A stretch of 64,000 bases of DNA from Toxonevra muliebris (lineage: Eukaryota > Arthropoda > Insecta > Diptera > Pallopteridae). Position 1 is the first letter of the stretch, and every line of letters begins with the position of its first letter. The stretch is from the NCBI GenBank assembly GCA_963691655.1, contig CAVNUY010000018.1:62001-126000 (forward strand), read 5' to 3'. The translations under genes and the position numbers were made by a program. This document shows positions 1 to 64,000 of the stretch, one piece after another. The notes beneath the pieces were generated by a model. It ran no database searches. It saw only the letters and a list, made by a program, of their open reading frames with translations, and was not told the DNA's origin.

Positions 1-987
1 TTTACTTTTTACAATCAAAATTAAAAACTTTAATTTCTTAATAAAAGAGAGAAAATGTATCAAACCGTACAAAAAGTTAAAATATATATAAAGCAAATGA
101 ATGCCCCTGCATGTGACAGCTCGAACGACACTAATCCAAAAAAGTTGTTTTTTAAATTCTTGGAACATAACCCTATTTTTGTACTACTTGTACTACATAA
201 CCCTATTTTTGTACGATTTCGTATATAATACGGCAGATTTCTAAATTCTTGGAGCCTAACTCCGCTTTTTATACTGGTTCCTTGTTCCGTATAACATGAA
301 TTCGCAAAACACGATGCTTTTTTGGAACCTAACAAACGTGTTATACGGGGACACCTGTATTACATATTGATATAAATCCACAATTTTGACGCAAGCGATT
401 AAGAATAGAGAACATTTTAAAAGTTAGTAGTTACTTCTTAATTGGTAAGTTTCATTAATTTAATGCAATTTTTTCAACGTCTGCTTTGTTTTTTGCAATT
501 TTTGGGTGAAATTTGTCAAAGATGAACTTGATTGTACTCAACATAATAAACTAAATTAAATTACCTACAATTCTATGTACTTTAATTATAAAAAAATTAC
601 CGCTATATTCAAAATCCTAACGGGTGAATTTAAAAATTTGTAAAAAAAAAAGTGCTAAATGGTCACTTTAGGCGCTAGGGGTGGCTTTGGGTTCAGTTTT
701 TTAAAAAAAAACTGGGTACGACATTCGCTTTAGCGGCATTTTTGACATAGATAGAGATATCTAAAAATCTTTTATATGCAAGTTAAATGCTTTTTCCATA
801 CAAAATCCCAAACCTATTGTAAAACATCTTTAAAAATCACGGTTTTCGGAGTAGCGCATCCAGTTTTCACAAATTAAAATTTTTTTTTTATCTTAATTAG
901 TTTTTAGCACCCTATTTTCATATTCTGCTGTCACAATTAAGATCTGAAATACTTTAGCAAAATGTATGGAGCAAATAAGTCATCTAA
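1..987. other. Non-coding AT-rich DNA
   Basis: No gene is visible. Between about 165 and 290 there are imperfect short direct repeats around the words AACCCTATTTTTGTAC and AAATTCTTGGA. The longest open frame here looks random: low-complexity composition and no recognisable domain. Confidence 0.5.
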
Positions 988-1460
988 TGTACACAAACAA
1001 TTAAGTAAGACAAAGATTTGTTGGTATGAATGCAAAAAAATGTACAAGGAAGATAATTTATTTATAAGTTTATGAAATATAAAATATGAAAAGTTCCAAC
1101 ATTTTTCTAAGTATATTCACCTAAAATATTTCAACATTTTACCTAAATATACTTATTTACAGGTATTTATGTAAAATGTTGAACAACAATTCATGAAATC
1201 AGTAGAAAAAGATTCAAAACTACTTATATGAAATATGCAAAACCGCAACCAAGCGTTTACATATTTGTATATAAAGAATATATATTTCCTGTAAATGTTG
1301 AATATTATTTGCCAACAGAAATGTTAAATATTTGTTTTATCAAACACGTCAAACTCATCCACTCATACATTTTTGTCCGCTGGATGTGTCGACAACCGTC
1401 GCTGTCACACCATCGGTATTGCACCTCGTTGCTCGTTTCCACGTTTTTTTGTTTCGATTC
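988..1460 (+). repeat. Right arm of fold-back element family (copy 1)
   Basis: This stretch is nearly the same as 20805-21325 and 48245-48710, and as the reverse complement of 46795-47260. It covers one arm of the fold-back element that is complete at 46795-48710. The outer end, which should finish with the AATCTATACTCTTTG terminus, is replaced by other sequence after about 1460, so the copy is truncated. The open frame at 1228-1476 recurs in the other copies only because the repeat recurs; it has start-stop variation and no domain, so I do not call it a gene. Confidence 0.75.
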
Positions 1461-4454
1461 CTTAGAGGATCTTTAACGGAACATAGTAGGTTGAACTATA
1501 ACTTATGTGGGTTTTGCAGAAAAGATAGGGAATCTGCGAAGCACATCTTAGATCAAAGTCCTTATGCATACTCGAAGAGAGCATCTTGACATCCAGCAAA
1601 TACAAGACGGCAATCTCGAGTACAGAATCAATACCAAAATTTCTATATGAAGAGGTTGGATTTATTGAAGTACTGTGAGTTCATGAAGTTTATTTGGAGC
1701 AACACTCCATCTGGAAAAATGTCAAATTTTTGTCTTGTTTAGAGTAGACCGAGGATAAATTAGACTGGTAAACTATTATAGATACAAATAATGTACATAT
1801 TAAAATATTGTTTACTTTTCTCTCTACAAAAAGTAAAAATGGTTAAAAAAAACGGTAAAATGTGAAAACTTTGTGAATGCAGTTGGGATAGCGTGCTATA
1901 TATAATTGTTATCACTTAACAGAACTTTCTAGAAAAAAATAAAATAAGTTTATTAATTAACAGGAATTTAAAAAACAGAAAAGCGCCTCGTTTTTTACAC
2001 GCAAAACTATAAATAAAAAATACTACCAATTGACGATAATTCGCCCAGCTTCCCCACTCTACTGAGTACTTTTTTTTTTTTTTTTTTGATGGGCAAAATT
2101 TCAAATGTGTAAAATATAAGAATAACTGTATCGTAAGATGTAAGATAACTGTAACGCCCAGTTCCTCTCTCGCTCACACTACTGCGCGGCATGACTGTGC
2201 TACTCTAACCAACAAAGAGAATAGAAGAAGAGAGGGAGAAATTAAAATACGAGAGGAGATCGTTTGTTTATGTTTCGATCAATTTACTCACTCATATATG
2301 TACATACGAAAACAAAATGTGTGTGTACATTTATTCGTGGCAGAATTATTTGTTGGTGTTAAACGTGTGGAGATTGACTATACCATACAAGCAGAGAAGT
2401 CGCATACAAGCAGAGAAGCGTTTGATAGGTTTTGAATTCGGTTAGTTAGATTGCAATAAAATTAAATATTTTTTAAAATATAAAAACAATACAAAATGAT
2501 AATAATAAAGAATCTAGGTTTCAATAAATGTATAAACAAAATGTAGTAATAATGATAAAAATTATTATTATAAAAATGTTGCTTTGTACATTAACCTTAG
2601 AAAGGCAACATTTTTTTATCTATGTAAATAGCAAAAATGTTAAACAGAAAAAATCAAACTTATTTATTATAAAATCACTTATTTACTTCAAAGAAAATAC
2701 ATTGTTTAATATTTTTATTAAATGCAGTTCAGGCAAATCTCTTTGCGGTGCTTTTAAAAAGTAGTGGAGTGACTGATCACCCCTGTTGCTTTTCTAAGGT
2801 TAAATGCGGAAAGCACTTATCGTCGCCTGAGAATTGATTTGGCGTATGTGTGTACAAATTCATATAACTATACGATGTTATGTAAAATTTTCAAATCTAA
2901 TAAAATTTCAAATCGACAAGAAGAAAAACTTAAAGCGCGGAAAAAAAGATTCAATTGCAGTTGCGTATATGCAAGCATATCGTGCCCGATGCATTGAGTA
3001 AAAGAAAAATGATTCAACTACAACATATCAGCCCTATTCACGATTTGGTGCAAATGCAAAATATTTCTGCTATCACAAAAACAAATATATGCGATATGGA
3101 ACAAAAATTTGCATTTGCAATGATACAAGACCATTTGCAATTTATAGTGAATTACATATATATTACATATATATTACATATATATAAAAGATAATGATAT
3201 CTAATAATTTGTTAAGTTTATAAAGGAATTCTTTTAATTTGAATTATTTACCTAAGCATATAGATTATACATCAAATCCCTATAAATGGCTATACATATG
3301 TGAGCTTATGTATATGGCATTCAGTTGGTTTAACTGTTTACACATCAAATATCTTGCGTGCCTTGCACGCATCCATTGGTTTTTTTTTGCGAAACACTAA
3401 AAGCCTGAATCCCGTCAGTGTGGCATTTAAACCAAAGGCGGAGTTTGCATCTGCAAGAAAATTGCTGCTATTTCAGGAAATGTTTTAGTGAGTAAATGAC
3501 ATCAGCAATTTACTCTAAAAAAGACTTTCTGAGAGTAACTTGCGGCAATTTTCTTACATATGTCAACTCCTCCTTACACAAAACCTCCTCGATATCTGAC
3601 AATGCTCAAACTTGATATGCTACTACTCTGCTGAGTACTTTAAAAACATTTTTGGTGTTTTCTTACCTATTACTTCTAGAATTTAAAATTGAGTAACTTT
3701 GATTCTGCTCTTTTCGACGTTTCATCCCTACCACTCCATATAGTCTCGATGTTAGATGAACCTACTCTTATACCTAAGTCGCAATAAGGGATTTCACTTC
3801 AATGTTAACCCATTAATCGACCAGTCCAGTTTTATTTTTTCCTGGAGAACCGAACTTATGGGACAAATTCTTGGTTTCTTTGTATATAACGAACAAAAAA
3901 TCTTTATTTCCTCTTTTATTATTTACTCCCCCTCTAAATGGGATTTAAAAACAAGTCCAAAAAATGTTTTTTGGAAGTGATTTTAAATGTTTAAACTAGC
4001 AAAATCCTTAAATACAATCTGTTCGAGCGATATCAAATTTTAAATATTAATTATATAATTAATAAAAAAAATTTGTGTTAGATACCATTGAGCTAATACA
4101 TACAATAATTTTGGAAAGTTTCGTAATGTAATTGAGACTAAGTATTATTTTAATTCCAAATTTACCATTTTTATAAAAATAAGTTCATTGTTTGGCCTAT
4201 TAGTCGAAAAATCGACCAAGTGATATCACGGAAACCAACGAACAAAAATTTTTTTAAATAAATAAATAAATTTTAGCCACTTGTAAAAATATTTTGTAAA
4301 AAATCCAACGAGGATTGGTAGCAGACCAAAATGGGTTAACGTTGTCAAGAATTTAGTATTTACACCGAAAACAATGTCAGATTGTAGAGAGCAAGCTTAA
4401 AATAATTTCTTAAAAGAGTTGTCATTACAAACTCAGTAGGCAATTGAGAAGAAG
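1461..4454. other. Non-coding DNA, no gene recognised
   Basis: This stretch is AT-rich with scattered short open frames, none with a recognisable domain. There is a short direct repeat of CATACAAGCAGAGAAG at about 2385-2420 and an ATATATTAC tandem at 3155-3185. The GC-richer patch at 2150-2260 could be old transposon sequence, but I cannot assign it. Confidence 0.4.
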
Positions 4455-4519
4455 AAGTTTTCTTTCTCAAAAAAAGTAATAACAAAATCTAAAGTTTTAT
4501 TTTTTTATTCGATAGACCA

Positions 4520-4892
4520 ACATTGGCGTAACTAGGATAATTCTTAATTATCCTAACACTTTTTCGGCTGTAATTTTTTCTTCAACAAATTTGTTTTCAA
4601 TGTTATTAATTGATTTGAAAATCTTTCCTGTAACATGATTGCTCTTAACCAAAGTCTTTATAACAGGACAGCTCAAGCATAATGCGATTTCAAAATCACT
4701 TAAGTCAAATTTTTTTCCCCTCGAAAAGTAAACAAAAATTGTTCCTTTTTTTCATAGATATTCAAATTTTTTTTTATGAATGTAAGTTTTTATATAATCT
4801 CTAAATTAATGATTTTCTTTGGATTTTAATTTTCTTGCCATATTATTTTGGGGGGGCCGTGCCCCCAGGCCCCTACCTAGTTACGCCAATGT
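4520..4892. mobile_element. MITE with ACATTGGCGTAACTAGG inverted ends
   Basis: The left end ACATTGGCGTAACTAGG and the right end CCTAGTTACGCCAATGT are perfect inverted repeats of 17 bp. AGACCA occurs immediately outside both ends (4514-4519 and 4893-4898). The opposite arm of the host element (about 6165-6190) shows the uninterrupted sequence with a single GACCA, so the empty site can be read directly. That supports a 6- or 7-bp target duplication. No coding capacity was seen. The element is 373 bp, with a G/C-run (GGGGGGGCC) near the right end. Confidence 0.8.
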
Positions 4893-4999
4893 AGACCAAT
4901 TCATTACAAAAATTTTAAGTATAAAATGATAACATTTGGATCAAAAATGACAAAGTTATCAATGATTGAGTGAAAATGAAATATTACGCTCGCCTGGTC

Positions 5000-6056
5000 A
5001 GTTTTGCTTTGTTTGTAGGTTGTTTATCCCACAGTATTATCACAGTGAAAAGAAAAGACAATCCAAACGAGTGATGAATGAAAAACTTTCAAATAATTGG
5101 AATATTTTAGAATCACCCGACCAGCAAAAGACAAACCGTGGGTGCCGAACACACTGTGCGCAACTTGTTTTACAATATTAAGTTTTATTGCTAGCGGCCG
5201 AAATAATTATTTTTCTTTCGGAATTCCAACATTATGGAGGGAGCCTAAGGACCATGCAACAGATTGTTATTTCTGTTTAACAACTGTGACAGGTATTGGA
5301 AAAGTATGATAGTGACTTATCCAGAAGAAATCGATTCGATGACAAAACCAGTATGGCATTCAGACAGCCTCCCGAGACCCCAATTGAGTGTAGAACCGCA
5401 AACGACTAGTACGAGAAAACGAAAAGCAGACATGCCATTAACTAGTAAATCTCATTCGGAAATGAGAAAGAAATTAAAAGATTTGCTTGGTGAATCTTCT
5501 GAGGATTCAGATTGGAGTGGTACGGTCGAGGTGGAAGCTGAAGGGAATCATTTATAGTCTCAAGCTGAACTGAATGACCTATGCCGAGATCTTTATTTAC
5601 TAAAAGTGAAATGTGAATTGCTTGCATCTCGATTAAAACAATGGGGGTATTTGGCTCCAGGATCGCTAATTACTTATTTTCGTTATCGCAGCGACAATCT
5701 TGTAAAATTTTTTGGCCAAGCAGGCGACTATTGTTTTTGCCACGATGTTCCTGGTTTGTTTGAGATGCTTAAACAAAAATATGATCCAACTGAATGGCGT
5801 CTTTTCATTGACGGAGGGAAATAAAGCATTAAAGCTGTGCTGTTGCACAAAGGTAATACGAAACCATCAATTCCGATGGGCTATATGCTGGGTGCAGAAA
5901 GTGACGAGCAGGGCGACCGGTTCCACCAAGATATGGCTGAAATCGAAAAAAGATATGAAGGTTTCTGGGATGAGGGTATGATGGCAGACTACTGCTGGTT
6001 CTTGATCAGAGAAGATCCGACAGCGAAAAATCGCAAAAGGTTAAGTGGTTCATCAT
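5000..6056 (+). pseudogene. Broken uncharacterised TE-associated protein with central deletion
   Basis: Frames that switch along this stretch give one protein: an N-terminal block with CFVC (5012-5190), a block ending DCYFCLTTVTG (5160-5300), an acidic linker (5310-5557), a block containing DPTEWRLFIDGG (5606-5820), and a final block with AESDEQGDRFHQDM and MADYCWFLIRED (5837-6056). I recall this order from a protein widespread in arthropod genomes as multicopy uncharacterised genes. In my memory of that family, the segment between KPSIPMGY and ESDEQGDRFHQDM is long; here they are almost joined at about 5880-5895, so the centre is deleted. Stops at 5555 and 5822 and frame changes break the rest. 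Function is unknown; a transposase role is inference. Confidence 0.65.
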
Positions 6057-6241
6057 TTTGTACAGCAGAATGAATTTTGAGAAAAATTTCGAATTTTCGA
6101 AAATATTTCAATCATTGATAACTTTGTCATTTTTGATAGAAATGTTATCATTTTATACTTAATTTTTGTAATGAACTGGTCAATCGAATAAAAAAATAAA
6201 ACTTTAGATTTTGTCATTACTTTTTTTGAGAAAGAAAACTT

Positions 6242-7670
6242 AGCCCTCGACTTGTGTGAAAATTTCTCAAAAATCACACCATAATTGAGCATCTTTATCT
6301 CAGTCATTTATAAACCGATTTCAACAATGGCAGCATTAAAAGTGTAATTTAATTATATTTCCTATTACATAAAACTCAGATCGGTTAAAGCTATAGGTAA
6401 TGAGATATTAGCCTGTAAGTGAAACTGTAACCTGAAAACCCGTTACTTTGACATATCTCGAAAACTTACCCATAGAAAATGAATATGATTTTCGTGTTCA
6501 GCGACCTCGAATTAGTTTAGAAAACATACTTTGGTTCATGTTATATTTTCACTGTATACCAGTGTAATAGATGAATTTTACACGCTCTGTACCTTCTATT
6601 TTAAGTTTTTGGTATGATTCCGGATTAACCCATTAGCTCCTCACCCTAGAAGGGCTGAAACAAAATCAATGAAACTTCACACAGACTTATCATTTGATCT
6701 AATCTAGAAAAAAAAAATAAAAAAAAATTCCTTTTCCTACTTTTAATTTGTGTATGATTTTTCATAAAATTAAACTGGTGTAGATCAGTTTTATTTTAAA
6801 GTGTTCAGAAAAAATAAAATTTAAACTAAATTTTAAAACTTAAAGAACATTTACAACAACAACTCAATTTCTTATGGTTTAGTACAAAAATACAAGAAAA
6901 TGTAGTGGAGGAGTACTAAATTAACCACTGTTTTTTTGTAACAGTACAACTTGGCTAGGAGCATAAATAATAATAAACAAAATAAATACATTATTACACA
7001 ACTTTTTGTAAAAAACCAAATTTTCTAAAAAAAAAAGTCGAAGAAAAAATGTATTTTTGGATTTTGAGTAGTAATTGCTACCAACTCAAAAAAGTTATTA
7101 AATACAAATGTAACATTAAAATGAAGGACTATTAATTTCCTATGTAACAACCATAGATTAATTGCTCTACGCTTAGTATTATTGAAGTTATGGTACATAA
7201 TTTGGTGACAAATATTTTTCCTAAGAGATTTTCTTAAACACCCTGTGTCTCAGTGGAGGTTGAAAATACACCCTATATCCAGAAATATTTTTTTTTCTGA
7301 AAAAACCGGAGAGTCTATATTTGACGATAATCGATTTATTTATAATAATAAATAGTGAAATTTGCATAGTCGAAAATGTGTTCGTAAATTTTGTTTTGCG
7401 AGCGACAGCGCACTTATTCCAAATGCGACAAAACGTTGTACAGTGCTGATTTAAAAAACCATAACTTCTAAACAAAAAATGGAAATTTGCACATATTTTT
7501 TAAAACAGTACTAGCAATGTTTATGATTTCAGATTTTTTCATGCTCCAGAACAATGTTGCTAATTGTTATAAACAACTACTTATAAATAAACAAATTACC
7601 GTTATTTGGCGATCGAAAAAAATTCATCATAAACTATCCCTAAAAAAGAAGTACTCCTGAAAATTTCGAT
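6242..7670. other. Non-coding AT-rich DNA
   Basis: I see no gene or clear repeat boundary. The open frame at 7221-7475 on the minus strand has no recognisable domain. Confidence 0.4.
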
Positions 7671-9482
7671 AACCGAATCAAGTTTCGTATAGACTCTTTT
7701 GAAGCACTTGATTTAAGAATGATTTGCAATTTTTAATGAGTAATGGTGGATTTTGTAAATTTCGTTTTACGCGTTTTTCAGCTTAATTTTTTGGTTTTGG
7801 AGGCACATTTGGAATTTTTTGCGAATTTTCTGACGCGAAATTCGCGATGAAAAAAATCGCTAAACTTTTTACATGCGATTTTTTCATACTAAAAATAGGT
7901 TTACTACTCTGATTTTTCTTATGTAAATAAGTCTCTTCCGAATACTCATTCTCCAATTTTTTCAGATTTTTGCAAGGTGTGGACGGGGATCAAAAAAAAT
8001 TAAAAACCAAAATTGGCATTTCATATGACATGCCATAAGGCCATGAAAAAATCAATTAAAGCTATTAATTATCAACTATCTGCTATTTTCGCAGAATTTG
8101 TTTGAAAATTTTTTTTTTGCAAACATTTTTTTTATGAAAACTTGAAAATTTTTTTTTACCACCCTAATTGAGCTATGGTATATCGCATTCTTTACGCAGT
8201 GGAACAAATTTTCAACTTTTGCCTTATGTGCGAGATTTCCAACGGTTTTATAGTAATTTAGGGTCGCTAATTACGACTGCGTACTCAGCTTTCCCCCTTT
8301 TTCAATAAATAAACGATAAAACAAAAACCGTTGGGAAAACTATTATACTGTCTTTGCAGAAAATGTTCCCCGTTAAAAATTATAGGGGGTACTGAAACAT
8401 CGGAATAACCGACGAGGTACATGCAGAAACCGCATTCTTTACATTAGAACCAAACCACTCACACTAAGTACGTAAGTAAATGAAATCGTTTAGTGCTAGA
8501 TTGAACCAACGGTCAGCAATTTCTCTTTTTACAACCAATAAAATAATTTTTCAGAAAAAATGACACCTAGAATCATTTTCTCACAAACACACACACTCTC
8601 CCATGTACTAGACTTTCAAATAACGAACTGTTATGCAGACTAGCAACAATGGGGAAAAAACAACAACATAAGTGTATAGAACGGTAGTGGTAGTTTCTTT
8701 CAATATCTCTATTCAGTGAAGATATTTGGAATCAAATCCGAAATTCAAATATTAGTAGCTTATATAGGATATTGAAAGATTAAGAACTATCACTAAGATC
8801 ACTGATGAGGAATTGTGGCGGATTCTGAAACGGCCGTCTGATTTGCCCGTCTCTATATACATTGTTGTTGTGATGACTACATTTGTTCATTAACCTGTTT
8901 ATATATAACTTCAAATAATTTTTCTTTTAAATTTTGTTGGCTTCACATGGAAGCCTAATGCAATTACAACAACAAACAATTCCATTATTCCATTATATTT
9001 TTAAAAAAAAATCTGCGAAAATAGCAGAAAGTTGATATTTAATAGCTTTAATTGATTTTTTTCATGGCCTTATGGCATGCCATATGAAATGCCAATTTTG
9101 GTTTTTAATTTTTTTAACCCCCGTTCACACCTTGCAAAAATTTGAAAAAATTGGAGTATGAGTATTCGAAAGAGACTTATTTAAATAAGAAAAATCAGAG
9201 TAGTAAACCTATTTTTAATATGAAAAAATCGCATGTTAAAAGTTTCGCCATTTTTTTCATCGCGAATTTCGCGAAATTTCAAATGTGTCTCCAAAACAAA
9301 AAAATCACTGTGAATTTTTTTAGATTTTTTCTATGATTAGTTAAGCTGAAAAACTCGAAAAACGAAATTTACAAAATCCGCCATTACTCATTAAAAATTG
9401 CAGATAATGGTCCGAAAATTTATCCAAATCATTTTTAAATCAAGTGCTTCAAAAGGGTCTATGCGAAACTTGATTCGGTTTG
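7671..9482. repeat. Long inverted repeat (arms about 450 bp)
   Basis: 7671-8101 is the reverse complement of 9013-9482 with scattered mismatches and small indels. Landmarks are ACCGAATCAAGTTTCG at the outer left edge, mirrored by CGAAACTTGATTCGGTT at the outer right, and TCTGCTATTTTCGCAGA mirrored by TCTGCGAAAATAGCAGA at the inner edges. About 910 bp of unrelated sequence separates the arms. The layout is that of a fold-back or long-TIR DNA element without a transposase. It shares no obvious sequence with the 46795-48710 family. I could not identify a target duplication. Confidence 0.7.
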
Positions 9483-10466
9483 GGGGCATTTCTGACATGG
9501 AAACCCGGCTATGAGCTTTGGTTGAGCAGATCCCGAAATACATTAAATTGAAAAAAAAACTTCCTAAAATTATTAATATCAATAAGTGTCAATAAGTTGT
9601 AAAAAAAAAAATTTTAGGAGGTGAAAATTTGGGAATCGTGTTTTCTTATAGAAACTTACTAATTTCCATATTTACATTGAAATCTGAGAAAAAATAATTT
9701 TCAGTGATTGATTTCACGAATTCTGACCCCATGTTTTTCTATTTTGGATCTAATAGGGTATTCATAGAAGTTTTTCTATAAGCTAGTTTCTAATTAGTTA
9801 TTGTCAATTAAATCGAAAAGGTCTTTTAAAAAAAATATGCAGTGCTTAGACCCATTGCATTATTGCATTTTCGTAACGCAAATATTCAAATATATATTAT
9901 AAGCAAATAGTGATCAAAAGTGAGTTTGGAAACCCATTTATGGAAAATATAGAATAATAAAATGCAAAAACTAAAAGGACTTTTTCGCTCTTAAATTCTA
10001 AATATTTTTAGCTGAATCTTTGAAACTTATTTAAAAAATTGTGCGATTTCAAGATTGACAAACCAGCTGTGATATAATCTAGAATGATCAATTATAACGT
10101 AAGTATAGGTAATTCGGAACGATTTTATTAAGAGAAAACTTGAGCTGTAAAAGCAAGGATTACAGATTTATGAAAAAAAATGTTTTAATACAAAATTAAA
10201 GCATATTTCTTCCTCTTTCAAAGTTGTTTACCACAAAAAAAAAAGTCATAACTTTTTTAGTTACTAAGGTAACATCATATCGAAAAAAATGAATTGTATG
10301 TAATTCGGATCGAAAAATTGAGTGTGCAATAAGTCGAATCAGCAAAATTAATAGCAAATTATCTTTGATTTGAGGTTTATTTAGATGCAAAAGGTAATTT
10401 TGGTATTTAAGGGAAGCATATACATATAAAAAAATTTTATTCATGTATGGGTAAATACATACACAC
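9483..10466. other. Non-coding AT-rich DNA
   Basis: There is no gene. GTAATTCGGAWCGA occurs at about 10110 and 10300; the same word forms the ends of the inverted repeat at 14367-14780, so related ends may be present. Confidence 0.35.
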
Positions 10467-12734
10467 TAGTGTCCGACCTTAGGTGATTTTTTGGCCGAAG
10501 CCGAACTTCGGCCATTCATCTACCTTCGGCCGAAGACCGAAGGATTTTTAAAATATAAAAAATAAAAATCTGAAAGTAAATTTTTTTCTACCTATGTATT
10601 TGCAAACATATACAGAAAAATATAAATAGCAGATACTCCAAATAAAAAACTGACCAGTAACACTAAATAACTGTTTACTGTCGAAGGAGCTGACAAATAT
10701 TATTTATTTCAAGAATCATTTAGAATTTGTTTACGTCAAAATATAATGTTACATCGACTATATACATATCTGTAGAACAACTGTCGTTCAACGACATCTG
10801 TGTCAAAAAAAAAGTTGGCCGATGGCTGCCATGATTCTGCTTATCATGAATTGAAAATATTGAATCAGCGTATTAATCGATAGACCTGTAGCCGGAACCA
10901 GAATAAACCCTCTAGTTCCCAAATTTTTGATTGATTTAAAAAAAAAGTGGGATTGATAAATTTGAATGTAAAAAGCATAAATCTTGTCTCAATACCCTAA
11001 AAATTTAATGGGCGGGGTTTTATGAAGCCGCAAAAATTGAATGCCTAAAAGTATTTGTTGTTGAATAAACTTTTTAGCAATTTTTTTTAAATAACTAAAT
11101 ATTTTATATAAAAAATTTAAATTCCTAGCTACTCATAGCTAGTTTTTTTATCTGGCTAGTATGACTTGAAGTATTTTATTTATTTTTTTATTTGTATCTC
11201 AAATTCAAACAAAATAATTAATTTTTTTGTTTTTGACAATTTTTTGACTTTGACATCATAATAAAACATAAGTAATGCATTTTTTTAAAAGCTTGAAAAA
11301 TTCCATATTGGCAACAAAAAACTATAAAGGTGGTAATTAAACCCGTTTTGATGATGTCTGTTTAGATGAACGCTTGGGAACTAGAGGGTTAAGTAAAAAT
11401 ATTAAAAATTCAATTTTTGGGATAGTTTTATTGTACTTATGTTTTTTAAAAGTTTGTATTTTTATCTATCTAGTTTTGAAAATAAGTATTTGATTTTTGT
11501 AATTTTTTTTAACTATTTCAATTTAAATAAAACACATTGAGAGATATCACAATGATCCTGGTTCGGACGGAGTAGAACTACAGATGCATTGAAGATACGA
11601 TGCAAATTTAAGCACAATCAGTTAATTAGTTTTGGAGATATTGTGGCAGTCATTTCGAAAAATGCTGTTTTGAGCAAAGAATATATATTACAAAGAGGTC
11701 GCAATTCGCTCTTAGGCTTTTTGGAACGTAAAAAGCTAGAAACCATTTATGAGGTGCCATACCGATGAAGCGAACGCAACGGTTGGCAACCGGTCCACCG
11801 GACAAAAAGGTATGAATGGATGGGTTGGAGGTGCTTGATAGAACAATTATTTTACATTTCTTTTGACAAATAACATTCAACATTTGCAGTATTTTATATA
11901 TTCTTTATTTACAAATATGCAAACGTTTTGTTTTGATTTTATGAGTTTTGATTGATTTCTTTTTTGTTATGCGCATGTAGATACTTTTGAATATTCTTTT
12001 CTGCATAATGAAATTCAGTAAATTCATAAACAATGAATAAATGAAAACATACAAAAAATTATTTTCCCCTTTGCGTATTATTACATGGGGGAAAAAAAGG
12101 CAAACCAAAATATACTCTTTGTCTTGAGAAAAACTAGTTTCAAAATTCAATTATGCATGACTGCTGTATTAGGGCCTGCAAATAAACATCTGTAACTTTC
12201 AATCGACTGTGAATTTCAAAGAATCCCTTTACACATATATTCTAGAGCGATTATAGCCAAAACAATTTTAAATTTTTTTACCTCCTTGAAAGCAAAAAAA
12301 AAGTTAAGCGCCAGTAATAAAAAATGTCGGCTTTTCCAACAATTCTTCTTTTCAATACGCTTCAAGTCTTCCCATAAAAGTAAAAAAGTTTGGCTTGTAA
12401 TTGTATCAACTCCAGCAGGTTGTTCGTTAAAAAACATCACTGATTACTGTTTGTACGGTTGTAAATCTATGGGTTACTTCAAAAGTAAAAATGGAACAAG
12501 CAAACAGAGAAAACATAACACAGAAATTGTAATGTAAATACTTTATTTAACCACTTCACATTTATTTATTTGTATAAATTATTACTGCCAATCAATAGTA
12601 AAAATTGATATAAAATAAAATGCTTATAATCTTCGGCTTCGGCAATATACTTCGGCCATTTTTTGCCGAAGCCTAAGGTGCAATTTTAGGCCGAATAGCG
12701 GAAGAGCCGAAGCCGAATATTCGGTCGGACACTA
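10467..12734. mobile_element. Non-autonomous hAT-type element (family 1), complete
   Basis: The left end TAGTGTCCGACC (10467) is the exact inverse of the right end GGTCGGACACTA (to 12734). ATACACAC flanks both sides (10459-10466 and 12735-12742), a perfect 8-bp target duplication. The ends carry repeated palindromic words of the type TTCGGCCGAA. 8-bp duplications and a TAGTG-type terminus are typical of the hAT superfamily. No transposase is recognisable. A fragment of the fold-back family (11677-12040) is nested inside. Confidence 0.88.
11677..12040 (-). repeat. Arm fragment of fold-back family (copy 2), nested in hAT family 1
   Basis: The stretch from CAAAGAATATATATTAC through GGTCGCAATTCGCTC to about 12040 matches the left arm of the complete element at 46795. 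Only one arm is seen, so this is a solo or truncated copy. It lies inside the 10467-12734 element and so postdates it or was carried by it. Confidence 0.7.
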
Positions 12735-12742
12735 ATACACAC

Positions 12743-14040
12743 ACATACATGCAAATTATTGGCACATCTATGTGTTTCCCATATGTAAACATAAACGGTT
12801 TGTCTGATCTTAGTCAAATTTGGAGTAGAAATACACTTGTATGTATGTATGTATGTCAAGTTGTAGGCTATAAAATGTTACCGTATCTCAAAGTGGGCGT
12901 TGCATTTTCGCAAAAATCCAATATCTTCGAATATCATATCAAGCTAAAGTAATAAAATTTGGACCTCTAGTCCATGAACTGGTGAACAATGAAATATATA
13001 AAAAATAATTTCTTCGAATTATTCTAAGCAATTTCTGAATTAAAATTTATAAGTATATTGACATAGCCAAAAATTAAAATCACTTAACACAAACTGGTTC
13101 TTAAAATATATTTCATATTGAATTTAACTAAAAATTACTTTTCTGAGAGAGTGTGTTTTCCGCATAGCATTCCAAGCAAAATCAATCATATTTTTCTGCA
13201 CAATTATTTTTGAGATTTGGGTTTATGTTTCCTAAAACCAAGTTTACAGATTTTTGTTGTTCAGTGGTCTATACACACATACATAAAATAAGTGTCCAAA
13301 TCTATGTATTTTCCTTATGTTATCATACACCGTTTGTCTGATCGTAGTAAAATTTAGTGTAGAGATTTTGTATATGTGTCTAGTTGTAGGCTAAATCTGA
13401 CCACAAAAATCTGACCATATCGAACTAAAGTAATAAAATTTGATATGGAGACTCACTTGTTCCACTCCGAACCAATTCTCAAATATGAGTTTGATCATGG
13501 GCGTTTCAAAATTAGGGGAAAAGAGTGTGGCTGGGCGATAGATGCGAATATATTAAAAGCAAAAGTATGAAACTGTGCAATCTTACGTGCGAGCAATAGC
13601 GGATCTAAGGGGCGTATGGAAGGGGTTAAATAACCTCATAATCATCCCCCTAACTTCCCCCTTTCCTTACTGATAAGAATTTCATTTGATCGTTGGGTAG
13701 ATAAAAAAACAATTTAAAAGGGATGAAAATATTTTAACACCCTTAACCCAGATAAACCCGTACGCCTTCCGGAAGGATTTTTAACATTGTTCATTCAATA
13801 TATTTTTAAACTTATTCTTAAGAAAGCAAATTTTAAACTCATAACTTTAAAAAATCGCAAAAAAGTAATTCAAAACTATTCCGGGTTAAGGAAATCTCTG
13901 GATCCGCTAGTCCGTGGCCACGTCCGTGAGCTGGTGAACAATAAAATATATAAAAAAAATCATTTCTTCGAGTCATTCTAAGCAATTTCTGAATTAAAAT
14001 TTATAAGAATATTTCCATAATCAAAGATTAAAATGTAGTC
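12743..14040 (+). repeat. Local direct repeats of two sequence blocks
   Basis: Block a: 12760-12960 resembles 13275-13445 (shared words GTTTGTCTGATC, GTTGTAGGCT, AAGTAATAAAATTTG). Block b: 12959-13080 resembles 13897-14033 (shared AGCTGGTGAACAAT-like, ATATATAAAAAA, TCTAAGCAATTTCTGAATT). The copies are diverged direct repeats offset by about 500 and 940 bp, probably from old tandem duplication or clustered insertions of one repeat. A short TATG microsatellite is at 12838-12855. No gene is seen. Confidence 0.6.
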
Positions 14041-14366
14041 TGGAAACAAATAAATACTAATAGTAGTTTTTCAAAATATTTTCAAATTGAATTTGACTAA
14101 AAATTTCTTGTTAGTTTCAAAATTGGTATAACTCAAAGAAACGCTATTAATTTCAATTAATATTTCAATAAACAAAATATTTTTTGAGTTTAAAATGCAA
14201 AATTTTAACTAAATTTCGAAATACTTTTCAAGTTTACCTAAACTTTGAACTCAAATTCCACAAAAACTCTCTAAACAAAGAGTTGATCCAACTTACCTCC
14301 AAAATAACTCTCATTAATTAAAACTATATAGTTTTCCTAAATTTTGAAATTATGCAAACACCTCAT

Positions 14367-14780
14367 TTGCATATAATTCGGATCATCGATCCGACTTATA
14401 TGCAAGTAATTCGGATCGATTTTAAAAGTTAATTTTTTCTTAGTATGATTTCTAAAATGGTGTTTTTTTAGCAAACTATAGCGGAATATTTAGTGAACAA
14501 AAACCTATATAAATTATATAAATAATTTTACCAGCACAAAAGTTATAACTGTTATAAAATTTGTGGTTTCTTATTTTATTTGCTAAGGCTTTGTATGAAA
14601 ATACGCTCAGTCTTTTTTCTTCGCTCACAACAGATTAATTCGAAATAATTGAAATAAGTGTTGCATACCATTAGAAAGGGAAAATAATTCTCGTTCGTTT
14701 CAAAAAATTCCAAAGAAAAGTTATTAGCAAAACAAAATCGATCTGACTTATATACATCGATCCGAATTACTGCCACTTAT
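14367..14780. mobile_element. MITE-like element with GTAATTCGGATCGAT ends
   Basis: The left end runs GCATATAATTCGG... GTAATTCGGATCGATTTTA and the right end is its inverse, containing AAAATCGATCTGAC, ATCGATCCGAATTAC and ending in TATGC. The arms are about 50 bp with internal small palindromes. No transposase is seen and the target duplication was not resolved. Confidence 0.55.
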
Positions 14781-15591
14781 GCTAATCTAAACTCTAATCA
14801 TTGTGAAGCAAATTTTTTCCGTCAATGGCTTAGCACAACCAAAACTCCAAACGTTGCATTTTCCGTACTTCTGGAACTTAATGGGTTAAACTTAATTAAA
14901 AAATAAACAAATATGAAAAAATCAGAATTTTTTGTATAGTTTTTTGACCCGCTACTTTTATAATAATAGCTTTTTAGTTGATTTAAGCCCCCTGTCAACC
15001 ATTTAACGATCCACGCAAATGAATTCTAAAAAGTTTATTACTTTCAAATGGAAAAAATATATGAAATGTTTAATGACCTTCTAAAGAACTAACTCCTTCA
15101 CATATAAAATTACTCCCACAAATTTACAAATTCCCTGTACATATTTCGCAAGATCTATGGTCTAATTTGTGGAACCAAATAAGATAAAACCATGAAAAGT
15201 ATGGCGCTATTCGCATAGTTAAATGAATAACAGTTAAGCGGCTTAACTATTTGGGTCATTTTGGCAAAAAATGCTCCAGCTTAAACGTATTTGAACCAAA
15301 TAATGGTAGTGGTTTGATCGCTTAGGAAAGGTGAGGAATTTGACAAATTTTCCTTTAAAAAAAAGTAGTTGATTTGTCTTTAGTATAATTACGTGAGCTG
15401 ATGGATCCTCGCGATTAGAAAATATGTATGTCTGGCAGCTCTGCGCAATTATGAGTATTTTTTCGTTCCATGTTTTTTTCTTTTTTTTTTGGTTTTTTTG
15501 GTTTTTGGAGTAAAGGACGTGATTGTTGTAACTACTATAAACATTGAATTTTGTTGTGTTAAGCTAAAATATCAATTCATATATTTTTACA
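14781..15591. other. Non-coding AT-rich DNA
   Basis: No gene or repeat boundary is recognised. A T-rich run lies at 15475-15510. Confidence 0.35.
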
Positions 15592-15840
15592 TAACATATT
15601 CCTTTGAGCTCTTCTTCCAAAATGTATCTGACGCATGTGTTAGCAATTCGTGAAATTTGTTCTATGCTAAAACTGACTGATAAAATAATTGTTGCTGAAT
15701 ATTTCAATCTGCCTGATGTCATTTGGGATAGCCGCTCCGGTGAATCTTTTTACCTTTTTGCTCGTGTGTGTCGAAGTGGGCCACTCTCATATTATACAGA
15801 GTGGTCCAGTTTAAGTACTCATAATTTCACGGTATAATTT
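15592..15840 (+). pseudogene. Fragment of a non-LTR retrotransposon endonuclease
   Basis: The frame from about 15592 reads YIPLSSSSKMYL..., then an Ile/Leu/Asp-rich helix and EYFNLPDVIWDS. This is the pattern of the APE-type endonuclease of CR1/Jockey-like elements, where YIPP is followed some 40 residues later by the catalytic GDFNLP..W. Here the G-D of GDFNLP has become E-Y, so the catalytic Asp is gone. Only about 75 codons remain and no reverse transcriptase follows. It is not part of the LOA-like elements in this window, whose corresponding motif is GADANAHH. Confidence 0.6.
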
Positions 15841-16270
15841 TGTGGCTAATTCCGAAAAAAAAGTTTTTTCAGTCATAAGGTATATTTTTAACTTCTGTTG
15901 AGAAACAGGGAATTTGAGAAAATTACTTAGGAAAAATACTTATTATTATCTATTGCATTATAACTTCCATAATATTAAAAGAAATCTCTAATCCTTTGAT
16001 TTGAGATGTTTTCATCATCTCAAATCACAGTGCTTGCATCATCAAAAGCATTTTCTAACTATCACCACTAAACCCTGATTCGTTATCAAATGGTAATGCA
16101 TGGGCAAATTGAAAAGGAGTATTTTAGAGGGCGTTCCACAAGGTAACGAGGAATAAATGAATTTGCTGAATAATACCATATTTAGTCCTGCCATAAGTTC
16201 TGTTACAAGTTTAAAACGCTGTCAAAGTTAAATGTAGAAACTTTTTGTACTTAAACAATTTTTAATTTGT
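15841..16270. other. Non-coding DNA next to a decayed transposon
   Basis: No gene is recognised. The stretch may include the 3' flank and terminal repeat of the Tc1-like remnant at 16271-17090. Confidence 0.35.
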
Positions 16271-17090
16271 TTATAATGCTGCTTTAAACGCTGCTTGCGT
16301 CAATGCTTTCTTGAGGATTTCCAAATTCAATGAGGTATTTTGCAGCCCATTCCCTCTAATTCTGACCACAAACAATAATCCAATGTATTCAGATTTGTTT
16401 CCCGAGAGACAACCTTCAGCCCCAATAAATTCTGGAATATTGTACCTTAGCCACTCTTGTATGGTTTTAGTCTTGTGCGCAGGAATACCAATTTTTTCCA
16501 TTGAATAAGACCCTCTACAACATCTTGCTAGCACACTTTAGCTCCAGTTTTAACCTCTTTTTCGTAGAAATGAAGAGGTGTGACACCTTTGTGAGAGACT
16601 CCCTACTAAACCATTACTGATGCAGGGTGATGACTCCGATGAGCCCTTGAAACAACATTTTTTGCTTCTTTTGATGTTCAGTTGACTGACGGAAAGCTTT
16701 CATATTCAGATCATCTCAAATAGGTCTAGACATGGAGCTGGAGGAAATATTCAGCTCTCTGGACATTATTTTCTGTTTCCGAAGAGGATCTCTGCGAATT
16801 TGTTCTCGTACAGCTTTTGCAACTGCACTTGTGCGGGCAACGCGGGAACGACCACTTTTTAACCTGTCTTCTACTTCGGACGATTCAGAGAAACTATCAA
16901 CAGCACAATAAACAAACATTCTTGATATTCCAAGGTTTTTCAGTAATGTGAAAATTTGACCAGCACTTTTCCCGCTCTTGTATAAGGGAATTACTGCAAT
17001 GCGGTTCTCTTTGGCACCCCACTCCACTGTAATCAAGCAAAAGCTGAAATCAAACTGATTTGTTTCTGATGCTTTATGGCGCATACATTC
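16271..17090 (-). pseudogene. Decayed Tc1/mariner-superfamily transposase
   Basis: Reading the minus strand, 17084-16716 encodes the paired helix-turn-helix region (AKENRIAVIPLYKSGKSAGQ, then RLKSGRSRVARTSAVAKAVR and SRELNISSSSMSR). After a stop and missing central sequence, 16640-16535 carries HPASVMV, two stops, then GVSHKGVTPLHFYEK, typical of the segment between the catalytic acids. The C-terminal part (16534-16271) has IPAHKTKTIQEWLR followed by a scrambled catalytic region and an end similar to the family. The first catalytic Asp region is deleted and several stops are present, so it is inactive. It is closest to the maT-like branch, by memory of the motif style. Confidence 0.75.
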
Positions 17091-18226
17091 TAAAAAATAA
17101 AACTATCACTGCTATTCCTTTAAATTTTTAAATAAAGCAGGAAATCGAAATTTTGTAACAGAATTTATGGCAAGAACAAGTAGTTTGGGAAAAAATACTC
17201 CAGATCGATGTATAAATCTTGTTTTAACTATACTCGTAGAAGACCAATTCACTAAAATTGTTTGAGAAAAAAAGAATACATTTGCAATATGGAAGTTTTT
17301 GGAAACTTACTTTTCCACATCGTACTGTCACTGAGTAATATTAGGCTTTAAGAAAAACACACAGTTTCGCGGAGGGTCTAACCATAGACGTAGTATTATG
17401 CTGGTGAGTCTTTTATTATTGTTATTAATTGCTAGCATGATTTTATTTAGGCTTCTTGTCAACATTACAGTAACACTAATAAAACTTGTAGTATTGTTTT
17501 GCATAAAAATTTATTACATATTTCAATTTAAATTTCGTTTTAGCAGTCTAAATAGGTAGGGGAAACTTGGGTATTGTGGACCACGGTGAATTGTGGACCA
17601 GCGCCATATTTTCCCCCCTAATAATGGTTGACAGCTGTGGTCACCGTAGCCTATTTAAATAAATTTTTATTTTCATAATATTATTTTTATTTTAACCACA
17701 TTCCTTTAGATTTATAGTGACGCAAAAATAAATTTAGAGCTATCTATTTTTAGAGTTATAGGCAGTGATGTTAACTAAAATTTTAAAATTGCTGTGCTAT
17801 CTTTTAAACGTTACCGTTATTGACCCAAAATTACAATACGCTGGAAAAAACGAAAAAAGGGGATGGTTGTATATGTTTAACACTAATTTACTGAGGTGTA
17901 AAAAAAACTTGCATAGTTACTGAGGCTGGTCCCTGGGATATTGTTAAATTTATACCTATAGAAAAAATCTAAAGAACCTAAATATTCCAAAAATGTATTG
18001 ATAAATTATTACTTCGACAAATGACATTTTAAAGTTTATTTCAGAAAACACGTCATAATTTATAAAGAAAACTAATAATCAATTATGCTCATAATTTCGA
18101 ATAATACTGTATTATATACTACTGTACGCTTTTTTAAATTACTGTACAATTTAAACGAATTACTGTACAGACCTTAAAATTCCATCAAATTACTGTAAAA
18201 TACAATAATTACTGTACAGTTAACAT
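17091..18226. other. Non-coding AT-rich DNA
   Basis: No gene is seen. There are two close copies of ATTGTGGACCA at about 17573-17600 and a run of ACTGTA-containing words at 18110-18220. Confidence 0.35.
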
Positions 18227-18901
18227 TAATGTCCGACCGAATATTCGGCTTCGGCTATTCGGCCTAAAAATGCATCTTCGGCTACGGCTTCGTCAAAAAA
18301 TGGCCGAAGTTTTGGCAGAAACCGAAGATTAAAAGCTTTTAATTTTATAATAAATTTTACTACAGATTGGCTGTGAAAACTTCTTACCTAGAATATTTAT
18401 ACAAATAAAAAAAATGAAACTATTTTACGTTATAAAATATGTACATTGCAATGTCTGTGTTATATTTTTTCCGTTTACTTGCTCAATTTTTACTTTTGAA
18501 CTAACCCACAGATTTACAACCTTACAAACAGAAATCAGTGATTTTTTTAACGTGGTATATTAAAAAAAAATTTTATTTAAATTATTATTTTCTGCTTTTT
18601 AGTCTTGCATGTGTAAAATTTTTTACTGCCAATCCAACAACTATATAGGCCTTTGCCCCTTCCGTGTTGCACTGTGTAATCGATAACAATATAAAAAAAG
18701 TAGCACAGTTTTATTTTTCTTTGAAATAATATCACATAAAAAGAATTTATTGTACGAAAGTGTACTGAAAATCTTGCTTATGTACTGACGTATTTCCGAA
18801 CCTCAAAGTGTACTGAAAAATTTACGATCGTACCGAAAACTCCATTACTAATATATACCGTCATAGGACGCAATTATGTTCTGTTCCCTTGAATGAGTAG
18901 A

Positions 18902-21325
18902 CAAAGAGGATAGATTGTAAAAAGGTTGCAATTCGCTCTTTAGAATTTTAGAACAAAGAAACGTAGAAACCAGCAACGAGGTGCAATACCGGTGGTGTGA
19001 AAGCGACAGTTGTCAACCAGTGCTGCCGAAGGTACTCCGATCGGAGTATTCGTACTCCGCTCAAATCTCAATCCTCCTGTCCTCCCCAATCGGAAAAAAT
19101 CCTCCTATTTCATATTCTTGAATTTTTGGGTTATATTCTTGAATTTTTGGCTGTAAACGTAAATCAAACTAAATATGTGCTGTTGGGTTATTTTAGTTTC
19201 TGTCTGTGAAATATTTGTTACTATGACTAGCTCTACTTTATTTATCGCTGGATTACTGTCAAAATTCAAAAGTTCGTGTTCCATTTCCAAAAGTTTTTGC
19301 TTGTCTTTGTGTTAATGCTTGTAATTTTTGACAATTGAAATCAATAGTAGAAAAACCGCGTAAAAGTAAGTTTGCATATTTAATAAATATCAATAAATTA
19401 GTAATGAATTTATATATATATATATTAGATTTGGAACTGGAAGAATTTTGGTGTGAAATTTTACATTTTAAGAATGCTTTAAAGTTTTCCACATAGCAGT
19501 GCAGCGGCAAGTAGAATTTTTTCTCAATTGTATCTAATAAAAGACAAAAAGCCAAATTGCTTTGCTGGCTGCAACTGTTAATGCAGTAATGGCTGGTAAA
19601 AAAAGCTACAAAAAAAATAAATAAATAAAATTATGCTTTCAACCTTCGATTAAGCTGGTTCAAACTACCAGAAATAACATTCTACTGTTTTTACCCGGTT
19701 TTGAGAAGGAAGACAAGTTTGTGGTAGTTTTTTAATCATTATTGCTTTTTTCTACTATTATTTACTAATATTTTAATTATTATTTACTGAAACTACCGTT
19801 TGTTTCCGAAGATGGAATATTTGGTTTTTATATGAATCTGTTTTATTTTCATAAATTTTTAGCTTTAAGTATGACTGAAGTTGTAACAAAAAAGCTATGA
19901 ATAAAAAATTGTATTTTTTCTAATAAAATTTTTATACATTAACACTGTTTGAAACTGTTTGCAATTATCTAAGTAATACTTATTTGAAAAATTTTTGAAT
20001 GGATGAGTTGGAGGTGTTTGATAAAACAAATGTTTTTCATTTTTTTGGCAAATAACATTCAACATTTAGTTTTTTATATATTCTTTATATACAAATATGT
20101 AAGCGGTTTTTTTTATTTCATGTATTTTATATACGTACTTTTGAATCTTTTTCTACTGATTTCATGAAATCAAAATGTATGTAAATAAATATATTTAAGC
20201 AAAATGTTGAAATATTTCATATTTCATAAACTTTAATAAATTATCCTCCTTGTACATTTTTACATTCATAACAACAAATCTTCTTACTATGTATTTGACA
20301 AATGCCTTAATTTCATTCCTGTTACAAAATGTAGAATCACAACGAGGTGCAATGTAAAAACTAATGAAAATGTTAAATTACTTTATTTCCAACGTTTTGT
20401 TTGTTAACATTAGTATTGAATACGCAAGAATGGTTATGTAGTTTTTCAAGAATAATTTTAAAATATTTAATTCCTAAAATAACAATACATTTCCATTTAG
20501 TAATTAGAGAAAAGATAAACAACCGCATATCTTCTTCTTTTTTCTTGTTTTGTTTACATATTTCATTTCAGTTCTGTTACAAAATGTAGAAATACAACGA
20601 GGTGCAATGTAAAAATGACTGAAAATATTAAATTTGAAATTCTGTAATGGCTTATTTTCGTCAAATATCGGGAAAACAACAAAAACACACATCTCTTCTT
20701 CTTAGTCTTTGCTTTGGTTTTCTGTTACAATCAGATTTCAAATGAGATGCAGTGATAATTCTCTTATACATGTTAAATTACATATATCGCTGCTACGATA
20801 ACATGTACACAAACAATTAAGTAAGACAAAGATTTGTTGGTATGAATGTAAAAAAATGTACAAGGAATATAATTTATTTATAAGTTTATGAAATATAAAA
20901 TATGAAAAGTTCCAACATTTTTCTAAGTATATTCACCTAAAATATTTCAACATTTTACCTAAATATACTTATTTACAGATATTTATGTAAAATGTTGAAA
21001 ATAGTAATAAAAATTCATGAAATCAGTAGAAAAAAATTCAAAACTACTTATATGAAATATGCAAAACCGCAACCAAGCGTTTACATATTTATATATAAAG
21101 AATATATAAATACTGTAAGTGTTGAATATTATTTGCCAACAGAAATGTTAAATATTTGCTTTATCAACCACGTCAAACTCATCCATTCATACATTTTTAT
21201 CCGCTGGATGTGTCAACAACCGTCGCCGTCACACCATCAGTATTGCACCTCGTTGCTCGTTTCTACGTTTTTTTGTTTCGATTCCAGCAAGAGCAAATTG
21301 CGATCTCTATACAATCTATACTCTT
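18902..21325. mobile_element. Fold-back element, copy 3, interrupted
   Basis: Left arm: 18902-19017, continuing at 19995-20290. Right arm: 20805-21325. The middle (20290-20805) matches the middle of the complete copy (47290-47545), sharing CACAACGAGGTGCAATGTAAAA and AATTCTGTAATGGCTTATTTTCGTC. About 980 bp of foreign DNA interrupts the left arm at 19018. The right terminus is slightly rearranged (CTATACTCTTAGCTCTTTG) and a duplication like that of copy 4 is not clear. Confidence 0.75.
19018..19994. mobile_element. Unassigned insertion inside fold-back copy 3
   Basis: The fold-back arm is contiguous in other copies but here is split. The inserted DNA starts CAGTGCTGCCGAAGG, which resembles a hAT-type terminus, and soon has the palindrome ACTCCGATCGGAGT. 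The other end shows no matching inverted terminus, and a few bases of the host arm are missing, so the insertion is truncated or rearranged. It also holds a TA microsatellite at 19410-19428. No coding region is recognised. Confidence 0.45.
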
Positions 21326-21428
21326 AGCTCTTTGTAAGCAGAACAAAACGAAAAGAAAAAGTTCGTTATTGTTTGGTTCTCTGCTTATATTTTCTCTCTC
21401 TCATTTGGCTTTGAATTTGTGTATGTAT

Positions 21429-22732
21429 CAGCGATGCCAACTTGCGGGGAATTCCCCGATTTGTGGGGAATTTGACTTAGAGCGGGGAATCGGGGAATGA
21501 GCTGTTTTTTGCGGGGAATTTGAAACCGTTCAGCTTTTAGTTAATAAAATCTGTAGAATATTTTTTTTTTTTTCAAATTTTATGTAATGTAAATCGTTTA
21601 ACTTTTTCAATACTTCATGTTTTAGGTCTTATAACCTTCATCTCTTTTTAGGAAGGCCCTGCACTTTCTTGGTTTGGAGAAATCGATTTTTAAAAAAGTG
21701 TGTAATTTGAAAGTATTATATTTCAAAAGAATTTTGTAAAAATTTCAGAGAGAAACTCGAAGTGCTTTCGTAGATATAGACCATTATAACGGCGAGAGTC
21801 AGTCAGGCCAAAGCAGTCGCGCAGCGCTTCGGCTTCCCTTTCGGCCGTTCAGAAATGCTTAGCTATGCCTTCGTTCAGCACCTCCTGATCAATAACTCCG
21901 GATAGCGATTGTATCGGTCACCGATCTGTGCGTTATGCAGATGCGCCTCTCGGTCGTATTGGGCGGGAGGAAGGTCCGTTAGGATTCGTCGATATATTTA
22001 CAAACCGATAGCCAAAACTTTGACCCCTTTCTTCTCAAAACAAGGTTTTTGCCATTGGCATGTATGATCTAAAAGTTAAATATGTTTTTCTATACAACAA
22101 TGGCCCCAGGACATAATAGAAAAAATTTTGGTTAATTTTTTGTTAAATTTGCAGCGTTGTACTTTTGAAAAAAGTTAAATTTTTGAGAAAACTAATTTTA
22201 GCTTCGTGAATTATCGGTCAAACAAAATAATAGTAGTATGTCCTTAGACCATACTCATAATTTGTCTAAGGGTTTTTTAGACCTTCCAGTGTGCCGCATT
22301 CGTGCGATGATGATTTTCAAAACGTCCTCCATTAAGCTACAAAAAAAATCTTGTATACAATTTTACACAATTTTTCTGATTTTTTTTTTAAAGGAAATAT
22401 TTTTGTTTTTATTTGGGTCAAAAGAAAGCACATGTATATTCTTTTGAGAACTTTGAGTGTTTATCTATCAAAATGAGTAACTCAGTACACCGGATTCATT
22501 TGAGCTCAATCGATTTTAAGAGAGGGTTCCCTTGAGATAAAATCTCCCATGTGTCAAAAGAATTCCGGAGTCAGAAAGTACCTTACTATTAACCTATCAG
22601 TTCTGGACCGCTTTGAAATAAAATTACCTTGATCAATTTTAAACGTGTCTCGCTGTTATAATATAAAATTATATCGGTGCGTGGAATTTGACTGAAAATC
22701 GGAGAGTCAGTAGAAATGAGTTGGCATCCCTG
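21429..22732. mobile_element. Non-autonomous hAT-type element (family 2), complete
   Basis: The left end CAGCGATGCCAACT and the right end AGTTGGCATCCCTG are inverted repeats with two differences. GTATGTAT lies directly outside both (21421-21428 and 22733-22740), a perfect 8-bp duplication. CAG-type ends plus 8-bp duplications indicate hAT. It is 1304 bp with no recognisable transposase. A core at about 21780-22010 is much richer in GC than the rest and unexplained. Near the left end GCGGGGAAT is repeated several times. Confidence 0.87.
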
Positions 22733-22769
22733 GTATGTATATATATTCTACTCCCGCTAAAGCAATGAT

Positions 22770-23020
22770 TTTAACAACGATGAATGCAATGCTTTGATCT
22801 ATGAAAAAAATTGAAAAACTTCCGATGCTAGTATTTTAAATATTATTATATTTATATATATTTTAGATACTCCATATAGCATTGTCTTTCAGTTCTGAAC
22901 TATATTTAAAATTTCAAGTCTCTAGGTCATCGGGTTAGTTAGTTAGTTTAAAATCGATTGCAAAATTTGTACCGAACAGACAGACAGACACCATTGAAAG
23001 CGAGTTGATATACACGTGGT
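22770..23020 (+). repeat. Dispersed 240-bp repeat, copy 1
   Basis: Nearly identical to 46195-46435 in the same orientation, sharing TTTAACAACGATGAAT, AACTTCCGATGCTA, AGTTCTGAACTATATTTAAA, AATCGATTGCAAAATTTGTA and ACACCATTGAAAGCGAG. It has short GTTA and GACA runs near its end. No coding region is seen; it may be the tail of a larger mobile element. Confidence 0.7.
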
Positions 23021-23440
23021 AAAATTAGATAGATAGATGGTTCTTTTATTTGACATTTTCTTATATAAAAAGACAAACTAAAAAAAAACATACCGATTAA
23101 TATATTATGTCAACCTTTGATTTTAGATAAACAGAATCATCGGCCAACTTTTTTTTAGACACAGGTGGTGTTGAACGACAGTCGTTCTACAGATATATAG
23201 TCGATGTAACTTAAAAAATATTTGTCAGAAATATATTTGCCAGCTCCTCCGACAGTGAACAATTATTTAGTGCTACTGAGGTACTTGTTATTAATGATTT
23301 TCTGTATATGTTTGCAAATACATAGGTAGAAAAAAATTACCTCCAGATTTTATTTTTTTCCTTCGGTCTTCGGCTTCGGCCGAAGGTTAGAGGAGTGGCT
23401 GAAGTTCGGTTACGGCCAAAAAAGTACCTTCGGTCGCTAG

Positions 23441-24475
23441 TGTCCGTAGTATACATCACTGGGTACAGGTTCATTTTTTTTTTTTTGGAAACTTTTTCCC
23501 CCATACTGTATTTCTCCCTCAACTTTCTGAAGTTTTTACCAGTAATGGAAAAGTAGGCAATATGCCATTAGTCGAATAAACTTTATAACGAAATTACAAA
23601 AACAGTATTTTGTGGTACTTAAATTTAACTTGCACAGATACTGTTACCTAAAAACTTAATTAGATGTGAAAAAACCAACTGCTTTAATTTCCATACTTTA
23701 AGAGTAGCGGGTTTTTTTTGTCTACAATTTGAAATTCCATCACTAGTTCGTCGCTGCCAATGGTAGAATACCATTCGACATTTTCTTCTACGGCCAATTT
23801 TTCCAGAATTAATTGGCAGAGAATAAAAGCGGTAAAACTTATAACTTTAGAAAAAAGTTGTGTAATTTTATTTTAGAGCAAAAGCGCCACGGGAGTAGTT
23901 CAATAGTAAAGTAAAATAAAATATATTCAGACCAGCAACGAGTTAAGTAACTGTGCCACTTTTGTTCTAAAAGAATTGTTATATTCAGCACTATTCTCAG
24001 TATTCAGGAAATGAAATCCATGGGAAAATTTGTCTCTTTTCCCCGTATTATAGGAAAAAAAATGGAGGGAAAGAAATTTACCCGGAAATTTCATATCGGG
24101 AATATTTTGAATAGGGCTGATCATTTTCTTTCTTACTTGTAAATTAATTCACTTTGACTCTTATAGAATTTTGAACTCGTATTTGCTCTCAGTCTCTTAT
24201 ATAATCCAAAAACAGCTTTTCATTTATGTAAGAAACAATTCCATTGATCCACTTTTTTTTATTTGAGAAATCTGGCACTGGAATGAAAATATGCGAATTT
24301 GAGTCCCGAAAGCGTTCCTGTAACTTTTTTGATTTTACTTTTTATAAACCTTTTCAGTTTTTCTATTGTTTTCATTTACTTTTATTGAAATTCCATTAAA
24401 ATTTTTACTAGTTATATTGTTTGCGAATGCTTATTGTGGTGTTTAACGACTCCAAAAGTCGAAATTATTTCAATT
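23441..24475. other. Non-coding AT-rich DNA
   Basis: No gene or element boundary is recognised between the hAT copy and the LOA-like element C. Confidence 0.4.
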
Positions 24476-24490
24476 AACAAATAATATATT

Positions 24491-24650
24491 GGCCGTCAGC
24501 CAATTCAGGGGGAATAACATGTAACAGATTAGTGGGCGTGCGGTAACTGTTTGGACTGATGGCAGTGCGACTATGTCCTCCTAGTGGGAGCAGCTGGAAA
24601 CGGTTGCATGGTGTGATTATGTCCTTACCATGCACCGGCTAACATAGTCG
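24491..24650 (+). ncRNA. HDV-like ribozyme fold at the 5' end of element C
   Basis: P2 is CGACTATG (24568-24575) with CATAGTCG (24643-24650), a perfect 8 bp. P3 is TCC with GGG around loop TCCTAGT (24579-24585). P4 is GGTTGCATGGT with ACCATGCACC. J4/2 is GGCTAA with the expected catalytic C at 24639. P1 would pair GGCCGTC (24491-24497) with AGCAGCT (24589... end of P3 onward) at only about five of seven positions, so this old copy has probably lost activity. P2 differs from element B at several bases yet still pairs. Confidence 0.68.
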
Positions 24651-24699
24651 GGAGAAAAGATGGTTCACTCTCTTAAATCAAAACCCCTAATCCAAGGCG

Positions 24700-26115
24700 G
24701 AACAGCATATGCCGAGGGATACGTGGCTAAGAGGGTGGTTAGTCGCTAATATGCAAACTCCGGATACCAGGTGATCTCCGGTTTGTGGCTTCGGGCGCTT
24801 TGACTTCTGAGCCACTAGCTCCCAACCCCACTAGAGGCGACTTTGGTCACTCTACAGGGGACTTGGATAGGCTAACACCTATCCCAAATTTGCTGTCGTC
24901 CACACTCATCGGTGCTAGAGAGGGGGACGTATCCGGGGAAGTAGAGGCGACTTTGGTCACTCTACAGGGGACTTGGATAGGCTAACACCTATCCCAAATT
25001 TGCTGTCGTCCACACTCATCGGTGCTAGAGAGGGGGACGTATCCGGGGAAGAGTCCTCGGATACCGGCTCTCTCTGTAGATCCGTAGTGCCAAACAACTT
25101 TAGCGTGTGCTCTGAGAAATCCGGGCTCACTGCTATAGGCGCAGAGGTTAACCAGATGACACTTAATGCGGACTCTGGTTTTATCAAGTTAACTTATGCA
25201 GAGAAAAGGAGATTCCATCAAGCATTGGCTTGTGATCTTTCCAGAGATAGGTCTCTGGAAATAGCCAAGAATCCACTTCTCTCCCTTCCCAAACCGAAAA
25301 ATATTAAGCGTGTGCGCTCATTGGAGCAATCATAGAGTCTTCTTGACGAAGCCCAATCATGCCTATTCTGTACCAGCAAAAGCCACTTTCAGCCAGGCGG
25401 TGAGTAGCGTTAGGTTGGGCTTTGTTTCGAGCGACATGAATAATCGCCCTCTTACACCCGACCAAGTTGCTCGGGCACAGGAGGCGATTATTGATGTGGC
25501 AATCGAGCTAGCTAGCAAAGACGTGCTCAATCCACAATTTAAGAACTGTCTGCCCAGAACTGGGTGGTTAGTTCTCACGTGCGTCGACCAGCCTTCGGCT
25601 AATTGGGTGCCCTTTGCTCCACCATATTATGGTCGTTGATGACGCTTCAATGGCAAAATTGGTGGAGCTCAAAGTCTGCTACAGGTTTGGATTCATTAAA
25701 TTGATGCTCAAACCTGTAGCTGATGTTATTAAAACTGGGCCTGTTTCTGAGGTACAGGCCCTCTCTAACACTGCCTCTACCAGTGCGTAAGACAGTAAGG
25801 ATGAAGTGGTGTCGACGGACATGCTCCCGGCTACTGCCGATTTAGCCAGTACCAGGCCCAGATGCGAATCAACAGTGCCTATTGACGATGAAGAGCCTTC
25901 TTCTAGCCGTGCCGCCGGGCAGGCTAATAAAAGGACTCTTCATTGGCTGAAGTCCACTGGTGATATCCCCACTGGTCCTGCTACTTGGGCCAATATTGTC
26001 ATTGCGTCGGGTGCGCCAGGCAGTGGACCGGTAGCAACGAGAGATGATGTGAGGCCTTCTACAAGTCGTGCCGCCGGGCTGACAACCAGAAGGCCCTCGC
26101 AGCATCAATCTTCTG
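24700..26115 (+). pseudogene. Element C ORF1 remnant
   Basis: A GC-richer stretch with several broken frames (24785-24985, 24973-25335, 25310-25639, 25806-26150). They give Ser/Thr/Pro-rich segments, PSTSRAAG repeats and a part resembling the ORF1 domain of elements A and B (LTPDQVARAQEAIIDVA, then PRTGWLVLTCVDQPSANWV). ORF1 proteins of this class bind the element RNA; here stops and frameshifts prevent a full product. A 110-bp segment is tandemly duplicated at 24832-25051. Confidence 0.65.
24832..25051 (+). repeat. Two-copy tandem duplication of 110 bp inside ORF1
   Basis: The segment from TAGAGGCGACTTTGG to ATCCGGGGAAG occurs twice back to back (24832-24941 and 24942-25051), essentially without differences. 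110 is not a multiple of three, so the second copy is read in another frame. The lack of divergence makes it recent compared with the other damage to this element, or an assembly artefact. Confidence 0.85.
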
Positions 26116-26227
26116 CAGTGTGGCCAACTTTTGTTTTGAAAATCCGCTAAAATGAAGAAAAAACGCGTATTTTCTTTAAAAAAGCGCAACATTTTTTTCC
26201 TTATACAAGTGTTAAACACTTTATATA

Positions 26228-26979
26228 TAGTAAAATCGCTATAATTCGTACCAAACTGCTGGTCCCTAGAAAAAATCGCTTTAATGCGCTAAAATTCTAC
26301 ACATTTTGGTCCCCTCGCAAATTCGTATTTTTTTCAATACAAGGTCTGTTTAACCTCTTATAAATCGAAATTAATTGTTGACAACCTCTTATAATTCATA
26401 ATGCAAAGCAAAATTCTATGGAACTATGATTTGAAAAAAATCATTCATTGTAGATAGCTACGTTCACTTTTTTTAAGGGATTTTTTGTGTTCTTCGTGGT
26501 TGATAAGACACGCGAGAAGAGCCTTAAACTACAAAACCATTAATTGGTATTTTTCTTATTTTAACCTCGTTAACGTATATCCCAATAATGTTCGAAAACT
26601 TAAGTAAAATGGGAGATACGGTTTCCATTTTATTTGAGTTTTCTTTAAAATACGGAAGCTGGCTGTCAATGAGTCGATTGTATGCATGCAGTGTCATCGC
26701 CCTAAATTGGCTTTGCTATAATTCCTGGTTACAAAAGTTATAACAGCCATTATGCCCCATTGGAAAACTTAAGGATAACTGTAAGGATTAAGAGTCCTGG
26801 ACATATTAAATTCTAAATTTATATTAAATTTGCATAAAATATTGAAGAAACTTAACAAAGATTTTGAGGAAAAACTCGGGGGTGAAAGGGTTAAATCGAA
26901 ATCTCGTTAAATCGGAAACCTCTGTAATTCATAAAAAATTGCTGGACCCTTGCGATTACGAATTATCGGAATTTTACTG
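26228..26979. mobile_element. pogo/Tigger-like non-autonomous element
   Basis: The left end AGTAAAATCGCTATAATTCGTA and the right end, whose complement reads CAGTAAAATTCCGATAATTCGTA, are inverted repeats continuing to GCTGGTCCCT-like words. TA flanks both ends (26226-26227 and 26980-26981). CAGTAAAA... TATAATTCG ends with a TA duplication are the pogo/Tigger pattern within the Tc1/mariner superfamily. The left terminal base is T instead of C. 752 bp, no transposase recognised. It lies within the foreign DNA of element C. Confidence 0.7.
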
Positions 26980-27079
26980 TATTAAAAAGACAATTAATTA
27001 AATACATGTATTTTTAAAGTTTTTAATTCCCAGCATTTCTAAATTATACAATCGAAGTCTATATTCTCATAGAGTTTTT

Positions 27080-27663
27080 CCTCAAAACTGGTGAAAGAAT
27101 GCTTTGAGAGTTTCCAACGCTTGTCTACCCATAACAAAGTTACGCTTTGTTGGGTACCCGGCCATTGTAACATTGATGCTAATGAGGTTGCCGATGAACT
27201 GACTAGGAAGGGTTCATCGACTTTGTACATTGGCCCCGCTCCGTTCTGTGGAGTCGGCTGGGCACGAAATCAATTGTTGAGGAGTGGTCTAAGGCAATAT
27301 GGCTTGATTACTGGAAGTCTATTCCAGGTTTAAGACAGGCAAAAGCGCTTATCGCGCTTGCCTACAATAGACTTATGTCTTACTCCAAATCCAACCTTAG
27401 GCTGCTGGTGGGCTATATGTCTGGGCACTATGTGCTAAGATATCACCTAAACAAACAAATTAGGTCTGTCCAATGAGACAGAGTGCCGTCTTTGTCTAGA
27501 AGATAACGAAACGGCAACTCACATTCTGTGCGAATGTCCGGCCTTGGCTCGGCTCAGAGGGGGAATCTTTAGTACATCTTTTCCTACGATTAACAAAATA
27601 AAATCCTCTTCAGCAAACGACGTTTTGGGTTTCATTAGGTCAGCTGAACGTCTTTTGTCATAA
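27080..27663 (+). pseudogene. Element C ORF2 C-terminal remnant (RNase H end and zinc knuckle)
   Basis: The frame at 27091-27333 holds LCWVPGHCNIDANEVADELTRKG, the last conserved block of the RNase H domain of LOA/I-type elements. A frameshift follows, and 27478-27660 gives ECRLCLEDNETATHILCECP, a CCHC zinc knuckle, ending in SAERLLS and a stop. Everything upstream in ORF2 is missing. The matching parts of the near-intact element B are at 43380-43460 and 43735-43790. Confidence 0.8.
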
Positions 27664-27751
27664 GTGGTTGGCACAAAAGATCTTTTAGGTAGCAGTGCCT
27701 GCCTTTTTTGGCTCCCTTCGTAAACATATAATAATAATAAAACAAATAATA

Positions 27752-30255
27752 ACTGTTTTTTATTCGCCAGTCAGTTTAACATGTGCGAATAAAACGACCA
27801 AGTTTTTAAATCTCTTTTTCGTTATAATGTTATTCACAATGAAACTGCTCAGCAGCTAGAGCTGAAACATTTTAATGGATCTCAGTTATTGCGGTCAATC
27901 GCAGGCATTGTTTTTATTTTTTACTCTTTATTGTTTTTTGCCAAACTGTCATGCTTCTTGTTTCGCTATTAGCAGTTCACAATAGAATTTGATGTAGTTG
28001 AACAACTTGTTAAGTATACAGAACAGCTATAATTATACGTGTTATCTCTGCCGCTTTGTTGTTGTTTTCCCATACAATTATCGCTGCTAATTATACATAA
28101 CTAGAAGACAGTGGCGAATAAAACGCAGCTAATATAACATTTTTTTCTTTTTTGTAGAACAGCAAAAGAAGTATTCAAGAATACAGCACTGAAATTCCTT
28201 TTTTGTCGTGTGTCCGCCTAAATTTAAAATTCAGAATTTCAACGAAATTCACGCGTGTCCATACTATTAACGAACAATTCTTTAACTGAACTTTGTATTT
28301 AGTGAAAAAATAAAAGTAGACAACATTGTTTACAACACAGATGCCATAAAAGTACGATTTTTCTTCTTTCCATAAATATAACTTGATATTATTTTCTTTA
28401 ATTTCGCATTTTTATTTAACAATATACATAGTATATTAAAGACGTTTAAATATGCGCTTTTTTTTCAAAATCTAAAATATGCATGCGTTGTAAAAAATTT
28501 CTAAAATATGCGAAATACGCTAAAACAAGCATTTGCTGGAAAAAACTAGCATTGCTAATAACCATATTCTTTGGTCTTTTAATTTATTATTTTTTTTGAA
28601 ATTCGATCAATAAAAAAAATATTGTAATATTGAATTTCATATGACGTGCGCTCAAAATCGTTTAATATCTTCAGACCGAATACTGACTCCTTTTTTGAAA
28701 ATTTGGTTTTTTAGATAAAAACACATAGAAGATATGATATTTTTTTTCGATTTTTTCGTTGTGGGTGCGAGAATGAAAAAGTTATTTAAATAATGCAATT
28801 GTTATTATTATTTATTAGTTTGTTATATATATATATATTAAACTTTGGCATGCAACTAAAAAAATATACACAACAAGATGTAGAATGGCGAAAGAACGGG
28901 GTCAATCCGCCAACCAGAACCCGAGATAATGAATTTTAAGTGAAACAGAACCCAGCAAAACTTAAGGTTCATATAATTCTGAAAATAGACACCAACAAAA
29001 TCGCGATATAAATGACGGCTAATTTCACGAATATACATAAGCTGTAAACAAAATTTCAATCAAATCTGAATCATGAGGTCAAAATAGGAGTTAAATTTGT
29101 CAAAGAATGACCCATATTCAAATTTAACAAACGGGGTATTCAAAACTCCACGAGCAAAAATTAAGGCCACCTTCTGGTCTAGATTTTTCAAAAAATTGAT
29201 TTTTTTATATTTCAAAACTATAGGCTTTTAAAAGTATACTGTAAAATTTTCGTATCAATATTTCCAGCATTTCAACTTCTTCAGTCTATTTAGCAGGTGG
29301 GCGCAGAAGCAGGTAAAAGGGCCGACTGAAGTTTAAACTCATTTATCTCGAAACTATATTTTTCTGCACGGTGAGAGACGAAAAATAAAAACTACTAAAC
29401 CGATTCGTCTCAAATTTTACTATATTATTCAGTAAACGAGTGCTTATAGCTGGAACTAAAAAAAACTTTCTACGTTGAATACTTCATACTTTTTACATAC
29501 AAAAAATAATGAAAAAACGGTGTGTTTCCGTAAAGTAAATTTCAACAACGCGCCAATGTTAATTTTTTTTTTTCATTTAAGTTCCTGCGATAACACCCAT
29601 ACTGATTGCAATTTTTTTTTTTTTAGATCATAGATCAGTGGAAAATCCAAAATATGAGCCACCAACAAGATCCGTTTTTTTGAAGAGGGCAACTGTAACA
29701 CCAATTTTAGTTTACTTAAAATTATAATTTTTTTTTAATATTTTTGTATATCGTCAAATTAATAAAATATATCTACAAAGTTCAAATTCTATTGTTCATT
29801 CTTTCATTTAAAAAAAAAATCCTAAAAACTCATCAAATTCAAGTGCGCTGGACCAGAAGATCCCCTTAATCTTATTCATTTCTTGAATTAATTTTTACTT
29901 ACTAATTCAATTTTGTTCATTAATCTTATATAGTGAGAAAAAGTCACCACAACTAGAAAATCGTATTCACATTATATCAGAAAATCTAAATTTTTTTCGA
30001 ATTAGATTAAATTAAGTTTTATCAGAAGAATATGCCTCTTTCTATCTACCCACGGGACAACTTTTGAATATTTTGTTTTGCGAAATTTGAAACCAATTTT
30101 GTAAAGTGATTTTCTTTTAGCTTCCCGCTTAGCTTTTTGCGTTATAATTTCGGGCCTAGCATGTAATTTTATTGCCCTAACATCAATTTGTTTTTAATAA
30201 ATATGTGTTCCAAAGACTCTAACTATATAAGTATGTACGAATAATATATAATGAC
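27752..30255. other. Non-coding AT-rich DNA
   Basis: No gene is recognised. There is a TA microsatellite at 28818-28840. The end CAATGCTAGTTTTTTCCAGC on the minus strand near 28555 faintly resembles a hAT-type terminus, but no partner was found. Confidence 0.35.
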
Positions 30256-30345
30256 TAGTGTCCGACCGAAACCAACTTTTTCGGCCGAAACCGAATTTCG
30301 GCCATTTTTCTAATATTCGGCCAAAACCGAAACCGAAACTTTTTA
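30256..30345 (+). mobile_element. Solo left end of hAT family 1
   Basis: TAGTGTCCGACC at 30256-30267 is followed by TTCGGCCGAAACCGAATTTCGGCC and another ATTCGGCC-type word, as in the ends at 10467 and 18227. No matching right end was found downstream, so this is a truncated copy. The next bases (from about 30355) resemble the end of the palindromic MITE at 35149. Confidence 0.75.
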
Positions 30346-31470
30346 ATATATATGTATATATCTGTGGTCACAAGGCATAACAGCGTAAGTGTGTTTTTTG
30401 TATTTTACAGGAGAGCACTTCAAAGGTTAAAGTGCTAAGAATAATCAGATTGAGTTGTGCTATTTTTCCGCCCTAATATCTCGTAAACCTCTGAACTGAT
30501 AGTCATAAAATTCTGACACAATATGAAAACGGATATGAAGATTTTGTGTTGTTATTGCTTGTGACAACAGATATGTTAAAAACAAAATTCAAATCTGTAA
30601 TGTTTTTTGTAGACTATGGAAAATTAAATCTAGTTGTTAATTTTCAAAGTCTTGACTACTTTTCCATGTATGTGCTTCATTAATTAGCCTGCAACACAAA
30701 ATTCAAATCATTTTAATTTTTTTTTTAAATTAAAACTCAAAAAAAAAAAAAACAATCCACACATACAAATTTTTTTTTTTTTTTTTTTTAAAAGTACGTT
30801 GACAGAAAAATTCTATATTCGATTCTGATCAACTTTGCCGAAGGAAGTATGGCAAAAAAAAATGGAAACTGAAACTTCTTCGAATTTTACGGGGGGTAAG
30901 CTCCATTTTTTTGTCATAGAATATGGAACTCTTCTTTCGGTACTTCGAAAAAAATTCATCCATACAAATTGGTACTCCCTAATATACATATTTATATAAA
31001 TATATATATAAAATAGAGGCTGTTAAATGTTTAGTCCTAATAGGTTTCTATATTACGCAACGGATTGTCGACATTTGTCGAGTTAAGTCGATATAATTTC
31101 AAGTAGTTTCTTTAATATAGACCATTATTTGGACCAAAGTCAGATTTTTTATAAAATTTAGCTACTTAATGGAAAATGCTGCTTAAACTATAAGAGGTAC
31201 ATAAAAATTATGTATAGAAAGATTATAGATCTTAATGTTTGCTAAAATAAAGACAGTGGTGGCATACAGCTAAAGTTAATAGTTTACCTGTAAAATGCAT
31301 TTTTATATTAAAAATTTATTCGCTTTACATTTATTGTAAATATTTATGTTTTTCCTAGAACTAATAACAATGATTTTTATTTCATTTCTCCTCTAAATCG
31401 CTTCCTGTGATTTCCACCACACAAACACAAAGCAGAAAAGAATGCGTATGAGCTTTGCATGAATGTAATT
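30346..31470. other. Non-coding AT-rich DNA
   Basis: No gene is seen. Long T and A runs at 30715-30795. The word TATCTGTGG..CAAGG..ATAACAGC at 30357 matches the end of the 35149-35400 element. Confidence 0.35.
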
Positions 31471-31870
31471 ACATATTACTAATTTGATCACAATATTTTA
31501 TAGTGGTGTGTGGATGAGTTGGTTAGAAGAAAGGGTAAAGTAGTGGATAAGGTAAGGAATTGTATAATAGTGAGTTCGAGTCCTACTTGGGGCGGATCAA
31601 ATAATTTATTTTTTTTTTTCAATATATATATATTTTTTTTTTCGGTGTGGTGGAAAAAAAAAATAAATATACAACAAAAAACAAATACCGACAAAGGTGA
31701 ATATAAAACATGCAAACACACAAAAGGAATTATTATATATTACTAATGTGATCACGTTATTTTGTGTAGGTTTGTGGCTTAGTGAGTTAAAAAGGAGATT
31801 AAACCTGTGATTTTTCAAAGATATTGTAAGTTTTTTTGGTGTCATGAGTTCGAATCCCACTACAGGTGAA
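31471..31870 (+). repeat. Tandem pair of tRNA-like (Pol III promoter-like) units
   Basis: Two units share the lead ATATTACTAATKTGATCAC (31473 and 31739). Each then has an A-box-like word (TGGATGAGTTGG, 31511; TGGCTTAGTGAG, 31775) and a B-box-like word about 60 bases later (GAGTTCGAGTCC, 31572; GAGTTCGAATCC, 31846). A T-run follows unit 1 (about 31608) and unit 2 (about 31887), as a Pol III terminator would. Neither folds convincingly as a functional tRNA with a clear anticodon arm, so a tRNA-derived SINE or tRNA pseudogene is likelier. Open frames across it on both strands are spurious. Confidence 0.55.
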
Positions 31871-31879
31871 CCCACCAAG

Positions 31880-33559
31880 TGATTCTTTTTTTATACAAGT
31901 AATTAATTTTTTTATACTATTATATAAAACTGTAACTCGATTTTTGGGTATATTTCCACAACCAGAGATTTAGTACAAGGATGTTAATTGGCAATGTAAC
32001 GCTGCAGGAAAAAGGTCTGTGAAATTGAAAAAAGGGGACATGGCATCTTCTATATAATCTGAGTTTTAGCCATGGAATATCTCAGTATTCATTTGTGGCA
32101 CGTCTCTAAAAAACGTTATTTGTCAATGGCATTCTATGAAAAAATATGGATAGGAGTGGCCTTTTCCGTTCAACTCTAATGCTTTTATATATATTTCTTA
32201 GAAACTATTTTTAGTTCAGTACTAAGATTTGGAATGATAATGAATATGATTTGTCAATGGAATTTGGTGGGTAAAGTATGGGTAGACTTGAGTTAGTGAC
32301 TGCTACACCTCGGTTTTATACGGTATATTTCCTAAATTTTTTATGGTAGGAGAGCATTGATTGCCAATGGAAAATGCCAGGAAAAAAAATTAATGGAATA
32401 AATAAAATATGCGTGACACCTCCCATGCAAAGAAAATGTTTGAAACTGTATACCTGAGAAACCTGTGAAGGCCGAGGGTTAGTAATTGTTGGGCAGAATG
32501 TGGAAGTGTTTTGGCATACAAAGGAACTGCTTCAAAAGGTATATATATATCTCTGCCTTATTTTGCTAAAGCTCTAACATCAGTTTTTCAGTATAGAGTT
32601 TTCAATGGATTATGATAAAAAATGTGCCCTGTACCGAAAATTTTAGAAACCTACACTGAAAACTTGCAATCTTTTCTTTTAGTTTAAATTACAAATTCTC
32701 GAAATAGTACTCCAAATACAAAAATGTTTTTTGCTTCTCCTGTAAAATTTGAAAAAGCGTGTTATAGCTTTAACAAATTAAGGCAGCGATATGGGGAACC
32801 ATAATAAGGCAAGCAATCAAAACTTAATTGTAAAGGATGTATGTTGATAGTTATTAGAGAGCCATAGTAAGAAAGATGGTGAAGGTTTGTATGTTAAAAT
32901 GGGATGTTGATAGCAATAACTGAGTAGAATGTTGACATCATTAAACACGTGGAAGTGGAACTACTCATGTAAATGATATGAATGATTAGTGCAATGATTC
33001 GATTTTTATCGGAGACTGGCACGCTCATATAGATATAACTTTTGCAAAAGTTTTAGTTGTTGTAATTTTTGCATTACCCCTACTTTGCCAGGTCCGCCCA
33101 ACGAAGCTAGTGTATATATAAAATAACAAAAATATTATTTTAACAATAAAGAAAATACATATTAAAAGCACTAAAAAATATACATTTTGTGGTATAGGTA
33201 TAAAATTCACATTTTTATTTTAATATTCAAAATTGAATAACTTTATGTTATATGCTAATAATAAAAACAGTCCTTTGAAGTTTATTTCAATGAAGAAGAA
33301 TGACGTTTCTTGGTGTTTAAAATTGAACATTGGTAATGACAATTCAAGCTTAAAGGACGTATATTGAATTTGCTAAAAATTCTAGATTTAAAAATGAGGC
33401 ATCAAAATTGGCATTTTTAAAACTATTTAATTTGCATATTCTTCTGCAAAGACCGTTCAAGAAGTTATATCTACTTCCAAAAACTATTTAAAAATATGCA
33501 CCCTTTTGCTATTTATTATAAAAATAGTATTTATTATAGAATTTATTACAGCGCAGCAG
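31880..33559. other. Non-coding AT-rich DNA
   Basis: No gene, repeat boundary or terminal inverted repeat is recognised. Confidence 0.35.
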
Positions 33560-33830
33560 GTTCAGTAGATAAAGTACTAAAAAAGTAGTCAAATATAAGT
33601 AGAAATAGTACTAGAAAAGGTAGTAGGAAAAATAATAGAAAATAGTATTACAAATTGTTGTAAAGTAGTAAAAAGGTAGCAGAAAAAGTAGGAGGAAAAT
33701 AGTTAAACATAGTAGTACAAAAACAATAAAAATGGAGCAAAAAGAGTAGTCGAAATAAAAGTAAAAAAAGTAGTAGAAGAAACTGTAAAAAAGTAGTAAA
33801 AAATAGTACTAAAAAATTAAAAAGTAAATT
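33560..33830 (+). repeat. AGTA-rich degenerate simple repeat
   Basis: Words such as AAAAAGTAGTA, AAATAGTA and GGTAGTAGGAAAA recur irregularly over about 270 bp, with purines strongly favoured on this strand. No fixed period could be set by eye. Confidence 0.6.
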
Positions 33831-33998
33831 ATACGAAATTATGATTATCGGTTAATATATGAGCAGACTTAGAAATATTTTTGTAGATTTTTATAAAAAA
33901 AAAACTTAATTTGCGCTATAATATTTCATTACAAAACAACACTTGTACACATAAAAATAACTATAAACCACAATCGTGTGATCGCAGAAAGTGCAAAC

Positions 33999-34410
33999 TA
34001 GTGCTCTTGATACCCGTTTACCCGAGTTGTTCCCGGATACCCGGGTACCCGCGGGTTTCGGGTTTTACCCGGGTACTATTATTACGGTTACTCGCAAGCT
34101 TTTGGGTACCCGTTGCCAATAGGTTGACTGAAAAAAACTTATAAAAATGAGAGACTACAAAATCTACTATACATATATATATTTGTTGCATCGAATAAAC
34201 GCCTGAACGGAATCAGAAAACAGTAGTAAGTAGTTGTAGACAAAGTAGTAATAGCAGTTGCACGAACACAATCCCAAAATATGGTAGTGCAATATTTAAT
34301 TTAGTTTATTAATCTAGCATATTTAAAAAATAACTGTATATTTAAAAAATAACTGTAATTTTGGGGTACCCGAATTCAGCTGTTACCCGCAAATTTTCGG
34401 GCACCCTCTA
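33999..34410. repeat. ACCCG-rich palindromic ends, possible hAT-type MITE
   Basis: 34008-34115 contains many ACCCG/CGGGT words, including GATACCCGGGTACCCGCGGGT. 34360-34410 has GGTACCCGAATTC and TTTTCGGGCACCC. The two clusters face each other about 250 bp apart, as ends of a small element would. I found no matching target duplication, so the limits are uncertain. Confidence 0.4.
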
Positions 34411-35148
34411 TTTCAGATACATATAATCAAGCAGAGACATCTAGGTATTCTCCTTCGCTAAACCAAATGACATAAAACTACGCGAAGTCGACTCTCTGCT
34501 GGATTGTATGTAGCCGATTAACAACTACATAACTTCGTATCTTACTGGTTTCGTAGGAGTTCAACAAAAACCAGATTTTTCACCTGACCGTTGTTGTTGA
34601 AGCTTTTGCACTTATCCTCTTTCTATTTTCGGAAGTTTTTTTCTCTTGATACTCTCTACACTTATCGGCATAAACACGACGTAGTACACGTATATAACAC
34701 ATGAGAGGAAAGCAGCTATAGGCAATCAAGCTCTTTTAGTAAAGCACATAAGATAAAACTGCGAGAAATCGACTCTCTGCATGATAGAATGTTGCCGATC
34801 CCCATATGACCCCATTCGCTAAACAGTAACAACAATATGTATAACTTCGTTTCTTATTAGTTTCGTATAAGTGCAACAATAATGCTATTTCCGTTGCAAA
34901 TTTTTTGTGCCAGTGAAAGTGACGATATGTATTAGCCAGTAAACAAATTTTTTTGACAAGACAACATGCTCGAAAATACAATGGTTTTTACGAAATTAAA
35001 TATTTTTTGAATAATATGTCGCTGCTTTAATTTGCTAATTTTTCAATATCAAGTTTTTGATGGATTATGATAAAATTTGTCCATTTTCATTTGTACTGCT
35101 TTACCAAATGAAGGCAGCGATATATAGAAATGTATATCACCTAAAAAT
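34411..35148. other. Non-coding DNA
   Basis: No gene. 34480-34560 and 34750-34875 share words (AAAACTRCGMGAAGTCGACTCTCTGC-like and ATAACTTCGTWTCTTA), a diverged direct repeat about 270 bp apart. Confidence 0.35.
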
Positions 35149-35400
35149 ATATCTGTGGCAATAAGGAATAACAGCTAAACTCAAAAGTCGACTAAAAACC
35201 TGCTGCGTATTTTTTATTATAAATCCCAAAATGTTAAAAGTTTTTCAAAAATTTTTTGCAATTTAGCAGTCTCCATAGTTTTTTATTAATTAAACTCCAA
35301 TAATTATGTAAAAACTTTCATTATTTTGGGTTTTATAATGAAAAATACGCACAGGTTTTTAGTCGACTTTTGAGTTTAGTTTCCTTATTGCCACAGATAT
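35149..35400. mobile_element. Palindromic MITE
   Basis: ATATCTGTGGCAATAAGG at the left is the inverse of CCTTATTGCCACAGATAT at the right. The arms continue through AACTCAAAAGTCGACTAAAAACCTG (mirrored as CAGGTTTTTAGTCGACTTTTGAGTT) and the TTATAAAWCCCAAAA-type words, about 90 bp per arm. It is 252 bp with no coding capacity. Flanking bases are A/T, so a TA duplication is possible but not provable. Confidence 0.78.
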
Positions 35401-37750
35401 TTTCTTGCCCGTGTTAGCTCAATCTGTTCTTTATTACTGTTTTTAAATTTACAATGGTTTACAATCCAGAACTTGCAATTTCATAATAATATATTAGCTA
35501 ATTTAAAAAATTACATTTTATTAATAAAAAAAAATTTTGAATTACTATCATTTTCTTATAAACATAATATTACATACATATATTTAATAATAATACTAAT
35601 AATTCTGAAATGTCTGCATTTCATGAAGAGTCATTCCATATGAAATAGCCTAGTCGGCAAAGCCAGGTCAAACTTTGAGAGAATCTTTTGTATGATTTTA
35701 AATAAGGAAATCCACGGTTATTAAATTTTCTCATGCTACCGTCAGCCCGAATTAAAGATTTGAAAAGTATTTTTATTTTTAGCTGTTAAATGTATTTTAT
35801 TAAACATATCTGCATGATTGGGTGTCGTGCTAAAGGAGAAAAATGGTAGTTCTTTTGAAACGAATTTGAAGTCATATAATTACTTCCCACGAAAAATGAC
35901 GAGAGGCAGCAAAGAAATTTTTATTTTTTATCTAATTTCACATGGAATGACTCATAAGAGAATTTAGCTCTTAAAAATCAACGATTCCCAGCAAGAATAT
36001 TGTAACTCGTTTTTAAAGTATTTTAGAACAAGCATATCTTCTATATTTGAAGTATAATTGTGGTTATAACTTTTGATCTATTTCCGCTATTACAAAATTT
36101 GCATTTGAAGCAAAAAATTTAAGCCCACGTAGAATACTCTTGTATGGGTTCATCGTTATATATTTATAGCATAATCCACAATACATAATTTTCAATATTT
36201 TGTCCTATGTGTATATATACATAATTTTTACAAAAACTATATAATCATATAAATGTGCATATTAGCATATTTTTTGTACAAGTTGTATGCAAACTATGAA
36301 TTTCTTTGAGTTCTTTTCACGTTGTAAAAAAGAGTAGAACGAATATATTTAAATTTCTTCATATAAAGAATTTAAATGCAAAATTTGCTAAATTCCCACA
36401 GATGGACAGACGATAAATCAAAAAAACAAAAAGTGCTCCAATTTATCTCAAATTTATCGCCTGAAACAACACGCTTGTTGCAGCTGCGAACTGTTATATT
36501 GAGTTTATCTTTTATTAAGAGGATTGAACAAACTCAATCTTATCAGACTGAAAAGAATTATTACTAAAAAATCAATAAACCTCCCTCACCAAATTAAATA
36601 GCAACACCGAAATCAATATCTCAAAAATTCTATTTTAGGGAAAAGCCATCAGATGACCAATGTCCACCTAGACAATATAATACAACGCAAGAAAAATAGT
36701 TCATAGTTTGCACACTACTCTACAATAAGCGCTTAAATTAAGAAAATCTTTTAATGTTCAAATAAATTAATTCGAAATCAGTTTTTTAATTGTACGCTAC
36801 TAACACGAGCTAAATATATATAGAAACGTATATATATATATATATTTACAGTACAATTTCTATTCAAATTGCAAAAATTGAATTAAGACCAAATTAAATA
36901 ATTTTTTAATTAGTTTTTAATAACAAAGTGGCATTGCATTTCTTTTTTCGTTTATTTATAATGCGTGAGTAAAATTGTAACAGGTTAAATCATAAAAAAA
37001 AACAATAAAGTGCGTTTTATAATAAAATATAAATGCAAAGACTCAAAATAGACAACAAAAAAAATTCAAAAACCAAACATGATTGCCAGCAATAATATAT
37101 CATCAATAATCCAAACATGGGTAAACGCGTCAGGTATTATATAAACTTCAATTTATCGATTTCCATTGATATCATTCATCAGAAAGCCAACTGAGATGTT
37201 TTCTTTTATTATCATGAAATAAATACATATCATTTAATCCAATATCCAAAAGTAATTGACTGATAAACAAAATTTAGAAGAACATTTACATTTGAAATAA
37301 CAATTACTTACTACAATATTAAATTTAGTTTACAATAACAAGCAATTTATAAAAATACCAATTGTAATATTGAGATGCTTACTATAATTTTTAAAATACT
37401 TTGTATAAACCTTTTGAACAAAGGGTTTAACGCATCTAAAACACATAGGATTTTTTACAAAACGCAGTTACGAAACATTAATACTGTTAATAGAGGTGCA
37501 TGGAAGCGTCAAACAAATCGTTATAATAAAAGCGTTTGAGTATATATATCTATACAAATTACATTATCATATATATATGTAAATACAATATAAAGAATTA
37601 ACTTTTTATTTTTGTAAATGCAAATAGCAATTCATTTAATATCACTAATTACTATAATACTTTTTATGGCAATACTACTACGTTTATATGAGTATATGCA
37701 ACTCCTTTAATATATTTAGTGTGCTTATTGAATTTAATGTGTTTACTCAC
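35401..37750. other. AT-rich DNA downstream of the last recognised PMCA exon
   Basis: Probably intron of the PMCA gene. I looked on the minus strand for the expected C-terminal exon (Trp-Gly-Arg-Gly start, calmodulin-binding region) and did not find it. A TA microsatellite is at 36828-36845. The open frame at 36376-36567 on the plus strand has no recognisable domain. Confidence 0.4.
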
Positions 37751-37902
37751 GATAAGATTTTAGGTAACGTTCTTGTAGGCACTGAAGTGATTAATTGTCC
37801 CCAAACTAATGTACCAACTCCCAAAAATATGCACCACAGCCATTGGTCTAATGATAGTGCTTTCGTAGAGAAAGCCATTTTGCCATATTGTATAATTACG
37901 AC
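37751..37902 (-). CDS. PMCA: PMCA coding exon 13 (M9/M10 region)
   Basis: After TTTTTAG, the exon reads VVIIQYGKMAFSTKALSLDQ, then WLWCIFLGVGTLVWGQLITS and VPTRTLPKIL. It ends before GTGAGT with two bases of a Ser codon. The hydrophobic run with Trp residues is the last membrane hairpin of the pump. It is 152 nt and enters in phase 0, matching exon 12. It lies 11 kb from exon 12 because of inserted elements, yet its reading frame and splice sites are intact. The following exon would begin mid-codon and was not found. Confidence 0.9.
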
Positions 37903-37991
37903 CTAAAAATAGATAATAAAAACATAATTCCACTTTATTTAGAAAAACATGTAATTGTGAAAAATAACAATATTTTTTAAGGTTACTTTTA

Positions 37992-38191
37992 GGTTGTCGA
38001 ACCATCAGTCACTTAAGGGGGCTAACATACATCTCGATGTGTGCCGTAATTGAGTGGTCTGATGGTAGTGTGGTCTATCACCTCCTCGTGGTGACAGCTG
38101 GTAACGGTTGCATGTCAGCCAGCTGGTGTAAACTATTATCTTATAACAGGGCACATCAGATGTCTGATATGCAACTGGCTAAGATAGATCA
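37992..38191 (+). ncRNA. HDV-like self-cleaving ribozyme at the 5' end of element B
   Basis: The complete nested double pseudoknot can be drawn. P1: GGTTGTC (37992-37998, the first bases of the element) with GACAGCT (38093-38099). P2: TGGTCTAT (38071-38078) with ATAGATCA (38184-38191). P3: ACC/GGT around loop TCCTCGT (38083-38089). P1.1: GG (38100-38101) with CC of the loop. P4: GTTGCATGTCAG (38107-38118) with CTGATATGCAAC (38164-38175). J4/2: TGGCTAAG with catalytic C at 38179. An extra hairpin sits between P1 and P2 (ACCATCAG 38001-38008 with CTGATGGT 38059-38066). Cleavage before 37992 would free the RNA 5' end exactly at the element boundary. Such ribozymes are known at 5' ends of R2- and LOA/Baggins-type elements. 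Confidence 0.87.
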
Positions 38192-38764
38192 GGCGGAGGG
38201 AGCAAACCCTCTCGACCCAGATATGTTAGGGTTCTGTTTGTAATGCACCTCAGACATGTTTGATTTTTGATATCAATCAGAATTAGACTTTCTGGCGTGC
38301 ACTACATGTGTGTCACTGCATATCTGGTCAATCAAAACACCCTTGGGTTCTCTGGCGTTCACCCCTAGTGGGATTGGGCGTCAGGTACCAAAATGGCACG
38401 ACCCCTCATTTGTCCACGGACCTCCCTTTTATTTCCTTATTTGTTTTTGATTGCTTTGGGCTGGTGGTTGTGGCTTCTGGACCTTGTAGCAGCGGGGTGA
38501 AACCTTCTGTGAACGGCTCCAGTTTAAGGTCACAACTGTCTCCGTCCCGTTAAAATCCTGGCAGGCCTCATGGTACGTTCGAAGTCCGTCGCCATTCGGT
38601 TGGCGGTGTAGGTTTGGTTGAGATGACTCCCATTTAGCACTGGTCTGGCTCTGAGTACTTGCTCTCGTAAGGACTTGTACCAACCCTCGCGTGGCCTCCC
38701 TGGTTCGGCATAGATAACCACGGGACCATTAAGGTGACTACACATCCGGACGGAGATAGCGGCC
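38192..38764 (+). promoter_or_regulatory. 5' UTR of element B
   Basis: This stretch lies between the ribozyme and the first ORF1 start at 38765. It is richer in GC than the flanks. Short open frames on both strands (for example 38308-38553 and 38429-38683) show no domain. Internal promoters of non-LTR elements usually lie near the 5' end; I see no specific motif to name. Confidence 0.5.
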
Positions 38765-40378
38765 ATGAGTGGGGACCCAACAATCATGAAAACGTCCAAT
38801 AAAAAACCCCAAAAACCCAAAGCCAACCCGCATGGGGAGCCCAATAGATTGGTTAGGCAATCGCCTGCCAAACGTTCACCACCCTAAACTTCTGGTGGCT
38901 CATCTTCTGGTGCTTCTTGCACCAGACCTACAGTGTCGACGAGAGTTTTGGCCAACATACCACCCTCGTCGTCATCTGGACCCACACCTTCTTCGAGCAC
39001 GCTCGGTACCCAGGCAACTGTGCCGGGTGCGGGTGGTGCTCCTCTTCAGGCTCGCTTGTCTGGTTCCGGTAAGGCCTCAGCAACTAAGCTGGCCTCTTCC
39101 TTCACCAGCAAAAGCGCCAGCACATCTGGCGTTCGGTCGCTTTCTTTGAACAACCCCACCACTTCGGCAACTGTGCCAGGTGCTAGGGTTGTTCCACCGC
39201 CCGTTCGCCGGTCTGGTGTAGCCAGGGATTCGGCAACTAAGCCGGCCTTAGCCTCCACCAGTACAGGCCCCAGCACCGCTTCCACCTCTGGTGCTCGCGC
39301 GCACATTACTGCGTCAACACCGGCGTACAGGACCAGAAGGTCAGCCTTCAGGATCCTGAATAGGCTGGAGCCCCTTGATCCCTCTTCGCTCTCCGAAAGG
39401 GATAAGGCAGCTCTTCAATGGGCCCAGCAGAATGCTGGTGCTCGCCCTCCTCTTCCTCCACTAATACCTCCTCATACAGCTAGTCAGAAACGACAAAGGT
39501 CGACTGATAAGGCTGTCTAACCTGTCCGTCAGGACACCAAAAGGCCAAGACTGGCAACCCCAAAGCCGAAACTTAATCGGCCTTTTAATGAGGTTGCGAA
39601 AGATGGTCTTATCTGGGCCATTGTTGACTCCAGTAACAGCGACGGTACCATATCCCCAGACAACTGGAGGTTGGTACAGGCGGCGCTTCGCAATGTCTAC
39701 AAAGACGTTGTTACGGCGAATCCAGGCCCGTCGCCCAAATGCCGGTTGGTATCAAGGCCACATAAAGTTGGTAGCTTGTGCAGATCAACGCTCTGCGGAC
39801 CTTTACAAGCTGGCCATTGCTAAGTTGGGAGAGGTATGGCCAGGTGCAAAGCTTTCTGCTGTATCTAAAGACCAGATCCCCAACCGACCACGTTCCAAGG
39901 CATGGATTCCGGCTGAGCCCTCCTCGCCGGATGAAATCCTCGAGCTTATAAGCTACCCACCCATGATTGGAGAGTAGCCAAGGTCAGCGAACCCAAGGGC
40001 AACTTCCGTGAGACACTTATCATCCTTAATGAGGAGTCGCTCTCACCGCTTAACACCACTAAGGGGGAGATAAACTACGGGTTCGACTCGATCTCCCTCA
40101 GGGTTTACAGATGCGACAAGTTGGGTACTGGGCAAAAAACCGTCACAGAGCCTTCGGCAGAAGCCGTGGACTTCCTGGCGACCTTGTCCCAGTCCCAGAC
40201 AGACACTGATCTCTCTGATGAAGGGAGTACCCTGTCCTCCTCCGAACTAGTTGGCGACTTTTTCGGTAAAATGGAGCTTGCCGCTGAGAACGTCGAGGCT
40301 CCTCCTTTGTCTGATGAGGAGGACCCCGACGTCACCATGATTGCCATCCCAAAAAATGGTGAAGGTTATTCAAATTAA
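38765..40378 (+). pseudogene. Element B ORF1 (nucleic-acid-binding protein), interrupted
   Basis: The likely start is the ATG at 38765 (MSGDPTIMKTSNKKPQKPK). The frame has a stop at 38884 and continues through a Ser/Thr/Pro/Ala-rich region (38933-39517) with repeated SATVPGA-like units. It meets a second stop at 39518 and goes on to NEVAKDGLIWAIVDS and SPDNWRLVQAAL. Near 39740 it shifts to the frame of GWYQGHIKLVACADQRSADL and RPRSKAWIPAEPS, and near 39955 shifts back to PTHDWRVAKVSEPKG, ending at 40378. The conserved part resembles the ORF1 C-terminal domain of LOA-type elements. It overlaps the ORF2 start by about 38 nt. Confidence 0.75.
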
Positions 40379-43300
40379 TCTTCAACACTCCATTACTGCC
40401 TCGGCAGCCCTGCTCCTCCGCCTGACTCAAAAAGGAGAGGAGCTCATACTAGTCCAAGAACCATGGGTCGTCAACGACCGGGTTTGCGGACTCAATATTA
40501 ATGGATACCCAGATCCTGTATCCTTATCAAAAATAGCATTAACGCTCTTTTACTCTCCAGGTTCAGCGATAAAGACAACGTGGCCATGGTTATTGTGATC
40601 AACGCCATGGCCACCTGGATCGTCTCCAGCTACATGGCGCATGACCACGGTACATCACCGCCGCACGATACATTGAAGCTTCTGGTTGCAGAGGCTAACC
40701 GTAAACGGACCCCGGTTATCATCGGTGCCGACGCTAATGCCCATCACGAGATGTGGGGCAGCACGGACACAAATGAACGAGGTGAGTCCCTCTTTGATTT
40801 TATCCTTACTCATGACTTAGTTATTGCTAATAGGGGGAACGAGCCAACCTTCATTACTTCAAATAGAAGGGAGGTTCTCGATATCACTCTAGTAAGTGAA
40901 AACTCGTCACATCTACTGAAAGACTGGAGTGTCTCGCAAGAGTGCTCCTTTTCTGATCATAATTACATTAACTTCACCATTGATAAACTAGATCCTACAG
41001 ACTCTGCAGGTGCTACTAGCCTCATCAATAGGAAGCATACTGACTGGACAAAGTTCCATGCCATTATCGAGTCTGGCATACAGCCTGCTCCAGCCACTAT
41101 AAATAACCACTGCGATATTGATCGAGAGGTAAACTCCATTACAGCACTTTTTAACACTGCTGCTAAATCGGCATGCAATTCCTCCAAACCTAGAGGTAAG
41201 ACTAAACCTTTATGGTGGACCCCGGAGATTGCAGAGCTACGAAAAGTATGCAGAAGACTCTTTAATAGAGCCAAGGCTTTCAATGACTGGTTTCTCTTTA
41301 AATCTAAACAAAGGGAACTTAAGTACGCTTTAAGAAAAGCCAAAAGGGCGTCTTGGAGGAACTTCTGTGGTAGCATAGAAAGCTTCTCCGAGACTAGCCG
41401 ACTTCGAAAACTCTTGAATACGACCCCTAGGGCTCTCGACTGTATCCAGAAATCCGATGGTCACTGGACTGATTCTGGGATCGAGACCTTAGAGGTCCTC
41501 CTGTATACTCATTTTCCAGGGAGTAAAACCTTCGTTGATCATAGTCCTCCTGTGACCGATCATCTTTTAAGTAACACCTCCCCTTTTCAATTGACCGACA
41601 CTCTTCTAAAGTGGGCCATCAAATCCTTCAGCCCCTACAAATCTCCAGGGTCAGATGGCATCATTCCCGCGGATATTCAGCAAGGGGCTGAACACGTAAC
41701 ATCATGGCTATTGCAAATTTATAATGCTTGCCTAAAATTTTCGTACATTCCCAAAAGCTGGAGAGAGGCTCGTGTAGTCTTCATACCCAAAGCAGGGAAG
41801 GCGTCCCATATCAACCCAAAGGACTTCAGACCGATCAGTCTGTCCTCCTTTTTCTTAAAAATATTAGAAAGGGTTCTTGATTTTCATATCAGGAACTCTA
41901 TCAATCCCACTCTTTTATCCAAATCACAGCATGCCTATACTAAAGGGAAGTCTGTGGAAACAGCGCTATATGTACTCATTGAGGAAGTTGAGAAATCACT
42001 TTCCAACAAGGAATACACGCTTGCAGTGTTTCTCGATATCGAGAGGGCTTTCAACAATGTCTGCCCCGACGCTGTCGTTAATGCCTTAATAAATCTTAAT
42101 CTTGATGTTAATCTGGTTAAATTTATAGGACAACTACTTAAAACACGTATCATCAGCTCCTCTATCGGAAATGATAAAGTCAAAAAGGTTGTCAATAGGG
42201 GCACACCACAAGGAGGTGTATTATCGCCTCTTATTTGGAATCTGGCGGTGAACACACTGCTAAACAGATTAGATCAAACCGGCTGCAAAATAATAGCTTA
42301 TGCAGATGACATTGCTATTGCAGTATCCGGCAAATACGTTGCTACTCTTTCAGAACGGCTAAATCACTCACTTAGCATTCTGTCTCACTGGTGCCGTGAA
42401 TTCGGTCTTAATGTTAATCCAGCCAAAACAGAGGTTATGCTTTTCACTAGAAAGTATAAAATACCAACTTTTGCCCTACCCAAAATTAATGGTATCTCGC
42501 TTTTTCTTAGTAAGCGCGTCAAATATTTAGGACTTGTTCTTGATCCTAAACTTCAATGGAAAGCTAACATAGCAGAGAGAGTACGGAAAGCCTCTTGCGC
42601 TCTCTACTGCTGTAAGAGGGCATTAGGAGCAAGATGGGGTCTTAAACCTCGAGTCACTTCCTGGCTCTATTCAGCAGTGGTCGAGCCTAATCTTCTTTAT
42701 GGATCCGTCTTCTGGTGGCCAGCTACTTCAAAGGCGGTCAACCTTAAACCACTGGATAAGGTTAGAAGAACGGCAGCCATATTGATTACTGGGGCCCTCC
42801 GTACTACCTCCACGAAAGCTCTCTTCGCAATCCTTCATTGGTTGCCAACCTCACTTCTGGTCAAGCAACAAGCTAAGTGCTCTGCTGTCAGACTCAGTGC
42901 CCTAACTCGCTGGACCCGGTCAAACCTGGGCCATGCCAAGATTTTAATCCACGATACGTCCGTACCAATTAACGTAGACTACATTTTCTCTACCCCTAAT
43001 TTAAACCACACGTTCTTCACCCATATCCCCAGTAGAGAGGAATGGGTTAATGACGAGGTGGTCACTGACAATTTAATTGACATCTATACAGATGGATCCA
43101 AATCGGAGGAAAGAGTCGGCTGTGGCATCTTCTCTAGTAAGCTAGATCTCAGACTCTCTTTCCGACTTCCTGATCATTGCAGCGTCTTTCAGGCGGAAGT
43201 AATGGCTATCTATCAAGCGTCCAAGTGGCTTATTCGCAACGATTCATTCGATACGAATATCCGCATCTACACGGACAGCCAAGCAGCAATCAAGTCCCTT

Positions 43301-43924
43301 GCCGGTGTTTTCACTACATCAAAGCTTGTTCTCGACTACCGATCTTCACTCAACATTTTGTCGAGTCACTCTCAGGTCCACCTATATTGGGTGCCTGGAC
43401 ATATGAATATTTCAGGTAACTGCAATGCCGACGAGTTAGCAAAACAGGGCTCGCAACTTACAGATATATTACCTACCTGCACCATTGGTGTCCCTCTTAC
43501 GTCTATTAAATTAGCCATTAAGCAAAACTACCTTGAGGAAGCAAAAAGATCCTGGGTAGCGGAGCATACCTGTGGTATTACCAGGCTAACATGGACCACT
43601 ATGGACAATAAACGTACTAGACAGCTACTCAACCTAAGCAGAAGCTCCATCAGCATAACGACTTCGGTGCTCACGGGACACTGCATAATGGGGAGACATG
43701 CTGCAAGACTTGGACTGCCATTCAATGACTTCTGTCGGGGCTGCGGCTCTGAGGAGGAGGAAGAAACAGTCCTTCATTTCATGTGCGAATGCCCATCCCT
43801 GGCCAGGAGGAGACTAAAACTCCTGGGTTCACCTTTCTTCACTAGTCTGTCCGAGCTATCATTCATAAATATTAAGGACATAGCCAGATTCATTATGGAA
43901 TCCTCATGGTTCTCCACTCCGTAA
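40341..43924 (+). pseudogene. Element B ORF2: endonuclease, reverse transcriptase, RNase H (one frameshift)
   Basis: The start at 40341 reads VKVIQINLQHS and ILVQEPWVVND, the N-terminal APE endonuclease motifs. The frame breaks at about 40505-40513; the continuation RSCILIKNSINALLLSRFSD leads into an uninterrupted frame to 43924 (1114 codons from 40580). Counting from 40580: GADANAHH at 49-56 and SDH at 125 (endonuclease); KSPGSDG near 353, FLDIERAFNNV near 483, GTPQGG near 540 and YADD near 573 (reverse transcriptase); YTDGS near 835, TDSQAA near 898 and WVPGH near 936 (RNase H); CRGCG..H..CECP near 1052 (zinc knuckle). It nicks target DNA and copies element RNA. One lesion in 3.6 kb suggests recent activity. 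Confidence 0.9.
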
Positions 43925-44252
43925 ATGGGGGAGTCGCGCCGTACTGTGGTATCACAATGAGCCTAATTATGTGCTTAAGTGTGCTTTCAAGCAGAAGGCT
44001 GCCACTCCAACCTAACCTAAGGTTACTTTTAATTTTGTGTCAAAATCGGTTTTTATCTCTTATGCTTGGTTTTCACTATGTCATATTTGTCATCAAAGAG
44101 AGAATTTCTCATATTAAATTTGCCAACATTCTGGCAGAATTTGATTGAATTTGACATAGTGTAAACCAGGCATTAGTAAAATAATTCTACATACACATCT
44201 TGTCTATTTAAATGCAATGACGACCATTTAACGAAGAATTCCAGTTTATTAG

Positions 44253-45190
44253 TTACAAATTCCACCTTGATCAAAAAGTTCCCGGAATTTATTCAGAAAA
44301 TTAAAAATACAAGTTTATTCATCTAAATCTAAACCTTCAAAGTAACCCCCATAGACTGCAACACACTTATGCCAGCGCTTGATCCAATCCTCGAAACAAT
44401 TTTTATATTCGGTTTTCGGTATGTCCATCAGTGCTTTCCGCTATTTTTCCATTACTTCTTCTCGGCTGCTGAAACGCGTTCCCCGTAATGGTTTTTTAAC
44501 TCTATTGAACAGAAAGAAGTCACAGGGAGCCATATCAGGTAAATTCGGTAGCTGTTGAATGGTATTTGTTGGATTTTTCGTCAAAAAATTACGAATAATG
44601 ATGATACGATGCGACGGAGCGTTATCATGGTGCAAAATCCACGAATTTTTTGTCCGAAATTCTGGTCTCTTTCGGCGAATCGCTTCACGCAAACGCCTCA
44701 TAACGTCCAAATAATAGACTCTGGTGGTTAATTTGCGGTTATTGACCAAAATTTCTTTTATTTTATCAACGTTTTCGTCGGTTTTCGATGTCGATGGTCT
44801 GCCACTGCGTTCATAATCTTCGACTGACTCACGACCACTTTTGAACCGCTCGTGCCACTGTTAAACTACCGTTTTCTTTAGAGAATCGTTGTCGAAACAC
44901 TTTTCCAACATTTCTACCGTTTGCGCACTATTAAATCCGTTTTTTTACGCAAAATTTAATACAATACAATTTAATAAAATTGTAAAAAATCGCCAACACA
45001 CACAGAGATATATGTACTCTTGACTACCTAACTTTTGCAAATGTCAAGCTATGACGCTAAGATTTAGAGGGAATATCAACAACAGATGTACCAACTTAAC
45101 AAAAAAAAAAAAAAAAACAGAACTCAAATCGGAACGATGGGAGCGCCACACGGTGGTTATTCCGGGAACTTTTTCATCAAGGTGGTGTCT
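44253..45190 (-). mobile_element. mariner element with internal deletion
   Basis: The ends are inverted repeats: CCACCTTGATCAAAAAGTTC CCGGAAT at the left, with the mirrored form ATTCCGGGAACTTTTTCATC at the right. Minus strand, 44960-44750: helix-turn-helix SAQTVEMLEKCFDNDS, a stop, then SGRESVEDYERSGRPSTSKT. It passes directly into YYLDVMRRLREAIRRKRPEF, HHDNAPSH and MAPCDFFLF (44749-44441), then the end FEDWIKRWHKCVAVYGGYFEG. The block with the first catalytic Asp is deleted. At about 938 bp it is shorter than usual full mariners (about 1.3 kb). An A-run at 45104-45118 lies near the right end. Confidence 0.85.
44260..44960 (-). pseudogene. mariner transposase, internally deleted
   Basis: N-terminal DNA-binding residues and the C-terminal half of the DDE domain are fused across a deletion near 44745. 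Of the three catalytic acids, the second (HHDNAPSH) and the third (MAPCDFF) are present and the first is lost. A stop replaces Lys or Arg before QWHERFKSG and another lies at about 44440. It cannot make active transposase. The best-preserved frame is 44441-44749. Confidence 0.85.
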
Positions 45191-46194
45191 TTTTCTTGGA
45201 ACATTTTCATCAGAGACAGACAATGTGCAATAAATTAATCTGAAATTTGGGTAGTTCCTGAACAAATTTAGTTTAAAAATCCGGATTTCAAATGTGAACC
45301 AGTTGAGCTAGTGCGGTTGTAAGATAACAACAGTGTTGCCGCTTAATAAATTCCCAGGTTTGTTTCTATTACGTATTTGAAATAATTTCTATAAAAGTTC
45401 GACATGGCAACACTAATTACACTGCTCTGTATGGGTTTTGCGAATAAGATGATTCCTAGTGTATCCGAATGAATTTTTCATGCTGACCACGAATCTAGGG
45501 TCAAACACTTCCCATCACTTCACGTTTTTCAGAAAAAAGGGGTTGAAACCCCTGAAAACTGCGTTTTTGGCCATTTTTGGACAATTGTGGAGCTGAACCA
45601 GTGCTACAAACTTTGCTAATAACAGAAATTAAAGACTGAACTATGCCCTTTTAAATGAGCTCTAAGCCAAATTGTTCGCATGCGCCCTTGGAGGTGTGCA
45701 TATGTCCAGCGGTGCAGGAAAGAAATGTACACAGAACGGATTTTATCTTACTTACACCCACGGCCAGACATAATGAGAATTGCAGTGATCCGAATTGTTT
45801 TAAGTGTCGCTGGTTACATCAGCAGTTAGATTTCAAACATTCAAAATGGAGGATCAAATATGGTGGACGGATTTTATCTTACTTATACCTACGGCCAGAT
45901 ATAATAAAATATTTTAAAATAAAAATATTTTTAATATACCACGTTTTCAAAAAGGACTAAAAAGTATAAAATAATTTCTCCTAACCCCATACAGATTCAC
46001 AACCACATATAGATTCCTTATCCCATACAGATTGTCTTGAAAATTTGTAACTGTGAATTTTAGTAGAACGAAATTACTTGTATGATTTAAAACAACAAAC
46101 GTGGTTCACATGCAATAGGAAATTGATGGATGAGTAGTTCACCTAAATGGCTAGCAATTTTATCTCTATCCATATGCGTCCCACGTTTTTCGTT
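45191..46194. other. Intronic DNA with a short internal repeat
   Basis: No gene. CGGATTTTATCTTACTTA plus ACGGCCAGA-type sequence occurs at 45737-45777 and again at 45868-45908, about 41 bp each in direct orientation. The open frame covering it (45655-45960) gains its length from this repeat and has no domain I recognise. Confidence 0.45.
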
Positions 46195-46435
46195 TTAACA
46201 ACGATGAATTCAATGCTTTGATCTATGAAAAAATGGAAAAACTTCCGATGCTAATATTTTAAATATTTATATATATTTTAGATATTTCATACTGCATTGT
46301 CTTCCAGTTCTGAACTATATTTAAAATTTCAAGTCACTAGCTCATCGTGAAGTTAGTTTAAAATCGATTGCAAAATTTGTACCGAACAGACTGACAGACA
46401 CCATTGAAAGCGAGCTGATATAAACGTGGTAAAAA
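46195..46435 (+). repeat. Dispersed 240-bp repeat, copy 2
   Basis: The counterpart of 22770-23020 in the same orientation, with high identity over the whole length and small indels. It lies just outside the fold-back element in PMCA intron 12. Confidence 0.7.
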
Positions 46436-46794
46436 GTGCAGTGGTCTGAAGTATTTTAAGGGTTGCTGGTTACAAATCTGCAGGCAGGTTTTAAAAATTC
46501 CAAATGGCGGATCCAATATTGCGGAATATTGCAGAATAAGAATATAGCGAAGAGAAAAAAATGAAAGAGAGTAGAACTGTCAAAAGTATTGAAGATTCTT
46601 TACAGAGTCGAAGATTTATCCTGTCCCTATTGTTTGTATATGATATTATTAGTGCATCTGTGAATTGTCCAACTTATTTAGAGTTGATCTACTTTAACGT
46701 ACCTACGATAAGTCTTCGCCATTGTGTTTTATTTTATGCTGGGGTATGGAAATCAAATTATGTTATCTTTGCTCCTATCCATAGAGCCTTAATA

Positions 46795-48710
46795 CAAAGA
46801 GTATAGATTATAAATAGGTCGCAATTCGCTCTAGCTGAGCTAATGGGAACATAAAATCGTAGAAGCCAGCAACGAGGTGCAATACCGATGGTGTGAAAGC
46901 GATGGTTGTCAACACATCCAGCGGACAAAAATGTATGAATAGATGAGTTTGACGTGTTTGATAAAACAAATATTTTACATTTCTTTTGGCAAATAACATT
47001 CAATATTTACAGTATTTTATATATTATTTATATCAAATATGGAAACGTTTTGTTTTGATTTTATAATTTTGAATCTTTTTTTTACTGATTTCATGAAATC
47101 AAAATGGGAAGAAATTGTTATTACTATTTTCAACATTTTACCTAAATATATGTAAATAAATATATTTAGGTAAGATGTTTGAACTTTTCATGTTTGATAT
47201 TTCATAAATTTTAATAAATTATCCTCCTTGTACATTTTTACATTCATAACAACAAATCTTCTTCTGACTATGTATTTCGCAAATGCTTTTATTTCATTTC
47301 TGATAAAAAATGTAGAATCACAACGAGGTGCAATGTAAAAACGATTGAAAATGTTAAATTTGAAATTCTGTAATGGCTTATTTTCGTCAACTATCAGGAA
47401 AAAAAAACAAAAACACGCATCTCTTCTTCTTATTTTTTTCTATGGTTTGTTTTACAATCAGATTTTAACATGAGGTGCAGTGTTAATTCTTTTGTACATG
47501 TTAAATTTCATATACCACTGCTACAATAGCATGTAAACAAACAAATTTTCTATTTATTTCACATATATACATATAAATTCTACAAACATACTTCAAATAC
47601 GCCAAATCAATTCTGGAGCGACGATACATTTGCAGATGCTTCGGAATACCATATATTTTTGCTTAACTTCTTCTTTATTTTATTTCTTTTGCAAAAATAA
47701 TAGCATTTATAATTGATATTAGTAGATAAGTATATTATTTCGTAGTCCTAGAACTTTGGCATCTGAGGCAAAGTTGTTTATTACAAAGAGATAAACATTT
47801 TTTCTCTCCATACCAACCCTCCACCTGCTCTCTGTACCTCTGTTTTAAAAGATTTTTGGTAAATATTTATTTAAAATTGTTCATACAGGCCAAGCCTCCA
47901 GACCTTTCAATCAAGCCTCCAGGTGCTCTCTGTACCCTTCTTTTTGGCAATTTTTGGTAAAAATTTATTTAAAAGTGTTTATACAGGACAAACGGCTTGA
48001 AATAACAACATACTTTTTTCTACAAAAATGTATTTCATAAAATGTTAAAATAGTAAAGAAGACTTCCGAATACCAAAATTGGTTTTGGACACTTTTATGC
48101 ACGAAATTCCCCAAAACACCGGCACCCCAAACAAATAGAGGGTTGATTGAAAGGCAAAAAAATATTGATCTTATAATAATCAGCTTTTTCTCAGACGTCA
48201 ACAATGTAGGACTTCAAATTAATAAACTTACCTACTAAAATCTCATCCCAACACACAATTCGATTTGTTGTTATGAATGTAAAAATGTACAAGGAGGATA
48301 ATTTATTAAAATTTATGAAATATCAAACATGAAAAGTTCAAACATCTTACCTAAATATATTTATTTACATATATTTAGGTAAAATGTTGAAAATAGTTCT
48401 AATAGTCTTCCCATTTTGATTTCATGAAATCAGTAAAAAAATAAGATTCAAAATTATAAAAACAAAACAATTTGATATAAATAATATATAAAATACTGTA
48501 AATATTGAATGTTATTTGCCAAAAGAAATGTAAAATATTTGTTTTATCAAACACGTTAAACTCATCTATTCATACATTTTTGTCCGCTGGATGTGTTGAC
48601 AACCGTCGCTTTCACACCATCGGTATTGCACCTCGTTGCTGGCTTCTACGATTTTATGTTCCGATTTCAGCAAGAGCGAATTGTGACCTCTGTACAATCT
48701 ATACTCTTTG
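46795..48710. mobile_element. Complete fold-back element with about 460-bp terminal inverted repeats
   Basis: The termini are CAAAGAGTATAGATT (46795) and AATCTATACTCTTTG (to 48710). The arms 46795-47260 and 48245-48710 are reverse complements at high identity. CTTAATA stands directly outside both ends (46788-46794 and 48711-48717), a perfect 7-bp duplication. The middle (about 985 bp) has repeats of CACAACGAGGTGCAATGTAAAA type that echo the arms, and no transposase. Seven-base duplications are uncommon, so the superfamily is left open. It sits in PMCA intron 12, and other copies are at 988, 11677 and 18902. Confidence 0.85.
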
Positions 48711-48944
48711 CTTAATAGAATTTAATTCTATCTCAAATTCTTTAGCTTTAGATTTCACAGTTTTTAAATCAGCATTTAAAAATATTTTTAATTTTTTTTA
48801 TTTATAAATTTAGTTTACTTACTTAAGTGTAACTACAATTTGTATAGTCTGTAAGGAATTTTTTTTCCATAGACTTAAATAAATAAACATCAGCGACCGT
48901 GCAATTGTTTCTAAGTCAACAATGTCATTTCCCTGTCGTCTTAC
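48711..48944 (-). other. Intron 12 proximal segment: possible read-through C-terminus
   Basis: If the exon 12 donor is not used, the frame stays open for about 41 codons ([20 protein letters not shown], then on to VVTLK) and stops at 48819. AATAAA on the minus strand lies about 17 nt further (48802-48797). This could give a shortened pump lacking M9/M10 or may be chance; no conservation can be judged here. Confidence 0.3.
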
Positions 48945-49156
48945 CTGTGAAATCATGGTACCTATCCAAATAGTATAAAATATGGGATTTGTGAATAGAC
49001 CCTCCAACACATTACGTTGTCCATGAATTTTTCTGGCATTGATTTCATTAAATAACGTCATCATGACAAATGTGTTGAAAATTATCGTGAAATGCTGTGT
49101 TGGACCATCGCCCAATTCTTGTCCACGCCCAGATTCTATATCAAGAATCATATCAC
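48945..49156 (-). CDS. PMCA: PMCA coding exon 12 (M7-M8 region)
   Basis: The exon starts after TTTTTAG and reads [20 protein letters not shown], then [33 protein letters not shown], and ends [10 protein letters not shown] before GTAAGA. It is 212 nt, entering with one base of a Gly codon and leaving in phase 0. The [15 protein letters not shown] block is the strongly conserved M8 region of PMCAs. Confidence 0.93.
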
Positions 49157-49247
49157 CTAAAAACAAAGAGATTCAATAATTTTCATTAAATATTAATATG
49201 ATATTTGTCATAAAACTTTATTTTGAATAAAGATAAACATTTCTTAC

Positions 49248-49446
49248 CCACAAACAACAAGCTGAAAATAATGACTAATTGATAAAGAGCTTGACCCAAA
49301 ATGTTTTTCATCATTGTGCGTGAAATCAATGGTTTTGTACGACCATAAGGTTTGCGTAATAATAAATCAGGTGTTGGAAGCTCAGTAGCCAAAGCTAATG
49401 ACGCTAGTGTGTCCATTATAAGATTAACCCACAACATTTGAACGGC
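49248..49446 (-). CDS. PMCA: PMCA coding exon 11 (M6, calcium-binding helix)
   Basis: After TTTTAG the exon reads [20 protein letters not shown], then [20 protein letters not shown], and a hydrophobic helix ending LLFVG before GTAAGA. N and D of NLIMD in M6 are calcium ligands in this ATPase family. It is 199 nt and leaves after one base of a Gly codon. Confidence 0.94.
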
Positions 49447-49504
49447 CTAAAATAAAACAAATACATTTGAAATTGTACAAAATCAAATCTATTATACATC
49501 TTTA

Positions 49505-49855
<351 letters not shown>

Positions 49856-49897
49856 TTATTACCTTCAAGATTTAAAATATTGGTTGTGTAAAAATAC

Positions 49898-49985
49898 CTT
49901 TCACGAGAGTATATTTATCAGTAGGTGATGATCTCGCAAGTACACGAAGTTTTGGCCACACTTTATCAATCAAGTGCTGTTGAAT
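49898..49985 (-). CDS. PMCA: PMCA coding exon 9 (P-domain)
   Basis: A short 88-nt exon reading [20 protein letters not shown] and [10 protein letters not shown], between TTTAG and GTATTT. It is part of the phosphorylation domain that links the TGDN motif of exon 8 to the GDGTNDGP hinge of exon 10. It enters in phase 0 and leaves after one base of Gly. Confidence 0.92.
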
Positions 49986-50070
49986 CTAAATAAATACAAA
50001 TTATTTGAGTATTGAGTGCCAATAATGAAATACAGATTTGTGTTTTGTTTTCTGCATTAATATAACTTAC

Positions 50071-50515
50071 TTCACCGTTACTATCACGTATGCGGCGGTT
50101 GAATTCTTTTCCTTCTAATATCAAGAAATCTTCATTCGGTTTCAAGATGCCACATTTACTAGCAATAGATCGTGCTGTATTAATATTATCACCAGTTACC
50201 ATTCGCACCGTTATACCAGCACGTTGACATTTGCGTATAGCATCTGGAACCTCCGGACGGACCGGATCTTCAATACCCACCACACACAAGCACGTCAAAT
50301 TAGAGATAATATTTTCTTCATCATCCCAATTTGGTTCGCCGTCTATATGCACTTCATTAACAGCAGCTTTACCAGGTACAAAATCACGATAAGCAACAGA
50401 AATTGTACGTAAGCCATCACTTGCCATTGGTTCAATTACTTCACGTATTAGACGTTCTTGCATATCACGTGTAAATTTCTCTAATGAACCATCGTGACCA
50501 TAGATAAAAGCACAT
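50071..50515 (-). CDS. PMCA: PMCA coding exon 8 (nucleotide- and P-domain)
   Basis: It reads [20 protein letters not shown] through [40 protein letters not shown], the TGDN motif in [20 protein letters not shown], and [20 protein letters not shown], ending at GGTGAA before GTAAGT. It is 445 nt. The first base completes a Lys codon split across a 63-nt intron with donor GTATAT. Confidence 0.94.
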
Positions 50516-50578
50516 CTAACGATAAAAATAATTAAATTAATAATTAGGTACTCAAAACCCTTACATGTAAAAATATAC

Positions 50579-50820
50579 TTTTTCAATATAATTTCTGAAG
50601 CTCCTTTAGTATATAATCTGAATCCGCCATTTGGTCTTGGAATAACCGTTCCCATGCTTTTGCGTACAGAATTAAAAGTATATACACGTGTAAACTTGTC
50701 TTCTGTAATTTCATCACGTATTGATTGATATTTCACGCCCAGAGCTTGAACAAATCCTAATAGCGCGCATTCTGTCTTGTTACCAACTTGAAGGGGCAAA
50801 TCACCAGGGTTTTCACCAGG
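50579..50820 (-). CDS. PMCA: PMCA coding exon 7 (nucleotide-binding domain)
   Basis: After TTACAG it reads [40 protein letters not shown], then [36 protein letters not shown] is the conserved nucleotide-binding Lys motif. It is 242 nt and ends two bases into a Lys codon at the donor GTATATTT. The following intron is 63 nt, has no stop in frame, and reads [20 protein letters not shown]. Confidence 0.93.
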
Positions 50821-50909
50821 CTGTAAGAGATATCAACAAATCGTATATATAACCAAGTACATACATATGTGTTTGTACTTGAACAATAATTTTTAATTAT
50901 ATTTCTTAC

Positions 50910-51152
50910 CAATATATTTGAAGTATATGCGGAATTCACCGCTATGCCCATGGTTATTAAACTGCCCACATTTTGCGGCAAATCATTGAACGTTGGCAAA
51001 ACTTTGCACAATTTTTCGCATATATAAGACTGCACTACAGTCATACGATTTGTGGTCAGTGTACCAGTCTTATCTGAACAAATGGCAGTGGCGTTACCCA
51101 TTGTTTCGCAGGCATCCAAATGTCTAACCAGATTGTTATCCTTCATCATTTT
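50910..51152 (-). CDS. PMCA: PMCA coding exon 6 (phosphorylation site)
   Basis: It begins [20 protein letters not shown] and carries [20 protein letters not shown], whose Asp in DKTGT is phosphorylated by ATP during each cycle. It ends NSAYTSNIL before GTAAGA. It is 243 nt in phase 0 at both ends. The intron before it (57432-51153) is 6.3 kb, mostly LOA-like element A. Confidence 0.95.
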
Positions 51153-51749
51153 CTAAATTTTATAATATAAAACCATAAGTAGGTTATGCCATATTTCTTA
51201 GCTTTTTTCTTCTGAAGTGAAATTTCCAATAATCGCATTAGAAAACGAAATTGTCAGAAATTCATATTAGGATATAAAAAGTGTAAAAGGTAGTATCCAG
51301 CGCTTACCCGGAGGAGGGTTTTGGTATGCTCTGTATTTTTTTTAAACGAACTTTTTTATTTACTTGTGTAATTATTGCGAATCCTTATCGACAGTCGACC
51401 CGAAAATAGTCGATAAGATCGATAAATTTTCATACTGAATACTATTGTGGCTTTAAAATAATTGAAATAAGTTTTCAACAAAAAATTTATAAATTTATAG
51501 TTTAATCATTTAAAAGAAAAAAAAAAAAAGTAAGTTGGGTAATTTGAGAGCGTCTGGCAGAGTCGAAAATGTGACAATCGGGGCAACCAGGTGGTAAATC
51601 TAAGAGCACTGAAAATAATAGTGATAGCCATTTTTCTATTTTTAATAAATATTCAATGTGAATCAAAAACTACAAGAATAAATAAAAAAACAAATGTGAA
51701 AAAAATATCAAAAAGTTAATCGATTTTAAAGTGATTTTTCATCCTTGTG

Positions 51750-51889
51750 TGGACTATCACCTCCTCGTGGTGGCGGCTGGAAGCAGTTGCACGTCAGATG
51801 TCCAATGTGACCTGTTATTCTTCTGGTAACATTGAACAGTGGTATCAGGCACATCGTATATCTGGCGGGCAACTGGCTGAAATAACCCA
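51750..51889 (+). ncRNA. Remnant of HDV-like ribozyme in element A, P1 5' strand missing
   Basis: P2 strands TGGACTAT (51750-51757) and ATAACCCA (51882-51889) pair at six of eight positions. P3 is ACC/GGT with loop TCCTCGT, identical to element B. P4 GTTGCACGTCAG pairs with CTGGCGGGCAAC with mismatches. J4/2 is TGGCTGAA with C at 51877. The would-be P1 3' strand GGCGGCT has no partner upstream, because the element begins just before P2. It should not self-cleave. Confidence 0.6.
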
Positions 51890-52240
51890 GGCGGAGGGAG
51901 CGCACCCTCTTAAATAAACCTCCTTGGCAAATGCTGGCATCACCTATCCACGCTGAGTCGCATTATGTACTTCCGAGGCTTGTACCTTGGCGTGATGCAG
52001 TTCGTCATGGGTGGTAGGGTCTAGCAAGGAATAACGAAGACTCTCACATGTATTCTCCAAAGGAATTCAGCTTCGAAATTCGAGCTGCTTCCAATGGGGT
52101 TGCATGTGAGATAATTCCCTAATCTTGTCGAGGAAAAGTCTGGCAGCAGACTAAAAATGCTAAGGGTGGTTCCCCGAAAACATAACTGAAATGGAGTTGA
52201 CCAAGGATACAACTGGGTCTGGGATGTAGACCAAACGTCG

Positions 52241-53400
52241 GTGGGAGTGGTAGTGGCTACCACCGGCGGCCATGGTGATCTGATGGGTGACCTGGAAAAT
52301 GGTCTACAACCAGAGGTAAGCCCTGTCGCCAGCGACTACACCTCTACTGGGATCGGAGCAGGTCCCAGTAATTGTACTACTACTGCCAAACTACTACGAA
52401 CTGGTGCCATAGTTCTTGCAGACTCGGACCAGGAAAGTGTCGCTAGCGCTAATACGGCTGAAGAAGAGGTGCCTCTGCGCTCTCCGGGTAAATCCGAGGA
52501 TGCCACTTCCGCTCGAAGGAAAGGACCTCGGAATAAGCCCACTAAGGAGGGGCTGAAAGCGAAAGCCAGATATAAGGCTGCGGTCAAGATCTGCGGTCGT
52601 CTGGAGACAGGCTGGCTTGGGTAAAATACGTGGTAGAAAAGGGCCGGGTCTTCTACTCTACTAAAGCTTGGTGTTCTTCTGCGAATCCGAAGTACGTAAG
52701 CCGGATTGAGAAAGAACTCGCAAGTACACGTCAGCGCTTCGCGGAAAGCGAAAGTCCCTCTAGTAAGAGACCTAAGCAGAAAGAGGAGGCTGTTGAACAG
52801 GAAAAGCCAACAACGGCCAAAGCGGCGGCCGTGGCGAGTGAAGTGGCCAAACGACATTTGATCGTGGCGCTCATCGACCGTGGAGATCCGCTTGAATAAA
52901 TGACTCAGGAACGGTGGACAGTGGTGGAGATGAAGCTGCTGGATGCCATTATCGTGAAAATGACCGCCGAATTAAACGCACCAATACCGTCTTTCGATGG
53001 AGCAGGGTGGTTTAACGGAGTAATGATATTAAAGTGCAATGATGATCCATCGCTTGCATGGCTGAAGGGAGTTGTTGGAACACTCCAAGGCCTGTGAGAT
53101 AGCGCATAATTGGAAGTCGTAGACCGGAACGACATCCCATCGCTACCTAAAGCGAAGGTGTTGATACCTCGAGTAGTAAAGCCAGAGGACGGTCTACGAC
53201 TACTGCAACGACAAACCCCTGATGTACCAACAGGAGATTGGAGGGTGTTACATGTCGCAAGCCTAACAAGGAGGGTTTGGGAAGATGTAGTGGGGCGTTG
53301 GAAGTGTGTACCTTCGTCTCAAAAAACCACACCCAAACGACAGGAACGAGAACACGCTCTCTACGGGGGAGGTTGAGGAAGACCTTGGTATTGAGGAAAT
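52241..53400 (+). pseudogene. Element A ORF1 remnant
   Basis: Four broken frames in line: 52241-52621 (acidic then Lys/Arg-rich, ARYKAAVKICGRLE), 52630-52896 (long charged helix, KELASTRQRFAESESPSSKR), 52900-53094 (MTQERWTVVEMKLLDAIIVK, DGAGWFNGVMILKCNDDPSL) and 53110-53376 (DRNDIPSLPKAKVLIPRVVK). The third and fourth match the conserved ORF1 domain of element B in layout. Stops at 52622, 52897 and 53095 make it non-functional. Confidence 0.72.
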
Positions 53401-53479
53401 CCTCATCTCCTCGCTTAAGTTACGCGATAGTTAGGAAACTAGTGAGATGGACGTTGAATCCAACCTCGGGGTGGTACTG

Positions 53480-55947
53480 GACGCGCATGCTGAAGGTCCA
53501 CCAAGTAAATCTGCATCGCAGTAAGATCGCCTCAGCTAAGCTTCTCCTCAACTTAGAGGAGTGCGGCTACGACGTGGCTTTAGTCCAGGAACCATGGATA
53601 GCTTCGGGTAACGTGTTATCTAGACTGAAGTCTCCAAACTTTCACACATTTACTTGGAACGTTACGCACAACGTAAGAGCAGTTATAATGGTATGAAAAA
53701 GTTTCAACTCGTGTATTCTAACCTCTCTCTCCACAGATGAACTGACGGTGGTGGCATTAGAGCACGGCAGGGATGAGCCATTACTCCTTGCATCCAGCTA
53801 TATGCCACATGAACAGACGCACCACCGCAGGAGCTTCAAAGGCAGGAAGAAGAAGCCGGCGGTAGGAAGCAGCCACTGGTCATCGCTTCTGACGCCCACC
53901 ACACGGTTTGAGGAAGCTCCGATACCAATGAAAGAGGTGAGTCACTCTTAACATATATATTACAAAGTAATCTCGATATCGCTAATCGGGGTGAGGAATC
54001 AACGTATATTGGACCCACCTCTGTACATGTTCTCGATATAACTTTCTCTACAAGCAATAATACTATGGTCAAAGAATGGATGGTGCTTGAAACGCCGTCG
54101 TTTTCGGATCACAGGTATTTAAGCTTCAAAGTTAATTACTATCCTACTCAAATTAGCAAAGTTCTAAGGAATCCAAGATGTACGAACTGGGACCTTTACG
54201 TAAAAATTTTGAATAGGGAATTAAACGGACTGAAAACAATTACTTCACATGTGGATCTCGAGGCACAACTCGGAACATTAACCAAAACTCTCAACAAAGC
54301 TTATTACATCTCTTGTCCTCCTGTGCGCACCCAACGCAAATCCAAACCTCCTTGGTGGAACAACGAGTTGGGTTCTCAAAGGCGCTATCTTCGCGAAATC
54401 TTCAAGCTGGCAAAGACAGCAGACAGTGAGGAATGCTGGAGGGAGTACAAGGATGTGCTAAAGCAATATAAGAAAGAAGTGCGCATCGCCAAGAGACTCT
54501 TGGAAGGAATTTTGTGGGGCATGAAAAAAACGGTGGAACTGGCGAGGCTAAGTAAACTGCTATCAAAGCACACAACCTTGTCAAAAAAGAAAATGACGAA
54601 TGGACGAAAACTTGTAACCAATCGCTTGAAGATCTAACTAATGTATACTTCCCGGGGTGTAGAGTCGCAATTGGCGGCGAATCAGCCGGGAATGGTGTAG
54701 GATCTGTACCGGCAAACATAATCACAAAAAGCAGGTTAGAATGGGCAATAAGATCTTTTGAACCATTTAAATCACCTGGACTCGATGGAATATTTCCTGC
54801 CATGTTACAAAAGGCTATGAACCTTGTAACTCCATGGCTAAGACATATCTATAAAGTTTGTTTAAGATTTAATTACGTTCCTGTAGCCTGGAGAGTAGCG
54901 AGAGTTGTGTTTATACCCAAGGCAGGTAAAAGCAGCCATCTCTACTCGAAGGACTATAGACCGATTAGTTTCACTTCCTTTCTCCTTAAAACTTTCGAGA
55001 AAATATTGACAGCTTATATGTATAGGGGACACAATTAATCCCGATTATCTGTCAAAAGCACAACACGCATATACGAAAGGCAGGTCCACCGAAACTGCAC
55101 TCCATACGTTAGTAATGAACATAGAGAAAGCACTAGAATATAAAGAATAGGCCCTAGGGGTGTTTCTAGATATTGCTGGTGCATTTAATGTGTCGACGGA
55201 AACTATATTAGATAGTCTCAATGCTCCAGAAATTAATACCGTCATATATCTGTGGTTAAAAAGTCTTCTAAGCTGCAGGCAGATAAGAGCGGAATGGAAT
55301 GAGGCTACAGTACCAACCAAGGTAGCGTGTAGAGGAACCCCTCAGGGAGGTGTCTTGTCCCCGTTCCTTTGGTTGCTAGTTGTCAATAAAATTCTAACTC
55401 ACTTTGATGGCAAAACCCCAAAATTAGTAGCATATGCGGACGACATTGCTGTAATAATAACGGGAAGATGCCTAAATACTCTCAGCTCACTTATGAGCGA
55501 TACTCTCAAGACCATTCATAACTGGGCGACCAGTGCCGGGTTAGGCGTAAATGCGGTTAAAACGGACTTAGTACTTTTTACAAGAAAGTACAAGATCCCC
55601 ACATGGACGCCACCAAGTTTAAATAACACAAAACTGACTCTAAAAACCTATACCAAATATCTAGGAGTAGTTGTGGACAGCAAAATGCTGTTGAAGAGAG
55701 AGTGAAGAAGGCAACCAATGCTCTGTACGCATGCAAAAAGATGCTTGGAAGCACATAGGGTCTATCACCTAAACTAGAAACTCTAGAGCATCTTCTTTGC
55801 TACTGTCCCGCTCTCACAAAAACTCGATTAATATACTTAGGAGCTCCACAGTTTGAGAGTCTGACCGAAGTCGCTAAACTGGGGGTGAACTGTCTTTTTA
55901 AATTTACTAACCACACTCGCATCTTAAATGACGTGTACACTCGCTAA
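53480..55947 (+). pseudogene. Element A ORF2 remnant without RNase H
   Basis: Endonuclease: LKVHQVNLHRSKIASAKLLL and VALVQEPWIASG (53490-53600), stop near 53695, VALEHGRDEPLLLASSYMPH (53748 on), then SFSDHRYLSFKVNYY (54100). Reverse transcriptase: KSPGLDGIFPAMLQ (54770-54805), VVFIPKAGKSSHLYSKDYRP (54905), FLDIAGAFNVS (55163), CRGTPQGGVLSPFL and YADDIAVIITG (55328-55455). After VVVDSKMLLKRE the sequence jumps at about 55690-55770 to ETLEHLLCYCPALTKTRL, the end of the zinc knuckle, so RNase H is deleted. Several stops and shifts are present. Confidence 0.85.
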
Positions 55948-56043
55948 ATATACACTCGATAAATAATTCCTAGGACTCCTATCTGGTATCGCTAAGGACC
56001 GAAAGGTCTATGCGTAGCTTCGGCCAGCCAGTACTACCTAACC

Positions 56044-57432
56044 CATCCTGTGCTCTGGGAGCCCCAAATCGTCCAATATTGAATATCTAAATATCTTGAA
56101 AACAAGAGCTAACCTAGAAAAACGGCTAGCGCCATTGAATTAGGCTTACTCGAATTAGGTTTATCACCTGCATGCCTCGGTTATCATTAAAAAAAAGTTT
56201 CAGATAATGTGAAAAATATTTTTTTTCGAAAATCGTAAAGTTAAAATAAATTTTACTTCCATATACATGTGTTTAAAAAATTAATATATTTAATAAATAC
56301 AACTAACATAAATTTCAAGTCTGAGAGCCAGGCCCCTCCCTCCCCCTTTTCCCCCAGAAAATAATTATAGCTACGCAAATGTCGGCCGTTCATCGAAAGC
56401 CATCGATAGTTGATCAAAGTTCACAACAAACCACAAATTGTTTTAGTGGGTTTTGTTTATAATAAATGCATTAGTATAAAATTAAACATATGTTACTAAC
56501 ATTACTAATAAATTTTACAAAATTTGTACACTCCAAGAGAGAGTTAGCCTGCAGATTCCTAATTTCCCGTTGGAACAGCAAAAAAAATGGATGTGACAGC
56601 AATGTCTGAAACTTGGGAGAGGAAGATATTTAAAAATTTTTCGTTAATTTTTCAGAAGTTTACAAATTTTGATTAATGGCGATAACTTCAATTTTCTTGA
56701 GAGACTTTCTCTTAAGAGACTTCCTTTCAAGTGGCCTTCCCCAGGTTACATTCTATAAAATATCTTTGATAAGAACAACTAATAAAAAAATAAAGTGCAA
56801 AAGTTTAAAATTAATTTATCCCCTACATTTTGGCAATTAAGTTGTCCAGTCAAAAATTCCTTTCTACAACAAAAAATTGTTATTAATTAGCTGGTTTATT
56901 TTCAAAGGTGCGCTTGCTCCGTTGAAAAAAACTATTTTGCCAAGTGACACTTTCTCCAATATCGAGGTGTAAAAAAAAATTTCTTATGTAGATAAAACCT
57001 TCTTCTGTCGATGGAGACACATTTTGTGTAAGTCGGAGTATTTTAAAGCTCCGTTTTTTCGTACACATATGTGCACATCGCGTACGGCTAAACCTGGGGA
57101 GGTAAAATTTCGTGAATAGTCTTAACTATTTGGGGGCTCCCAAATACGAAACCCGATTTTTTCCTACCACGGGAAGTACACATTCTCCTGAGGGCTAAGT
57201 TACTTTCTTTTTGTAGTAGGCATTCAATCCATTTGAGTTAATTTTATAGTAAAAACGACAACATGAACCAAATTCTGTTGTGTGGTTATTGCTCTATTAC
57301 TAAGACGAGTTTTGCTAAATTTCTCAGAAGTTAATGCCACTTAGATTACTTCTGTCCTTGGCCGTTTCTAATATGCTCCGATTTTCACTTTTTGAAATTC
57401 CACTTCTAAATTTTTTCTAAATTTGTACATAC
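56044..57432. other. PMCA intron 5, element-free part
   Basis: AT-rich DNA with no gene. Lies between element A and exon 5. The open frames here have no recognisable domain. Confidence 0.45.
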
Positions 57433-57830
57433 CTTAACAGAGTAGGCTAATGATAGAGTTACTGCTAACGGCAGACCTTCTGGTACTGCTACAACTAATA
57501 CTGTCACACCAATAATTAAATGCTTAACTAAATTATTGACATAAGTATTTTTCCAGGGCTTCTCTTCAATAACGAAAGTCTTTATACAGAATTGTATTAT
57601 TAGTATAATAACAGTTAAAACGGCAATAGTTGAACCAGCGTAACCGATTTGTATGGCTAGTTTAGTCAATTTCGCTTGCAGAACTGATTTTTCTTTTTTG
57701 TGACTTGTCTCGGTATTAGATGATGATTGTTGTACATGATTACCATCAGAATCGGATTTTACTCCATCAGTAGGTGGTGGTGAGCTAACGTGTGTATTTT
57801 TTATAGTAGGAGCACGACCATCTTCAGCAC
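57433..57830 (-). CDS. PMCA: PMCA coding exon 5 (regulatory linker, M3-M4)
   Basis: After CATGTAG it reads [20 protein letters not shown], a hydrophilic linker rich in Ser/Asp, [21 protein letters not shown]3 ([20 protein letters not shown]), then M4 with [20 protein letters not shown], ending VK before GTATGT. PEGLP in M4 is the conserved calcium-site kink. It is 398 nt. It can be joined directly to exon 4 or through the microexon at 59427-59462, both in phase. Confidence 0.94.
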
Positions 57831-59426
57831 CTACATGTAAACGTATTTTGTTCGTAAAAAATAAATTCGAATTAATTAATTATTCATTAAAAAAAACTTA
57901 ATGCTAAACTTATCGGATTTACACATAAAAGTAAAATTAATGCAGATACAGATATAAAATATTGTTGCACATATTTGACTATAAATTCAAATGGCCTTAA
58001 AAACAAGTTATCGAATTCTACTTTACAGACCTGTTTCTGTCTACAACATGGTTTCGCTCAAAAATATTTTTAGGGACCTTATATAAATGAGTATCTCTCT
58101 CTGTAATACATAGTGTAATCCTTTTGTTGAAAAGGTAAACAAAATTAATTAAGCAGTGAAATTGAATTGCTATTTTTTGTAATGAATATATTAAAAGATA
58201 TTGTTTCCAGTTTCTTGGAACATTACCCTTTTTTTCTGCTGCATAATCCCGTACAACACGAAATCGTATAACTCTGTAGTTCTTGTAAGTCGTATTTTTC
58301 TATTAGACTACCTTACTACATCTTGCATTGGTTAACCTCTAAGAATAAAAATTGCGTAAAAAATCTCGAACAACTTAAACTGTAGATTCCTTCACTTTAT
58401 GTTCAAATATAGCACTCTCAATACGAATTCTTTAGAAAAGAGTTTGTGAGAATGTGTAATTATTCGACCTTATAGTAAATATTCTTATGACGTTATCTGT
58501 ATATAAAGGGTGTTTCAACAAAAGTTGCAGGGTTGGAAACTTTAGTAACTTTGACAGTTGCTATCGTATAAACATCAGATTTGACAAGCATGTCCAAGAA
58601 CATCAATCCGCCAACGTGTGCAGCAATTGCATCTTTCTACGGCTACTGTGCATCGAATTTTTACCAAAGATCTTCATTTGCACGACGTCTACTTTCAACA
58701 GCATTGAGTAACGAGCTATACTTCAAGAGAATCTGTCGACTTACTGCGTATCAAAGTTCGTTAAATTTGCGAGGTTTATTTGAAAAACAAACCCTGCAGC
58801 TCTTGTTAAAACTCTTTATTATCTCTTCCTTATAAACATTTTTTCGTCACATTTCTTTCATATAAACGAACAAACAGCGCCGTCAGCGTTTCCTTTATAT
58901 GACTTTTAGTTCTTTTGCTCTATATTTTGCTTCTTTTTTTTAAATATAAAGTCGAAAATTGATTAAAGTGAAAAAATTAAGAGAGTTTTTGAGAGTGTGT
59001 AAATGTTGTAAAAAACAAAATCTTGCCATTTCCGTTACGTATTTCCGTTTTATAATGACAGTTTCCAGTTTATTTTCCTTTTCCAAACGCGGCCAAAGAA
59101 GTTGCACTTCAAATTAGGAGTTACTTGATTATTGCACTACGGATTATTTATAAGTTACATCATTAGAACTTATGCAAGGTTAAGAGTTACTTCATTTTTC
59201 AATTAGGAGCTCTTTTATTTAGGAGTTATTTCGATGTGCGCCAGATGTGTCAAAAAGTTTCATATTTAGAATGTCTTACGTGACTGTTACTAATTTTAAT
59301 TTTTTAAAACATCATCTCTCACAATTTATAATTATTATTAGTTTTGCTAAAACACATTAAATATAGTAAACTTATTTTGCAATTGCAAATAGTAGATTTT
59401 GAGATATTTTTAAACCAAAAATTCAC
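57831..59426. other. PMCA intron 4, distal part
   Basis: Non-coding except for a small inverted-repeat element at 58502-58820. No other gene or exon was recognised. Confidence 0.4.
58502..58820. mobile_element. MITE-like element with GTTTCAACAAAAG ends
   Basis: The left end ATAAAGGGTGTTTCAACAAA followed by AGTTGCAGGGTT is mirrored at the right by AAACCCTGCAGCTCTTGTTAAAACTCTTTAT, with a few mismatches, so about 32 bp per arm. It is about 319 bp. The interior open frames (58487-58711, 58581-58835) have no recognisable domain. It lies in PMCA intron 4. Confidence 0.62.
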
Positions 59427-59462
59427 CTGTTAAACTCTTGCTCTTTTTCGCCTTTTTAGCCT
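59427..59462 (-). CDS. PMCA: PMCA 36-nt cassette microexon (Lys-rich)
   Basis: Between acceptor ATTACCAG and donor GTGAAT, 36 nt completes the split codon to read EAKKAKKSKSLTG. It enters and leaves after one base, so including or skipping it keeps the frame (12 residues added) between KKMKK of exon 4 and the exon 5 linker. Drosophila PMCA, as I recall it, has a similar Lys-rich EAKK... segment at this point. Its place in the phospholipid-sensitive cytosolic loop before M3 suggests a regulatory splice option; use in this species is not shown. Confidence 0.8.
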
Positions 59463-60789
59463 CTGGTAATATGCATATTTTTTAGATTTTTGTTTTATAT
59501 TTTTTTGTTTATTTTTTTTTTTTGTAATTTTTCAAAATTAATTTTTGTGTTTTGTTTAATGTAATTTTTTTGTTTTTTGATATATTCCAATTCATTCGAA
59601 TTTTTTTTTGCATTGTGTTGGTTTGTTGGTTATGATGAGATGGTGTTGTATTGGTTGGTGTTGGTTGTGGTGGTAGATGAAAAGGTCAATTATCAATCAA
59701 TCAATTCACGTCATGCAACACGTATGAGAATGTAAAAAATAAAATAAAAAATAAGAAATAAGTGAAAATAGAAAATGCAGATTCTTTTCTAAACAAAATT
59801 TTTTTTATATCTACTCAGATAAAACAAAATAAAATGTAACCTAGTAAAGTAGACATATTCTGATATAATATAGAAAAGATTGTAGTACTGCTGGTTATTA
59901 TATAGAAGTTTATTAATTGGCTTAATTTGACATTTATGTAAAAATATAATACTTAGGTTCTGTAGACGAAGAAATCGATGGCACAAGTCCTTCTACTTTG
60001 AAAATATTTGCTTTATTTTATAATATTCTTTTAGATTTTGATTAAGTGAAACATATATTCGTATCTTTTGAATATACAAGCCCTAACCACTATTAATACG
60101 TACAGCTAAATTTGTTTCTAAACTTCAACTTTAAATTCTATTTTACGATTATAAAACTCATTTTCTTTCCAAGATGTTATATTTATTTGAAACCTTATGG
60201 AATTTATCTTAAAAATATTTTTAAATTTTTAACAAAATTTTTATATTTTATTCCAGCATACTCATTATATTACAAAATAATGGGTGACCACTATTAATAC
60301 GTACACTAGAAAAAAATCAGAAATAAGAAACAAAGTAAACAAAACAACAATCGGAATAGCATTTTGCTGTTTGTAAGTAGCTAAAAAATATTAATATTAC
60401 TCAAATAATGTCATGGTTTGCAGAAAGCCTGCCTGCGCAGATATTCGAAAGTAAATGATTGATAAAATAAAATCTGGCGACAATTTTTGCACTGATTCAA
60501 TGAGTTAAGATTAGAAAAATCTACACTACAATCTGTTGTAAATAAAAATTCTAAAAAGTTACTCAGCCTTAAAGAATACTGCCAGTCGTGGTAAATTCGA
60601 CTTGACCGATCGTTATCTGAAACAAAACAGACGAAGCACCGAATGAAACGCAGCATCAGAGTAGGTAAGAGCGATAGGAGAATTAGTAGGACATGGGTGG
60701 ACAAGGACAAATTTCGAAAAATTGGTTATGGGCTTTACAAGGTAGGGTTAATATAAGTATCACGCTTGTATTTTTCTTCCATATTTTTT
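59463..60789. other. PMCA intron 4, central part
   Basis: AT-rich DNA with T-rich and TTGG-rich tracts (59500-59670). From about 60580 to 60720 the plus strand may hold the decayed N-terminal half of the Tc1-like element that follows, but I see no firm motif. ACCACTATTAATACGTACA occurs at about 60086 and again at about 60289, a short direct repeat about 200 bp apart. Confidence 0.4.
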
Positions 60790-61278
60790 AGGCTAAAGAA
60801 AAGCCATTATTAACCGATAAACAAAAGAAACTTTGACTTGCTTGGGAGAAGACAACACAATTATAGTCGGTATTAAATCAAAATTTCATACTCGTGTTTG
60901 CAATGTACGAAGAGAGTGATTCTGAAAAAGCGCCTATCACCTCCATGCATGTTTGCGAAAAACGTAGGACAATTGACGGCACCACAAAAGTTGCAGAGCA
61001 TGTACCGCTAAATTCACACAAAATTGGTTAAGTTCGTAAAAAATAAGTGTATGAGATTGGTTATTATCAAGCCCTGGTCTAAAGAGATTGAAGGTGTTTG
61101 GGCAGTTATGAAGGAAAGTGTGGTAAATGATCAGCAAAGAACTGTTGGGGAATTAAAAGCCAAAACCAAAGAAAATTGCGAGTCCATAACACCCAGTGAA
61201 CGCCAAAATCTGGTTAATAGTATGCCAAACCAAATTAAAGCCATAATAACAGCAAAGGGAGATGCAAAAGAATATTAA
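60790..61278 (+). pseudogene. Tc1-like transposase remnant
   Basis: 60793-60860 reads AKEKPLLTDKQKKL, a stop, LAWEKTTQL, matching the conserved helix before the first catalytic Asp (K-P-L-L-T-x-K-Q-x-K..LAWA). The middle is scrambled. 61085-61278 reads IEGVWAVMKESVVNDQQRTV, GELKAKTKENCESITPSERQ, NLVNSMPNQIKAIITAKGDA KEY, the Tc1 C-terminus with IE..W and NLV.SMP..I.A.I..KG. Catalytic residues are not recoverable. It lies in PMCA intron 4. Confidence 0.8.
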
Positions 61279-61857
61279 TTTTGATTGTTATGCCCTGTAC
61301 GTTTTAATAATGGTCAATGGTTATTTCTTAGTTTTATGAGTACCATAGAATAAAGTATAAAAATTTCATTTGTTGTATAAGTTAAATGTTTTTGCTTTTT
61401 ATATTTAATTAATTATTCACTAAGCTTACAAAAAAATATAGCATCTTTAAAACAAATCACATTTTATAATCGTAAAATCGCATTCAAAGTTGAAAATTAG
61501 AAACAGATTCAGCTTGTACGTACTCTATCGAAAAGATGTAAGATCTAAAATAAACAGAGGCCCTAACGGTTATGTAATTTATTGTAAAAGTCAGATATTA
61601 ATAGTAATTCTGTGGCTTTTATTATAATGGGCGACATAAAACTCTTATTATTGACTTTTATGGTTTTTGGGCGGAAATAATAGTTATTTTTGACTTTTAC
61701 AACAAAAATAAAGTTTTATTTTGTGACTTAATTTTTCGGCCAATTAATTTTATGACTTTTATTTTTTCTGATAAAAATAAATGGTCAACCCCATTTATAA
61801 AAAAAAAACAACCTGCTGCTGCTTAAGTTTATGAAAATTTCGAAAGAATTGACAGAG
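61279..61857. other. Intronic low-complexity DNA
   Basis: The word GACTTTTA recurs about five times with variants between 61585 and 61760. No gene. Confidence 0.4.
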
Positions 61858-62085
61858 TTATAGGCATTTAAATCCGTTTTTTACGCAAAATTTAATGCAT
61901 GTTCGTTGTTGCAAATTTAAATCCATTTCTAAAATTGTAAAAAATCGGCAACACACACAGAGATAGATGTACTTTTGGCTACGTACCTTTGCAAATGTCA
62001 AGCTATTTATCAACAACAGATGTACCAACAGATGAACGATGGGAGCGCCACACAATCCGGGAACTTTTTGATCAAGGTGGTATAT
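61858..62085 (-). mobile_element. Solo mariner 5' end (same family as 44253-45190)
   Basis: The stretch matches 44935-45190: TTTTTACGCAAAATTTAAT, AATCGGCAACACACACAGAG, TGCAAATGTCAAGCTAT, CAACAACAGATGTACCAAC, GATGGGAGCGCCACAC, then the terminal repeat ATCCGGGAACTTTTTGATCA AGGTGG followed by TA. The transposase and the other end are absent. The terminus here matches the inverted repeat better than the 45190 end does. Confidence 0.8.
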
Positions 62086-62470
62086 ATAGGTGTTTCGAGT
62101 TACTCGAAAAACGCTTCTTTTTGAGAATAAAAGTCAATAAAACTATTTCTGATTTTGAAAAAAAAAAGATCTAATTTTGGATTATTAATATTTTTTTTTC
62201 TTTTTTTTAAAGAATGAAAGAAAAAATCTGTCGAAAACGTGTTAAACAAAATTTTTTAATTGCAGAAGGTGATTAGTTACATAGATCTGAAACAGCGGCT
62301 ATTTTACCACAATGTCAAAATTCTACCCCATCCAACTCTGCGAGTTTTTGACCGATCTCGTTTAAATTTGGTGTGATAACTACTAAGTGGGTTCTCTTGA
62401 GATTAAATCACCAATATAATATATAACACAATTAAGTAAATGTTCGTGATAATAAGTGGGACAAACTTAC
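62086..62470. other. Intronic DNA between mariner remnant and exon 4
   Basis: No gene or repeat is recognised. Confidence 0.4.
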
Positions 62471-62681
62471 CCTTTTTCATCTTCTTAATTTCTGCTTCTT
62501 GTTCATCCACAGCCGCACCCAATAATGTGAATATGATGCCCGCTTGTGAATTAACACCGACTGCAGTAACAATCATTTTCCCGCTACCCTCCATAACATG
62601 AGTACCGGAGAGCACCATTGGATCAACATCGGGACCTTTTTTAACATGATCGGATTCACCTGTTAACGATGACTCATCAAC
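62471..62681 (-). CDS. PMCA: PMCA coding exon 4 (A-domain)
   Basis: After TATTAG it reads [20 protein letters not shown], then [40 protein letters not shown] and [14 protein letters not shown] is the actuator-domain motif that dephosphorylates the pump. It is 211 nt and leaves after one base before GTAAGT. The adjacent downstream sequence is where the Lys-rich alternative segment joins. Confidence 0.95.
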
Positions 62682-62758
62682 CTAATAAAAAAAAAACAAC
62701 AACCACAAGAAATTTATGTCTAAACTTGTTTAGTCTCAAGTAAATTTTGAATTCATAC

Positions 62759-63045
62759 CTTTAAATCATTGCTTTGTATTAAACAGCCATCAGCTGGCAA
62801 TAGGTCCCCGTATTTGATCTGCGCAATGTCTCCAACTAAAATATCACCAACCGATATTTGGCACGTATCACCGTCGCGTATAACTGAAAACTTGTGTTCG
62901 CCTTCAATGCGATTTTGCAAACCACGAAATTGCCTTTCTTTTGAATAATCATTGAATGCAGTGACAAATACAACAACAATAACGGAAATTAAAATAGCAA
63001 GGCCTTCTATCCAACCATGGTGATCTTCTTCTTCTTCTAAAACAG
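62759..63045 (-). CDS. PMCA: PMCA coding exon 3 (M2 and A-domain)
   Basis: After ATAACAG it reads [95 protein letters not shown], ending before GTATGA. It holds M2 and the start of the actuator domain. It is 287 nt and leaves in phase 0. Confidence 0.95.
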
Positions 63046-63136
63046 CTGTTATAGAAAAAAAATTATAAATATAAATAAGGATTTAGTAACCAGACAACGA
63101 TATATGTATGTATAAAAATGATTAAAAAAAACTTAC

Positions 63137-63331
63137 AAGCATCTTCATCGGCGGGCTTGTAAAATGATAAACCAAGTGATACTAATGCAGCTACTTGTAA
63201 TATAATAAGTGTGATATCCTGCAGCGCTTCCCAGACTAATGTTAGAAATGTTTTTGGTGGTTTCGGTGGTATAACATTAGAACCAAATGTTTCTTGTCTA
63301 TGTTCAATATCGGCTTTTGACCCACTTAAAC
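63137..63331 (-). CDS. PMCA: PMCA coding exon 2 (N-terminal helix and M1)
   Basis: After TTGTACAG it reads [64 protein letters not shown], ending before GTAAGT. The [12 protein letters not shown] block and the following hydrophobic run are M1. It is 195 nt; one base is left over at each end as needed for phase. Confidence 0.95.
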
Positions 63332-63389
63332 CTGTACAAAGATAAAAAATTTTATGGCACAACGTTCACGATTCAAAGTGAATATTTAC

Positions 63390-63561
63390 CATCAATTGGA
63401 GATGTATATAATTTTCTACATATTTCGGTCATACCACCAAGTTCTTGGATTTTGGCTACGCCCTCCCTTCCTCGGTGCTCCATGAGCTCTCGTAATTGCT
63501 TAAGAGAAATCCCATATTGCGCCGGTCTTCCATCTATTGTAGCCATTTGTTATGATGTAAT
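63390..63561 (-). CDS. PMCA: PMCA coding exon 1 with start codon and short 5' UTR
   Basis: The acceptor TTATTACAG precedes 63561; 15 nt of 5' UTR (ATTACATCATAACAA) lead to ATG at 63546-63544. It reads MATIDGRPAQYGISLKQLRE, LMEHRGREGVAKIQELGGMT, EICRKLYTSPID, ending before GTAAAT. I chose this start because MATIDGRP is the conserved insect PMCA N-terminus and the codon before it is not open further upstream in exon sequence. An intron interrupts the 5' UTR, so the promoter lies beyond this exon. Confidence 0.92.
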
Positions 63562-64000
63562 CTGTAATAAATTAGAGAAATTATAAAAAATGTGGATTTG
63601 TGTAAATATTAATTTAAAGAAAAAAAAATTGTTGTTTAATAAAAGTTGTTACAGTCATTGAGGTGAGGTTTTTCATAATGAGAACACGATTTTTACATTA
63701 ACCTGGAGACTTAGGGAATCCCTCTATTATATATTCAGCCCATTACAGCTGACTTACAAAAAATAACATTAAACATTAGTGATATAAATATTTAAAAGGA
63801 CTCAAGCTGCAACCCAACACATGACAGCAACTAAAAACGCAGGCGCATAATCAAGAAACCTAAGTTTGTATACATTCTCATGAAATCCCTAGACAGGTCG
63901 TAAAAGTTGTTCGAACATTTATGGGCAGGTGGGCATGACATATCTGAAAAACCATTCCATGGAAGACAATAACAGTTTTTATGGAAAGGTAGTAGTAGTA
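63562..64000. other. 5' UTR intron of PMCA
   Basis: Non-coding upstream DNA. It must contain intron sequence ending at the acceptor at 63562. The upstream non-coding exon and promoter were not identified. Confidence 0.5.

Follow-up and report, generated by a model that had tools for sequence, protein, structure and literature searches.

The question raised by this locus is what fixes the 5′ end of a LINE-type element in the fly Toxonevra muliebris, and whether a self-cleaving RNA encoded in its first bases could be responsible. The DNA analysed, called the window below, is a stretch of 64,000 nucleotides (contig CAVNUY010000018.1, positions 62,001 to 126,000, forward strand). One element in it, copy A, has both its edges given by a target duplication:

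37978–37991, plus strand: left target duplication of copy A, TAAGGTTACTTTTA, its first 1–2 bases being perhaps part of the 3′-end repeat of the element
37992–44017, plus strand: copy A, a non-LTR retrotransposon of LINE type flanked by the target duplication
40580–43924, plus strand: ORF2 open stretch of copy A, with endonuclease, reverse transcriptase (RT) and RNase H domains
44018–44031, plus strand: right target duplication of copy A, TAAGGTTACTTTTA, matching the left copy

The duplication is 12–14 bp long, and on the plus strand of the window the 13-mer AAGGTTACTTTTA is restricted to its two sites. The left copy ends at 37991 because the bases that follow the two copies differ, G37992 on the element side versus A44032 in the right flank. 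Its left end is ambiguous by 1–2 bases, since the last bases of copy A read CCTAACC(TAA). Copy A begins at G37992, as the duplication shows directly, and this base is also the first base (G1) of helix P1 in the fold described below. The ORF2 stretch is the longest open stretch in copy A; ORF1 and the start of ORF2 are both interrupted, so that copy A is probably no longer mobile. Its ORF1 region carries an internal repeat (39013–39123 versus 39166–39276, 111 bp each, 71% identity). Elsewhere in the window, an open stretch at 49966–50799 on the minus strand encodes domains of a cation-transporting P-type ATPase and is probably an exon of a host gene.

The first 200 bases of copy A very probably form an HDV-like double-pseudoknot ribozyme that would cut before 37992 and so set the 5′ end of the element. 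The modelled fold consists of the following parts, all on the plus strand:

37992–38191, plus strand: predicted HDV-like ribozyme at the start of copy A, expected to cut between 37991 and 37992
37992–37998, plus strand: 5′ strand of P1, GGTTGTC, pairing with GACAGCT at 38093–38099 (7/7, first pair G·U)
38001–38066, plus strand: P1.2 hairpin within J1/2, between linkers GA and AGTGT; also present in copy B
38072–38079, plus strand: 5′ strand of P2, pairing with 38183–38190 (8/8)
38080–38092, plus strand: P3 (38080–38082/38090–38092, 3/3) with loop L3, TCCTCGT (38083–38089)
38093–38101, plus strand: 3′ strand of P1 (P1′) followed by the GG of P1.1 (38100–38101), opposite CC 38084–38085
38105–38177, plus strand: P4 with a long extension (38105–38118/38164–38177, 14/14 pairs)
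38178–38182, plus strand: J4/2, GCTAA, with the presumed catalytic C38179

By sequence pairing and covariation, P1, P2, P3, P1.1 and P4 nest as a double pseudoknot in the order known for HDV-like ribozymes, and the core letters of this class (C in J4/2, CC in L3 and GG after P1′) are all in place. The initial annotation, made from the letters alone, had described P1 of 7, P2 of 8, P3 of 3 and P1.1 of 2 bp, the TCCTCGT loop and J4/2 with C38179, and every one of these was found again. The P4 helix that it gave as 12 bp is present with a length of 14 bp. P2 can be extended to 9 bp by the pair T38071–A38191. Within 37892–38000, no alternative 7-mer exceeds 5/7 pairs with P1′ of copy A.

J1/2 measures 73 nt, of which the P1.2 hairpin takes up 66 nt. 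This hairpin has a folding energy of -31.4 kcal/mol (z -4.96), and equal stability was reached in 0/200 shuffles, as was also the case for P4 (z -5.50). Folded without pseudoknots, the whole 200 bases reach -77.9 kcal/mol, where shuffled sequences average -56.4 (z -5.00); P1.2, P2 and P4 stand in the same register in the best nested structure and in the centroid. P3 and P1 are not present in the nested fold, which is expected of a pseudoknot and proves none, as the program cannot draw pseudoknots. The first 12 bases of copy A (37992–38003, GGTTGTCGAACC) are self-complementary, GGTT with AACC, and such self-pairing would compete with P1 and with the outer pairs of P1.2.

How readily such a fold arises by chance was estimated with a descriptor demanding P1 of 7, P2 of 7, P3 of 3 and P4 of at least 5 bp, CC in L3, GG after P1′ and C in J4/2. 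It was composed after the site had been seen, and its chance rate is therefore post hoc. On both strands of the window it finds one site, the copy A ribozyme. The same descriptor gave 5 matches in 2000 dinucleotide-shuffled elements and 4 matches (in 3 shuffles) in 300 shuffled windows, and the coincidence of the site with the edge of the target duplication is additional to this rarity. When the core letters are left out, the helices alone occur at 37 places (22 + 15) in the real window, so that the letters carry much of the signal.

The search with covariance models of the HDV family, which had been proposed as a check, brought no support: over the whole window every Rfam model stayed below its threshold, and copy A and two related copies, B and C, described below, were all missed. 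The best HDV-type scores of copy A were 16.1 bits (RF02682, threshold 44) and 15.2 bits (RF01787, threshold 37), and a mir-21 match put down to chance ranked above both in that list with 18.0. The Rfam matches listed for copy A do not include RF00094. The best HDV-type score of copy B was 12.6 bits. With thresholds that miss all three copies, it is probable that such ribozymes are under-counted in insect genomes.

Further support comes from elsewhere in the window. A blastn comparison of copy A with the window matched 51747–51910 (68.9% identity) and 24538–24610 (78.4%), and ACCTCCTCGTGGT of copy A recurs exactly at 51759. A scan of both strands for the core (P3 3/3, L3 = YCCTNGY and GG after P1′) found three places, 24576, 38080 and 51759, each at a LINE copy; a looser scan added two weak minus-strand matches with P3 of 2/3, P2 of 6/8 and 5/8, and without the GG. 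The parts of the two further copies are:

24476–24486, plus strand: likely left target duplication of copy B, AACAAATAATA, with the right copy at 27741–27751
24492–24650, plus strand: ribozyme remains of copy B, with P1.2, P2, P3, L3 TCCTAGT, P1′ AGCAGCT, GG, P4 and J4/2 GCTAA, without the 5′ strand of P1
27088–27636, plus strand: remnant of the RNase H region of copy B, 31% protein identity to copy A
51751–51888, plus strand: ribozyme remains of copy C, with P2 (5/8), P3, L3 TCCTCGT, P1′ GGCGGCT, GG, P4 (13/14) and J4/2 GCTGA, without the 5′ strand of P1 and without P1.2
53813–55905, plus strand: endonuclease and RT remnants of copy C, 34–48% protein identity to copy A

In copy B only five bases separate the target duplication from P1.2, and the expected site of P1 pairs at 3/7, from which it follows that this copy stopped about ten bases short of the start. 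Copy C starts just before P2; the best match for its target duplication, 11 bases lying about 40 bases off the element, was not accepted. As complete ribozymes both were rejected, no 7-mer in the preceding 100 bases pairing at more than 5/7 with P1′, and since the 5′ strand of P1 is missing, neither copy B nor copy C is predicted to cleave. The 5′ part of copy B also holds a perfect tandem duplication with a 110-bp unit (24832–25051), about 180 bases past the ribozyme remains.

These remains allow the helices to be compared. Pairs were counted by script at hand-anchored positions, because a MAFFT alignment of the three copies misplaces copy B after P4. Of the pairs that can be compared between A and B (12 in P1.2, 8 in P2, 3 in P3 and 10 in P4), all 33 form in both elements; 7 of them differ by two-sided changes, 5 by one-sided changes, 21 are identical and none is broken. 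The count covers P1.2, P2, P3 and P4, and omits P1, whose 5′ strand survives in copy A alone, P1.2 beyond 12 pairs, the fifth P4 pair of copy A (a bulged T in B) and the last three P4 pairs, which have no counterpart in B. In P2, 8/8 pairs form in each element with two-sided changes in 3/8, and P1.2 shows two two-sided changes together with a one-base bulge at the same place. As a register control, partner strands were slid by 1–3 bases: pairing fell from 16/16 to 4–6/16 in P2, from 24/24 to 6–9/24 in P4, and from 16/16 to 1–6 in the outer P1.2, except for 12/16 at a slide of +3. Between A and C, P4 keeps 13/14 pairs with one two-sided change, and P2 keeps 5/8 with 3 broken.

Compensatory change in relatives is hence found between A and B for P1.2, P2, P3 and P4. 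The initial annotation had named P1/P2 pairing broken without compensation in related copies as a result that would speak against the ribozyme; copy B pairs throughout in the helices compared, whereas copy C does break three of the eight P2 pairs. Its central claim, an HDV-like fold at the exact 5′ boundary of the element, is strengthened by both copies. The ribozyme cores of the three copies share 75–85% identity and J1/2 of A and B 74%, and the 5′ UTR behind the cores shows 59–62% against 58–66% in ten shuffled comparisons. Directly after the 3′ strand of P2, a short hairpin is seen in all three copies (38195–38212 in A, 51893–51910 in C and 24651–24673 in B), with the stem GGAGGG...CCCTCT in A and C and GGAGA...TCTCT in B; it is possibly a further conserved piece of the 5′ end.

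The three copies belong to strongly diverged elements. The RT remnant of copy C comes closest to P0033 of Bactrocera tryoni (67% over 220 residues), a protein that shares 43% identity with copy A; C being nearer to this protein than the protein is to A, A and C split before C and the Bactrocera element did. Copy B is yet more distant. Named relatives of copy A among the best 120 of 473 proteins come from Bactrocera, Musca, Calliphora, the moth Eumeta and one gammaproteobacterial MAG. The label of LOA-like element fits the endonuclease-RT-RNase H layout of copy A and stays provisional; this layout of ORF2 is common to other LINE clades, and no named LOA reference stands among those best 120 of 473 relatives. 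A literature search found no paper joining the LOA clade, retrotransposon and ribozyme, and a search by fly names gave no ribozyme paper among the matches listed.

Searches beyond the window returned no recognisable relative of the core from viral contigs or fetched loci. ORF2 alone, used as query against viral and genome contigs, gave no confirmed relative. An alignment-based search (A1) gave 50 viral loci matching parts of the RT only, at 21–29% identity, and 79 genome loci, of which L051, L052 and L053 match most or all of ORF2 (37, 34 and 29%). These three are contigs of three bacterial MAGs carrying LINE proteins with 29–37% identity to ORF2 of copy A, and they are probably eukaryotic contamination. 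The ribozyme core was not found on them, and they may stop short of the 5′ ends of their elements. A core scan similar to that of the window gave 0 sites in 133 fetched loci (1.46 Mb), nearly all of bacterial or phage DNA. Four viral contigs that matched a loose core pattern (L130–L133) were discarded, all Rfam scores being below threshold and the core scan giving 0 sites, and a stricter core pattern matched no viral contig.

The copy A ribozyme is thus well supported and of a kind already known from LINE 5′ ends. Cleavage at the element 5′ end has been reported for R4, Dong, Baggins, L1Tc and Drosophila R2, and release from a read-through transcript, shown in Drosophila R2, was reported for R4, Dong, Baggins, L1Tc and RTE (PMC3774820). 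These published non-LTR ribozymes resemble copy A in that cleavage is predicted precisely where the element begins, a likeness taken from their description and leaving J1/2 and P4 aside. R2 ribozymes have the same fold at the same place, with a J1/2 of highly variable length, the P1 strands lying from 23 to over 700 nt apart, and in some R2 elements P1 is supplied by upstream rRNA (PMC3774820). The insertion site of R2 is the 28S rRNA gene, and its P1 is often taken from the rRNA, whereas P1 of copy A lies wholly inside the element and Rfam gave no rRNA family match in the window that would indicate a 28S rDNA insertion.

The enlarged J1/2 had been considered as possibly new. HDV-like ribozymes at LINE 5′ ends and a long or structured J1/2 are, however, both published (PMC3774820, PMC4908430, PMC11331408), and to the variable spacing in R2 is added the mosquito ribozyme drz-Agam-2-1, in which J1/2 is a structured domain whose clamp was probed by mutation (PMC4908430). 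Like copy A, it has a large paired J1/2 (P1.2) with short linkers, and the effect described there depended on P1.2, on linkers that are short and on a P2 extended to 12 bp. Cutting this P2 to 7 bp made cleavage about 175 times slower even with P1.2; linkers shortened to 5 and 2 nt brought only about a threefold gain (PMC4908430). Copy A shows the stable paired J1/2 and short linkers (2 and 5 nt), but its P2 has 8–9 bp rather than 12. For this reason it is not filed as drz-Agam-2 type, although it may work alike, and with such a P2 and such linkers fast cleavage cannot be assumed. Copy A has ACCTCCTCGTGGT around L3 in common with drz-agam-1 (RF01787) and GGCTAAG in J4/2 in common with the F. 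prausnitzii HDV ribozyme (RF02682). These two models have 82 and 74 positions and lack both the 66-nt P1.2 hairpin and the long P4, and copy A scores far under their Rfam thresholds.

For copy A, we suggest transcription from an outside promoter, after which P1.2 would fold as a clamp and bring P1 and P2 together, as may be supposed from drz-Agam-2-1 (PMC4908430). By analogy with what is established for the HDV family, C38179 and a metal ion would cleave between 37991 and 37992. The released RNA would retain the whole ribozyme at its 5′ end, be translated and be copied into DNA at a new target, where a full-length new copy would again begin with G1 of P1. For R2, a ribozyme role in the start of translation has also been proposed (PMC8256844, PMC11331408).

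Other explanations have to be set against this one. A fold arising by chance, and found only through being sought, might be argued from the Rfam models that all stay below threshold, the post hoc descriptor and the 37 places at which the helices alone occur; with five descriptor matches in 2000 shuffled elements, and contradicted by the 33/33 pairs and 7 two-sided changes of copy B, it is scarcely credible. An internal promoter at 37992 could instead set the 5′ end, with the ribozyme secondary or a relic, or both could cooperate. In some LINEs, transcription from a promoter does begin precisely at the 5′ end (PMC3774820), and L1Tc combines promoter and ribozyme within the same 77 nt, Pr77/L1TcRz (PMC4748587). 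The two-sided changes in ribozyme pairs between A and B are left unexplained by a promoter, and we regard this explanation as quite improbable. Hardly more probable, and still unlikely, is that the ribozyme of copy A once worked and is now inactive. Such decay would match the interrupted ORF1 and ORF2 start of the element, and copies B and C have lost parts of their ribozymes. Yet the named helices of copy A are fully paired, and its L3 and J4/2 are as in the consensus of RF01787 and RF02682. A ribozyme that cuts before 37992 therefore remains our preferred reading of the 5′ end of copy A.

What these data add is that two-sided changes preserve P1.2, compared at the level of sequence, across two distant elements. 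Insertion edge and RNA fold converge independently on one base, and the window holds three diverged elements whose natural differences show covariation in P2, P3, P4 and the J1/2 clamp. This clamp appears to be under selection in other elements with a shorter P2 as well, and as it is apparently kept despite the shorter P2, natural variants exist in which to probe its role. It is, in our judgment, an even chance that a whole group of fly LINEs has inherited the P1.2-clamped HDV-like ribozyme as an old 5′ module. If so, three or more strongly diverged families of a single genome would have kept the core by compensatory change, and two of them the hairpin clamp as well, while the rest of the 5′ UTR drifted beyond recognition, and transposition of these elements would depend on self-cleavage from read-through transcripts.
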